NCBI GenBank assembly: GCA_937951625.1 | Contig: CALFBP010000029.1 | Location: 1 to 40,687 of the forward strand | DNA: 40,687 bases | Reading direction: 5' to 3' | Source: an uncultured Thermoguttaceae bacterium | GTDB lineage: Bacteria; Planctomycetota; Planctomycetia; Pirellulales; Thermoguttaceae | Part shown: piece after piece, positions 1-40,687 of the stretch | How the letters are laid out: every line of letters begins with the position of its first letter | How positions within the stretch are numbered: the first letter of the stretch is position 1 | Made by a program: the position numbers and the translations under genes | Notes under the pieces: generated by a model | What the model was told of the DNA's origin: nothing | Database searches by the model: none | Seen by the model: only the letters and a program-made list of their open reading frames with translations

Positions 1-2
1 AC

Positions 3-2090
3 TGGGATATGCAGTGGCAGGACAAGATCACCACGGTCGTCAGGCGGGTGGCGAAGGACCTCATCGCCAACGACGAGACGGAGATCAGCGAGGTCGTGCG
101 GCGTAGGCTCTTCGAGGACATCGGGAGTGACCGCGTCCGCAAGAACGTCGCCAAGGCTTATGCCGACTGGTGCTTCGAGCGGCGGGCGCAACTGCCGCCG
201 GAATGGACGGCCGTGGACAGCGCCGCGACGGAGGCCAAGGCCAGGGAGTACCTGCGCGGCCGGTTCGAGGCGTGTTATCCGTTCCACCCGGCGACGTTGT
301 CGGTGTTTCAGAGGAAGTGGCAGGCGCTTTCGCAGTACCAGCAGACGCGCGGGACGCTGGCCATGCTCGCCCAGTGGATTTCGTGGGCGTACCGGACGGG
401 GTTCACCGAGGCGCGACGCGAACCGCTCATCACGCTCGGCTCCGCGCCGCTGGAAGTGCCGGAGTTCCGCAGCATTGTGCTGGGGCAGCTTGGCGAGTCG
501 CGGCTTGTGGCCGCCATCGACGCCGACATCTCCGGCGCGCACTCCCATGCCCGGGCGCTCGATGCGGACACCAAGGGAGCCTTGCGGAGCATCCACCGCC
601 GCGTAGGGACGACCATTCTGTTCGAATCTTCCGGCGGGCAGGTGGACAAGGTGGCACACCTGCCGGAGCTGCGCTTCGCCCTCGGCGAGCCGGAAGTGGA
701 CACGACGTCGGTGGACAACGCTGCATTCACGCTGGAGGACAAGTCGTACTTCATTCGGCGCGTGGGTTCGGACGGCTTTAAGATAAGCCACCAGCCGACC
801 CTGAAGAAGGTGGTGAGCGACCGCCGGGCGTCCCTGGACGAGGAATCCGAGATCAAGCCCGCCATGCGGGAGCTCGTCCGGAAAGAGTTCGAACGGGGCG
901 CGAGCATTCCGGTCGTGCGCTTCCCTGAAGACGGAACGGCCGTACAGGACACGCCAAGGCTCACGCTGGTGATCGTCGAACCGGAGTCCGAATGGACGGG
1001 GACCGGCTCGCTTCGCCAGCAGATAGCGGAATGGACCAAGCAGCGAGGCAAATCGCCCAGGCTTTACCCCGGCTCGCTTGTGTGGTGCGTGAAAAAGCCC
1101 GGCCGAGACCTGCGGGAAAAGGTGGAACTCTGGCTGGCGTGGAGGCGAGTGGACAAGGAAGTGGCCGAAGGAACCCTTGGCGGGGATTTCGACCGTGACG
1201 ACCGGGCGGAGCTTCGATCGAAGGTGACGGATGCGGAAGAGGCCGCCAAGGACGAGGTCTGGGGTGGTTACCGCTTCGTGGTCATCGCGGACAGCCAGGA
1301 ACCGGATGGCCTGAAGACCATTGATCTTGGCGCGGGGCACTCGAGCGGTGGCGAGACGCTCTGCGGGCGGGTGATAACCGCCCTGAAGTCGCAGGCCCTG
1401 CTGAACGAAACTGTGGGGGCAGGCTACATCGAGCGCAACTGGCCGCCCGCGTTGAGGGAATCCGGCGCATGGCCCCTGGCCAGCCTGCGGCAGAGCTTCT
1501 TGAACGGATCTCTCACGCGTCTCCTGGACCCCGACTCGACCCTGCGCAGCAAAATCGTCGAGTTCGTGGGCAGAGGCGATTTTGGGCTTGCCTACGGCCA
1601 GAAGCCGGATGGCAGCTATGAGCGGGTTCTGTTTGAAGAGTTTGTCGACCCCGCGGATGTCACCTTTGAGTCGGTCGTGTTCCTGCTCTTGAAGAGCAAG
1701 GCAAAGACCTTGAAGGCCGCACCGCCGTACCTGCCGGCAGGCAGGGAGCCTGTCCTTGGTGGAGGTGCGGGTCCACTACCCACACCGGAGGCGGAATCGG
1801 TCCCGAGTCGGGAGCCTGAAACGAAACCCGAGCGGGAGCCTGTGCCCGGCGCTGCTACGAGGACGTTCAGGATTTGCGGCGAGGTGCCACCCGAAGTCTG
1901 GAACCGACTGGGAACGAAGGTTCTGCCGAAATTGCGGAGCGGCTCGGAACTCAAGATCGGCATCGAGTTCTCGGTCACCGTGGAACCCGGCGTTGCCCAG
2001 AGCTTTCAGACGGACATCAAGCAGATTCTGGATGACCTTGGGTTGGCCGACCGCGTGCGGATTGAACCGACAGCAGGGATGAACGCGTGA
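3..2090 (+). CDS. DUF499 family ATPase, C-terminal part (cut by window edge)
   Basis: The reading frame is open from the first bases of the window, and the first Met at 9 is internal-looking, so this is the C-terminal ~695 residues of a larger protein; DUF499 proteins are usually ~1000 residues or more. The segment around residue 90 (YPFHPATLSVF, then QQTRGTLAML) matches the part that follows the P-loop ATPase core in DUF499 proteins. The Walker A motif would lie upstream, outside the window. A Pro/Glu-rich linker near residues 585-620 leads to a compact C-terminal domain (from EVPPEVWNRLG). DUF499 includes BrxC/PglY of BREX and ATPases found with DUF1156 methyltransferases, so an antiviral or DNA-modification role is likely by family. 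No partner gene follows; the next 1.3 kb is decayed. Family call fairly sure, function inferred. Confidence 0.75.
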   Translation, partial: WDMQWQDKITTVVRRVAKDLIANDETEISEVVRRRLFEDIGSDRVRKNVAKAYADWCFERRAQLPPEWTAVDSAATEAKAREYLRGRFEACYPFHPATLSVFQRKWQALSQYQQTRGTLAMLAQWISWAYRTGFTEARREPLITLGSAPLEVPEFRSIVLGQLGESRLVAAIDADISGAHSHARALDADTKGALRSIHRRVGTTILFESSGGQVDKVAHLPELRFALGEPEVDTTSVDNAAFTLEDKSYFIRRVGSDGFKISHQPTLKKVVSDRRASLDEESEIKPAMRELVRKEFERGASIPVVRFPEDGTAVQDTPRLTLVIVEPESEWTGTGSLRQQIAEWTKQRGKSPRLYPGSLVWCVKKPGRDLREKVELWLAWRRVDKEVAEGTLGGDFDRDDRAELRSKVTDAEEAAKDEVWGGYRFVVIADSQEPDGLKTIDLGAGHSSGGETLCGRVITALKSQALLNETVGAGYIERNWPPALRESGAWPLASLRQSFLNGSLTRLLDPDSTLRSKIVEFVGRGDFGLAYGQKPDGSYERVLFEEFVDPADVTFESVVFLLLKSKAKTLKAAPPYLPAGREPVLGGGAGPLPTPEAESVPSREPETKPEREPVPGAATRTFRICGEVPPEVWNRLGTKVLPKLRSGSELKIGIEFSVTVEPGVAQSFQTDIKQILDDLGLADRVRIEPTAGMNA

Positions 2091-3012
2091 TCCGATTTGA
2101 CCATAGACCCGCGAAGTGCATAGCGTCGAGACCGTTGCACCTGCAAGGACTGCGCATGCCCCGCTTCTGCTTGAGGGAGCCTTTTGGTCTTGGCGGGGCT
2201 CGACCTTGCGTGGGAACGAGTATGGATGCTGATAAACGAGCCCGTTCCCCGCTCGATTTCAAGGAAGAGCTCCGTTGTAATCCCCGCCTTGGCAGGCAAG
2301 ACGAATGGGAAAGTGCCCGAAAGGGCAGGTTTCCAGGCTACCACGTGCTGAGAAGATGCGAACTCCCTGAGATTTCTACGGATTTCATGCTTGTGGACCT
2401 TCGACAAGTTTACTCCTTGCCTGTAGCACTCGTTCGCCGGTTGGCCGCTGAACGGAATCCGCGGCTTCGCTTGCCGCCGCCATACCGCGAGCATCACTCG
2501 CTCAGGCTTTTAGGTTCTTCAGGCGCGTTGGGCTCCCGGTGGATGTGCCGCCGTTCACAAAGCGGGGAAAGGAGCCAAGCTGAAGTGCCGTCAATCATGA
2601 CCAGAGCCCCGTACTTGCCCACGGGAGCTGAGGAAGAAGATGGCTACGAAGTACCCAGGGCTAATATCGAGTGGCCGACCAAGCGTCCGGATTCTGTGAT
2701 TTCGGCCCGCATTCGTTCCACTTCGGTTTCTGTTGACCGGCCGCCAAGCTCTCTTGCCGCGCCCAAAAAGATGGCCTCGCGTTTAGAATGGCACCCTTCG
2801 AACCTCAGCCATAAGCGGTGCAGGTTTTCAACGGGCTGGCATCGGTCGCACGTCCACCGTACGGGACTAGAAATCAGCAAACCCTTTGCCACCAATGATT
2901 TCGGACCACCGGGGCAGAGAGAGTCTCCTAGAAACACGGTTCTGGTCGGGGAGCCTTCCGATTTTCCGCGAAATCGCCCTACCCACAAGATGTCCGCCCC
3001 CAAACGCCGGCA
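2091..3012. other. Non-coding or decayed stretch after the DUF499 gene
   Basis: A frame opening with GTG at 2087 runs to 3022. Its translation is rich in Arg, Pro and Ser, shows no domain, and switches character several times, so I do not call it a gene. On the minus strand near 2275-2300 the translation contains VLPAKAGI, a string commonly produced when short dispersed bacterial repeats are translated. No complete gene, tRNA or terminator is visible. The stretch looks like a mosaic of degraded sequence at the edge of a former defence locus. Confidence 0.5.
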
Positions 3013-3126
3013 CCCCTGCTAATTCCGGTTCTGCGGAGATATGAGAACGAACTTGCCGCCGGTGCCTTGCTGATCGTGGACGAAGTGAAGTCGCGGGTAC
3101 GATTGCTGCCGCTAGCGCAAAAATGA
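3013..3126 (+). pseudogene. C-terminal remnant resembling a DUF5615 PIN-like protein
   Basis: In one frame this reads LRRYENELAAGALLIVDEV followed by a SRVRLLPL ending and a TGA stop at 3124. It resembles the C-terminal end of DUF5615 (COG4634-type) PIN-like toxin proteins, where a charged helix, an 'AGAL' turn and a short 'RVRLLP' strand close the protein. There is no start codon or upstream domain; the frame before about 3013 shows no homologous sequence. It is best read as the surviving tail of a deleted toxin-antitoxin gene. The match is by eye and short. Confidence 0.35.
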
Positions 3127-3319
3127 CACTCGGTTTTTTGCGCCGCCGTCGGCGCCGAGGTGGGGCGAGGCGTGTCACAATACGTCGGTCCCACTGGAAC
3201 CGAGACGCTGCTGGACCGGCAAGAAGAGGGAGACGCCGCATGAGCGAGGGCATCACGTTCCGCGCCAGAGTCCATTGCCGCCGAGGTTCTAGGGGTCGCA
3301 AGCAACTCTGCCCGGGCGA

Positions 3320-3351
3320 GAACCTCGCCGCGGGCGGGCGTGGATTGAAAC
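3320..3351 (+). repeat. Solitary CRISPR-repeat-like sequence (type I-C style)
   Basis: This 32-nt segment ends in GCGTGGATTGAAAC, identical to the 3' end of common type I-C repeats, and is preceded by a GC-rich imperfect dyad as in those repeats. Length 32 also fits. About 30 nt downstream, 3382-3401 (GTCGTCGCCCGCACGGGTGC) resembles the 5' half of a similar repeat but then runs directly into a REP-like palindrome. No second full copy, leader or cas gene is present. It is therefore a possible remnant of an array rather than an array. Confidence 0.4.
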
Positions 3352-3396
3352 CGTAAGAGACTCTCCAGGCTCCGGAACCTCGTCGTCGCCCGCACG

Positions 3397-3426
3397 GGTG
3401 CCACTGCTGGCTTGTCCAGCAGTGCC
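3397..3426. repeat. REP-like palindrome, copy 1
   Basis: A perfect 9-bp inverted repeat, CACTGCTGG (3402-3410) and CCAGCAGTG (3416-3424), flanks the loop CTTGT. It lies 22 bp upstream of the RAYT transposase relic, the usual arrangement for a RAYT and its cognate REP. Related palindromes occur at 18918-18960, 31638-31673 and 37875-37916. Confidence 0.65.
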
Positions 3427-3448
3427 CCTTGTGGATACCATCGTCGAG

Positions 3449-3676
3449 ATGACGCCGCCTCCACGCCATTGCAAACGAGTCCGGCGCCACCTCGACCCAG
3501 GCCACGTCCACGAGCTGACCTTTTCCTGCTACCACCGTTGGCCCTTGCTGACCAACCACGTGTGGCGGGCTAGGCTCGCCGAAAGCATTGACCGGGCGAT
3601 GGAAGGCCATCGTTATCGGCTTGCCGACGAGGCTTTGGCTGAGCACAATAGGAGGTTCGGCATCGGCCAAAGATAG
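3449..3676 (+). pseudogene. REP-associated tyrosine transposase (RAYT), truncated
   Basis: The 75-residue product begins with the RAYT N-terminal signature: RRHLDPGHVHELTFSCY, then the 'RWPLLT' stretch and a helix ending in GHRYRL. These are single-stranded-DNA Y1 (HUH) transposases of the TnpA_REP family, normally ~150-220 residues long, that act on REP palindromes. The frame departs from the family just after GHRYRL, before the HUH motif and the catalytic Tyr, and ends 17 residues later, so the enzyme must be inactive. I take ATG 3449 as the start; a Met at 3398 lies inside the REP palindrome. Neighbours are decayed sequence and REP copy 1. Confidence 0.75.
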
Positions 3677-3746
3677 TCGCGCGAAGAGCCGGACGCCGGA
3701 TGTTTAATTGCTTGAGTGCCTTCCTTCATCGAGATCGATTCTCCAC

Positions 3747-5288
3747 ATGTCCGCGCACGAGTCCCTTACGGCTTCTTCCCGCCCGCTGCTGATCTTGATT
3801 GCAGCGGTCCTCGTTTGCTACGCGGTGGCCCTCGCCCTGGGCTTGCCCCAACAAGGAGCGGAGCGGAAGACCTCGCCGGCTCAGGAGAGCGTAGAAGCGC
3901 CCGAGCACGCAGTCCCCTCGGGCCATCCGCCGTATTGGATGATCACCCCGTTTGCCGCTCTGCTTCTGGCGATCGCCGTGTTCCCGCTTCTGCCGCGGAT
4001 CGCAATCTGGTGGGAGAGCAACCTCCACAAACTGTACGTGGCGATCGGATTGGGCGTGGCGACGCTGCTGTACTATTTGCTCCTACACGACCAACCCGTG
4101 ATCCAGCACTGGCCGGTCGAACACGCGGTCCAGCCCGGAGAGGGACTTTTCCAGCTCGCGGTAGCCGCAGCGGTGCTAGAAAACGCGATCCTCTCGGAGT
4201 ACTTGCCTTTCATAGTCCTGCTGCTGACGCTTTACACGATCAGCGGAGGACTGCGGATTGACTGCAATTTTGCTGCCCACCCGGGAACGAATGCCAGTTT
4301 CATGGCCGCGGGCGCGATCCTGGCGAACCTGATCGGCACCACGGGCGCGGCGATGGTCTTGATCCGCCCGCTGTTGGAAACCAACCGCGAGCGCAAGCGC
4401 GTGGCGCACACGGTCTTGTTTTTCATCTTCATCGTGTGCAACTGCGGGGGGTGCTTGCTGCCGATCGGCGATCCCCCATTGTTTCTCGGGTATTTGCGTG
4501 GGGTACCGTTCCTCTGGACGCTCCGCCTATGGCCAGCTTGGCTCCTGGTCAACGGGACGCTGGTGGCCGTCTACTATGTTGTGGATCGGTGGTGGTTCTA
4601 TCCGCGGGAGACGGCCCGCGATCTCGCAGTGGACGAAGTCCGCACCCACCGAATGCGGATCGCGGGGATCTGGCCGAACGCGCCGCTGCTGCTGGGTGTG
4701 CCTCTGGCCATCATGTTTTTGGATCCGGCCAAGCCGCTTCCAGGGACCGATTGGCATCCGTGGACATTTTTACGGGAGATCGTGGAACTGTCGCTGGTTG
4801 CGCTCTCGCTGCTGCTCGGCGACCCGGCCACGCGGCGGCAGAATCGCTTCAATTACCACGCCATCTCGGAGGTGGCGGCCTTGTTTCTGGGGATTTTCAT
4901 CTGTATGCAAGCCCCCCTCCAGATTTTGCACGTGCGGGGGCCTTCGCTGGGGCTGTCGCAACCCGCCCACTTTTTTTGGGCCACGGGCAGCCTGTCCGCG
5001 GTCCTCGATAACGCCCCGACTTACGTCGTCTTTCTCGAGACCGCACGCTCGTTGGGCGGCAGTGAGAACATGGTGGCTGGAGTACGCGAGACCTTGTTGG
5101 CCGCTGTAAGTCTCGGCGCGGTGTTCATGGGGGCAATGACGTATATCGGTAACGGTCCCAATTTCATGGTCAAAGCCATCGCCGAAAAATCTGGCGTCGC
5201 CATGCCGAGCTTTTTCGCTTACTTGCTGTGTAGCGTCGTGGTGCTCACTCCGTTGTTCGCGCTGGTAACGATTGTGTTTCTCCAATGA
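3747..5288 (+). CDS. NhaD-type sodium:proton antiporter
   Basis: A 513-residue polytopic inner-membrane protein of the ion transporter superfamily (NhaD/ArsB-like), predicted to exchange Na+ (or Li+) for H+. After an N-terminal helix and a hydrophilic stretch come about ten to eleven hydrophobic segments. Signature sequences are IGDPPLFLGYLRGVPF in the first half and the second-half motif around LDNAPTYVVFLETA followed by MTYIGNGPNFMVKAIA; these resemble the two re-entrant ion-binding regions of NhaD proteins. The TTG at 3708 would add 13 residues that do not look like part of the protein, so I prefer ATG 3747, although its ribosome binding site is weak. A propeller gene follows 37 bp downstream and may be co-transcribed. 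Ion specificity cannot be read from the sequence. Confidence 0.85.
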   Translation: MSAHESLTASSRPLLILIAAVLVCYAVALALGLPQQGAERKTSPAQESVEAPEHAVPSGHPPYWMITPFAALLLAIAVFPLLPRIAIWWESNLHKLYVAIGLGVATLLYYLLLHDQPVIQHWPVEHAVQPGEGLFQLAVAAAVLENAILSEYLPFIVLLLTLYTISGGLRIDCNFAAHPGTNASFMAAGAILANLIGTTGAAMVLIRPLLETNRERKRVAHTVLFFIFIVCNCGGCLLPIGDPPLFLGYLRGVPFLWTLRLWPAWLLVNGTLVAVYYVVDRWWFYPRETARDLAVDEVRTHRMRIAGIWPNAPLLLGVPLAIMFLDPAKPLPGTDWHPWTFLREIVELSLVALSLLLGDPATRRQNRFNYHAISEVAALFLGIFICMQAPLQILHVRGPSLGLSQPAHFFWATGSLSAVLDNAPTYVVFLETARSLGGSENMVAGVRETLLAAVSLGAVFMGAMTYIGNGPNFMVKAIAEKSGVAMPSFFAYLLCSVVVLTPLFALVTIVFLQ

Positions 5289-5325
5289 ATGCCTTTGCGG
5301 CGATTCTCCAGGTCGAGGAGCAACA

Positions 5326-6762
5326 ATGATGGCCCCCCCTTTCGTGAATCCGACGAAACTCCCTTCAGAGCCCGGCCCAAGTGACCCCTTGGCTCGGCCG
5401 GGCAAAAGCCGCCGTCGTTGCCCAAGCCCCACGGCAAGCCTGGCCTCCAGGTCCGCTCTTTTCGCAAAAAGGGCCGGGGCGACTCTCTTTTGGACGTCCA
5501 ATCTGGCCGTATGGATCGCGTTGTCCTGGCCTATGGAGCGTTTAACCTCTCAGGCCTTCGCCGCCGAACCCGACGGGATGATCGCCTCGCCTGAACCGGA
5601 TTGGCCGCAATGGCGCGGACCGCGGCGCGACGCGATCAGTTCCGAGACCGGCCTGTTGCCCTCTTGGCCGACCGAAGGCCCCAGGCTTTTGTGGAAAACA
5701 GACGGTTTAGGTAGGGGATGGTCATCGCCGATCGTCGTCGGCGAGCGGATCTACATCACCGGCGACGTGGGCGACGACCTGGTCATCTTCGCCCTCGACC
5801 TCGACGGGAATCTCCAGTGGCGGATGACCAACGGTTCCTCGTGGACCGGGGCGTATCCGGGCGCTCGGGCCACGTGCGCGTATTCCGAGGGACGAATCTA
5901 CCATCTCAATGCCCACGGCCGGGCCGCTTGCTTGGATGCCACCACGGGCGAGGAGCTTTGGGCGGTGGACGTGCTGGAGCGGTTCGGAAGCCGCAACATC
6001 ACCTGGGCCATCAGCGAGTGCTTGCTGGTCGACGGTCCACGGCTGATCGTCACCCCCTGCGGCGAGAAGGCCCTCATGGCCGCCCTCGACAAAAAGACTG
6101 GCGCGACGGCCTGGACCACGGAGCCATTGCCGAAGGACCGCGCGAGTTATTGCTCGCCGGTCTTGTTCCGCCATGCGGGAAGAAGAATCGTGGCCGGTTG
6201 CTCGTCGGCCCACGGCTTCGGCGTGGACGCGGACACGGGCCTGCGCCTTTGGACCGTTCCCCTGGAAAACCGCTATGGCGTGAACGTCACGCCGCCGGTG
6301 TACGCTGACGGAAAAATCTTTTATGTCACCGCGTACACGCCCGCCTTGCAATTCGCGCTGGAGGCGGCAGGCGAGGGTATCGAACCGAAACAGACCTGGA
6401 GCAACGGCTTGGATACGGTGACAGGCGGGGCCGTGTTGGTGGGCGGACGTCTGTATGCGGCGGGCTATTCCAAGCCGAAATGGTGGTTCGCCTTCGACTG
6501 GAGCACCGGCCAGACGCTCGCCGAGCAGAAAGGCCTCACGACTGGGGCAGCCGTGTACGCCGATGGAAGACTCTACTGCTTAGCGGAAGACGGAAACGTG
6601 GCCCTCCTCCGGCCTACCGCAACCGCGTTGGAGATCGCCGGTAGCTTCCGGCTGGTGCCCAAGACCCAGCGCGACGCCTGGGCCCACCCCGTCGTCTTCC
6701 GCGGCAGGCTCTACCTCCGCTACCACGAGACCCTCTGGTGCTTCGACGTGCGTGCCCGATAG
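5326..6762 (+). CDS. PQQ-like beta-propeller protein, secreted
   Basis: A 478-residue protein with a long N-terminal region ending in a hydrophobic, signal-like stretch (around TSNLAVWIALSW, then a probable cleavage before AAEPDG). The mature part opens with DWPQWRGPRRDAIS, the usual beginning of planctomycete PQQ-like propellers, and contains repeated blades of the type 'VVGERIYITG...LDLDGNLQW' and 'LDATTGEELWAVD'. Such proteins are BamB/quinoprotein-like folds; most planctomycete members lack a known substrate. No haem motif is present. ATG 5326 is chosen because GAGGAG lies ~10 bases upstream; an in-frame ATG at 5272 overlaps the antiporter end and lacks such a site. Specific function unknown. 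Confidence 0.8.
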   Translation: MMAPPFVNPTKLPSEPGPSDPLARPGKSRRRCPSPTASLASRSALFAKRAGATLFWTSNLAVWIALSWPMERLTSQAFAAEPDGMIASPEPDWPQWRGPRRDAISSETGLLPSWPTEGPRLLWKTDGLGRGWSSPIVVGERIYITGDVGDDLVIFALDLDGNLQWRMTNGSSWTGAYPGARATCAYSEGRIYHLNAHGRAACLDATTGEELWAVDVLERFGSRNITWAISECLLVDGPRLIVTPCGEKALMAALDKKTGATAWTTEPLPKDRASYCSPVLFRHAGRRIVAGCSSAHGFGVDADTGLRLWTVPLENRYGVNVTPPVYADGKIFYVTAYTPALQFALEAAGEGIEPKQTWSNGLDTVTGGAVLVGGRLYAAGYSKPKWWFAFDWSTGQTLAEQKGLTTGAAVYADGRLYCLAEDGNVALLRPTATALEIAGSFRLVPKTQRDAWAHPVVFRGRLYLRYHETLWCFDVRAR

Positions 6763-6878
6763 CAACGCTGGCAGACTTCGCTTGCGGGGAACCGACGTTT
6801 CTGCTGTATCCAGGAGTTTCGGTGGACTGCGGTTTTTGGAAATTCCGTGATTTCGTTGCCTAGAACAGAGATTGCCTC

Positions 6879-7793
6879 ATGTTCCAACCCATGGAACTCG
6901 CCGAAGGCCGATTGATTCCGGCCACAGCCTCGGGCGGGAATGTGCTCGTCTACATCAATCCGGACGAAAACGAGAGGAGGCACCTGGTCGAGTCGTTCAA
7001 GATCGACGAACACACACTGGCCTCCGCTTTGGACCCCGACGAGCTGGCGCGGCTGGAGTTCGAGCCCGACCACGTGGCGATCATCTATAAACGGCCGCGG
7101 AACTATTCCAGCGCCGAGGAATTCGTGTTTCGCGTGAATTCGACAGGCCTGTTTTTGTTCGCGGACAAGCTGGTGATCGTGGTCTCCGACGACTTGCCGC
7201 TGTTCCAGGGCAAGGCGTTCACCAAGATTACGTCGCTCCAAGACCTGGTATTGCGCAAGATTTATAGCTCGATTTTCCATTTCATCGAGCATCTCCGCGT
7301 GATCAATGCGGTCTCCGAGACGCTGGAGGACCAGATCAACGCATCGATGCAGAACAAGTACCTGCTGAACCTCTTCAGCCTCGAAAAGAGCCTGGTCTAC
7401 TACCTCAACGCGATCAATTCCAACGCCAAGCTCATCGAACGCCTCAAACACAGCGCACTCAAAATCGGCTTCACCGCAGAAAACTTAGAGTTCATCGAGG
7501 ACATGCTCATCGAAAACAGCCAATGTTACGAGCAGGCCGAGATCTATTCGAACATCCTCGCCAGCATGATGGACGCTCGGGCGTCGATCGTGGGCAACAA
7601 CCTCAACTGGTTGATGAAGACCCTGACGATCATCACCATCGCCATCATGCTGCCGACCTTCGTGGTGAGCATGTTTTCGATGAACGTCCCCTTTCCCGGC
7701 CAACATCACCCCTGGATGTTTTGGATCATCTTGGGCATGGCGGGGGCGTCGGTGGGCATAGTCCGCCTCGTCTGGCACTGGAAAAAATGGTGA
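6879..7793 (+). CDS. corA: CorA-family divalent cation (Mg2+/Co2+) channel
   Basis: A 304-residue protein with the CorA layout: a cytoplasmic alpha/beta domain (about residues 1-150), a long helical stalk (about 150-240, including EKSLVYYLNAINSNAKLIERL) and two C-terminal membrane helices. The pore loop after the first helix reads MFSMNVPFPG, so the invariant GMN signature is SMN; the second helix follows at ~275-298 and the protein ends in a basic tail (HWKKW). CorA forms pentameric channels for Mg2+, Co2+ or Ni2+. The gene converges on hypD with 55 bp between the stops. A role in Ni or Co supply for the hyp genes is possible but unsupported. A second Met at 6891 is an alternative start. Confidence 0.82.
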   Translation: MFQPMELAEGRLIPATASGGNVLVYINPDENERRHLVESFKIDEHTLASALDPDELARLEFEPDHVAIIYKRPRNYSSAEEFVFRVNSTGLFLFADKLVIVVSDDLPLFQGKAFTKITSLQDLVLRKIYSSIFHFIEHLRVINAVSETLEDQINASMQNKYLLNLFSLEKSLVYYLNAINSNAKLIERLKHSALKIGFTAENLEFIEDMLIENSQCYEQAEIYSNILASMMDARASIVGNNLNWLMKTLTIITIAIMLPTFVVSMFSMNVPFPGQHHPWMFWIILGMAGASVGIVRLVWHWKKW

Positions 7794-7848
7794 GGGGCGA
7801 CGGCCGGACGCAGCGGCGGCTGGAAGCCCCGCCCGGCCACCCTTCGCG

Positions 7849-8931
7849 CTAGCGCCGGTAGCGATAATAGGCCGCGCATGCCCCTTCGGCAGAGACCATG
7901 GGTGCTCCCAGCGGGCGCTCCGGCGTGCATCGCACGGCGAAGGCCGGACACTCGCGGGGGCAGCGGTGCCCTTGGAGGATTTCGCCAGCCATGCACTCCG
8001 CCGGTTCTTCGGCGGCGATTGGCGGAATGGGGAAACGGTTTTGCGCATCGAAGCGGGCATAGGCCGGGCGTAGCCCCAGGCCGCTGGCGGGAATCTCGCC
8101 GATGCCCCGCCACTTCCTGGCCACCGGCTCGAAGACCTCGCGAATGGCGTCCATAGCGCGAGGGTTTCCCTCCGGTCGCACCGCCCGAGAATATTGAATC
8201 TCCACCTCTGCCCGACCCTCCTCCAACTGGTTAAGGCATTGCCACACGCCCTGCAAGATGTCGAGCGGTTCGAATCCGGTCACCACGATCGGCACGCGGT
8301 ATTCCGCGGCGATCGGCCGGTACTCCTCGGTGCCCATCACAGCGCACACATGGCCGGGGGCAAGGAACCCCTGCACGCGGCAGTTCGGCGATTCGAGCAC
8401 GCCGCGGATCGCCGGCGGCACGAGGACGTGCGACACCAGCATCGAGAAGTTCTCCAAACCCAAGCGGGCCGCTTGCAGCACCGCCATGGCGTTGGCTGGC
8501 GCCGTGGTCTCGAATCCGACGGCGAAGAAGACGACTTGCCTTTCCGGATGCTTCTGCGCGATCGCGACCGCGTCGATGGGAGAATAGACGATCCGCACGT
8601 CGCCCCCTGCCGACTTGACCCGCAACAAGTCCTGACGCGAGCCCGGCACGCGAAGCATGTCGCCGAAAGAACAAAACGTGACGCCGGGCATCGCGGCAAT
8701 GGCCATGGCCACGTCGAGAATCTCCACTGGAGTCACGCAAACGGGGCAGCCGGGGCCGTGAATCAGCGTCAGTTCGGGCGGCAAGAGTTCGTCCAAACCG
8801 AAGCGCACGATCGAATGCGTCTGGCCGCCGCAAACCTCCATCATCGTCCACGGCCGCGTGATCCGGCGACGAATCGCCTCGATCCACCGCTTGCAGGCCT
8901 CGGCGTCGCGATACTCGTCCAGATATTTCAA
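7849..8931 (-). CDS. hypD: Hydrogenase maturation factor HypD
   Basis: HypD is the iron-sulfur scaffold that, with HypC, carries the Fe(CN)2CO unit for [NiFe]-hydrogenase. Conserved features are CGGQTH (C34), GPGCPVC (C62, C65), the [11 protein letters not shown] segment and the C-terminal [11 protein letters not shown] cluster region (C324, C328) that binds a [4Fe-4S] centre. The frame is open further upstream, but HypD proteins normally begin 'MKYLDEFRD'. The equivalent here is LKYLDEYRD with a TTG codon at 8931 and a GGGAG site 10 bases before it. This gives 360 residues, the family length, and leaves 94 bp after hypC. It is the last gene of hypF-hypC-hypD; there is no hypE before the convergent corA end. 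Confidence 0.93.
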
Positions 8932-9025
8932 GGCTTGGCTCCCAGAGATAAAGTGCTTTAAACCCAGGGCGGCGTTTGGCCGCACTTTCGATCTAACCGT
9001 GGGGCGGCCGTTGCCGAGACCGGGG

Positions 9026-9268
9026 CTATTCCGGTCCCTCGACCGCTGCCTCGATTTCCCGCAAGCAAGAGAAAATCTCTTGGGCCTCTGCCTCGTCGAT
9101 CCGGCTGATCGCAAAGCCCACGTGGACGATCACGTAGTCGCCCACCTGGACTTCGGGGGTGTAGGCGAGGCATGTTTCCTTGACGATGCCACCAAACTCC
9201 ACTTTGGCCATCGGCATCGCGTCGCGTTCAAACGTTTCGATCACCTTGCCGGGTATGCCGAGACACAT
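9026..9268 (-). CDS. hypC: Hydrogenase maturation chaperone HypC
   Basis: An 80-residue HypC/HybG/HupF-family chaperone. It starts MCLGIPGKV, with the essential N-terminal Cys2 that binds the iron centre together with HypD and then contacts the hydrogenase large-subunit precursor. The middle shows the usual beta-barrel pattern ([12 protein letters not shown], then [13 protein letters not shown]) followed by a C-terminal helix (DEAEAQEIF). The frame continues upstream of ATG 9268, but those residues have no family similarity. It lies 77 bp downstream of hypF and 94 bp upstream of hypD on the same strand, so co-transcription is likely. Confidence 0.95.
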
Positions 9269-9345
9269 GACGTTGCTCCTGTTTTCATGAAATCTCTCGC
9301 ATTGCGTCTGGAGACCTCCTCCGAGCCAGCCAGGACGTCTTTGAC

Positions 9346-11787
9346 TTACGTTCTCAACAATCGTGCTGCCACCGCGGCTTGTCCCAAGGCGATGCCGCCG
9401 TCGTTGGGCGGCACGAGGCGGTGCGAGTAAACGCGGAAGCCAGCCTGGAGCAAGCGCTCGCGCACGCGGCGGGCGAGAAGGCCGTTTTGGAAACAGCCGC
9501 CGCTGAGCACTACGTCGCGGCCGCCCCATCGCCGCGCAATCGCCACCGCCAACTCGGCCAAGCCATTATGGAAGCGTGCGCTGATCACTGCCACGGGCAC
9601 GTTGGCAGCCCGATCTGCCAACAAATCCCGCATCGCCGGTTCCCAATCCGCAACCCAAGGATTTCCGTCCGCTAGTACGAAGGGATAGCTTTCCTCGCAC
9701 TGTTCGTCTGCCGCGAATTCCAGGGCCATGGCCGCTTGGCCCTCGAAACTGATCACCGGCGGCAACCCGCACAATGCCGCCGCGGCGTCGAACAGGCGGC
9801 CCAGGCTGCTGGTTCGTGGGTAAATTCTAGGCCGGGCGAGGATGGTCAGCAAGCCGCGCATCTCGTCCAGCGAAAACCACTTCGCGGCGTGCTTCTCGGC
9901 CTCCTCGGCGAACATCTCAAACAACAACCCCAAGGCTGAGCGGCGCGGTTCGCGGACCGCCCGATCGCCGCCGACCAGCGCGAAAGTCCGCAGGTGGGCC
10001 AGACGGCGAAAATCGGCAGCGACCCGAGATCGAAACCGTCGCGGCAAATGCGGCCCCAAGGCGGTTGATTCTCGCGGGTCTTGGTCGGCAGCGTCCTCGG
10101 GCAGGAATGCGGCCTCGCCCTGCTGCGGCATCGTGCCCCAATCGCATTCCAGCGCCTCGCCCCCCCACACCGTGCCGTCCAGTCCATAGCCGGTTCCATC
10201 CCAAGAAAGTCCCAGCACCGGCCCGTGGAGTCGATGTTCGACCATGCAGGCCGCCACGTGCGCGTGGTGATGCTGCACCCGCACCAATGGAACGCCCCAT
10301 CGCGAGGCCAGGGCCTCGGCGAGCCTTGTCGAGGCGTAGTCGGGATGGAGGTCGCAGGCCACGGCGTCGGGCCGTGCGCGAAAGAAATCGAGCAAGTCCT
10401 CGACCGTGCGCCGATGCAATTCGGTGCTCGCCACATTGTCCAAGTCGCCCACATGTTGGCTGACGACCACCTGGCTTCCCAAGGCGAGCGCCACCGTGTT
10501 CTTCAAGTGCCCGCCCGTGGCAAGCACCGTCGGACCGGCTTGGAGAAGCCCGATCGGTAGCGGCGCATACCCGCGAGCCCTGCGAAGCAACTGCAAACCT
10601 TCGGGCAGGACGCGGGCGACGGAGTCGTCGACGGGGCGGACGATGGGCCGATCGTGAACCAGGAACACGTCGGCAATCGAACCGAGCCGTTGTACTCCAT
10701 CGTCGATGCGGATGGCCATTGGCTCCTCGGAAAGATTGCCGCTGGTGCAAACGATCGGCCGCCCAATTCGCTCCATGAACAAGTGATGCAACGGTGTATA
10801 GGGCAGCATCACGCCAAGATAAGGATTGCCTGGCGCCACCGCCGCGGCGATGTCATTGGCAGCCAGCGCGTCGCGGCGACGCCGCAGGAGCACGATCGGC
10901 GATTGGGGCGACTCGAGCGCGCGGGCCTCATCCTCCGAGACTTCGCACCGTGCCCGGACTTCGTCGAGCGAGGCGAACATCACGGCAAACGGCTTGTCGG
11001 GGCGGCCTTTGCGAAGGCGGAGTTGTGCGACGGCCTCGGCGTTGGTGGCATCGACGACAAGCTGAAACCCGCCCAAGCCCAAGAGTGCCAGGATTTTCCC
11101 CTCGCCGACGGCCGCTGCGGCCTGATCGAGCGGGTCGGGCGAAGCAGACGCGAGGCTTGGCGGCTGAGGGCACGCTGGGGAGGCGAATAGGTTGAGTTTC
11201 GGCCCGCAACACGGGCACGCTATCGGTTGGGCGTGGAACCGGCGGTCGGCCGGGTTGTGGTACTCGGCCTCGCAGTCCGCACACATCCGAAATCCGGCCA
11301 TAGATGTCCGCGCCCGATCATAAGGCAATTCCGTGATGATCGACCACCGCGGCCCGCAATTCGTGCAATTGGTGAACGGATACCCGTAGCGTCGCTGAGC
11401 CGGGTCGGCGATCTCTTCCCGGCACGCCGCGCACGTGGCCAGATCGGCTGGAATCAGCGGTCGCGGCGGGCCGTGCGACTGACTCGCACGAATGCAAAAG
11501 TCGGACTCCGGCTTCTCGTGGATGGCCACGCGCGTGACCACGGCCTCGTCAACGCGGGCCTGAGGCGGAGGATGGCGACGCACGGCCTCTAGAAATCGCT
11601 CTAGACAAACCGTGGGTCCTTGAACTTCGATCGTGACGGTATCGGCCTCGTTCTGCACCCAGCCCGAAAGACCGAGCGATCGCGCCGCGTTATAGACGAA
11701 CGGGCGGAACCCAACCCCCTGGATCACACCCCGCACGACGATCGACCATCGTTCGCACCTGGGGGTATCGAGAAGTGGTTCGGGCAT
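9346..11787 (-). CDS. hypF: Carbamoyltransferase HypF
   Basis: HypF makes the thiocarbamate precursor of the cyanide ligands of [NiFe]-hydrogenase from carbamoyl phosphate. The domains are in the standard order: acylphosphatase (VVRGVIQGVGFRPF near the N-terminus), two zinc fingers of C-x2-C-x18-C-x2-C type (from CAACREEIADP and CADCEAEYHNP), a YrdC-like domain (LRLRKGRPDKPFAVM, then LPYTPLHHL and VCTSGNLSEEP) and a Kae1-like C-terminal domain (VQHHHAHVAACMVEH, LSWDGTGYG, then LSGGCFQNGLL). I choose ATG 11787 (813 residues), with GGGGA just upstream and the acylphosphatase domain starting 11 residues in. A GTG at 11904 would add 39 non-conserved residues. A ~40-residue Asp/Arg-rich insertion follows WGTMPQQGEAAFLP. 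Confidence 0.93.
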   Translation of the reverse strand: MPEPLLDTPRCERWSIVVRGVIQGVGFRPFVYNAARSLGLSGWVQNEADTVTIEVQGPTVCLERFLEAVRRHPPPQARVDEAVVTRVAIHEKPESDFCIRASQSHGPPRPLIPADLATCAACREEIADPAQRRYGYPFTNCTNCGPRWSIITELPYDRARTSMAGFRMCADCEAEYHNPADRRFHAQPIACPCCGPKLNLFASPACPQPPSLASASPDPLDQAAAAVGEGKILALLGLGGFQLVVDATNAEAVAQLRLRKGRPDKPFAVMFASLDEVRARCEVSEDEARALESPQSPIVLLRRRRDALAANDIAAAVAPGNPYLGVMLPYTPLHHLFMERIGRPIVCTSGNLSEEPMAIRIDDGVQRLGSIADVFLVHDRPIVRPVDDSVARVLPEGLQLLRRARGYAPLPIGLLQAGPTVLATGGHLKNTVALALGSQVVVSQHVGDLDNVASTELHRRTVEDLLDFFRARPDAVACDLHPDYASTRLAEALASRWGVPLVRVQHHHAHVAACMVEHRLHGPVLGLSWDGTGYGLDGTVWGGEALECDWGTMPQQGEAAFLPEDAADQDPRESTALGPHLPRRFRSRVAADFRRLAHLRTFALVGGDRAVREPRRSALGLLFEMFAEEAEKHAAKWFSLDEMRGLLTILARPRIYPRTSSLGRLFDAAAALCGLPPVISFEGQAAMALEFAADEQCEESYPFVLADGNPWVADWEPAMRDLLADRAANVPVAVISARFHNGLAELAVAIARRWGGRDVVLSGGCFQNGLLARRVRERLLQAGFRVYSHRLVPPNDGGIALGQAAVAARLLRT

Positions 11788-11924
11788 CGGTTCCCCATCG
11801 TCTCCAAATCGTTGCGCCGCCGCGGGATCGACCGCGCTGACCGCCTTCTCCAAGACCCGGCGAAGTGGGGACGTCTCGGCCGAAAAAGTGGTAGCCAAAG
11901 GCACCCCTCCGCAGATGGCGATCG

Positions 11925-12365
11925 GCCAAACTCCACGCCTTTGGGTCTCGCAGGGTTGGCAGCAACCTCATCCAGTGCTTTTCGAGCAATGTCTCATCAG
12001 GAATACTACGGGACTGCGGTTCGATTGACGAGACGGATGTCGCCCCATTCGACAAGTGAGGCGTCGTCTCGCCCCCCTGGAGGAGTTGCACGGCGATCTC
12101 CTTATGGTGATATGCGCCGAGCGGCACAACCAAGGGGGGAAGGCCGCCGAGCCGTGAACTGGGACATCCCATTGGGCCACGTCGATCCCCTCGACGCGAA
12201 CCAGCAGTTTGCTGGGGGAAGAGTCGGGTGGACGGGCCACGAGCAGGAGCAACTGGTCGCGGTAAGGACGCGGCAAGAGACGGCCAGACGGGCGGGGCGG
12301 TTCACCTCCCGAGGCCAAAGCCAAAACAGGCTTGTGCCATTCATTGCTCAACAAAACCTGCGCGC
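11925..12365 (-). pseudogene. Frameshifted remnant of a planctomycete secreted-type protein
   Basis: Read on the minus strand, one frame gives YRDQLLLLVARPPDSSPSKL, then VRVEGIDVAQWDVPVHGSAA. The neighbouring frame continues the same sequence style with LPPLVVPLGAYHHKEIAVQL and a Glu-rich turn. The switch falls in a run of six C residues near 12135-12140, consistent with a one-base indel. The pattern 'xWDVPVHxxAxPPPLVVPLAxYxGxxIxVEL' is one I associate with beta-sandwich regions of large planctomycete proteins, but I cannot name the family. There is no start or clean stop, and the 3' end runs into the region upstream of hypF. Confidence 0.4.
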
Positions 12366-12569
12366 ACAGCGTGTAGGTAGCTCACCGGAAGAACTGGCAA
12401 CATCTCTTCGCAGCGGCCAGAGGCAGTAACGACGCAACCGGTTTTTCCCGACCCTCGCCTCATCCCCCTCGCCCCCTCAACGCCATGGCCGCTGGTCGTG
12501 CCCTTGCGGCTGCGATATCATACGGTTTCGGTTGGGACTTTCACGGTCGGTTGGTGAGAAGGGACAAGG

Positions 12570-13174
12570 GTGCTTGAGAAGCGAGGCATCCTACCGTACC
12601 TCCCCGTCGTGGTCGTTGCCATCCTCTTCGCCGATGCGAATTTCGCCGCGGAAACCATCTGGCTTTCGTCGCTCGATCCGAGCCGGATGACCGCCGGCTG
12701 GGGCAAACCGCGCATGGACAAGTCGATCGAGGGCAAGCCGATGTCGATCGCCGGCAGCATCGAGAGGGCGGGCAAGTATTGTGGTCACATTGCGGGCGTC
12801 CAATGCGGCGGGGACGATGGAGAACGTTCCGCATCGTTTGCGGGGATACCCTCGCCTCGATCCCGCCCATGGGTTGGAACCATTGATATGGCCACTACAA
12901 CCGCATCACCCACATGATGCGCGAGGCGGCCGACATCATGGTGAGTTCTGGGATGGCCGACGTCAGCTACCAATGCGTGAGCATCGACGACTGTTGAATG
13001 AACGGTTTCAAGCACAGCGACCCGTTGCGGGTCGCGCCGCTCCGCGACGCCAAAGGAAACATCCTCCCCAGTAGGCACCTCCCCGATGTGAAAGACTTGA
13101 CCGATTACATCTACGCTAAGGGCCTGAAGGCGGGAATCTACGCGTCGCCGGGTCCCCTCGAACGTAGTGAGTGA
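12570..13174 (+). pseudogene. NPCBM / GH27 alpha-galactosidase, decayed
   Basis: The first frame (GTG 12570) has a signal peptide and then TIWLSSLDPSRMTAGWGKPR, the start of an NPCBM-type carbohydrate-binding domain that breaks off within ~50 residues. From 12863 a second frame gives the start of a GH27 catalytic barrel: PPMGWNH, then YGHYNRITHMMREAADIMV, SIDDC, MNGFKHSDPLRV and YIYAKGLKAGIYASPGP. Two TGA codons, at 12884 and 12995, sit where family members have Trp (NHW and DDCW), consistent with TGG-to-TGA mutations. The barrel stops after its second or third strand at 13172, before the catalytic Asp residues, and seven bases later the metal transporter operon begins. The gene has therefore lost most of NPCBM, its frame, two Trp codons and the whole C-terminal half. 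Confidence 0.85.
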
Positions 13175-13180
13175 GATCGA

Positions 13181-14143
13181 ATGAGGCTTCCGGCGAAAGC
13201 AACCACGGCTTGTCTCGGCCTGGTGATCGCGGTTACATGGGCAAGCGTGAGCACGGGCTGCCGCCGGGCGGAATCACGCCCCAAGGCTGCACGGCATTAC
13301 CCGCTGCGCGTGGTTTGCACCACGGGCATGGTGGCCGACATGGTCAAGAACATCGGCGGGCGGCACGTGGCAGTGCGAGCGATGATGGGGCCCGGCGTCG
13401 ATCCGCATTTGTACAAAGCCAGCCCGCGCGACGTGCGGATGTTGACCTCGGCCGACGTGGTGTTCTACAACGGCCTGCACCTCGAAGGGCGGCTTTCGGA
13501 TTTGTTGGAGAAGCTCAACCGTTGGAAGCCGGCCTATGCCGTCAGCGACGGGCTCAAACATTCCGACCCGGCGTCGCTCCGCCACATGCCCGGGACGGAA
13601 GGCGTGTACGACCCGCACGTCTGGTTCAACGTCGCCTTGTGGGCGAGGTGCGCGGAATACGCGGCGGAAAGACTCGCTGCGCTCGATCCCGAGCGGGCCG
13701 ACGATTATCGCCGGAATGCCGAAGACTATGTTGCCAAATTGAAGGCTCTCGACGAAGAATGTAGGAAGCGGTTGGCCGAAATCCCGAAAGAGCGGCGGGT
13801 ATTGATCACTGCCCATGATGCCTTCGGCTATTTCGGCGACGCCTACGACGTCGAGGTTCACGGCCTTCAGGGGCTGAGTACCATCGCCGAAGCGGACCTG
13901 GGCGGGGTCAACGAGATCATCGACCTGCTGGTCACACGCCGTATCAAGGCCGTGTTTGTCGAGAGCAGTGTGCCGATCAAGAATATCCGTGCTCTGGTCG
14001 AAGGCTGCGCCGCCCGAGGACACAAGGTGACCATCGGGGGCGAGCTTTACTCCGATGCCCTCGGACCCGAGGGAACCCCCGAAGCAACCTATCTCGGAAT
14101 GGTGGAGCACAACCTGAGAACGATCGTCGAGGCCCTCAAATAG
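13181..14143 (+). CDS. Metal ABC transporter substrate-binding lipoprotein (TroA/ZnuA family)
   Basis: A 320-residue cluster A-I solute-binding protein for Zn2+, Mn2+ or Fe2+. The signal peptide ends in a lipobox (VSTGC, Cys27), so it should be membrane-anchored. The four metal ligands are visible: H76 (DPHLYKAS), H146 (DPHVWF), H212 (AHDAFGYF) and D292 (ELYSDALG). This is the His-His-His-Asp set of Treponema TroA rather than the His-His-Glu-Asp set of MntC/PsaA, and spacings from H146 onward equal those of TroA. There is no His-rich loop of the ZnuA type. The helical backbone linking the lobes is near residues 165-205. It is first of a four-gene operon, with the ATPase 8 bp downstream. Metal specificity (Mn, Zn or Fe) remains open. 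Confidence 0.92.
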
Positions 14144-14151
14144 GACACGCC

Positions 14152-14916
14152 ATGCCAGTACCCCCGGTGGAAATCCACGATATGACGGTTGCCTACCACC
14201 GCAAACCGGTTTTGTGGGACGTGGACATCATCTTGCCCGAAAGAAAGTTGATCGCGGTCGTTGGACCGAATGGCGCAGGCAAGAGCACGCTAATTAAGGC
14301 TGCCTTGGGGTTGGTGCCGCTGGCCAGCGGCAAGGTCGAAATCTACGGTCAACCCTACGCCAGGCAACGGCACCTGGTGGGCTACGTTCCGCAACGGGAA
14401 TCGGTGGACTGGGACTTCCCGGTCACGGTCTTCGATGTGGTGCTCATGGGCACCTATGGGCGGTTGGGGTGGATTCGCCGCCCCGGCCCACGCGAACGCC
14501 AACAGGCCCGCGAGGCCCTGGCCCAGGTGGCCTTGGAATCGTTGGCCGAGCGGCAGATCCGGCAGCTTTCGGGCGGGCAGCAGCAACGGGTGTTCCTTGC
14601 CCGGGCCCTGGTCCAAGACGCCCAGATTTATTTCATGGACGAGCCGTTCGCCGGCGTGGACGCCGCCACCGAGCAAGCCATCGTCGCCTTGCTCAAACAG
14701 CTCAGGGAGCGTGGGAAGACCGTGATCGTGGTCCATCACGATTTGCAGACCGTCCGGCAGTATTTCGATTACGTGGTCCTTCTGAACATGCGCCTGGTGG
14801 ATGCTGGCCCCACGGAGACCACCTTCACCAACGAGAATCTCCAAAAAACGTTCGGCGGTCGGCTGACCATTCTCGAGGAAGCGGCCGAGGCCGTGCGATT
14901 GGGGAAGCCGTCGTGA
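14152..14916 (+). CDS. Metal ABC transporter ATP-binding protein (TroB/MntB type)
   Basis: A 254-residue ABC ATPase that energises the metal importer. It has Walker A ([11 protein letters not shown], about residues 36-46), the Q-loop in [20 protein letters not shown], typical of the Mn/Zn/Fe chelate subfamily, the signature [15 protein letters not shown], Walker [13 protein letters not shown] and the switch His in [11 protein letters not shown]. Length is normal for the family. It starts 8 bp after the substrate-binding gene and is followed at 113 bp by the first permease, so the operon order is TroA-TroB-TroC-TroD. The C-terminal helices carry no additional domain. Confidence 0.95.
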
Positions 14917-15028
14917 AGCGTCGGGAGTCTCTTCCTATGGCGGCCATGGATCTTTTCGGACAAGGGGGCCTTGCCGCACGCTGGTCCCGGAAAAAGGCTC
15001 GAATGCCTCAGGAGATTTGAGCGTCCGC

Positions 15029-16360
15029 ATGACGTACTTGACTTGGATCGTAGCCATCGGCACCTCGCTTTTGGGCTGCGTCGCCGGGGTGGTGGGCAGC
15101 TATGCGGTGCTGCGCCGCCGGGCCTTGGCCGGGGACTTACTCTCCCACGCTGCTTTGCCTGGGCTGTGTCTGGCGTTTCTCCTCTTAGGCGGACGACATT
15201 TCCTAGGAATGCTGGGTGGGGCCTTCGTCGCAGGATTGGCCGGCGTGGCCTTGGTCACTTTCATGTGCCGCTGGACCAGAACTAAGGAAGATGCCGCGTT
15301 GGGCATTGTCCTCAGCACCTTCTTCGGGGCGGGGATCATGCTTTCTTCTTACATCCAGAACATGCCTGGCGGCGGGGCCAAGGCCGGCCTGGAAACCTAC
15401 ATCTACGGCCAGGCGGCCGGGATGATCCGGGAGGACATTTATCTTTTGGCCGTCGTGTCGGTGCTGGTCCTGGTGGTGCTGGTCTTGTTCCACAAAGAGT
15501 TCAAGGTTTTCAGCTTCGATCCCGCGTTCGCCCAGGCCCAGGGTTGGCCCACCCTGACCCTGGACATTGCCATGATGGGCAGCCTGACTCTCGTGACGGT
15601 GGTGGGTTTGCCGTCCGTGGGCGTGGTGCTGATGGCTGCCATGCTCATCATTCCCGCCGCTGCCGCCCGATTCTGGACCGACCGCCTGGAACGGATGCTC
15701 GTCCTTTCCGGAGTGCTGGGCGCTGTCTCGGGCGCGATCGGTTCGCTGATCTCCGCCGGCGCGGTCAAAGGGTGGCTGGGATTCGATCCTTTCGGTGGGG
15801 ACGAGGGCGCGAACCTGCCGACCGGGCCGGTGATTGTGCTGTGCTCGACCACGGTCTTCCTGGTCTCCGTCTTACTTGCTCCCCAAAGGGGGCTTTTGGC
15901 TCGCTCATGGAACTATTTTCGGTTGCGGGCAAAGACCGCCGACGAAAACCTCCTCCGCACCTTGTTCGAGTGCGCGGAACCGCGTCTGCCGACCCTTGTG
16001 ACAGTCCCTTGGGATGAGCTGCTGGCACGCCGCGCATGGAGTCGTGCCAGACTGTTTTGGGTGGTGAGAAGGGCTGGCTGGCGCAACCTGGTTCGCCGGG
16101 CGCCCGGCGGGGTACAGCTTACCCAGCGGGGGCTCGAACAGGCCCGCCGGTTGGTTCGCGCCCATCGACTTTGGGAGTGGTTCCTGATTCACGGCGCCTC
16201 GATCGCCCCGGACCACGTGGATCGGGATGCGGATTCCATCGAACACCTGTTGGGCCCCGACTTGATCGCGGAACTGGAAAACCGATTCATCGCCCAAAGA
16301 GACGCTAGCAACGCGGCGCAGGTCTTGCCGAACTCGCCTCACGAACTGAATGTCCCTTAG
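15029..16360 (+). CDS. Metal ABC permease fused to a DtxR/MntR-like metal-sensing domain (first)
   Basis: 443 residues. Residues 1-290 form an ABC-3 (TroC/ZnuB) permease with about eight hydrophobic segments; VGSYAVLRRRALAGDLLSHA contains the family signature. Residues ~300-440 are cytoplasmic and reproduce a DtxR-family repressor: a winged helix (ENLLRTLFECAEP ... GGVQLTQRGLEQARRLV) followed by the metal-binding and dimerisation helices HRLWEWFLIHGASI and DSIEHLL. Aligned with DtxR, H79 and E83 are H379 and E383, E105 and H106 are E405 and H406, H98 is D398 and C102 is D402, an acidic residue as in MntR. Such a domain could gate transport or bind DNA from the membrane. The start is uncertain: TTG 15017 lies too close to GGAG, ATG 15029 rather far. 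Confidence 0.9.
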   Translation: MTYLTWIVAIGTSLLGCVAGVVGSYAVLRRRALAGDLLSHAALPGLCLAFLLLGGRHFLGMLGGAFVAGLAGVALVTFMCRWTRTKEDAALGIVLSTFFGAGIMLSSYIQNMPGGGAKAGLETYIYGQAAGMIREDIYLLAVVSVLVLVVLVLFHKEFKVFSFDPAFAQAQGWPTLTLDIAMMGSLTLVTVVGLPSVGVVLMAAMLIIPAAAARFWTDRLERMLVLSGVLGAVSGAIGSLISAGAVKGWLGFDPFGGDEGANLPTGPVIVLCSTTVFLVSVLLAPQRGLLARSWNYFRLRAKTADENLLRTLFECAEPRLPTLVTVPWDELLARRAWSRARLFWVVRRAGWRNLVRRAPGGVQLTQRGLEQARRLVRAHRLWEWFLIHGASIAPDHVDRDADSIEHLLGPDLIAELENRFIAQRDASNAAQVLPNSPHELNVP

Positions 16361-16397
16361 GGTCCCACCGCGGTGGCAGCAAACAGACGTTTTTCCC

Positions 16398-17699
16398 ATG
16401 GAATGGTTCAACCACCTAAGCCTTGATGCTCAGAACGACCTTTGGGTGATCGCCGTCGGGGCGATGACCAACACGGCCTGCGCGCTGGTCGGCTGTTACC
16501 TGGTGCTGCGGCGGATGAGCCTGTTGGGCGACGCCATTTCGCACGCCGTACTGCCCGGCCTCGTGGTGGCGTTCGTCTTTTCCGGCAGCCTCAGCGTCGT
16601 TCCGATGTTCGTGGGGGCGTTGCTGGTGGGCCTGCTCACCGCCGCGCTGACCCAGACGCTCCACCGACAGGTGGGCGTGCCCGAGGACGCCAGCATGGGC
16701 GTGGTTTTCACCTCCCTGTTTGCCCTGGGCGTGATTCTCATCAAGCGCTACGCGCATCGCGTGGACCTGGACCCCGACTGCGTGCTGTACGGGTTATTGG
16801 AGTTTGTGGGCTTCAATCTGATCCAAATCGGCCCTTACGAATTTCCTCGGGCGATGCTCAGCGTTGGCTTGGTGCTGGCGTTGAACACGGCGGTGATCGC
16901 GATCTTTTGGAAAGAGCTTCTCATCAGCTCGTTCGATCCGGCTTTGGCTACCACGATGGGCTTCCGCGCCGGCTTGGTCCACTATGTACTGATGGCCCTG
17001 GTCGCGCTGACCACCGTGGCCTCCTTCGAGCAGGTGGGATCGATCCTCGTGATCGCCATGTTGATCGTGCCTGGGGCTGCGGCGCATCTGCTTACGGATC
17101 GCCTGAGCCGGATGTTGGGGATCGCGACGGGAATCGCCATCGGCGCGGCCGTGATCGGTCAGGCGGCCGCGGTATGGCTGAACACGAACACCGCAGGCAC
17201 CATGGCGGCCTTGGCGGGAATCGCCTATCTCGCGGCGGCTTTGGGTTCGCCGCGCTACGGTATCCTCGCCGTCCTGGCACGGAATTTCGCCAGTTCCATT
17301 CGAGTCGTGCGCGAGGACTTGCTGGCAATGCTCTACCGGCTGGAAGAACTGAACATCGAGCGGGCAATGGGGTGGCCCGAGGCGGCCCGCGCGGTCGGAG
17401 GCGGGCTGCTACCTCGGCTCGCTTTGTTTTCCTTGAAACGGCGGGGCGACATCCGTCGCGACGGCGCGGTCCTGCGTCTGACGGATTCTGGTCGCAGCCA
17501 GGCAAAGCTCCTGGTCCGGTCCCATCGCCTTTGGGAGGCCTACCTGGTCCAGCGCCTGGGGTTGCCGCCTGACCACGTCCACGAACCTGCCACGCGCATG
17601 GAACACTACATCGACCGGGGGTTCCAGGAAAAGCTCGCCGACGCCGTGGCCCAGTCCCCCTTAGACCCGCACGGCCGCGACATCCCTCAAAGCGATTAG
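16398..17699 (+). CDS. Metal ABC permease fused to a DtxR/MntR-like metal-sensing domain (second)
   Basis: 433 residues, paralogous in layout to the preceding gene. Residues 1-290 are an ABC-3 permease (ALVGCYLVLRRMSLLGDAIS, the TroD signature, and about eight hydrophobic segments). Residues ~300-420 are DtxR-like: a winged helix (DLLAMLYRLEELNIERAM ... LRLTDSGRSQAKLLV), then HRLWEAYLVQRLGLPPDHVH and RMEHYI. DtxR ligands H79, E83, H98, E105 and H106 correspond to H376, E380, H395, E402 and H403; C102 is T399. Metal site 1 is thus fully kept and site 2 partly. An in-frame ATG at 16350 overlaps the upstream gene end; homologous permeases start near MEWFNHLSL, so 16398 is preferred. The two permeases probably form the heterodimeric channel. 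The stop overlaps that of the convergent isomerase gene. Confidence 0.9.
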   Translation: MEWFNHLSLDAQNDLWVIAVGAMTNTACALVGCYLVLRRMSLLGDAISHAVLPGLVVAFVFSGSLSVVPMFVGALLVGLLTAALTQTLHRQVGVPEDASMGVVFTSLFALGVILIKRYAHRVDLDPDCVLYGLLEFVGFNLIQIGPYEFPRAMLSVGLVLALNTAVIAIFWKELLISSFDPALATTMGFRAGLVHYVLMALVALTTVASFEQVGSILVIAMLIVPGAAAHLLTDRLSRMLGIATGIAIGAAVIGQAAAVWLNTNTAGTMAALAGIAYLAAALGSPRYGILAVLARNFASSIRVVREDLLAMLYRLEELNIERAMGWPEAARAVGGGLLPRLALFSLKRRGDIRRDGAVLRLTDSGRSQAKLLVRSHRLWEAYLVQRLGLPPDHVHEPATRMEHYIDRGFQEKLADAVAQSPLDPHGRDIPQSD

Positions 17700-18616
17700 C
17701 CCTCTAGCCACCGCCGGAGCGCGGCCAAGTCCCGTTGATGGGCCTTGATCGCGTCGGGAATTTCGTGTTTCGGAAACACCCGGTAGCCAAGCCATTCCAT
17801 CTGGATGCACAAAGGCAAGGGAGGCAGGCCGCGTCGGATCTCGCGAAACACGCCCGCGTTCACAAAGCCGGTGTCGAGGGGCACGTCCTTGTACTGATCG
17901 CCGCGGGGACCGAACCACATGCCATCCTTGAGGTAAATGGCGCGGATGTGCGGCTTGCAGGCCGCCACCGCTGTACGCCACGAAGAGCCGGTGTCTTTGA
18001 TGAGGTGGCGGGTGTCGAGGGCCAACCCCAAGGAGTCTGGATCAATGCCGTCCAGCATCATCACAGCGTCCCAGATCAGCGCCCCAAGGTATTTGCCGCC
18101 GGAATGGTTCTGGTAAAGTCCCTGAATTCCGATTTCCTTGTTCAGCGCGGCGAGGTCCTTGGCCTGTTTGGCGAAATCGGCGACCTGGGGCTTGAGCGGC
18201 CGGTCCAGGTCGAGATAGTAGTGGCCCAGCCGGTAATGGGAGATTCCATTCGCCTTGAGCGTCTTGAGGAGGGAGGCGGCAAGCGGCTCATCGGCCCGGC
18301 GGACATCGGTGGCGGCGATCACGATCCGTTTGCCCCGCTTGGCGAGCGCCGCCTGCATCTTGGGGACTTCTTCCGCCGCGGCCTCCGGCTTGATGTGGCC
18401 GTTGGCGCGGATGGTGGCCTCGACGCCATCGGCGCCGATCTGGTCGAGGGCGTCTGCCAATTCGTCGTAATTCAGGGCCTCGAAGACTTTCTCGAAGATC
18501 GTGATGGAGGGCTCATCGCGCTTGGTCGCGGCAGCCACGCTCCCCGACACCCCCGTCGCTGCCACCGTGGAGCCCCAAGCGATCTGCTGGACAAAAAGGC
18601 GGCGTGTCACTCTCAT
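17696..18616 (-). CDS. Tat-exported sugar phosphate isomerase/epimerase-like TIM-barrel protein
   Basis: 306 residues. The N-terminus has a Tat-like signal (RVTRRLFVQQ followed by a small-residue hydrophobic stretch ending near AAA), and the rest is a xylose-isomerase-like TIM barrel: EALNYDELADALDQIGADGV, LYQNHSGGKY, LALDTRHL, IYLKDGMW and a C-terminal MEWLGY. These residues fit the metal-binding face of AP endonuclease family 2 barrels, although the first Glu of the classical set is not obvious. Many planctomycete paralogues of this type are exported and probably act on sugars or cyclitols; the substrate is unknown. AAGGAG lies 8 bases before ATG 18616. The 3' end overlaps the stop of the second permease gene by four bases on the opposite strand. 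Confidence 0.85.
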   Translation of the reverse strand: MRVTRRLFVQQIAWGSTVAATGVSGSVAAATKRDEPSITIFEKVFEALNYDELADALDQIGADGVEATIRANGHIKPEAAAEEVPKMQAALAKRGKRIVIAATDVRRADEPLAASLLKTLKANGISHYRLGHYYLDLDRPLKPQVADFAKQAKDLAALNKEIGIQGLYQNHSGGKYLGALIWDAVMMLDGIDPDSLGLALDTRHLIKDTGSSWRTAVAACKPHIRAIYLKDGMWFGPRGDQYKDVPLDTGFVNAGVFREIRRGLPPLPLCIQMEWLGYRVFPKHEIPDAIKAHQRDLAALRRWLEG

Positions 18617-18917
18617 GGGATTTGCTCCTTGTTTCCCATCATGCCTGCATGGCCGTCATTGTGCCTTGGCAAAGGCCCCTTCCGCAACCCTAAAGCACAG
18701 GCTGACTCATCCTTTTTTTCGTTCCACTAAAAATAGTGGGCGGTCCCTCGCCAGTCATTTTTTGGTGAATGATTGAGTTCAAAACCACAGTTCCCGGGTA
18801 CGACTCGCGGAGGGAACCGCCATGACGAGTTTGGATGCCGTCCCGGGACTGGCACCGAATGTGTTGGACGACGCAAGAGCCAGGCTAAACCCTGAACGAT
18901 TTGCTCTCCGTGGCCAT

Positions 18918-18960
18918 GCGCGGGTGCGACTGCTCGACAAGCCAGCAATGGCACCCGCGC
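18918..18960. repeat. REP-like palindrome, copy 2 (long hairpin)
   Basis: Left arm GCGCGGGTGCGACTGCT (18918-18934) and right arm AGCAATGGCACCCGCGC (18944-18960) pair over 17 bp with two mismatches; the outer 10 bp are perfect. The core (TGCTGGCTTGT read on the minus strand) matches the palindrome at 3402-3424. It could act as a transcript hairpin upstream of the sulfatase gene. Confidence 0.75.
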
Positions 18961-19045
18961 AGAGGCAGCCGCGCTTTTGCCGCCAAGCTAAAAGTCCTTT
19001 TTTGGCTCCCTTTGAATAGCGGGGATAAGTCAGCTCCTGTCACTG

Positions 19046-19075
19046 TTGTTTTACGTGCTCGCCCACGCTTAGAAT
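19046..19075 (+). promoter_or_regulatory. Possible sigma70-type promoter for the sulfatase gene
   Basis: TTGTTT at 19046-19051 and TAGAAT at 19070-19075 are separated by 18 bp in otherwise GC-rich sequence, about 165 bp before the sulfatase start. This is a motif match only; there is no direct evidence of a transcription start. Confidence 0.3.
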
Positions 19076-19237
19076 AGGCACTGCTCCCGGGGGCCGCGGG
19101 TTATCCATGGAATTGTTTGGTTACGATTTTTCCGACGCACCGATGTTTTGACGTCGTTTCGTATCATCGCCCGAGAAAAACAACGAAGCCTCACCGCGCT
19201 GCCCGAACTTGCCTTTCTTCTGTTGCCGGAGGTTCCC

Positions 19238-21097
19238 ATGAGCTCCTGCGTGAAAACGGAAAACAAGCCGCTACGTGCAACGAAAGCGCACCACTACCTG
19301 CCATGCGAGTCAAACCGCCCTTGCCTCCTTGTCGTCCTCGGGGGCCTGTTGGTGCTTGCAGTCTCGGGCCGATGGCCTGCTTGGGCGGCGGAAGCGGCCG
19401 CGGTGAGGCCCAACGTGATCGTCATCCTTACCGACGATCAAGGCTATGGCGAACTCGGCGCGACGGGCAATCCCGTCATCCGCACCCCCCACATCGATCG
19501 GCTGGCGGAGCAAAGCCTGTGGCTGACGAATTTCCACGTGATGCCGGTCTGTTCGCCGACCCGGGCGTGTCTGATGACTGGGCGGTACCACTACCGCACG
19601 GGCGTCACCGATACGTATATCGGCCGGTCTCTCATGTATCCCGAGGAAGTCACGCTGGCCGAAATGCTGCGCGCTGCGGGCTACCGGACGGGCATTTTCG
19701 GCAAGTGGCACCTGGGCGACAATTATCCGATGCGGGCCATGGACCAAGGATTCGAAGAGTCGTTGGTGCTCAACGGGGGGGGCCTGGCTCAGCCAGGCGA
19801 TCCCCCCGGCGACGTTGACCCGTTGGGCGCCTATTTCAACCCCACCCTTCGGCGCAACGGCCAGTGGGTGAAGACGAAAGGCTATGTCAGCGACGTGATC
19901 ACCGACGCCGCAATCGAGTTCATCGAGAGGCACCGCGAGGGGCCATTTTTCGCCTTTCTGTCGTTCAATTGTCCTCACGACCCGCACCAGGTCCCCGACG
20001 AATACCGCCGCCGCTATTTGGAGAGAGACTTTCGCCCCGAGGCGTTTCCCAACCATCCCGAGGGACACCCAATGTCGCCGAAAAACGACCCCGAGGTGCT
20101 TGCCCGGGTCTACGGCATGATCGAAAACATCGACGACAACGTCGGCCGCCTGCTGGCGAAACTCGATGACTTGAAACTAGCCAGCCAAACGATCGTGGTC
20201 TTCTTTTCGGACAACGGTTGCCAAAATCATCAAGGCTACAACGCAGGATTTAAGGGCTGGAAAGGCACGGTATACGAAGGCGGGATCCACCAGGTCTGTT
20301 TTCTCCGCTGGCCAGGCCGCTTAGAAGCCGGTAGACGCGTTGACCGGATCAGCTCGGTGATCGATCTAACGCCCACGTTCTTGCAACTCTGCAACGTCGA
20401 GGCTCCACCGGAGGTGAAGTTCGATGGCCGAAGTCTGGTGCCCCTGTTGCGGGGCGAATCGGTCGAGTGGCCGGACCGCGTGCTCTTTTGCCAATGGCAC
20501 CGCGGCGACACGCCGGAGCGCTACCGCGCGTTTGCCGCGCGATCCCAGGATTGGAAACTCGTCCAACCGCTTGGCGCGTTCGAGCGATGGAACGGCAAGA
20601 TGACGTTCGAACTCTATGACATGGCGCGCGATCCGAGGGAACGCCACAACGTGGCCGCCGACCACCCGGAGCTTGTGGCAAAGCTCAAGGCGGCCTACGA
20701 CGCCTGGTTCGACGACGTGACTGCTGGACGGGACTATGCCGTTCCCTCGCGGATTGTTCTCGGCGCCCCGCAGGAAAACCCTGTATTGCTGACGCGTCAG
20801 GACTGGCGTGGCCGCAACGCCAATTGGGGTCCGAAAGGCGAGGGTTATTGGGAGGTCCATGTCGCTGCGGCGGGTCGCTACGCGATCACCGTCCGGTTTG
20901 CGCCCATCACTGCCAAAGGCGAAGTGACCCTGTCGCTCGGTGGCCTCTCCGTCCAGCAACCGGTTCAGGCAGGTCAGGCAGAATGCATCTTCCCCGACGT
21001 GGCTCTCGCGGCCGGTCCCGCCCAAGTCGAGGTCACCGTCCGTCAGGATTCCGTTTCGGGTGGGGTGCGGTACGTCGAATTCAAGCGGCTGAACTAA
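19238..21097 (+). CDS. Formylglycine-dependent sulfatase, secreted, with C-terminal beta domain
   Basis: 619 residues. An N-terminal signal with a long polar head (hydrophobic core LLVVLGGLLVLAVSG) precedes the type I sulfatase fold, which starts NVIVILTDDQGYGELG with the metal-binding Asp pair. The active-site motif is CSPTRACLMTGRY; C105 would be oxidised to formylglycine. Other conserved elements are GKWHLGD, CPHDPHQ and VVFFSDNGCQNHQGYNAG. After the sulfatase core a ~100-residue C-terminal segment (from LTRQDWRGRNANW) has the alternating pattern of a beta-sandwich and may bind polysaccharide. Substrates in this family are sulfated glycans or aryl sulfates; this one is not identified. ATG 19238 is preceded by GGAGG at a good distance; the frame extends upstream without family similarity. 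Confidence 0.9.
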   Translation: MSSCVKTENKPLRATKAHHYLPCESNRPCLLVVLGGLLVLAVSGRWPAWAAEAAAVRPNVIVILTDDQGYGELGATGNPVIRTPHIDRLAEQSLWLTNFHVMPVCSPTRACLMTGRYHYRTGVTDTYIGRSLMYPEEVTLAEMLRAAGYRTGIFGKWHLGDNYPMRAMDQGFEESLVLNGGGLAQPGDPPGDVDPLGAYFNPTLRRNGQWVKTKGYVSDVITDAAIEFIERHREGPFFAFLSFNCPHDPHQVPDEYRRRYLERDFRPEAFPNHPEGHPMSPKNDPEVLARVYGMIENIDDNVGRLLAKLDDLKLASQTIVVFFSDNGCQNHQGYNAGFKGWKGTVYEGGIHQVCFLRWPGRLEAGRRVDRISSVIDLTPTFLQLCNVEAPPEVKFDGRSLVPLLRGESVEWPDRVLFCQWHRGDTPERYRAFAARSQDWKLVQPLGAFERWNGKMTFELYDMARDPRERHNVAADHPELVAKLKAAYDAWFDDVTAGRDYAVPSRIVLGAPQENPVLLTRQDWRGRNANWGPKGEGYWEVHVAAAGRYAITVRFAPITAKGEVTLSLGGLSVQQPVQAGQAECIFPDVALAAGPAQVEVTVRQDSVSGGVRYVEFKRLN

Positions 21098-21281
21098 AGC
21101 CCCGCCTTAGCGAGGATGAGGTTGCGTTAGTCGCTCCCGAACATTTGTTGCGACGCAGCACGAAAAGCAACCCCTCGCCTCCCGCACCTTCTGAGACCAT
21201 AGACCGGCCCCGGGTCAAGCAAGCGAAGCATACGCGTCAGTATGGCGGGAGATGTTCCGTAGCGTCTTTGCCGATGTCCAG

Positions 21282-21920
21282 TCACGACGGATGGTGGCCC
21301 TCAGGCAGACCGCGCGTCGTGATCTGCTCCCACGCTGAGCTTGCTTGCTTTACAAGACTTAAACGGCGGATGGCCTCGTAGATGGGTCCACCACGCTGGA
21401 GCTGGCTGGAAAAGACGACCACTTCGTCGATCCTTGTTTGGCCGAGCGACAAATCGGCCCGCTGTTGGAGCATGGGGGTGAGGTTCGCGAGCGCCCGGCT
21501 CGGACGGCGGACGCGGCCTAGCGTCAGGTGGCCTTGGAAAGGGCGGTCCTCGGAGGGAAATCCGAGGGCAACCGTGGCGGCCTCGACGCGGCTGGCCAAC
21601 GCCTGGAGTGCGCTCCGGCCGCTGCCCGTTCCGATCCAAAGGGTTCTCGGCCGGGCGGCGTTGGGAAAGGCCCCCACACCGCGTAGCTCCAGTTCGAAAG
21701 GCCCCACCTCGATGAGGGCATTTGCGACCGCGTCGCAAACGGCGGGAACGCGATCTTCGGCAACATCGCCCAGAAACTTCAGCGTCAAGTGCATGTTGCG
21801 AGGAGCGACCCAGCCGATTTCCGCTCCGGCCGTCCGCAACTCCTCGACCACTTGGGCCGCCGCCGTGCGAAGTCCTTCGTCGATCTCGACCGCGATGAAC
21901 GTGCGAATCGTCGCTTTCAT
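21282..21920 (-). CDS. thpR: RNA 2',3'-cyclic phosphodiesterase ThpR
   Basis: 212 residues of the 2H phosphoesterase superfamily (LigT/ThpR). It starts RTFIAVEIDEGLR, the usual family opening. Both catalytic HxTx motifs are present: H44 in NMHLTLKFLG and H131 in FQGHLTLGRV. The two half-domains have the expected spacing, with GVGAFPNAARPRTLWIG between them. The enzyme opens 2',3'-cyclic phosphates at RNA ends, and some members ligate tRNA halves in vitro. About 20 C-terminal residues after IYEAIRRLSL are not conserved. The gene lies 70 bp downstream of the PfkB kinase on the same strand, so the two may be co-transcribed. Confidence 0.92.
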   Translation of the reverse strand: MKATIRTFIAVEIDEGLRTAAAQVVEELRTAGAEIGWVAPRNMHLTLKFLGDVAEDRVPAVCDAVANALIEVGPFELELRGVGAFPNAARPRTLWIGTGSGRSALQALASRVEAATVALGFPSEDRPFQGHLTLGRVRRPSRALANLTPMLQQRADLSLGQTRIDEVVVFSSQLQRGGPIYEAIRRLSLVKQASSAWEQITTRGLPEGHHPS

Positions 21921-21990
21921 GTTAATAGCACCGGGCGGGCCTCGGTTTCAAAATCAGGAGAGCCGTCGCTCGGTTCGCATCACGGCTGGT

Positions 21991-22893
21991 CTAAAACCTC
22001 AACATCCGCTGATATTCTTCCATGCGGCGCTCGATATCTTCGCGCTCGATCGTCTTGAGCCGGTCCAAACTGAAGTCCTCCACCGTGAAGCTGGCAACCA
22101 AAATCCCGTAGGCCATGGCTTCCTTGAGCGTTTTGGGCTCGAAGTTCCCCTGTTCGGCCAGATAGCCCATCATGCCGCCAGCGAAACTGTCGCCGGCCCC
22201 GGTCGGATCGACGACCCGAGCCGTGGGATAGGCCGGCAGCACGTAGGTTTCATGCTTGCTGAAGAACATGGCCCCGTGCTCGCCCTTCTTGATCACTACG
22301 AAGCGAGGCCCCATTTCACGGATGGCATGACCCGCGGCCACGAGGTTCTCGTTGCGGCTGAGCAGCTTGGCTTCGGAGTCGTTCATCACCAGCCCGTCGA
22401 TTCGCTTGAGCAATTCGGCGAGTCGCTGCGGCTGGGTGGTGATCCACAGCTCCATAGTGTCGGCCACGCGCAACGTTGCGCCCGTACACTGGTCTAAAAT
22501 CTTGTGTTGCAGGTCCGTTGGTCCATTGGCCAGGAAGAGGAATGGGGAACGCCGATGCTCTTCCGAGAGCACGGGATCGAAATCGGCCAGGACGTTTAGA
22601 TGCGTCTCCAGGGAATCGCGATCGTTCATGTTCGGCCGATAGCGGCCCCGCCAGCGAAATGTGCGACCGCCGGGCACGACTTGAACGCCGCTCAGGTCGA
22701 TCCCTCGGGATTGCAGCAAGGCGGTGTGCTCGGCCGGCCAATCTTCGCCCACCACGCCCACCAGTTTGACCGAGGTAAAGTAGCTTGCCGCGTAAGAAAA
22801 GTAGACGGCAGAACCCCCGAGCACGTTTTCCCGGGTTTCGGTGGGAGTTTCCACCGTGTCGATGCCCAACGTTCCGACGACCAGAAGCGGCAT
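21991..22893 (-). CDS. PfkB-family carbohydrate kinase
   Basis: 300 residues of the ribokinase/PfkB superfamily. The N-terminal part has a GGSAVYFSYAA sugar-binding segment. The C-terminal signature DPTGAGDSFAGGMMGYL contains the catalytic Asp and the anion-hole GAGD. The intermediate LVMNDSEAKLL motif is typical of PfkB kinases acting on sugars or nucleosides. The C-terminal tail (DFSLDRLKTIEREDIERRM) is charged and helical. The start is ATG 22893 (MPLLVVGTLGID), preceded by AAGGGAG; the frame is open further upstream but without family similarity. Substrate not determinable: ribokinase-, adenosine-kinase- and fructokinase-like members share these motifs. Confidence 0.88.
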   Translation of the reverse strand: MPLLVVGTLGIDTVETPTETRENVLGGSAVYFSYAASYFTSVKLVGVVGEDWPAEHTALLQSRGIDLSGVQVVPGGRTFRWRGRYRPNMNDRDSLETHLNVLADFDPVLSEEHRRSPFLFLANGPTDLQHKILDQCTGATLRVADTMELWITTQPQRLAELLKRIDGLVMNDSEAKLLSRNENLVAAGHAIREMGPRFVVIKKGEHGAMFFSKHETYVLPAYPTARVVDPTGAGDSFAGGMMGYLAEQGNFEPKTLKEAMAYGILVASFTVEDFSLDRLKTIEREDIERRMEEYQRMLRF

Positions 22894-22991
22894 GATCGCT
22901 CCCTTTCCAACCACAGCCCTTGCGGGGATACCGCCGCTCATTATCAGGTTTTCCGCGCCCGGGGCAAGAGTGGAACATGACCGAGTCGTCA

Positions 22992-23057
22992 GACCATACC
23001 GTTTTCCCAAAAGGAAAAGTTTTTGCATTACGCATATTTGCGCTTACCGGTATGGTC
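22992..23057. promoter_or_regulatory. Inverted repeat around an A+T-rich segment upstream of the PfkB gene
   Basis: GACCATACCG (22992-23001) is the exact reverse complement of CGGTATGGTC (23048-23057). The 46 bases between are A+T-rich compared with the surroundings and lie 100-165 bp upstream of the PfkB start, in the gap before the divergent membrane-protein gene. It may be a pair of operator half-sites flanking a promoter, or a large hairpin. The remaining intergenic sequence up to about 23350 shows no gene. Confidence 0.4.
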
Positions 23058-23525
23058 GCCCCTGCCGAAACGCGGGAGGGTGAACGTTGCCTGAAAAGAT
23101 GAGCATCGCACCCTGCCGCAGGACTAGAACTGGTCGGAAAATGCCTGGGCAGTCGAATCCTTTGCATTTGAATTGTGGACTGTTCCGGCTGGCTCACTCA
23201 ACATGAGCTTAAAGCGGCTTGCGCGCCGAATGGGAAAAGGGGCCGTGGGGTCGGCCCGCGTCTCCTCGTTTGGCGGGGACGATGCGCCAGGCGTCGCTTG
23301 CTGGGGAAGCAGGCGAGGTGAGAAACCGTGTGTTGGGCGGAGTGATCATCGACCATGCTTTTTTTTCGAGCCGGACGTTCCAGTCAGCGACATCGGCGGG
23401 TCTTGCATGACACGTTCTTCACAAACCCCGTAACACTCGCAACAAGCATCGGCCGTCGCCGAGGCTCGAGGAGCCGATACGCCCAGGAGTTGTACGTCGG
23501 CCAATCGGAGAACTATGGCGACGCC

Positions 23526-24575
23526 ATGCTCTTGGAATCGCAGACGCGCCTGACCGACCTCGTGCCGCTGAGCCCAATAATCTTGGCGTTTATCTTGATG
23601 GCAGGGTTGGCGGTGGTCATCGTGCTTGTAGGGCTTTATGTTTGGATGTCGCAGAGCGGGCAGCCCATGGGCCGGATCGCCGCTTTGGACCTTGCCGAAC
23701 GCGGCAGTTTGGCCTCTTGGTTCTGTTCGCTGACTTTGGCCTTGGCGGCGGCGACCGCGGGACTGGTTTACATGGTGCGTCGGCATCGGCTGGACGATTA
23801 CCGCGGGCATTATCGGGTTTGGCTCTGGTCGGCCTCGTGCTGGCTGCTGTTGAGCATCGACGCGACGGCGAATCTCCATGACGGCTTTGGCCAACTCATG
23901 GTTTGGCTGACGGGAACGCCGCTGTTTGGCGGACCGGCCACTTGGTGGCTCGTGGTGTTCGGTTTTGTGATCGCCGCGGTGAGTCTGCGTCTGCTGGTGG
24001 ATATGCGCCATTGCTGGCCCTCGGCCACGGCCTTGGTCGTTACCGCACTCTGTTTCATGATTTCCTTGGCCTTTCATTATGGCTGCGTGCCGCCCGAATG
24101 GCTGCGATGGCCGCCCGGGGACCCCGCCGTCCGCGCCGTGGCCATCAACAAGGGTGCCCTCCTGAGCGGCAGCTTTCTTTTGCTGAACGCCATGATCTGG
24201 CACGCCCGTTATGTGATTCTCGATGCCGAAGGATTGTTGCCCCGTAAGCGGAGGCGTCGTGGTCGGACCGGCGGGGAAGTCTACTTGCTCGATGGCGGCG
24301 AGTTGGTCCGCAGCGGGGGCGGGACGGTGCGGGTCCATCCTCCACACGGCGTCGTCGTGTCGCCTCCCGAGGTGGTCGCCGTGGAGACTCCCGCCGCCAC
24401 GCCGGTCGTGGCGACCACGCCTGCCGTGGTCGTCGCCCCCCCGGCCCAAACGGCGCCCTTGACCACGACCGTCGACGGCGTCCCGGTCCAACGTCGCCTT
24501 ACCAAGCAGGAGAAGAAGGCCCTTAGGGCTCGGCTGGAGCGGATGCGCGAAGAGCGAGGCCGTCAAGCCGGTTAG
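23526..24575 (+). CDS. Multi-pass membrane protein of unknown function
   Basis: About 349 residues from ATG 23526; the frame is open upstream to 23355 and a TTG at 23490 is another possible start, so the N-terminus is uncertain. Hydrophobic segments occur near residues 13-40, 60-85, 100-115, 130-160, 165-185 and 215-235, with polar connectors such as RRHRLDDYRGHYRVW and SIDATANLHDGFGQL. The last ~120 residues are cytoplasmic-like: a basic KRRRRGRTGGEV stretch, a low-complexity Val/Pro/Ala/Thr segment and a charged terminal helix (RRLTKQEKKALRARLERMR). I recall similar proteins only from planctomycetes and know no function. The gene converges on the HzsA-related gene, 105 bp apart. Confidence 0.7.
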   Translation: MLLESQTRLTDLVPLSPIILAFILMAGLAVVIVLVGLYVWMSQSGQPMGRIAALDLAERGSLASWFCSLTLALAAATAGLVYMVRRHRLDDYRGHYRVWLWSASCWLLLSIDATANLHDGFGQLMVWLTGTPLFGGPATWWLVVFGFVIAAVSLRLLVDMRHCWPSATALVVTALCFMISLAFHYGCVPPEWLRWPPGDPAVRAVAINKGALLSGSFLLLNAMIWHARYVILDAEGLLPRKRRRRGRTGGEVYLLDGGELVRSGGGTVRVHPPHGVVVSPPEVVAVETPAATPVVATTPAVVVAPPAQTAPLTTTVDGVPVQRRLTKQEKKALRARLERMREERGRQAG

Positions 24576-24680
24576 CACACCTGCCAAGCCTGGTTTCCAA
24601 GGTGTCTTCTCCCCCATCGAGGCGGAGACGGCGCGATCGAACCCGGCAAGGCAGTGGCCGCGTCCCCGCCGACTGCCGTT

Positions 24681-27053
24681 TCATTCCAGCTTTGGTCCTG
24701 AAATCCTCTCGCCGCGGCGCTGCCGGGCCTGATCGTCCGGGTCGAACGTGCCGTAGAACAAGGCGTTGGCGTCCATCCAGGTGATGAGCCGATCGAAATC
24801 CTCCCGAGCGAGAACTGCGTCGTAATGGCCTTCCCTTAAGAGCTTGATGAGAGGATTGTTGTAGGACCCGAAGGCGCCAGGCTGGGTGATCGGCTCGCTG
24901 TTGCCGGGCTGATGCGGCGTGCCGCCCCAAGCGGCGAAGGAAACTCGCGATGCAAGCGCGTTGTACGACCGCGTGAATTGGCCCTCCGGTTCTCCGCTGA
25001 GAACGAGTTTGCCCTCGGGTTTCTGCGAATTGTGGCACCGCACGCAATGCTGGTCGAGCACCGGCTGGACCAAAAGGGGGTAGCTCAAAGGATTCGAACC
25101 GTCAGGGCCAGGCTCGATCGTCGAAGGTTCCCGGCCCAGCGCGGCAGGGAGACGGCCGGTGGAAGGCGTCTTCGAACGCGGTTCATGGCAACCGACGCAC
25201 GAAGCGCTCTCGCCCGGTTGAAGATACGTCACGCTCCGCATGATCTGCACGGCCTGGTTGAACTCGTCCAATGCCTGGAAAGCCAGCGGAATGCCCGCCG
25301 GGGCGCGGAAGTAGGCCGAGCCGTCGGGCTCGACCGGCACCGTGCCCAACACCTGTTTCCCCGGCGAGGCGTTGGCCAACCCTACCCGCGGATCGTTCGC
25401 GTGCCACGTCGTCTTCGGCAGCACTTGAACGATTCGCAACCGCTTGATCGAGCCTGGCGGAAGCGGCGGCCAAGCCTGGTACACGTCTTTCAGCAAAAAC
25501 ACGCCCTCCTTGCGGCTCGTGGAATCCAAGAGCGACGGCAGGACAGGCGGTTTGGACCGCGGCCGCAACGGGACCGGCCAAAGGCTGGAAATCTCCGGAT
25601 CGCGGTACACCAACTCCTTGTTGCCAAACGCATCGACCAGGTACAGCCCGAACATGGCGGGCCAATTGGCGTCGGGTTCGCCGATCAGCGGATCGAAGCT
25701 ATAGGCCGCGAAAAAATACTTCTCCGAAAGCGGCCAAGCCGTGCGATAGCAGTGGCCCGGCCAACGCATCGCCTCCACCGGCAAAGGCGGCGGCTGGAAG
25801 CCGACCGGGTTGAACCACTTGCCCGAGCCAAGATTGATCACCGGTGTCTCGCTTTCAGGAAACGGGGCGTCGGGCGTCAGGCGAGTAATGGGTTCCAAAC
25901 CATCAACGCCCCGCGTCACGTCGACCAGAATGATCGAACCGGCGGTCATCGCATGATGCGCCGCGGCGGTAGCCATGAGGCGATTCGAGCCGGGCACGGA
26001 CCGACACTCCCAAATCCCCACCGGATTGTACGTGTTGTTGCCGTAGTAGATTCGCACGTCGCTGCCGTCGGGTCTCACGGTCCAAAGCTGCTGGTAAAAC
26101 ACGGCGTTGCGATCGACATAGTCCCAGCGCGTGTACACGACCCGACCGTCGTGGGTCACAACAGGGTCCCACTCGTGCGTTTCGTGGTACGAAATCGGTC
26201 GCGGATTTGACCCGTCGGCGTTGGCCAGGGCCAGCGTGTACACCGGGCAAGGCCCCCGACCACAGCGATGGAACCCGCCGCGACGCGTGGAAATAAAGAT
26301 GATATTCCCGTTGGGTAAATACCGGGGCGCAAAATCATCGTAGGGACCGTCTGTCAGTTGCTTCAGGCCCGTCCCGTCCGCGTTCATTTCGTAGAGGTGA
26401 TAGAATCGGTCAAGGTGGCTTTCCCGGTTGACGGGCGTGGTCTCGGCATGGCAATAGGCGAACAGAATCTTTTTGCCGTCGAAAGAAACTTCCGGATGCT
26501 GATAGCTTCCCAAAGGCAAAGCACCGGCGGCAAGCTGACGGCACTGCATGGAGCGGCCCGGCGCATCGAGCACGAACACGCCCCCGCCCGGCCGCGCGCA
26601 ACTGCCGTAATACTGCGTGAGCTGGTGGCTGAACATGCTGGGAACATGCTTGACGAATAGCAGGGGGCCGACGTCCACAAGCGGATTGGCGAAAACGATC
26701 TCGCGCCGCAACCAATGGACGTCCCGCCAAAGCTGTTCCCAATCAGGACCATCGCTCGTGCCGCTAGCAGCCAGTTTTTGAAACGCGACGCGCAAGGCTT
26801 CCCACCTCGCCGTCTTGTCGCCGAGAGCCACTCCCGACGACACGAGGTCCGCAATCAAGCGGTCGCCCTGCGAGAACATTTTTTCCACCGCCTGGCGGTA
26901 AGTGCTGGGCGCACGCTGCGTCCCAATACCGTCCTGTTTGCGCCAATCGGCCTCGATCCGTTCCTTCTCGGCCGGTGTTGCCGCAAACGACGCGGACGCA
27001 CAGACCACCGCCACGCCTAAGCACCACCAAGCGAACCGTCGAAGCCTTGCCAC
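24681..27053 (-). CDS. HzsA-related secreted dihaem cytochrome c propeller protein
   Basis: 790 residues. Signal peptide (WWCLGVAVVCASASFAA), a helical N-terminal region, then a TolB/WD-like propeller (HPEVSFDGKKILFAYC, LYEMNADGTGLKQLT, FAPRYLPNGNIIFISTRRGG, VYTRWDYVDRNAVFYQQLW). The C-terminal part carries two c-type haem motifs, CVGCH at 619-623 and CVRCH at 670-674, ending with an 'ITWMDANALFYG' helix. This arrangement matches the hydrazine synthase alpha-subunit family, whose non-anammox members ('HzsA-related') are common in planctomycetes with unknown reactions. No beta/gamma subunits or hydrazine dehydrogenase genes are present, so hydrazine synthesis should not be inferred. GTG start with GGGAGGGA five bases upstream. 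It stands alone on its strand. Confidence 0.85.
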   Translation of the reverse strand: MARLRRFAWWCLGVAVVCASASFAATPAEKERIEADWRKQDGIGTQRAPSTYRQAVEKMFSQGDRLIADLVSSGVALGDKTARWEALRVAFQKLAASGTSDGPDWEQLWRDVHWLRREIVFANPLVDVGPLLFVKHVPSMFSHQLTQYYGSCARPGGGVFVLDAPGRSMQCRQLAAGALPLGSYQHPEVSFDGKKILFAYCHAETTPVNRESHLDRFYHLYEMNADGTGLKQLTDGPYDDFAPRYLPNGNIIFISTRRGGFHRCGRGPCPVYTLALANADGSNPRPISYHETHEWDPVVTHDGRVVYTRWDYVDRNAVFYQQLWTVRPDGSDVRIYYGNNTYNPVGIWECRSVPGSNRLMATAAAHHAMTAGSIILVDVTRGVDGLEPITRLTPDAPFPESETPVINLGSGKWFNPVGFQPPPLPVEAMRWPGHCYRTAWPLSEKYFFAAYSFDPLIGEPDANWPAMFGLYLVDAFGNKELVYRDPEISSLWPVPLRPRSKPPVLPSLLDSTSRKEGVFLLKDVYQAWPPLPPGSIKRLRIVQVLPKTTWHANDPRVGLANASPGKQVLGTVPVEPDGSAYFRAPAGIPLAFQALDEFNQAVQIMRSVTYLQPGESASCVGCHEPRSKTPSTGRLPAALGREPSTIEPGPDGSNPLSYPLLVQPVLDQHCVRCHNSQKPEGKLVLSGEPEGQFTRSYNALASRVSFAAWGGTPHQPGNSEPITQPGAFGSYNNPLIKLLREGHYDAVLAREDFDRLITWMDANALFYGTFDPDDQARQRRGERISGPKLE

Positions 27054-27332
27054 GATGTCCCTCCCGAAATCTCACTACCTGTGAACCTTCGTATGGCTGG
27101 CCCTCCTGAAAAACACTGTAGTCGATGATCTCTGGCCAAACAAGCCGCATTCGCCGCCTGGAGGGGCGCGCTTGGTGACGGCCGTTTCGTGGTGTTCGTT
27201 CAACGCCTTGGCCGATGCTCGGCCAGGAGGGGCGACGCCTTTGCATATCTTCGTCCACCAGGGGGCGGGAGCGTGGCCGTCCAAGATTACTTAGCCCCAA
27301 GATCGCGTGACCGGCGGGCGTTCCGCGAACGG

Positions 27333-29183
27333 TCAACGCTCAGGAAAGAACATCGATTCGGCGAAGACCCAGCGGAACTCGGGATCGCTGGCCAGGTCCA
27401 CGTGTTCGGTGCGGCGGGCGAGTTTCTCGGCCACTTGGCGAGCGGTCTGGGACATGGCTGCCAGGCGCGCGCCGGCCAGCGAGGTATTGCCGCAGAAGCG
27501 GATGCGTTGCCTGGGGATTTCGTGGGGCAGAAGGCCGATCCGCTGGGCATTCTTCCGGCGGATGAAGTTGCCGAAGCCTCCGGCAAGCAAGACCGCTTGC
27601 AGATCGGCCGGCACAAGACCTTCGCGGCGCAAAAGCGTGGCGATCCCCGCCCGAATCGCGCCGGAGGCCAGTTGCAGTTCCCGGAAGTCGCGTTGGGTGA
27701 GCAGGACCGCATGGCCGTGGGCGGATTCCTCAGCCGAAGCGAGCAAAAAGGCTAGCTTGCCGTTTTCCATCACGACCCGGGCGCGGAGATCGGGCAAAAG
27801 GTTTGAGGGGAGGCGGTCCGGGGGCAGGAGCTTTCCGTCGGGGGCGAGCACGCGGTGTTCGAGAAGTTCGGCGGCCGCGTCGATCAATGCCGAACCGCAC
27901 AGGCCAACCGGCGGCACCCCACCGATCACATGGATTCGTAAACGGTCGTCGACCAGCACTTTCTCGATCGCGCCTGCGCTGGCCCTCATGCCGTGTTGGA
28001 TCCTCGCTCCCTCGAAGGCAGGACCAGCGGCCGTGGAAGCCGCAGTGAGTTTTCCTCGGGCCCACAACACGATCTCGCCGTTGGTGCCGATATCCACCAG
28101 AAGCGAAGGGCTGGGCAACTCCGTGATCCGCGTGGCAAGCATTCCCGACACCGTGTCCCCGCCCACGAACCCTCCGATCGCCGGCATCACGTACACGCGG
28201 CCTCGCGGATGGATTTGAATCCCCAACGACGCGGCCGGGGCGTGGATGCGGTCCGAGACGGCGGGGACGAACGGCGATTCGCCCAGCCACCGGGGCGAGA
28301 TGCCGCACAGCAAATGCTGCATCGTGGTGTTGCCCGACACTACCACTTCGTAAATCTGCCGCCGATCGAGATGGGCCTCGACCGCCAGTTCCCCGATCAT
28401 TTCATTGATCGCTGCGACGACGGCATTTTGCAACACCGCCAGTCCGTCCGGGTGATCTTGGGTGTACAGGATACGGGAAAGCACGTCGTCGCCGAAGCGG
28501 GTCTGGGGATTCAGCCGCGCCGCAACAGCCAGCTCCTCGCCCCGATTCACCTCCAGCAGGGTCGCCACCAAGGTAGTCGTCCCCACGTCCACCGCCACGG
28601 TATAAACGGCTGAGCGCGTGTCGCCGGCCTCGAAGTCGATGAAGCGATCGGCCACGATCACGGCCGTGCCGCGGAAGTCGTGTTCCCGAAGCAGGCCCGG
28701 CAGCTCGCGGAGGGCTTCCACGTCAGGTTCACACGGCCCGAGGGCTCGCTGTAAACGCCGCCAATCCGCGGCCTCGTCCCGACCTCGCTCGGGCCGGGGC
28801 AACTCGACGTAGCGTTTGACCACCGCCGGATCGATCGCGACCTGCTCGCGGGCGAGGGTATCCGCAAGAATCTTGTAGGCCTCAGCAAGACGTGAGCTAG
28901 GCGGGATCTCGACGTGCAGGGGATCGCGCACCACAGTCTGGCAGGCCAGGCGAAGGCCGCGGCCAATCTCTTCGTTGGACAACTGCTGCGCTTCGACGGG
29001 GCTCGCCGGGCCCGCACCGCTCAGAATCCGCACCCGGCACTTCCCGCACGTCCCCTCCCCGCCGCACGGCAGGTCCAAAGTCACTCCCGCCGCAGCCACC
29101 GCCTCGACCAGCCGGGTTCCCGGAAGCACGTACACGGTCTTGCCGGGAGGAGAAACGAGAACCGGGATTTCGCGTTCCAGCAT
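27333..29183 (-). CDS. RACo-like ATP-dependent activator of corrinoid protein (ferredoxin + ASKHA, DUF4445 type)
   Basis: 616 residues. The N-terminal plant-type [2Fe-2S] domain has CGGEGTCGKC (three ligands) with the fourth Cys in RLACQT near residue 80. A linker of ~110 residues leads to an ASKHA ATPase fold: VAVDVGTTTLVATLLEV as phosphate motif 1, VSGNTTMQHLL, VDIGTNGEIVL and LLAGGFGNF. Such proteins (RACo, RamA-related) use ATP hydrolysis to return oxidised Co(II) corrinoid to Co(I) in methyl-transfer systems. The LysR gene ends 96 bp upstream, and the UroD-family gene lies before it, all on the minus strand; that context supports a methyltransferase module. ATG 29183 (MLEREIPVL) is chosen over upstream residues that lack similarity. 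No corrinoid-binding protein is encoded nearby. Confidence 0.88.
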   Translation of the reverse strand: MLEREIPVLVSPPGKTVYVLPGTRLVEAVAAAGVTLDLPCGGEGTCGKCRVRILSGAGPASPVEAQQLSNEEIGRGLRLACQTVVRDPLHVEIPPSSRLAEAYKILADTLAREQVAIDPAVVKRYVELPRPERGRDEAADWRRLQRALGPCEPDVEALRELPGLLREHDFRGTAVIVADRFIDFEAGDTRSAVYTVAVDVGTTTLVATLLEVNRGEELAVAARLNPQTRFGDDVLSRILYTQDHPDGLAVLQNAVVAAINEMIGELAVEAHLDRRQIYEVVVSGNTTMQHLLCGISPRWLGESPFVPAVSDRIHAPAASLGIQIHPRGRVYVMPAIGGFVGGDTVSGMLATRITELPSPSLLVDIGTNGEIVLWARGKLTAASTAAGPAFEGARIQHGMRASAGAIEKVLVDDRLRIHVIGGVPPVGLCGSALIDAAAELLEHRVLAPDGKLLPPDRLPSNLLPDLRARVVMENGKLAFLLASAEESAHGHAVLLTQRDFRELQLASGAIRAGIATLLRREGLVPADLQAVLLAGGFGNFIRRKNAQRIGLLPHEIPRQRIRFCGNTSLAGARLAAMSQTARQVAEKLARRTEHVDLASDPEFRWVFAESMFFPER

Positions 29184-29279
29184 CGTCCTGCTTCTTGTTG
29201 GAGGTTGAGGTACTGCCCTGTGCGGAGATTTTTGCGCCCAGAGGCCTCCGCCGGAAACATCGGACGTGAACACGGCCCG

Positions 29280-30200
29280 TCACTCCGCGAGGGCCGTTTC
29301 GGTTCCCTCCGCCGCCGTGGCCTGGACGTTGCGCAACAGTTCGATAAATCGGGTGGTGGTCGGCGTGAAGACCTTGCGGCGGCGATGGATGATGGCGATG
29401 GGACGCTTCAACTGAGGGGCGATCAGCCGCACCGCAGCCAACGTGCCGATTTGGGTCTCCATGCGGATCGTCGGTTCCGGCAGAATGCTGATGCCCGCCC
29501 CAATCTCCACGGCCTGCTTGATCGTCTCGATGTTGTCAAACTCCATCACCACCCGGATCGGCACCGATCGCTGACGTAAATAGCGGTCGATCTCCTTACG
29601 AATCAGTAGATCGCGGTCAAAGGCCACGAAGTCCTCATCCCGGAGGTGCTCGACGGTCACCGCGCTGCGGCTGGCCAAGGGATGCTTCGGATGGCACACC
29701 AACACCATCCGCTCCGAGCGCAAAGGGATGATGCTGAGTTCCTGCGAGGGCTGGGGGTAGGAGACGATTCCCAAGTCCACTTCAGAGTTGAGCACCGCAG
29801 CATAGACTTTGGCTGGGCTGAGATATTCCAAGCGGACCTTGGCCTTGGGGTATTGGCGCATGAAGTCCTGCATCACCCGGCTCATATCGTGAAGGCCCAC
29901 CGAATAGATCGACGCCACCCGAACCAGACCGGTGATCTCCTTGCGGAGCGATCGCACGCGAGTCTCCACCGCGTCGTATAACTCGAGGACTTCGCGGAAC
30001 CCTTCATAACAGGCTTGGCCTTCCGGGGTCAACACGAAGGGACGCTTGTTGCGATCGACAAGCTGCACACCGAAATGCTGCTCCATGCGATGCACGGCCT
30101 GAGTAGCGGCCGATTGACTCACCCGATTGGCCGCCGCGCCGCGCGAAAAACTCTGGTGATGCACCACGTCGCAAAAAATACGGAGCGTTTCGATGTTCAT
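29280..30200 (-). CDS. LysR-family transcriptional regulator
   Basis: 306 residues. The N-terminal winged helix is typical: MNIETLRIFCDVVHHQSFSR, then AANRVSQSAATQAVHRMEQH and LVDRNKRPFVLTPEGQACYE. Residues ~90-295 form the periplasmic-binding-like effector domain (VRVASIYSVGLHDMSRVMQ ... GAGISILPEPTI). It resembles CysB/CysL-like members more than the classical aromatic regulators. It sits between the UroD-family methyltransferase gene (95 bp upstream) and the RACo-like gene (96 bp downstream) on the same strand and presumably controls this group. A palindrome directly before its start (30201-30241) is a likely binding site and would imply autoregulation. The effector is unknown. Confidence 0.93.
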   Translation of the reverse strand: MNIETLRIFCDVVHHQSFSRGAAANRVSQSAATQAVHRMEQHFGVQLVDRNKRPFVLTPEGQACYEGFREVLELYDAVETRVRSLRKEITGLVRVASIYSVGLHDMSRVMQDFMRQYPKAKVRLEYLSPAKVYAAVLNSEVDLGIVSYPQPSQELSIIPLRSERMVLVCHPKHPLASRSAVTVEHLRDEDFVAFDRDLLIRKEIDRYLRQRSVPIRVVMEFDNIETIKQAVEIGAGISILPEPTIRMETQIGTLAAVRLIAPQLKRPIAIIHRRRKVFTPTTTRFIELLRNVQATAAEGTETALAE

Positions 30201-30241
30201 AAGGGTATCTTATCATAAGCAACGCTTATGTCAATACCCTT
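30201..30241 (-). promoter_or_regulatory. Nested palindrome, likely LysR operator
   Basis: CATAAGC-AAC-GCTTATG (30214-30230) is a perfect 7-bp dyad that fits the T-N11-A LysR box pattern. A second dyad, AAGGGTAT (30201-30208) and ATACCCTT (30234-30241), flanks it almost concentrically. The inner dyad starts 14 bp from the LysR start codon, in A+T-rich sequence within a GC-rich region. Confidence 0.6.
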
Positions 30242-30295
30242 TCAGCTCTTTCAGCTCTGTTTCTAGCGCCTGCAACGCAACTGACGCCGCTGGCC

Positions 30296-31366
30296 TCAAA
30301 AAGCCTCTGCCGCGCCCGCGTCCTGCCACGGTTCCAGTTGAAGCGGGTACGTGCCGTACATCCGGATCGTGTTCCACATGGCCAGGTAGTTGCCGGGGTT
30401 GACCGAGGAATGGATGCTGTTGCTGGAGGAGAGGATCAGTCCCCCGCCCTGGCCCGCCTTGCGGATCACCTCCTTGGTTTCCTTCACCACGTCCTGGACG
30501 GTGCCGAAGGTCAGCGTGTGGGCACAGTCGACGTTGCCCTTCAGTGCGATGCGGTCGCCATAGAGCGATTTCATCTCGGCGATGTCCATGCCCGCGATGG
30601 GATCGATCGGATCGAGGCAGTCGATGCCCGCATCGAGGATCATGTCCAGCAAGGGGCGGATGTTCCCGTCCGTATGCTTGATGACCGGCAGCCCCACTTC
30701 ATGGAAACCGGCCACCACTTGCTTCAGTCCAGGATAAAAAAACTCGCGGAACGCCTTGGGCGACATGAAGGGCCGCTCGGTCGAGGCGTAATCGTCGCCG
30801 GTGAAGACGAAGTCGGCCCCATAGCGGGCGCACTGGCGGGCCATGGCCAGGTTCATTTCGACCGAAAGCTTCACCAGGCCGCGAACCAGCTCGGGCTCCT
30901 CGACCAGAGCCATCAACAAGTTTTCGAATCCCGCCAGGTACCGCGGAATGGAAAACACGTCGTTCAAATGCACGCCGATCGCTAGTTTTCCCTTGTAACG
31001 GCGCACGAGCTTTTGCAGGCTCTCGTAGCGGCCTGGGGCGTGGGGATCTGGCGGCGTGTACTTGCGGAAGTCCTCTAGCGTGCGGATCGGCCCCTCGACG
31101 GGAAACCCGTGCTCCTCCGTGGTGGTTTCGAGCACCACGCCCCATTCGTTGCGGAAACGATTTGGGCCGATTTGCTCCTTCTTGAAGTCAGGGGCGGTAA
31201 GGATGGCGTCGAGCCCCATGCGGACCGTGAATTCCTCCATCGACCCGCCCGGACAGATCGCCTCCCGCACCTTGCGGTCGATGATCCATTCGAAGTGCGG
31301 GATGCGATCCGGCTCCTGCCGCTGGAGAACTCGCATTACCCGTTTCGCACCCGTCCAGTCGCTCAT
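30296..31366 (-). CDS. Uroporphyrinogen decarboxylase (UroD)-family methyltransferase-like protein
   Basis: 356 residues with the UroD/MtaA barrel: KRVMRVLQRQEPDRIPHFEW at the N-terminus, AIGVHLNDVFSIPRYLAGFE, FTGDDYAS, KHTDGNIRPLLDMILDAGID and a C-terminal GGGLILSSSNSIH. In corrinoid-linked members the zinc is held by a His-x-Cys motif in the 'HxCGN' segment; here that segment is HTDGN, with Asp in place of Cys, so zinc-thiol chemistry is doubtful. True HemE is also unlikely, because the N-terminal Arg-rich substrate motif is different. The neighbouring RACo-like activator suggests methyl-group transfer from an unknown donor. AAGGGA lies 8 bases before ATG 31366. It is the first gene of the UroD-LysR-RACo group. 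Confidence 0.82.
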   Translation of the reverse strand: MSDWTGAKRVMRVLQRQEPDRIPHFEWIIDRKVREAICPGGSMEEFTVRMGLDAILTAPDFKKEQIGPNRFRNEWGVVLETTTEEHGFPVEGPIRTLEDFRKYTPPDPHAPGRYESLQKLVRRYKGKLAIGVHLNDVFSIPRYLAGFENLLMALVEEPELVRGLVKLSVEMNLAMARQCARYGADFVFTGDDYASTERPFMSPKAFREFFYPGLKQVVAGFHEVGLPVIKHTDGNIRPLLDMILDAGIDCLDPIDPIAGMDIAEMKSLYGDRIALKGNVDCAHTLTFGTVQDVVKETKEVIRKAGQGGGLILSSSNSIHSSVNPGNYLAMWNTIRMYGTYPLQLEPWQDAGAAEAF

Positions 31367-31759
31367 CCAATTTTCCCTTTCGGCTCCGCTTCGTGGCTCG
31401 GCTTATCTTGGTCCATCGGCGGGGACGGTGTCAAGGTCTGGGATGTGCTCACCCATACCTATCTTTTTGCCCGCTGGAGCGGCCAGCACGAGCCGCGATA
31501 AGTACCTGCGCCGGCGTGAGTTTCAAGAACCCCAACATCCGACGGCCGATGGTCAACACGCTGCTCTGGCTGGCATGCGTGGCATTGCACCCGTGCCCCG
31601 GATCGTCTTGTGCCCGCGCGTGAAGCACGCGTGTAGGGGCGCCGCTAGTGAGTTGTCCAGCAGAGGCACCCGACCCTACGCTTCATGGACGTTCCTCCGC
31701 GTTTCGAGACGGTGCGGCTAGGCGGCGTCGCGCGACTTCGCGGTAGCCATCGCCCTTGA
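31367..31759. other. Intergenic region with a degenerate REP-like element
   Basis: About 390 bp between two minus-strand genes. It contains no frame with recognisable protein features. A degenerate REP-like palindrome lies at 31638-31673; the rest shows nothing I can name. Confidence 0.5.
31638..31673. repeat. REP-like palindrome, copy 3 (degenerate)
   Basis: On the minus strand this reads GGGTGCCTCTGCTGG, then a loop, then a damaged right arm ending CGGCGCC. The left arm differs from copy 1 (GGGTGCCACTGCTGG) at a single base; the right arm has several changes, so the hairpin is weak. Confidence 0.45.
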
Positions 31760-33772
31760 TCACGCGCTTTGTTTCAGCTCGTCGAATTGAATCTGGTACA
31801 GGCGGCGGTAGAGTTCGCAGCGGGCGATCAGTTCCGCGTGGGTGCCGCTGTCTAAAATCCTCCCGTCCTGCATCACGACGATGCGGTCGGCCAAGACGAG
31901 GGCCCCGAGACGGTGGGTGATCATGATCGTCGTGCGCCCGCGGACGAAGCGTTCCAGCACCGTCTGGATCAGGCGTTCGCTCTCCAGGTCCACCTGGCTG
32001 GTCGCCTCGTCGAGGATCAAGATCGCCGGATCGCGGAGAATGGCCCGCGCTAAGGCGATCCGCTGGCGCTGGCCGCCAGAAAGCTGCCCGCCCAAAGGAC
32101 CAACGACCGTTTGGTAGCCGTCGGGCAATTCTTCTTCGATGAAGCGGTGGGCGTGCGCCTGGCGCGCGGCCTGAATCACCTCTTCGTCGCTAGCGCCCGG
32201 TGAGCCATAGCGGATGTTATTCATGACCGTATCATCAAACAGAAGCGGCTCCTGGGTCACGAGGCCGATCTGGCCGCGTAGATCGCGGAGACGGATTTCT
32301 GGCAAGGGAATCCCGTCCAAGCGGATCACGCCCGCCGTGGGGTCGGCGAAACGACAAATCAGATTGGCCAAAGTCGTCTTGCCGCAACCGCTCGGCCCGA
32401 CGATGGCCACGGTCTCGCCGAAACGGATCGCAAGATCGATTCCCCGCAGCACCGGACGATCATGTTGGTAGGCGAAATCCACGCCCTCGAACACCAGGGA
32501 TTGGCTGTGCCTCCGGGCGGCTCGGGGGTGCGCCGGGTCGCGAACCTGCGGCTCGCGGTCCACCAAGGCATAAATCCGGTCCGCGGCCGCCATCCCAGCC
32601 TGAAGCTGGCTGAAGACGTCGGAGAGTTTGCGGGCAGGATCGGCCGTGCCCACCAGCAGGCCGTAGAAAATAAGCAGCGTCGGCCAATCCAGTGGCCGTG
32701 AACTCATGGGAATTCCCCAGATACTTGTCTCCCCGCGAAGCACCAGATACGCCCCCGCCAGCATCGCCAAGCAGATGATCGACAGGCCCAGGACCTCGGT
32801 GATCGGTCGTGTCCAGGCATCGTACCAGCCGATCTTCATTGACTTTTTGAAATACTCTTTGCTCGTCGCATGGAAACGCTGACGCTCGTGCCGTTCCATG
32901 GTGAAGGCCTTGACGATCTTGATCGCCTGAAACGTCTCGCTCAGCACGCTATAGAGCTGGGCCATCTCCTCCATGGCCTTGCGGTTGGCCCGTTTGAGCA
33001 TCCGCGCCAAACTCCGGATCAACAGGCCCGCCAGCGGGGCAATCACCAACGACAAGACCAAGAGTTGCCAACACACCAGGGCCGCACCGATCAAACAGGC
33101 GATCAACTTCAAGGGCTCGCGGATCAGTTTGCCGAACAAGGCGTTGAGCCCGCCCACCACGTTCTGCATGTCGTGCGTGAAGCGGCTCATCAAGTCCGCC
33201 GTTCCCTCGCTGGTGAACGTGGCCACGTCCATCTGCAGCGTCCGCGAGAAGAATAGCTTGCGAAGCTCGAAGGTGCCCAGTTGCGAGAGCCTCGCCACCA
33301 ACACCATGTTGAGCATCAGCAGAAAATTCTTCACCAGCGTGGCCAAGAACAAGACTCCGACCAGGATCGCCAGCGTTTGGAAGGGGTCGCGGGGTACGTG
33401 GCGTTCGAGGAATTCTTGCCCCCATCGAAGCCACGCGAGCGTGCTTTCGTTCCACCGTAAATTACTCTCCAAGGCGGCGATTTCGGCCTCCAACGCCGTG
33501 GCCTCTGGGACGTGGTCGGGCATCGCGTTGTATTGCTCCAAGGCTGCCTCCAAACGCTGTTGCGACGAGGCATTCTCCTTCTCCAACGCCAGGACCTTTT
33601 CTTCTAACCGGTCGTGGATCGAACGACCTTGGAAGGCGATGTCGAGAAACGGATACAGCGCTCCGATGTTTCCGCCCCAAAGAACGCCGACGCCCAACGC
33701 CGTCACGATCACGCCGACGAAGGTAGCCTTGTGCTGAAGCGATAGAGCGAGAACCCTTCCAAAGTTTCTCAT
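31760..33772 (-). CDS. MsbA-type ABC exporter with coiled-coil insertion
   Basis: 670 residues, a half-transporter with fused membrane and ATPase domains. Hydrophobic helices lie near 14-42 and 135-155, with four more up to ~390. Between the first two is a ~85-residue, Glu/Ala/Leu-rich stretch (RLEEKVLALEKEN ... LEAEIAALESNL) with coiled-coil character, predicted outside the membrane; MsbA has only a short loop there. The ATPase has Walker A GPSGCGKTTL, Q-loop LVTQEPLLFDD, signature LSGGQRQRIALARAIL, Walker B ILILDEATSQVD and the switch His in IMITHRL. Substrate unknown; lipid A or another lipid is the default for MsbA-like exporters. ATG 33772 follows a G-rich site; upstream in-frame Met codons at 33784 and 33856 lack similarity. 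Confidence 0.9.
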   Translation of the reverse strand: MRNFGRVLALSLQHKATFVGVIVTALGVGVLWGGNIGALYPFLDIAFQGRSIHDRLEEKVLALEKENASSQQRLEAALEQYNAMPDHVPEATALEAEIAALESNLRWNESTLAWLRWGQEFLERHVPRDPFQTLAILVGVLFLATLVKNFLLMLNMVLVARLSQLGTFELRKLFFSRTLQMDVATFTSEGTADLMSRFTHDMQNVVGGLNALFGKLIREPLKLIACLIGAALVCWQLLVLSLVIAPLAGLLIRSLARMLKRANRKAMEEMAQLYSVLSETFQAIKIVKAFTMERHERQRFHATSKEYFKKSMKIGWYDAWTRPITEVLGLSIICLAMLAGAYLVLRGETSIWGIPMSSRPLDWPTLLIFYGLLVGTADPARKLSDVFSQLQAGMAAADRIYALVDREPQVRDPAHPRAARRHSQSLVFEGVDFAYQHDRPVLRGIDLAIRFGETVAIVGPSGCGKTTLANLICRFADPTAGVIRLDGIPLPEIRLRDLRGQIGLVTQEPLLFDDTVMNNIRYGSPGASDEEVIQAARQAHAHRFIEEELPDGYQTVVGPLGGQLSGGQRQRIALARAILRDPAILILDEATSQVDLESERLIQTVLERFVRGRTTIMITHRLGALVLADRIVVMQDGRILDSGTHAELIARCELYRRLYQIQFDELKQSA

Positions 33773-34003
33773 TACACCCCCCATACGAGGTTTTGGCCAG
33801 CGGAAAGCCGATGGGCCCGCTGGCTGATCGAGGCGGTCTTGTAGCAGATTTCCCACTTTTCGCCAATAGCGATGAAATGTGGTGGGAACGTGTAACCCAA
33901 AAGACGTGGCACTTGAAGTGGCAAACAGTGGAATCGCGGTGCGCTAAGCGTGCGGTCCTGCTAAGTCACAAACCGCCAGCGTGTTACGCCACGGAGGGAG
34001 GAT

Positions 34004-35074
34004 TCACTTGCCGAAAGCGAGGTCGACCGCCCGGAGGAAGTCCGTTGGCGATTCCGCCACGGACACCATGGACCGAAACGCCCGGGCACCCGGGAACCCT
34101 TGCCCAAGGCAACAAGCATAGCGTCGCATGAGGATCGTCCCCCGTTCGGGCCCGAATCGCTCCACCATCAATCGGTGGTGCCGCAAAAGAATCTCGCGTT
34201 GCAGGCTCCTGGCGGGCTCCTCGGGGATGCTTTCGCCACGCAGGGCCGCCCAAGCCTGACGAAACAGCCACGGTCGGGCGAGGCCGGCTCGGCCGATCAT
34301 CACGCCGTCCACGCCGTAACGGGCAAACGCTTCGACAACGTCGCCCGGCGTGCGGAGATCGCCGTTGCCGATCAAGGGAATGCGACGAAGAAAAGGCTTC
34401 AACCGTGCAATGGCGTCCCAGTCCGCCTTACCGCGGAACAGATCTTGGGCCGTGCGTCCGTGGACGGTCACGGCTGCCGCCCCCGCCGCCTCCAACGCTT
34501 GAACGATTTCCGCGGCATTGATCGTATCGCGCGTGCGGCCGAGGCGGATCTTGGCGGTCACAGGCACCGGCCGGCACGCGTCCACGACCCGCGCCACGAT
34601 CGCCGCCACGCGCTTCGGATCGCCCAAGAGGTACGAGCCGCTTTGTGCTTTTTCGGCGACGTCCCTGACAGGACAACCGAAGTTGATGTCCACGACACTG
34701 ACATGGAACTCGTGCGCCAGCCGTGCGCCCACCGCGGCCAAAGTCTCGGGGTCGTTGTCCCAGATTTGCACGGCCAAGGGACGAGGCTCTTCAGCCACAC
34801 CCCAAAGCCGCTCCGGCAACTCTTCTCCGCGGGCTTGGCCGTAAACGAAGCCCCGGGCGCTGATCATCTCCGTCGCCAACAGCCCCACGCCGCCAAGTTC
34901 CCGGGCGATCTGGCGGAAGGCGAAGTTGGTGAAACCCGCCATCGGGGCCTGTAGCAACGGCGGATCGACCACGACCGGGCCGATGCGCAGCGGCGGCACT
35001 CCGGGCAACGCATTTCCGCTGTTCACTTCCAACCTCTGAACTTCCGCCGGGCCGAGATTCATTGCGGCGATCAC
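34004..35074 (-). CDS. dus: tRNA-dihydrouridine synthase (DusB-like)
   Basis: 356 residues. An FMN-dependent TIM barrel that reduces uridine to dihydrouridine in tRNA D-loops. Visible motifs are LLQAPMAGFTNFAFRQIA, VDINFGCPVRDV with catalytic Cys134, VTAKIRLG, VTVHGRTAQDLFRGKADWDA and IGNGDLRTPGDV, followed by GVMIGRAGLARPWLF. The C-terminal helical domain is of DusB length. The first ~28 residues precede the conserved start of the barrel, so a downstream start cannot be excluded. It lies 231 bp downstream of the exporter start region in opposite order on the same strand; no operon link is evident. Confidence 0.93.
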   Translation of the reverse strand: MIAAMNLGPAEVQRLEVNSGNALPGVPPLRIGPVVVDPPLLQAPMAGFTNFAFRQIARELGGVGLLATEMISARGFVYGQARGEELPERLWGVAEEPRPLAVQIWDNDPETLAAVGARLAHEFHVSVVDINFGCPVRDVAEKAQSGSYLLGDPKRVAAIVARVVDACRPVPVTAKIRLGRTRDTINAAEIVQALEAAGAAAVTVHGRTAQDLFRGKADWDAIARLKPFLRRIPLIGNGDLRTPGDVVEAFARYGVDGVMIGRAGLARPWLFRQAWAALRGESIPEEPARSLQREILLRHHRLMVERFGPERGTILMRRYACCLGQGFPGARAFRSMVSVAESPTDFLRAVDLAFGK

Positions 35075-35309
35075 CAGAATATGCGATGCTAGCCAGGCCG
35101 TTTCGGACGGCAGAGGCCATATCCTGTGTGCGGCCTACCCCGCGTTTGATTTTAAGTTCGGCCTGGCAGATTCGCCAGGCGAAAGTCCCCGGCCAAAGCG
35201 CTGCTCGATCCTCCTGAACCGCCGCCGCGCGGGGCAACCGCGGCTCGCGCTGCTTGACTCAACGTCACCGCCAACCCCTTGGAAAAAGCTGCTGAAGAAA
35301 GGAAACACG

Positions 35310-36773
35310 ATGCATGTCCTGACCCTGATCCCCTTCCTGTTCATCGCCCTTTTGAGTTTTAGCGGGGCACTGCCTGCGGCCGAGCGGCCGAATATCCTTT
35401 TTCTGTTCGCGGACGATCAGCGGGCCGACACGATCGCCGCCCACGGCAATCCGCACATCAAGACGCCCAACCTCGACAAGCTGGCTACCGCCGGGTTCAG
35501 CTTTCGCGGCAACTATTGCTTCGGCGGCAACAGTGGGGCCGTGTGCATGCCCAGCCGGGCGATGCTTATGACCGGCAAAAACTGGTTCCGCATCGATACC
35601 GTGTCGTTGAAAGGGACCCGGCTCCTGCCCGAACTCCTCCAAGAGCACGGCTATGTCACCTTCGCCACTGGCAAGTGGCACAATGGCCCTGCCTCTTGGC
35701 TTCGGGCCTTTCAGCGCGGTCGGAACATTTTCTTTGGCGGCATGTCGGACCATACCAAGGTCCCGATCCAGGACCTCGGGCCGAACGGCAAGTTGACCGC
35801 GGTACGAACGGGCGAAAAGTTTTCAAGCGAACTCTTCGCCGATTCGGTGATCGAATTCCTTCGGCAACATGACGCGAAGAGGCCCTTCTTTGCTTATGTG
35901 TCCTTCACCGCGCCGCACGATCCGCGGATGCCGCCCTTGGCGTACCGCGAGGCGTACTACCGCGACTTGCCGCCGTTGCCGGCCAACTTCCTCCCGCAAT
36001 TCCCTTTCGACAACGGCATGATGAAAGGAGGACGCGACGAGAACCTGGGCGCCTGGCCCCGCACCGAGGCGATGATCCGCGACCAACTGGCCGAATACTA
36101 TGGCCTGATCACGCACATGGACGAGCAGATCGGACGCATTCTGACGGTGTTGAAAGAAAGGGGCCTGGCCGACAACACCGTGATCGTCTTCACGGCCGAC
36201 AACGGCCTGGCCCTGGGCAGCCACGGCTTGTTGGGCAAGCAGAGCGTCTTCGAGCACAGCATGAAGGTGCCGCTGATCATCGTGGGACCTGGAATTCCCC
36301 GCAACAAGTCCACCCACGCCTTCACCTACCTTTTCGATCTCTTCCCCACGCTCTGCGACGTGGCTGGCATTCCCGTGCCGCAGGATCTGGACGGCGAGAG
36401 CCTGCGGCCCTTGTGGGAAGGAAAGAAGGACCGAATTCGCGATTCGGTGTTCTTGCCACTGCTGGAGATTCAACGCGCCGTGCGCGACGAACGCTGGAAG
36501 CTGATCTGCTATCCCAAGATCGGGCACATGCAGTTGTTCGACCTGCAAAACGATCCCGACGAGATCCAAAATCTCATCGACCGGCCGGACCACCAGGGGC
36601 AGGTAGCGCGTCTGCTGGCGCTCATGAAACAGTGGCAGGCCCGCGTCGGCGACACGCTCGAGCTGCCGACACAGAACAGGCCGCCGGAAAAGATCGACTT
36701 GACCGGCAGGAAACGCGAGCCGGACCAATGGCAACCGGAGTGGATTCGGAAGAAGTATTTCGAGCTGCCTTGA
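35310..36773 (+). CDS. Formylglycine-dependent sulfatase, secreted (second)
   Basis: 487 residues. A signal peptide (LTLIPFLFIALLSFSGALPA, cleavage near AAE) precedes the type I sulfatase core. This begins NILFLFADDQRADTIAAHGN and has the active-site motif CMPSRAMLMTG, with C79 as the formylglycine precursor. Further motifs are TGKWHNG, FTAPHDPRMPP, VFTADNGLALGSHGLLGKQS (the Asp-Asn metal ligands) and the C-terminal LFDLQNDPDEIQNL. It lacks the extra beta domain of the sulfatase at 19238 and differs strongly from it, so the two are separate subfamilies. The 'SHGLLGKQSVFEHSMKVP' region resembles choline-sulfatase and iduronate-sulfatase-like members, but the substrate is not identified. AAAGGA lies 8 bases before the start. 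No sulfatase-modifying enzyme is encoded nearby. Confidence 0.9.
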   Translation: MHVLTLIPFLFIALLSFSGALPAAERPNILFLFADDQRADTIAAHGNPHIKTPNLDKLATAGFSFRGNYCFGGNSGAVCMPSRAMLMTGKNWFRIDTVSLKGTRLLPELLQEHGYVTFATGKWHNGPASWLRAFQRGRNIFFGGMSDHTKVPIQDLGPNGKLTAVRTGEKFSSELFADSVIEFLRQHDAKRPFFAYVSFTAPHDPRMPPLAYREAYYRDLPPLPANFLPQFPFDNGMMKGGRDENLGAWPRTEAMIRDQLAEYYGLITHMDEQIGRILTVLKERGLADNTVIVFTADNGLALGSHGLLGKQSVFEHSMKVPLIIVGPGIPRNKSTHAFTYLFDLFPTLCDVAGIPVPQDLDGESLRPLWEGKKDRIRDSVFLPLLEIQRAVRDERWKLICYPKIGHMQLFDLQNDPDEIQNLIDRPDHQGQVARLLALMKQWQARVGDTLELPTQNRPPEKIDLTGRKREPDQWQPEWIRKKYFELP

Positions 36774-37008
36774 TTTGCTCGCCTCGCGTCCTCGCGGTAA
36801 GTTTAGCCGCCGTCGCGTGGCCCTCGCGCCCAACTCTGCGTTCCCTTTTTGCAAACGGTCCCGCCGCGGGTTGCCCCTGTCGGCAATTCGCCTTGCGGGA
36901 TAAAATGAACGGGCTGAAGCATCTCCTCATGATGCCTCGAAACGGCGCTGGTTGTAGCGTCCGACAGCTTCTGGGATTCGATTCCTCTGGCCGAGATAGA
37001 CCAGCGCG

Positions 37009-37854
37009 ATGCCCTACGAAGAAACATGGTTTCTGGCCGCTGACGGGGTGCGTCTCCGCCAACGATGTTGGTTTCCCTCGCATCCAGCTCGGGCCGATGT
37101 GGTTTTTATCCACGGCTTCACCGAGCATAGCCTGCGCCACGCCCAGGCCGCCGAGGTCCTGGCAGACCGAGGCTACGCTGTTCACGCGTTCGACTTGCGG
37201 GGGCACGGCGAATCCGACGGGGTCCGCGTGTGGATCCGAGCCTTCGATGAATATCTGGACGACGTGGAACGTTTCCTCGAACCTCTGCGAAAAACGACAT
37301 CGCCACGGCCCCTCTTCGTGAGCGGATTCAGCATGGGCGGAACCATTGCCTCGCTATTGGCCATCGAGCGCCCAGTGAATCTGCGAGGCCTGGTGTTGAT
37401 CGGGGCTTTTTTGAAATTACCCGACCATCTCTTTCCGATTCTTCGATACTTGGCGATCGTTTTTGGGCGGCTCCTGCCGAGATTGCGCGTGGCGCGACTG
37501 GGGACCCGGTGCTTGTCGCGCGATCCTCAAGTGGTTGCCGACTTTCAAGCCGATCCGCTGAATTTTCACGGGCGGTTCCCGGTGCGCACGGGAGCGGAAC
37601 TGCTCCTCGCCGTGCGTAGAATCCGCCGTGGCATGAGTTCGCTCCAAACGCCGCTACTAATCCTCCACGGTGACGCCGATCTGGTCACCGACCCCGAGGG
37701 CAGTCGCCAGCTTTATGCCCAAGCCGCTTCCAAAGACAAAACCCTTCGAATCTACCCGGGCATGTACCACGATTTGCTGCACGAACCGCAATGGCGCAGC
37801 GTGGTCGATGACGTGGCCCACTGGCTCGACGCCCGAAGCATGGAATCGCCTTGA
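37009..37854 (+). CDS. Alpha/beta hydrolase, monoacylglycerol-lipase-like
   Basis: 281 residues, serine hydrolase fold of the lysophospholipase/PldB (Hydrolase_4) group. Conserved parts are VVFIHGFTEHSLRH (oxyanion region), AFDLRGHGESDG, the nucleophile elbow GFSMGG with Ser108, the acid residue in LILHGDADLVTDPEGS and the catalytic His in YPGMYHDLLHEP. There is no signal peptide, so it should be cytoplasmic. Length and motif order match bacterial monoglyceride lipases; the natural ester is not known. It is preceded by 235 bp of non-coding sequence and followed at once by a REP-like palindrome that separates it from the convergent NIPSNAP gene. Confidence 0.9.
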   Translation: MPYEETWFLAADGVRLRQRCWFPSHPARADVVFIHGFTEHSLRHAQAAEVLADRGYAVHAFDLRGHGESDGVRVWIRAFDEYLDDVERFLEPLRKTTSPRPLFVSGFSMGGTIASLLAIERPVNLRGLVLIGAFLKLPDHLFPILRYLAIVFGRLLPRLRVARLGTRCLSRDPQVVADFQADPLNFHGRFPVRTGAELLLAVRRIRRGMSSLQTPLLILHGDADLVTDPEGSRQLYAQAASKDKTLRIYPGMYHDLLHEPQWRSVVDDVAHWLDARSMESP

Positions 37855-37874
37855 ATGACAGCTTTTCGCCCCCT

Positions 37875-37916
37875 GCCACTGCGCCGGCTGCCGCGGCTGG
37901 CTTGTCCCGCAGTGGC
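37875..37916. repeat. REP-like palindrome, copy 4, between convergent genes
   Basis: GCCACTGC (37875-37882) and GCAGTGGC (37909-37916) are exact reverse complements; the segment between includes GGCTGGCTTGTCCC, shared with the core of copy 1. It fills the 72-bp gap between two converging genes and could serve as a bidirectional transcription barrier. Confidence 0.6.
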
Positions 37917-37926
37917 CTCGGGCCGG

Positions 37927-38367
37927 TTATCGGATGGGCGAGTAGTCCGTAGCGACGATGGTCTGGCTGATGACCTTGTCGACAATGACGCCGTCCTTGT
38001 GCGATTCCTTGAAGACCTTCTGCCAGACGGGATCAGCCCGGAAGTCGGCCCAAGCCTTGGCCTGGGCTTCTTTGCTGGGGAAGGCCACGATGTAGATCAG
38101 CGTGTTTTGAGCCTCTGGCCCCTCGGCCGGCGTCCAGAAGCCGATGAGTTCGATGCCGTGCTTTTTGAACAACGCGCAGGTGTGCTCGCGGAATCGCTTA
38201 TGGAGGGCGTCGAGCTTGCCGGGATGCGTGATGTACGTCCGCAACTCGAAGATTTTTCCCGAACCGCTCGGGGGATCGGCGGCGGTCGCCGCGCTTCCGG
38301 CCCAAGCGAGCCAAATTGCCAGAGCAACGAAAACCAAACAGACCGAAACACTGACGATCTTTCTCAT
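37927..38367 (-). CDS. NIPSNAP-family protein, secreted
   Basis: 146 residues. A signal peptide (SVCLVFVALAIWLAWAGSAA) is followed by a NIPSNAP (ferredoxin-like dimeric alpha/beta barrel) domain: FELRTYITHPGKLDALHKRF, LFKKHGIELIGFWTP, LIYIVAFPSKEAQAKAWADF and a C-terminal VISQTIVATDYSP. The family has no defined enzymatic reaction; secreted copies are frequent in planctomycetes. ATG 38367 follows GAAGGAG by 6 bases. The frame is open for 19 more codons upstream but those are not conserved. The gene begins at the point where an open frame from a truncated upstream gene terminates. Confidence 0.9.
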   Translation of the reverse strand: MRKIVSVSVCLVFVALAIWLAWAGSAATAADPPSGSGKIFELRTYITHPGKLDALHKRFREHTCALFKKHGIELIGFWTPAEGPEAQNTLIYIVAFPSKEAQAKAWADFRADPVWQKVFKESHKDGVIVDKVISQTIVATDYSPIR

Positions 38368-38456
38368 GGCGTTCTCCTTCCAGGCGTGAGGTAAGCGTTT
38401 GACAGACCCGAAGGGGACAGGCAAGTTTTTCGAGTCCGAAGACGGCCGAGGGTCAG

Positions 38457-38516
38457 AAAGGGGTCAGAACTATTTTCTGGCAAGGTTCGCAAGAGATAAA
38501 TAGTTCTGACCCCTTT
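38457..38516. repeat. Perfect 19-bp inverted repeat with 22-base loop
   Basis: AAAGGGGTCAGAACTATTT (38457-38475) is the exact reverse complement of the sequence at 38498-38516. The loop contains GGCAAGGTTCGCAAGAG. Just upstream, 38411-38427 reads AAGGGGACAGGCAAGTT, a related 'GGGGACAGGCA' motif. Elements of this 'GGGGTCAGA/GGGGACAGGC' type are dispersed repeats in many bacterial genomes. It interrupts the 3' part of the truncated gene upstream of it and would fold as a strong hairpin in either transcript. Confidence 0.85.
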
Positions 38517-38972
38517 ATGTGTGTGCGTTTCATCGCAATGCGTTAAGGCGGGATAACGCCGGGCATCGCGATCATCCGCGCGGCGGAACGTCCAGTCGGC
38601 CAGTTTTACCTGCGTGATCTCAACCGCCGCAGGGCTGGGGTTGGTAATCGTCGTAGTAATAGAAATGCACCCTGCCTGGGGGATCCACTGGCGCTGCTGA
38701 AGAAGGGTTAAACCTGTCGAAGCATCCGTCCATCGGACCGAACCAACGCCTTCAAGCGATGGTTTTGCCCCAGGCCGGGAGGGCGTCTCTGAATCGCCAC
38801 AACCCAACATGGCTCGCAGTTCGATGGATTCGCAGGGAAACCGGTTGGCCGACACTTCGGGCGACGATGAAGGCTCTTGGCCCAACGCCGACACAACACC
38901 CAGGAGGAGGATAGCCCCAGATACGAGGGGCCTGCAACCGACCGTGAACGATAGCGCATTGTGCCGAGCCAT
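38517..38972 (-). pseudogene. N-terminal fragment of a secreted protein, possibly alpha-galactosidase-like
   Basis: From ATG 38972 the product has a signal peptide (GAILLLGVVSALG), then about 135 residues with beta-sandwich character: SVRWTDASTGLTLLQQRQWI, SITTTITNPSPAAVEITQVK and YPALTHCDE. This resembles the N-terminal sandwich domain of GH36-like alpha-galactosidases and melibiases in planctomycetes, but the match is by pattern only. Around 38517 the sequence enters the 19-bp inverted repeat, and the frame then runs through repeat DNA to a stop at 38364. The rest of the expected gene is absent. The break coincides with the repeat boundary, so insertion or deletion at the repeat is the likely cause. 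Confidence 0.6.
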
Positions 38973-39132
38973 AAACCTGCCGATTATGAAAAGAGTTGGT
39001 CCACCATGTGTACCGTCATGGTTCGGTCCAAAGGCTTCCCAAGGACCGACGTTCCGCCGTAATCGATGCCTTGGCACCTCCGCAGCGATCTTAGCGGGTG
39101 GGGTCAAGCGGGGCAACCTTACAGAGGACGAG

Positions 39133-39164
39133 TTTCTAGGCGCGAAAGAAGGGACAGATATAAT
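39133..39164 (+). promoter_or_regulatory. Possible promoter of the DUF1501 gene
   Basis: A consensus TATAAT lies at 39159-39164; the best -35 candidate (TTTCTA, 39133-39138) is weak and 20 bp away. A small dyad, CTCCG/CGGAG, follows in the leader near 39193-39210, and GGAGG precedes the start codon. Motif match only. Confidence 0.35.
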
Positions 39165-39245
39165 GAAGAATAGGGGAATAGCGGTGGGCGGTTCTCCGAA
39201 AACGGCGGAGTTGTGATTGGGCAGTAACTAGGCGGAGGTGGGAAG

Positions 39246-40667
39246 ATGGCCAGAAAGCGTGAAGTCTATGTGCCGTTGGCCGAGACCAACGTGGCGCTGA
39301 ATTGCGAAGGGTTCTCGCGACGAAAGCTCCTCCAAAGCGGTGCGATTGGTTTTGGAGGACTGTTGCTGGGCCAGCAGTTGTGCTTGGGGGCCGCATCGCC
39401 GAAGCGTGCTTCGAAGCCTGAGCCGGACAAACCAGAGGAAGAAACGACCGAGCGCGTGGCCAAGGCCAAGGCGGTCATTCAGATTTGGCTCTCCGGCGGA
39501 CCGACGCACACCGACACCTTCGATCCCAAGCCGGAGGCGGGCAGCGACTACACCGGTCCGCTGAACAAGCCGATCGAAACCAACGTCAAGGGGATTCGCA
39601 TCGGCGAGCTGCTACCCGAGCTGGCCAAGATTGCCGACAAGTACTCGATCATTCGCAGCATGACGCATGGCGACAACGGCCACGAGACCGCCGCCTACAT
39701 GGTGCAGACGGGACGCCAGCCGGGCGGGCGGTTGGTGTACCCGGCGGTCGGCGCCGTCGTCACGGCTTTCAAGGGTTTCCAGGAAGGGCAAGAAAACCTC
39801 ATCCCGCCGTACGTTGTGCTCACCCAGCCCCAAGGGCGATTCTCCGAAGCGGGCTTTATGGGCATCAAATACAAGCCTTTCGCCACGGGCGGCGACCCCA
39901 ACGCCATGCGATTCGAGGTGGAAGGCATTATCGCGCCTGGCATGTCGGACGAGCAGCAGAGGGATCGCCGCGACCGCTTGAACCGGGCCGACAGTCTCAG
40001 CCACGTCCTCAAAGATTCCCCGCCAATCGCCGCCGCCAAGGATGCGGAAAAAAGCGCTTACGATTTGATTATCGGGGACGCGGGCAAGGTATTCGATCTC
40101 TCCACGGAGAAGGAGGCCTTGCGGCTCCGCTATGGGCGCAACACGTTCGGCCAGTCGTGCCTCTGCGCGCGGCGGCTGATCGAGAAGGGGGTGAAGTACG
40201 TCACTGTCAATCAGTTTGTTTGGGATACGCACAAAGACCACTTCCCCGCCATGCGCCGCTTGCTGCCCAATTTGGATAAGGGCGTGGCCACGCTGATTTC
40301 CGACCTCGCGGATCGGGGATTGTTGGAGAGCACGATCGTTTGGGTATGCGGCGAGTTTGGACGCACGCCGAAGGTCGCCTGGGAATCGCCGTGGAACGGC
40401 GGGCGACACCATTTTGGCGCTGTGTTCTCTTGCCTGGTGGCGGGCGGCGGCTTCCAGGGCGGCCAGATCGTCGGCGAGTCCGACGCCCGGGGCGAGAGCG
40501 TGAAGAATCGCCCAGTCTATCCCGGCGATCTGATCGGCAGCATCTACGAATTGTTGGGCATCGACCCCAACGCCAATCTGCCGCACCCGATGAATGAAGT
40601 CGTCAAGGCGACGCCCACGCCCGAAGAGGGCGTGAAACTGGCCGGGCGGCTAAAGGAGATCATGTGA
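39246..40667 (+). CDS. DUF1501 protein, Tat-exported
   Basis: 473 residues. The Tat signal is FSRRKLLQSGAIGFGG and GLLLGQQLCLGAA. The DUF1501 domain fills the rest: AVIQIWLSGGPTHTDTFDPK, RIGELLPELAKIADKYSIIR, TVNQFVWDTHKDHFPAMRRL and VWVCGEFGRTPKVAWESPWN followed by GGRHHFG, a set of residues like those of alkaline-phosphatase/sulfatase-fold enzymes. DUF1501 proteins are abundant in planctomycetes, usually beside DUF1549/DUF1553 cytochrome-type proteins; none is visible upstream, and downstream is outside the window. Reaction unknown. The start is ATG 39246, preceded by GGAGG. An N-terminal polar segment before the RR motif is normal for this family. Confidence 0.93.
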   Translation: MARKREVYVPLAETNVALNCEGFSRRKLLQSGAIGFGGLLLGQQLCLGAASPKRASKPEPDKPEEETTERVAKAKAVIQIWLSGGPTHTDTFDPKPEAGSDYTGPLNKPIETNVKGIRIGELLPELAKIADKYSIIRSMTHGDNGHETAAYMVQTGRQPGGRLVYPAVGAVVTAFKGFQEGQENLIPPYVVLTQPQGRFSEAGFMGIKYKPFATGGDPNAMRFEVEGIIAPGMSDEQQRDRRDRLNRADSLSHVLKDSPPIAAAKDAEKSAYDLIIGDAGKVFDLSTEKEALRLRYGRNTFGQSCLCARRLIEKGVKYVTVNQFVWDTHKDHFPAMRRLLPNLDKGVATLISDLADRGLLESTIVWVCGEFGRTPKVAWESPWNGGRHHFGAVFSCLVAGGGFQGGQIVGESDARGESVKNRPVYPGDLIGSIYELLGIDPNANLPHPMNEVVKATPTPEEGVKLAGRLKEIM

Positions 40668-40687
40668 TTGTCGGCGGGCTCGGTCCG

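Follow-up and report, generated by a model that had tools for sequence, protein, structure and literature searches.

DtxR/MntR-like modules fused to both permeases of a planctomycete metal importer as candidate sensors gating transport

Proteins of the DtxR family are textbook metal-dependent repressors, and the locus described here raises the question of what such a module does when it is attached to both membrane subunits of a metal importer. In the window, i.e., the whole stretch of 40,687 nucleotides analyzed, a TroABCD-type importer is confirmed by Pfam matches to a substrate-binding protein, an ATPase and two ABC-3 permeases encoded in one operon (Table 1); the host genome comprises 4.59 Mb on 105 contigs and is 97.9% complete. 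For the ATPase (254 aa), the top NCBIfam model is a Mn/Fe ABC ATPase, with a score under that model's cut-off, and a Pfam search gave no additional domain; the extra domain is found on the permeases instead. Each permease offers two in-frame starts (TTG 15017 and ATG 15029 in permease 1, ATG 16350 and ATG 16398 in permease 2). Since the alignment with the closest homologues of permease 2 begins at residue 17 of the longest ORF, the ATG starts at 15029 and 16398, already assumed in an earlier note on this DNA, are probably right. Residues are numbered here from the longest ORF start of each permease; the residues which that note had named are the same, while its numbers, counted from the two ATG starts, lie 4 (permease 1) and 16 (permease 2) below ours.

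Table 1. Parts of the importer operon, with positions in the window.
Feature	Position	Strand	Evidence and remarks
Substrate-binding protein, ZnuA/TroA type	13181..14143	+	PF01297 2.9e-79
Importer ATP-binding protein	14152..14916	+	PF00005 1.6e-27
Permease 1 (TroC position), DtxR-like tail fused	15017..16360	+	likelier start ATG 15029
Permease 1, ABC-3 transmembrane domain	15050..15877	+	PF00950 2.7e-58; PsaBC permease 7kyp Z 33.4
Permease 1 tail, predicted winged-helix part, Arg-rich, DNA-reading helix eroded	15923..16120	+	AlphaFold2 model; DtxR Z 10.6; no PF01325 match
Permease 1 tail, predicted metal-binding/dimerization part (H383, E387, D402, D406, E409, H410)	16121..16306	+	PF02742 4.5e-12
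Permease 2 (TroD position), DtxR-like tail fused	16350..17699	+	likelier start ATG 16398
Permease 2, ABC-3 transmembrane domain	16443..17240	+	PF00950 9.5e-48; PsaBC permease 7kyp Z 30.7
Permease 2 tail, predicted winged-helix part, hydrophobic DNA-contact face, D323 in helix 1	17295..17480	+	AlphaFold2 pLDDT 80-93; no PF01325 match
Permease 2 tail, predicted metal-binding/dimerization part (H392, E396, H411, T415, E418, H419, DPHG..IP)	17481..17696	+	PF02742 3.5e-20

The claim that each permease ends in a DtxR/MntR-like module holds by Pfam profile as well as by structure. Behind the ABC-3 domains (residues 12-287 in permease 1, 32-297 in permease 2), PF02742 matches residues 369-422 of permease 1 with 46.2 bits (profile positions 1-54 of 70) and residues 378-447 of permease 2 with 72.2 bits (1-70 of 70), the curated cut-off being 27 bits. 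The N-terminal DNA-binding profile of the family, PF01325, which had been proposed as a second check of both tails, matches neither permease even at E 1. AlphaFold2 models were built on 29 (permease 2) and 27 (permease 1) aligned proteins. That of permease 2 has a mean pLDDT of 82.8, with tail blocks at 80-93, and its tail, spanning DtxR 3-136 and MntR 13-143, superimposes on Mn-bound MntR 5zr6 with a Z score of 17.8 and 1.6 Å over 127 residues. The permease 1 model reaches a mean of 85.0 and drops to 36-70 past residue 390; its tail matches DtxR with a Z score of 10.6 over 116 residues at 3.4 Å. As unrelated entries, a MarR and a chain of a replisome structure, also reach Z 9.4-10.0 in the structure list for permease 1 and the Foldseek E value is only about 0.07, its DtxR-like fold is less clear than that of permease 2 and rests more on the profile match: against MntR 5zr4, the permease 2 family scores 1.1e-24 and the permease 1 family 8e-12, in alignments spanning winged helix and metal domain. 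Hence, the "complete winged helix" of the earlier note stands as a fold in permease 2 and more weakly in permease 1, not as a PF01325 match. A chance resemblance of the tails to the DtxR family is ruled out by the 72 and 46 bits and by structure. The transmembrane parts resemble the manganese permease PsaBC (Table 1), and from the known topology of this fold we take the tails to be on the cytoplasmic side. The junction after the last transmembrane helix is short and conserved (APxRG in permease 1, SPRxG in permease 2) and continues into helix 1 of the winged helix.

The metal ligands of DtxR can be located in both tails, and all assignments previously made for positions 79, 83, 98, 102, 105 and 106 proved correct. 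Following this order, the residues are H383, E387, D402, D406, E409 and H410 in permease 1 and H392, E396, H411, T415, E418 and H419 in permease 2, so that position 98 is Asp or His and position 102 Asp or Thr, respectively. To be added is the site equivalent to DtxR M10 and MntR D8, which was absent from the earlier list and which holds N311 (permease 1) or D323 (permease 2). Conservation was assessed in tails taken from the best matches to full-length permease 2 (30 loci plus 80 loci), a choice favoring intact tails, with identical rows removed and ten permease 1 rows and one permease 2 row with tails shorter than 125 residues left out. H79, E83, H98, E105 and H106 are present in all 102 distinct permease 2 tails, with Asp at position 10 in 94 and Glu at position 102 in 64 of them. 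Among the 88 distinct permease 1 tails, the set of 79, 83, 98 (D/H/E allowed), 105 and 106 is complete in 74 and ligands are lost in 14; Asp is found at position 98 in 84 of them and His at position 10 in 58. By these counts, a site that holds His in one kind of tail tends to hold Asp in the other. Compared to the relatives, T415 (position 102) and N311 (position 10) of the window are atypical. In 87 distinct pairs, permease 2 is intact throughout, including the 14 in which permease 1 has lost ligands. The DPHG..IP motif and the ligands are kept in permease 2 tails across deep divergence; on this conservation we reject a decaying tail, as had been argued from the window's residues.

The DNA-reading part has fared differently. 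At E 0.01, PF01325 matches none of 29 and 27 fused proteins (0 of 56 in total, window included) versus both of two stand-alone controls, and the segment VSPGTVTSMLKTL retained by stand-alone DtxRs of related genomes is not found in the fused tails. In sets thinned to 70% identity, the recognition segment shows a mean pairwise identity of 0.60 in 14 stand-alone proteins, compared to 0.27 in 78 permease 1 and 0.25 in 88 permease 2 tails, while the corresponding values for the metal segment are 0.65, 0.54 and 0.56. The same follows from pairs with 75-85% identity in the metal segment, having 85% (stand-alone), 35% (permease 1) and 32% (permease 2) identity in the recognition segment versus 58, 63 and 70% in helix 1; the gap in the recognition segment is present, in the same order, in all five identity bins. 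Positions 39, 40 and 43 are hydrophobic in 85, 61 and 80, respectively, of 101 permease 2 tails and in none of 43 stand-alone rows, a biased sample of 30 top PF02742 matches and 13 neighbors of fused operons. We take positions 39 and 43 to be base-contact sites, as is also suggested by the PDB titles of the IdeR variants P39G and Q43A. In permease 1 tails, position 43 is Arg or Lys in 52 of 88 and helix 3 is Arg-rich. An argument against simple loss is the charge of the fused winged helices, which is more positive than that of the stand-alone ones (+3.2 and +2.5 versus +0.1). Overall, the winged helix persists as a fold, clearly so in permease 2, without a conserved DNA reader.

The number of planctomycete permeases sharing the architecture, which the earlier note proposed to count, is considerable. 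By hand count, one or more fused permeases are encoded in no fewer than 107 of the 198 genomes sampled from the class, made up of at least 104 with a permease matching permease 2 to residue 440 or beyond, three of which carry a stop within the matched stretch, and three found via another permease (G006, G046, and G066). At the scale of the phylum, 192 of 294 genomes show some match. A tailed permease 1 adjoins permease 2 in 28 of the best 30 loci, the exceptions being L054, with a tail-less permease 1, and L038, with none within the flank. As the fused pair recurs across many genomes, a single-genome or assembly artefact is ruled out. By the author's count, 56 of 80 named loci have planctomycete titles, the others being metagenome-assembled genomes (MAGs) with possibly wrong titles such as Kiritimatiellae, Lentisphaeria, Verrucomicrobia, Latescibacterota, Gemmatimonadota, Poribacteria, Desulfobacteraceae, Vicinamibacteraceae and others, or just "bacterium". 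Judged by permease 2, the closest relatives with a name are MAGs that bear the titles Thermoguttaceae (L065) and Blastopirellula marina (L067), each at 69% identity. Strain titles, and thus probably cultured carriers, are found for Bythopirellula polymerisocia Pla144, Aeoliella straminimaris, Roseimaritima sediminicola JC651 and Rhodopirellula sp. SM50. A tree built from 79 chosen modules places those of permease 1, permease 2 and stand-alone proteins in three separate groups (support 100/96, 99/92, and 100/99), as would fit old tails that were inherited in parallel.

Besides, in some lineages the tail consists of the winged helix only or is missing. Of 13 pairs picked by hand in which the permease 2 tail has just the winged helix, variants chosen for oddity and not a random sample, eight have a full permease 1 tail and five lack the metal domain on either permease. 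Loci L158, L159 and L164 encode a single fused permease with a longer, possibly three-domain DtxR, a FeoA-like match being present in L164 only and below the cut-off (0.0014).

Most of the carriers examined encode a separate putative DtxR-type repressor besides the fused modules. A separate PF01325 protein over the cut-off is encoded in 44 of 50 fusion-bearing genomes (50 of the 80 loci), and a stand-alone DtxR lies within the examined flank in 13 of 80 loci. Hence, as deduced from gene content, the fused module adds to a putative repressor in most of these 50 carriers. The six without a PF01325 protein are close relatives of the window (L065, L067, L068, and L070) as well as L107 and L127. 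Likewise, in the window's own 97.9% complete genome no PF01325 match and no stand-alone DtxR was found, while two Fur-family genes are present. Counts read by hand from match positions in 61 genomes of the window's family give 12 that appear to have the fused pair, nine of these lacking any additional PF02742 protein; 27 more have PF02742 but no pair, and 22 are without PF02742. In the window's clade, the fused module is often alone, which could leave room for a regulatory role there.

A search was also made for operators. Within the 300 bases upstream of the window operon, the inverted repeats found are all GC-rich, and none is a palindrome of DtxR type. A DtxR-like palindrome, TGTAGCCNNGGCTACA, occurs with up to three mismatches in 17 of 64 upstream regions of relatives versus 11 of 650 random windows, a comparison which is circular as the consensus was derived from the same regions. 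Its best match in the window has six mismatches, and in the window's genome it is not enriched (100 matches versus 400 for the reversed control at up to three mismatches). Among the 64 operons, its presence is unlinked to that of a separate DtxR, and since two of the 17 genomes (L107 and L127) are without a PF01325 protein over the cut-off, the palindrome does not reveal its binder. Another palindrome, TGAGAC-GTCTCA, was found in two of 66 upstream regions (L071 and L117). A promoter scan was at chance level (1 versus a mean of 1.0); terminator-like sites numbered 9 versus a mean of 4.4.

With the metal-binding part kept and the DNA-reading part eroded, the pump therefore probably senses metal itself rather than controls genes. 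As the best reading, we regard it as moderately probable that the tails are cytoplasmic metal sensors gating transport, i.e., mediating trans-inhibition, and repurposed from a DtxR/MntR repressor. Each permease ends, past the short junction, in a DtxR/MntR-like module, which would lie on the cytoplasmic side. When cytoplasmic Mn, Fe or Zn is plentiful, metal would bind between the dimerization helices and helix 1, the part of the winged helix that comes shortly after the last transmembrane helix; the two tails might then pair with each other like DtxR subunits and hold the permeases in a non-transporting state, so that the output of a repressor-derived sensor would be shifted from DNA to the membrane complex. 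This reading is favored by the conserved metal residues, the eroded DNA reader and the separate repressors in 44 of 50 carriers, and is further suggested by the finding that, when one tail had lost ligands, the other had kept them (14 of 14 distinct pairs). By analogy, it may draw on MetNI and ModABC, importers for which trans-inhibition by a fused regulatory domain is established (PMC10710835). In these, however, the domain sits on the ATPase and not on a permease. Also against gating are the five of 13 hand-picked pairs lacking the metal domain on both permeases, the atypical T415 and N311 in the window's own sites, and the modeled fold of the permease 1 tail, matching little above unrelated rows. 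Moreover, the positive charge of the fused winged helices and the Arg-rich helix 3 of permease 1 are compatible with nucleic-acid contact, the tails could have taken over regulation in the window's family (9 of 12 pair-bearing genomes without other PF02742 proteins), and the one studied relative found, Chlamydia YtgCR, acts as a cleaved repressor.

Among the alternatives, a role in assembly or docking is unlikely: the dimerization helices would let the two different permeases pair properly or hold the ATPases, and the metal would be structural. Consistent with such a scaffold, both permeases bear the module, in two kinds distinct in the tree, and winged-helix-only tails persist without the metal domain in several lineages. 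By itself, however, this leaves the ligand retention in 102 of 102 permease 2 tails unexplained, and PsaBC-type importers are generally known to assemble without a DtxR-like tail.

Distinctly unlikely is that the tail, cleaved or membrane-held, binds the operon promoter in its metal-bound form and represses transcription. Here, a precedent does exist. In Chlamydia, YtgCR is a permease-repressor fusion whose cleavage yields an iron-dependent repressor; that it is cleaved, binds DNA and represses has been demonstrated in work since 2011-2012 (PMC5599777, PMC7755916, PMC6504234, PMC4989314). Consequently, the earlier statement that no functional description of such fusions was known has to be withdrawn. 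Additional points in favor are the positive charge of the fused winged helices and the lack of a detected stand-alone DtxR in the window's genome. Nevertheless, the DNA-reading helix is not conserved, with base-contact positions hydrophobic or Arg, PF01325 matches none of the 56 fused proteins, the 300 bases upstream of the window operon have no DtxR-type palindrome, 44 of 50 carrier genomes encode a separate PF01325 protein, and the short conserved junction into helix 1 is not a loose linker. Of the two models offered by the earlier note, both apt, the one with membrane-held winged helices on operon DNA is the less likely, the DNA-reading helix being eroded in both tails across lineages.

Highly unlikely is a metal relay or buffer, in which the tails would take up imported metal as it emerges on the cytoplasmic side and hand it onward; the location predicted for the metal sites, after the last transmembrane helix and cytoplasmic by homology, would suit it, while DtxR-type sites are sensing sites and the winged helix would presumably be superfluous. 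Vestigial tails heading for loss are very improbable, for although ligands are lost in 14 of 88 distinct permease 1 tails and some lineages have winged-helix-only tails or none, the permease 2 ligands and DPHG..IP are kept over deep divergence and permease 2 is intact in 87 of 87 pairs.

Should the tails gate transport, a metal switch known from acting on DNA would have been redirected to a membrane transporter, and feedback by metal would be immediate rather than via new mRNA. Trans-inhibition as in MetNI and ModABC would then extend to these transition-metal ABC importers, the stand-alone DtxRs kept alongside fused ones in 44 of 50 carriers would be explained, and Chlamydia YtgCR would be placed in an evolutionary frame. 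We see evenly balanced chances of a widespread class of metal importers that captured a DtxR repressor in each permease, where it gave up reading DNA and turned into a paired allosteric metal sensor of the pump; one protein family would have passed from controlling genes to controlling transport directly, while the YtgCR lineage kept or regained a repressor role. The probably cultured carriers make the gating hypothesis testable. In the open-licence literature searched, neither the fusions in planctomycetes nor control of transport by a DtxR module was found described; on permease-repressor fusions, it yielded two Chlamydia papers.

Compared to known systems, the closest solved permease, that of the manganese importer PsaBC (7kyp), has no DtxR-like tail (chain of at most 290 residues). 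With Treponema TroABCD-TroR and stand-alone DtxR/MntR proteins, the window's modules share the metal-binding/dimerization domain, the ligands and the winged-helix fold, whereas the former are separate soluble repressors with a conserved DNA-reading helix. In MetNI and ModABC, a fused cytoplasmic domain binds the imported substrate and stops transport, which is the logic proposed here, but this domain is of a different fold and on the ATPase, not on the permeases. Similar in organization is YtgABCD/YtgCR of Chlamydia (CT069), also a TroABCD-type importer of PVC bacteria with a DtxR-like module behind the first permease. In Chlamydia, YtgC is described as fused, and its module as cleaved and binding DNA; in the window, each of the two permeases carries a module and the DNA-reading helix has eroded. 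Hence, this kind of fusion is already known from Chlamydia, while modules on both permeases, combined with erosion of the DNA reader, make up a distinct variant that is widespread.

A DtxR-like palindrome, TGTAGCCNNGGCTACA, recurs 5' of the importer operons of relatives (loci L078, L107, L091, L092, L094, L097, L120 and others), lying in 16 of the 17 upstream regions with up to three mismatches at 30–134 bases from the substrate-binding gene, as counted to its assumed start. TGTAGCCNNGGCTACA is a candidate operator for planctomycete DtxRs. In addition, a perfect TGAGAC-GTCTCA palindrome precedes the operon in two related genomes (L071 at -39 and L117 at -64), which is perhaps a Fur-family site.

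In the window, the importer operon is immediately preceded by an apparently decayed alpha-galactosidase gene, with both PF16499 matches (6.5e-4 and 6.2e-4) below the cut-off, and the promoter region of the operon overlaps this remnant. HypF, the TIM barrel protein and the sulfatase are further neighbors, and none of them showed a functional connection to the importer.

Features flanking the importer operon in the window
Feature	Position	Strand	Remark
HypF (hydrogenase maturation)	9346-11904	-	
Alpha-galactosidase gene remains	12896-13171	+	PF16499 in two pieces, stop between them
Xylose-isomerase-like TIM barrel protein	17696-18616	-	
Sulfatase	19148-21097	+	

Further DtxR-like architectures were encountered in relatives. 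No fused permease was found in genome G011, which belongs to the same family as the window; at locus L162 it encodes a 346-aa DtxR-like protein whose C-terminal region occurs twice in the stand-alone profile. Besides, the fused permeases of L158, L159 and L164, among which only the last gives a FeoA match (0.0014, below the cut-off), continue at the C terminus into additional sequence that resembles the SH3/FeoA domain found in three-domain DtxRs.
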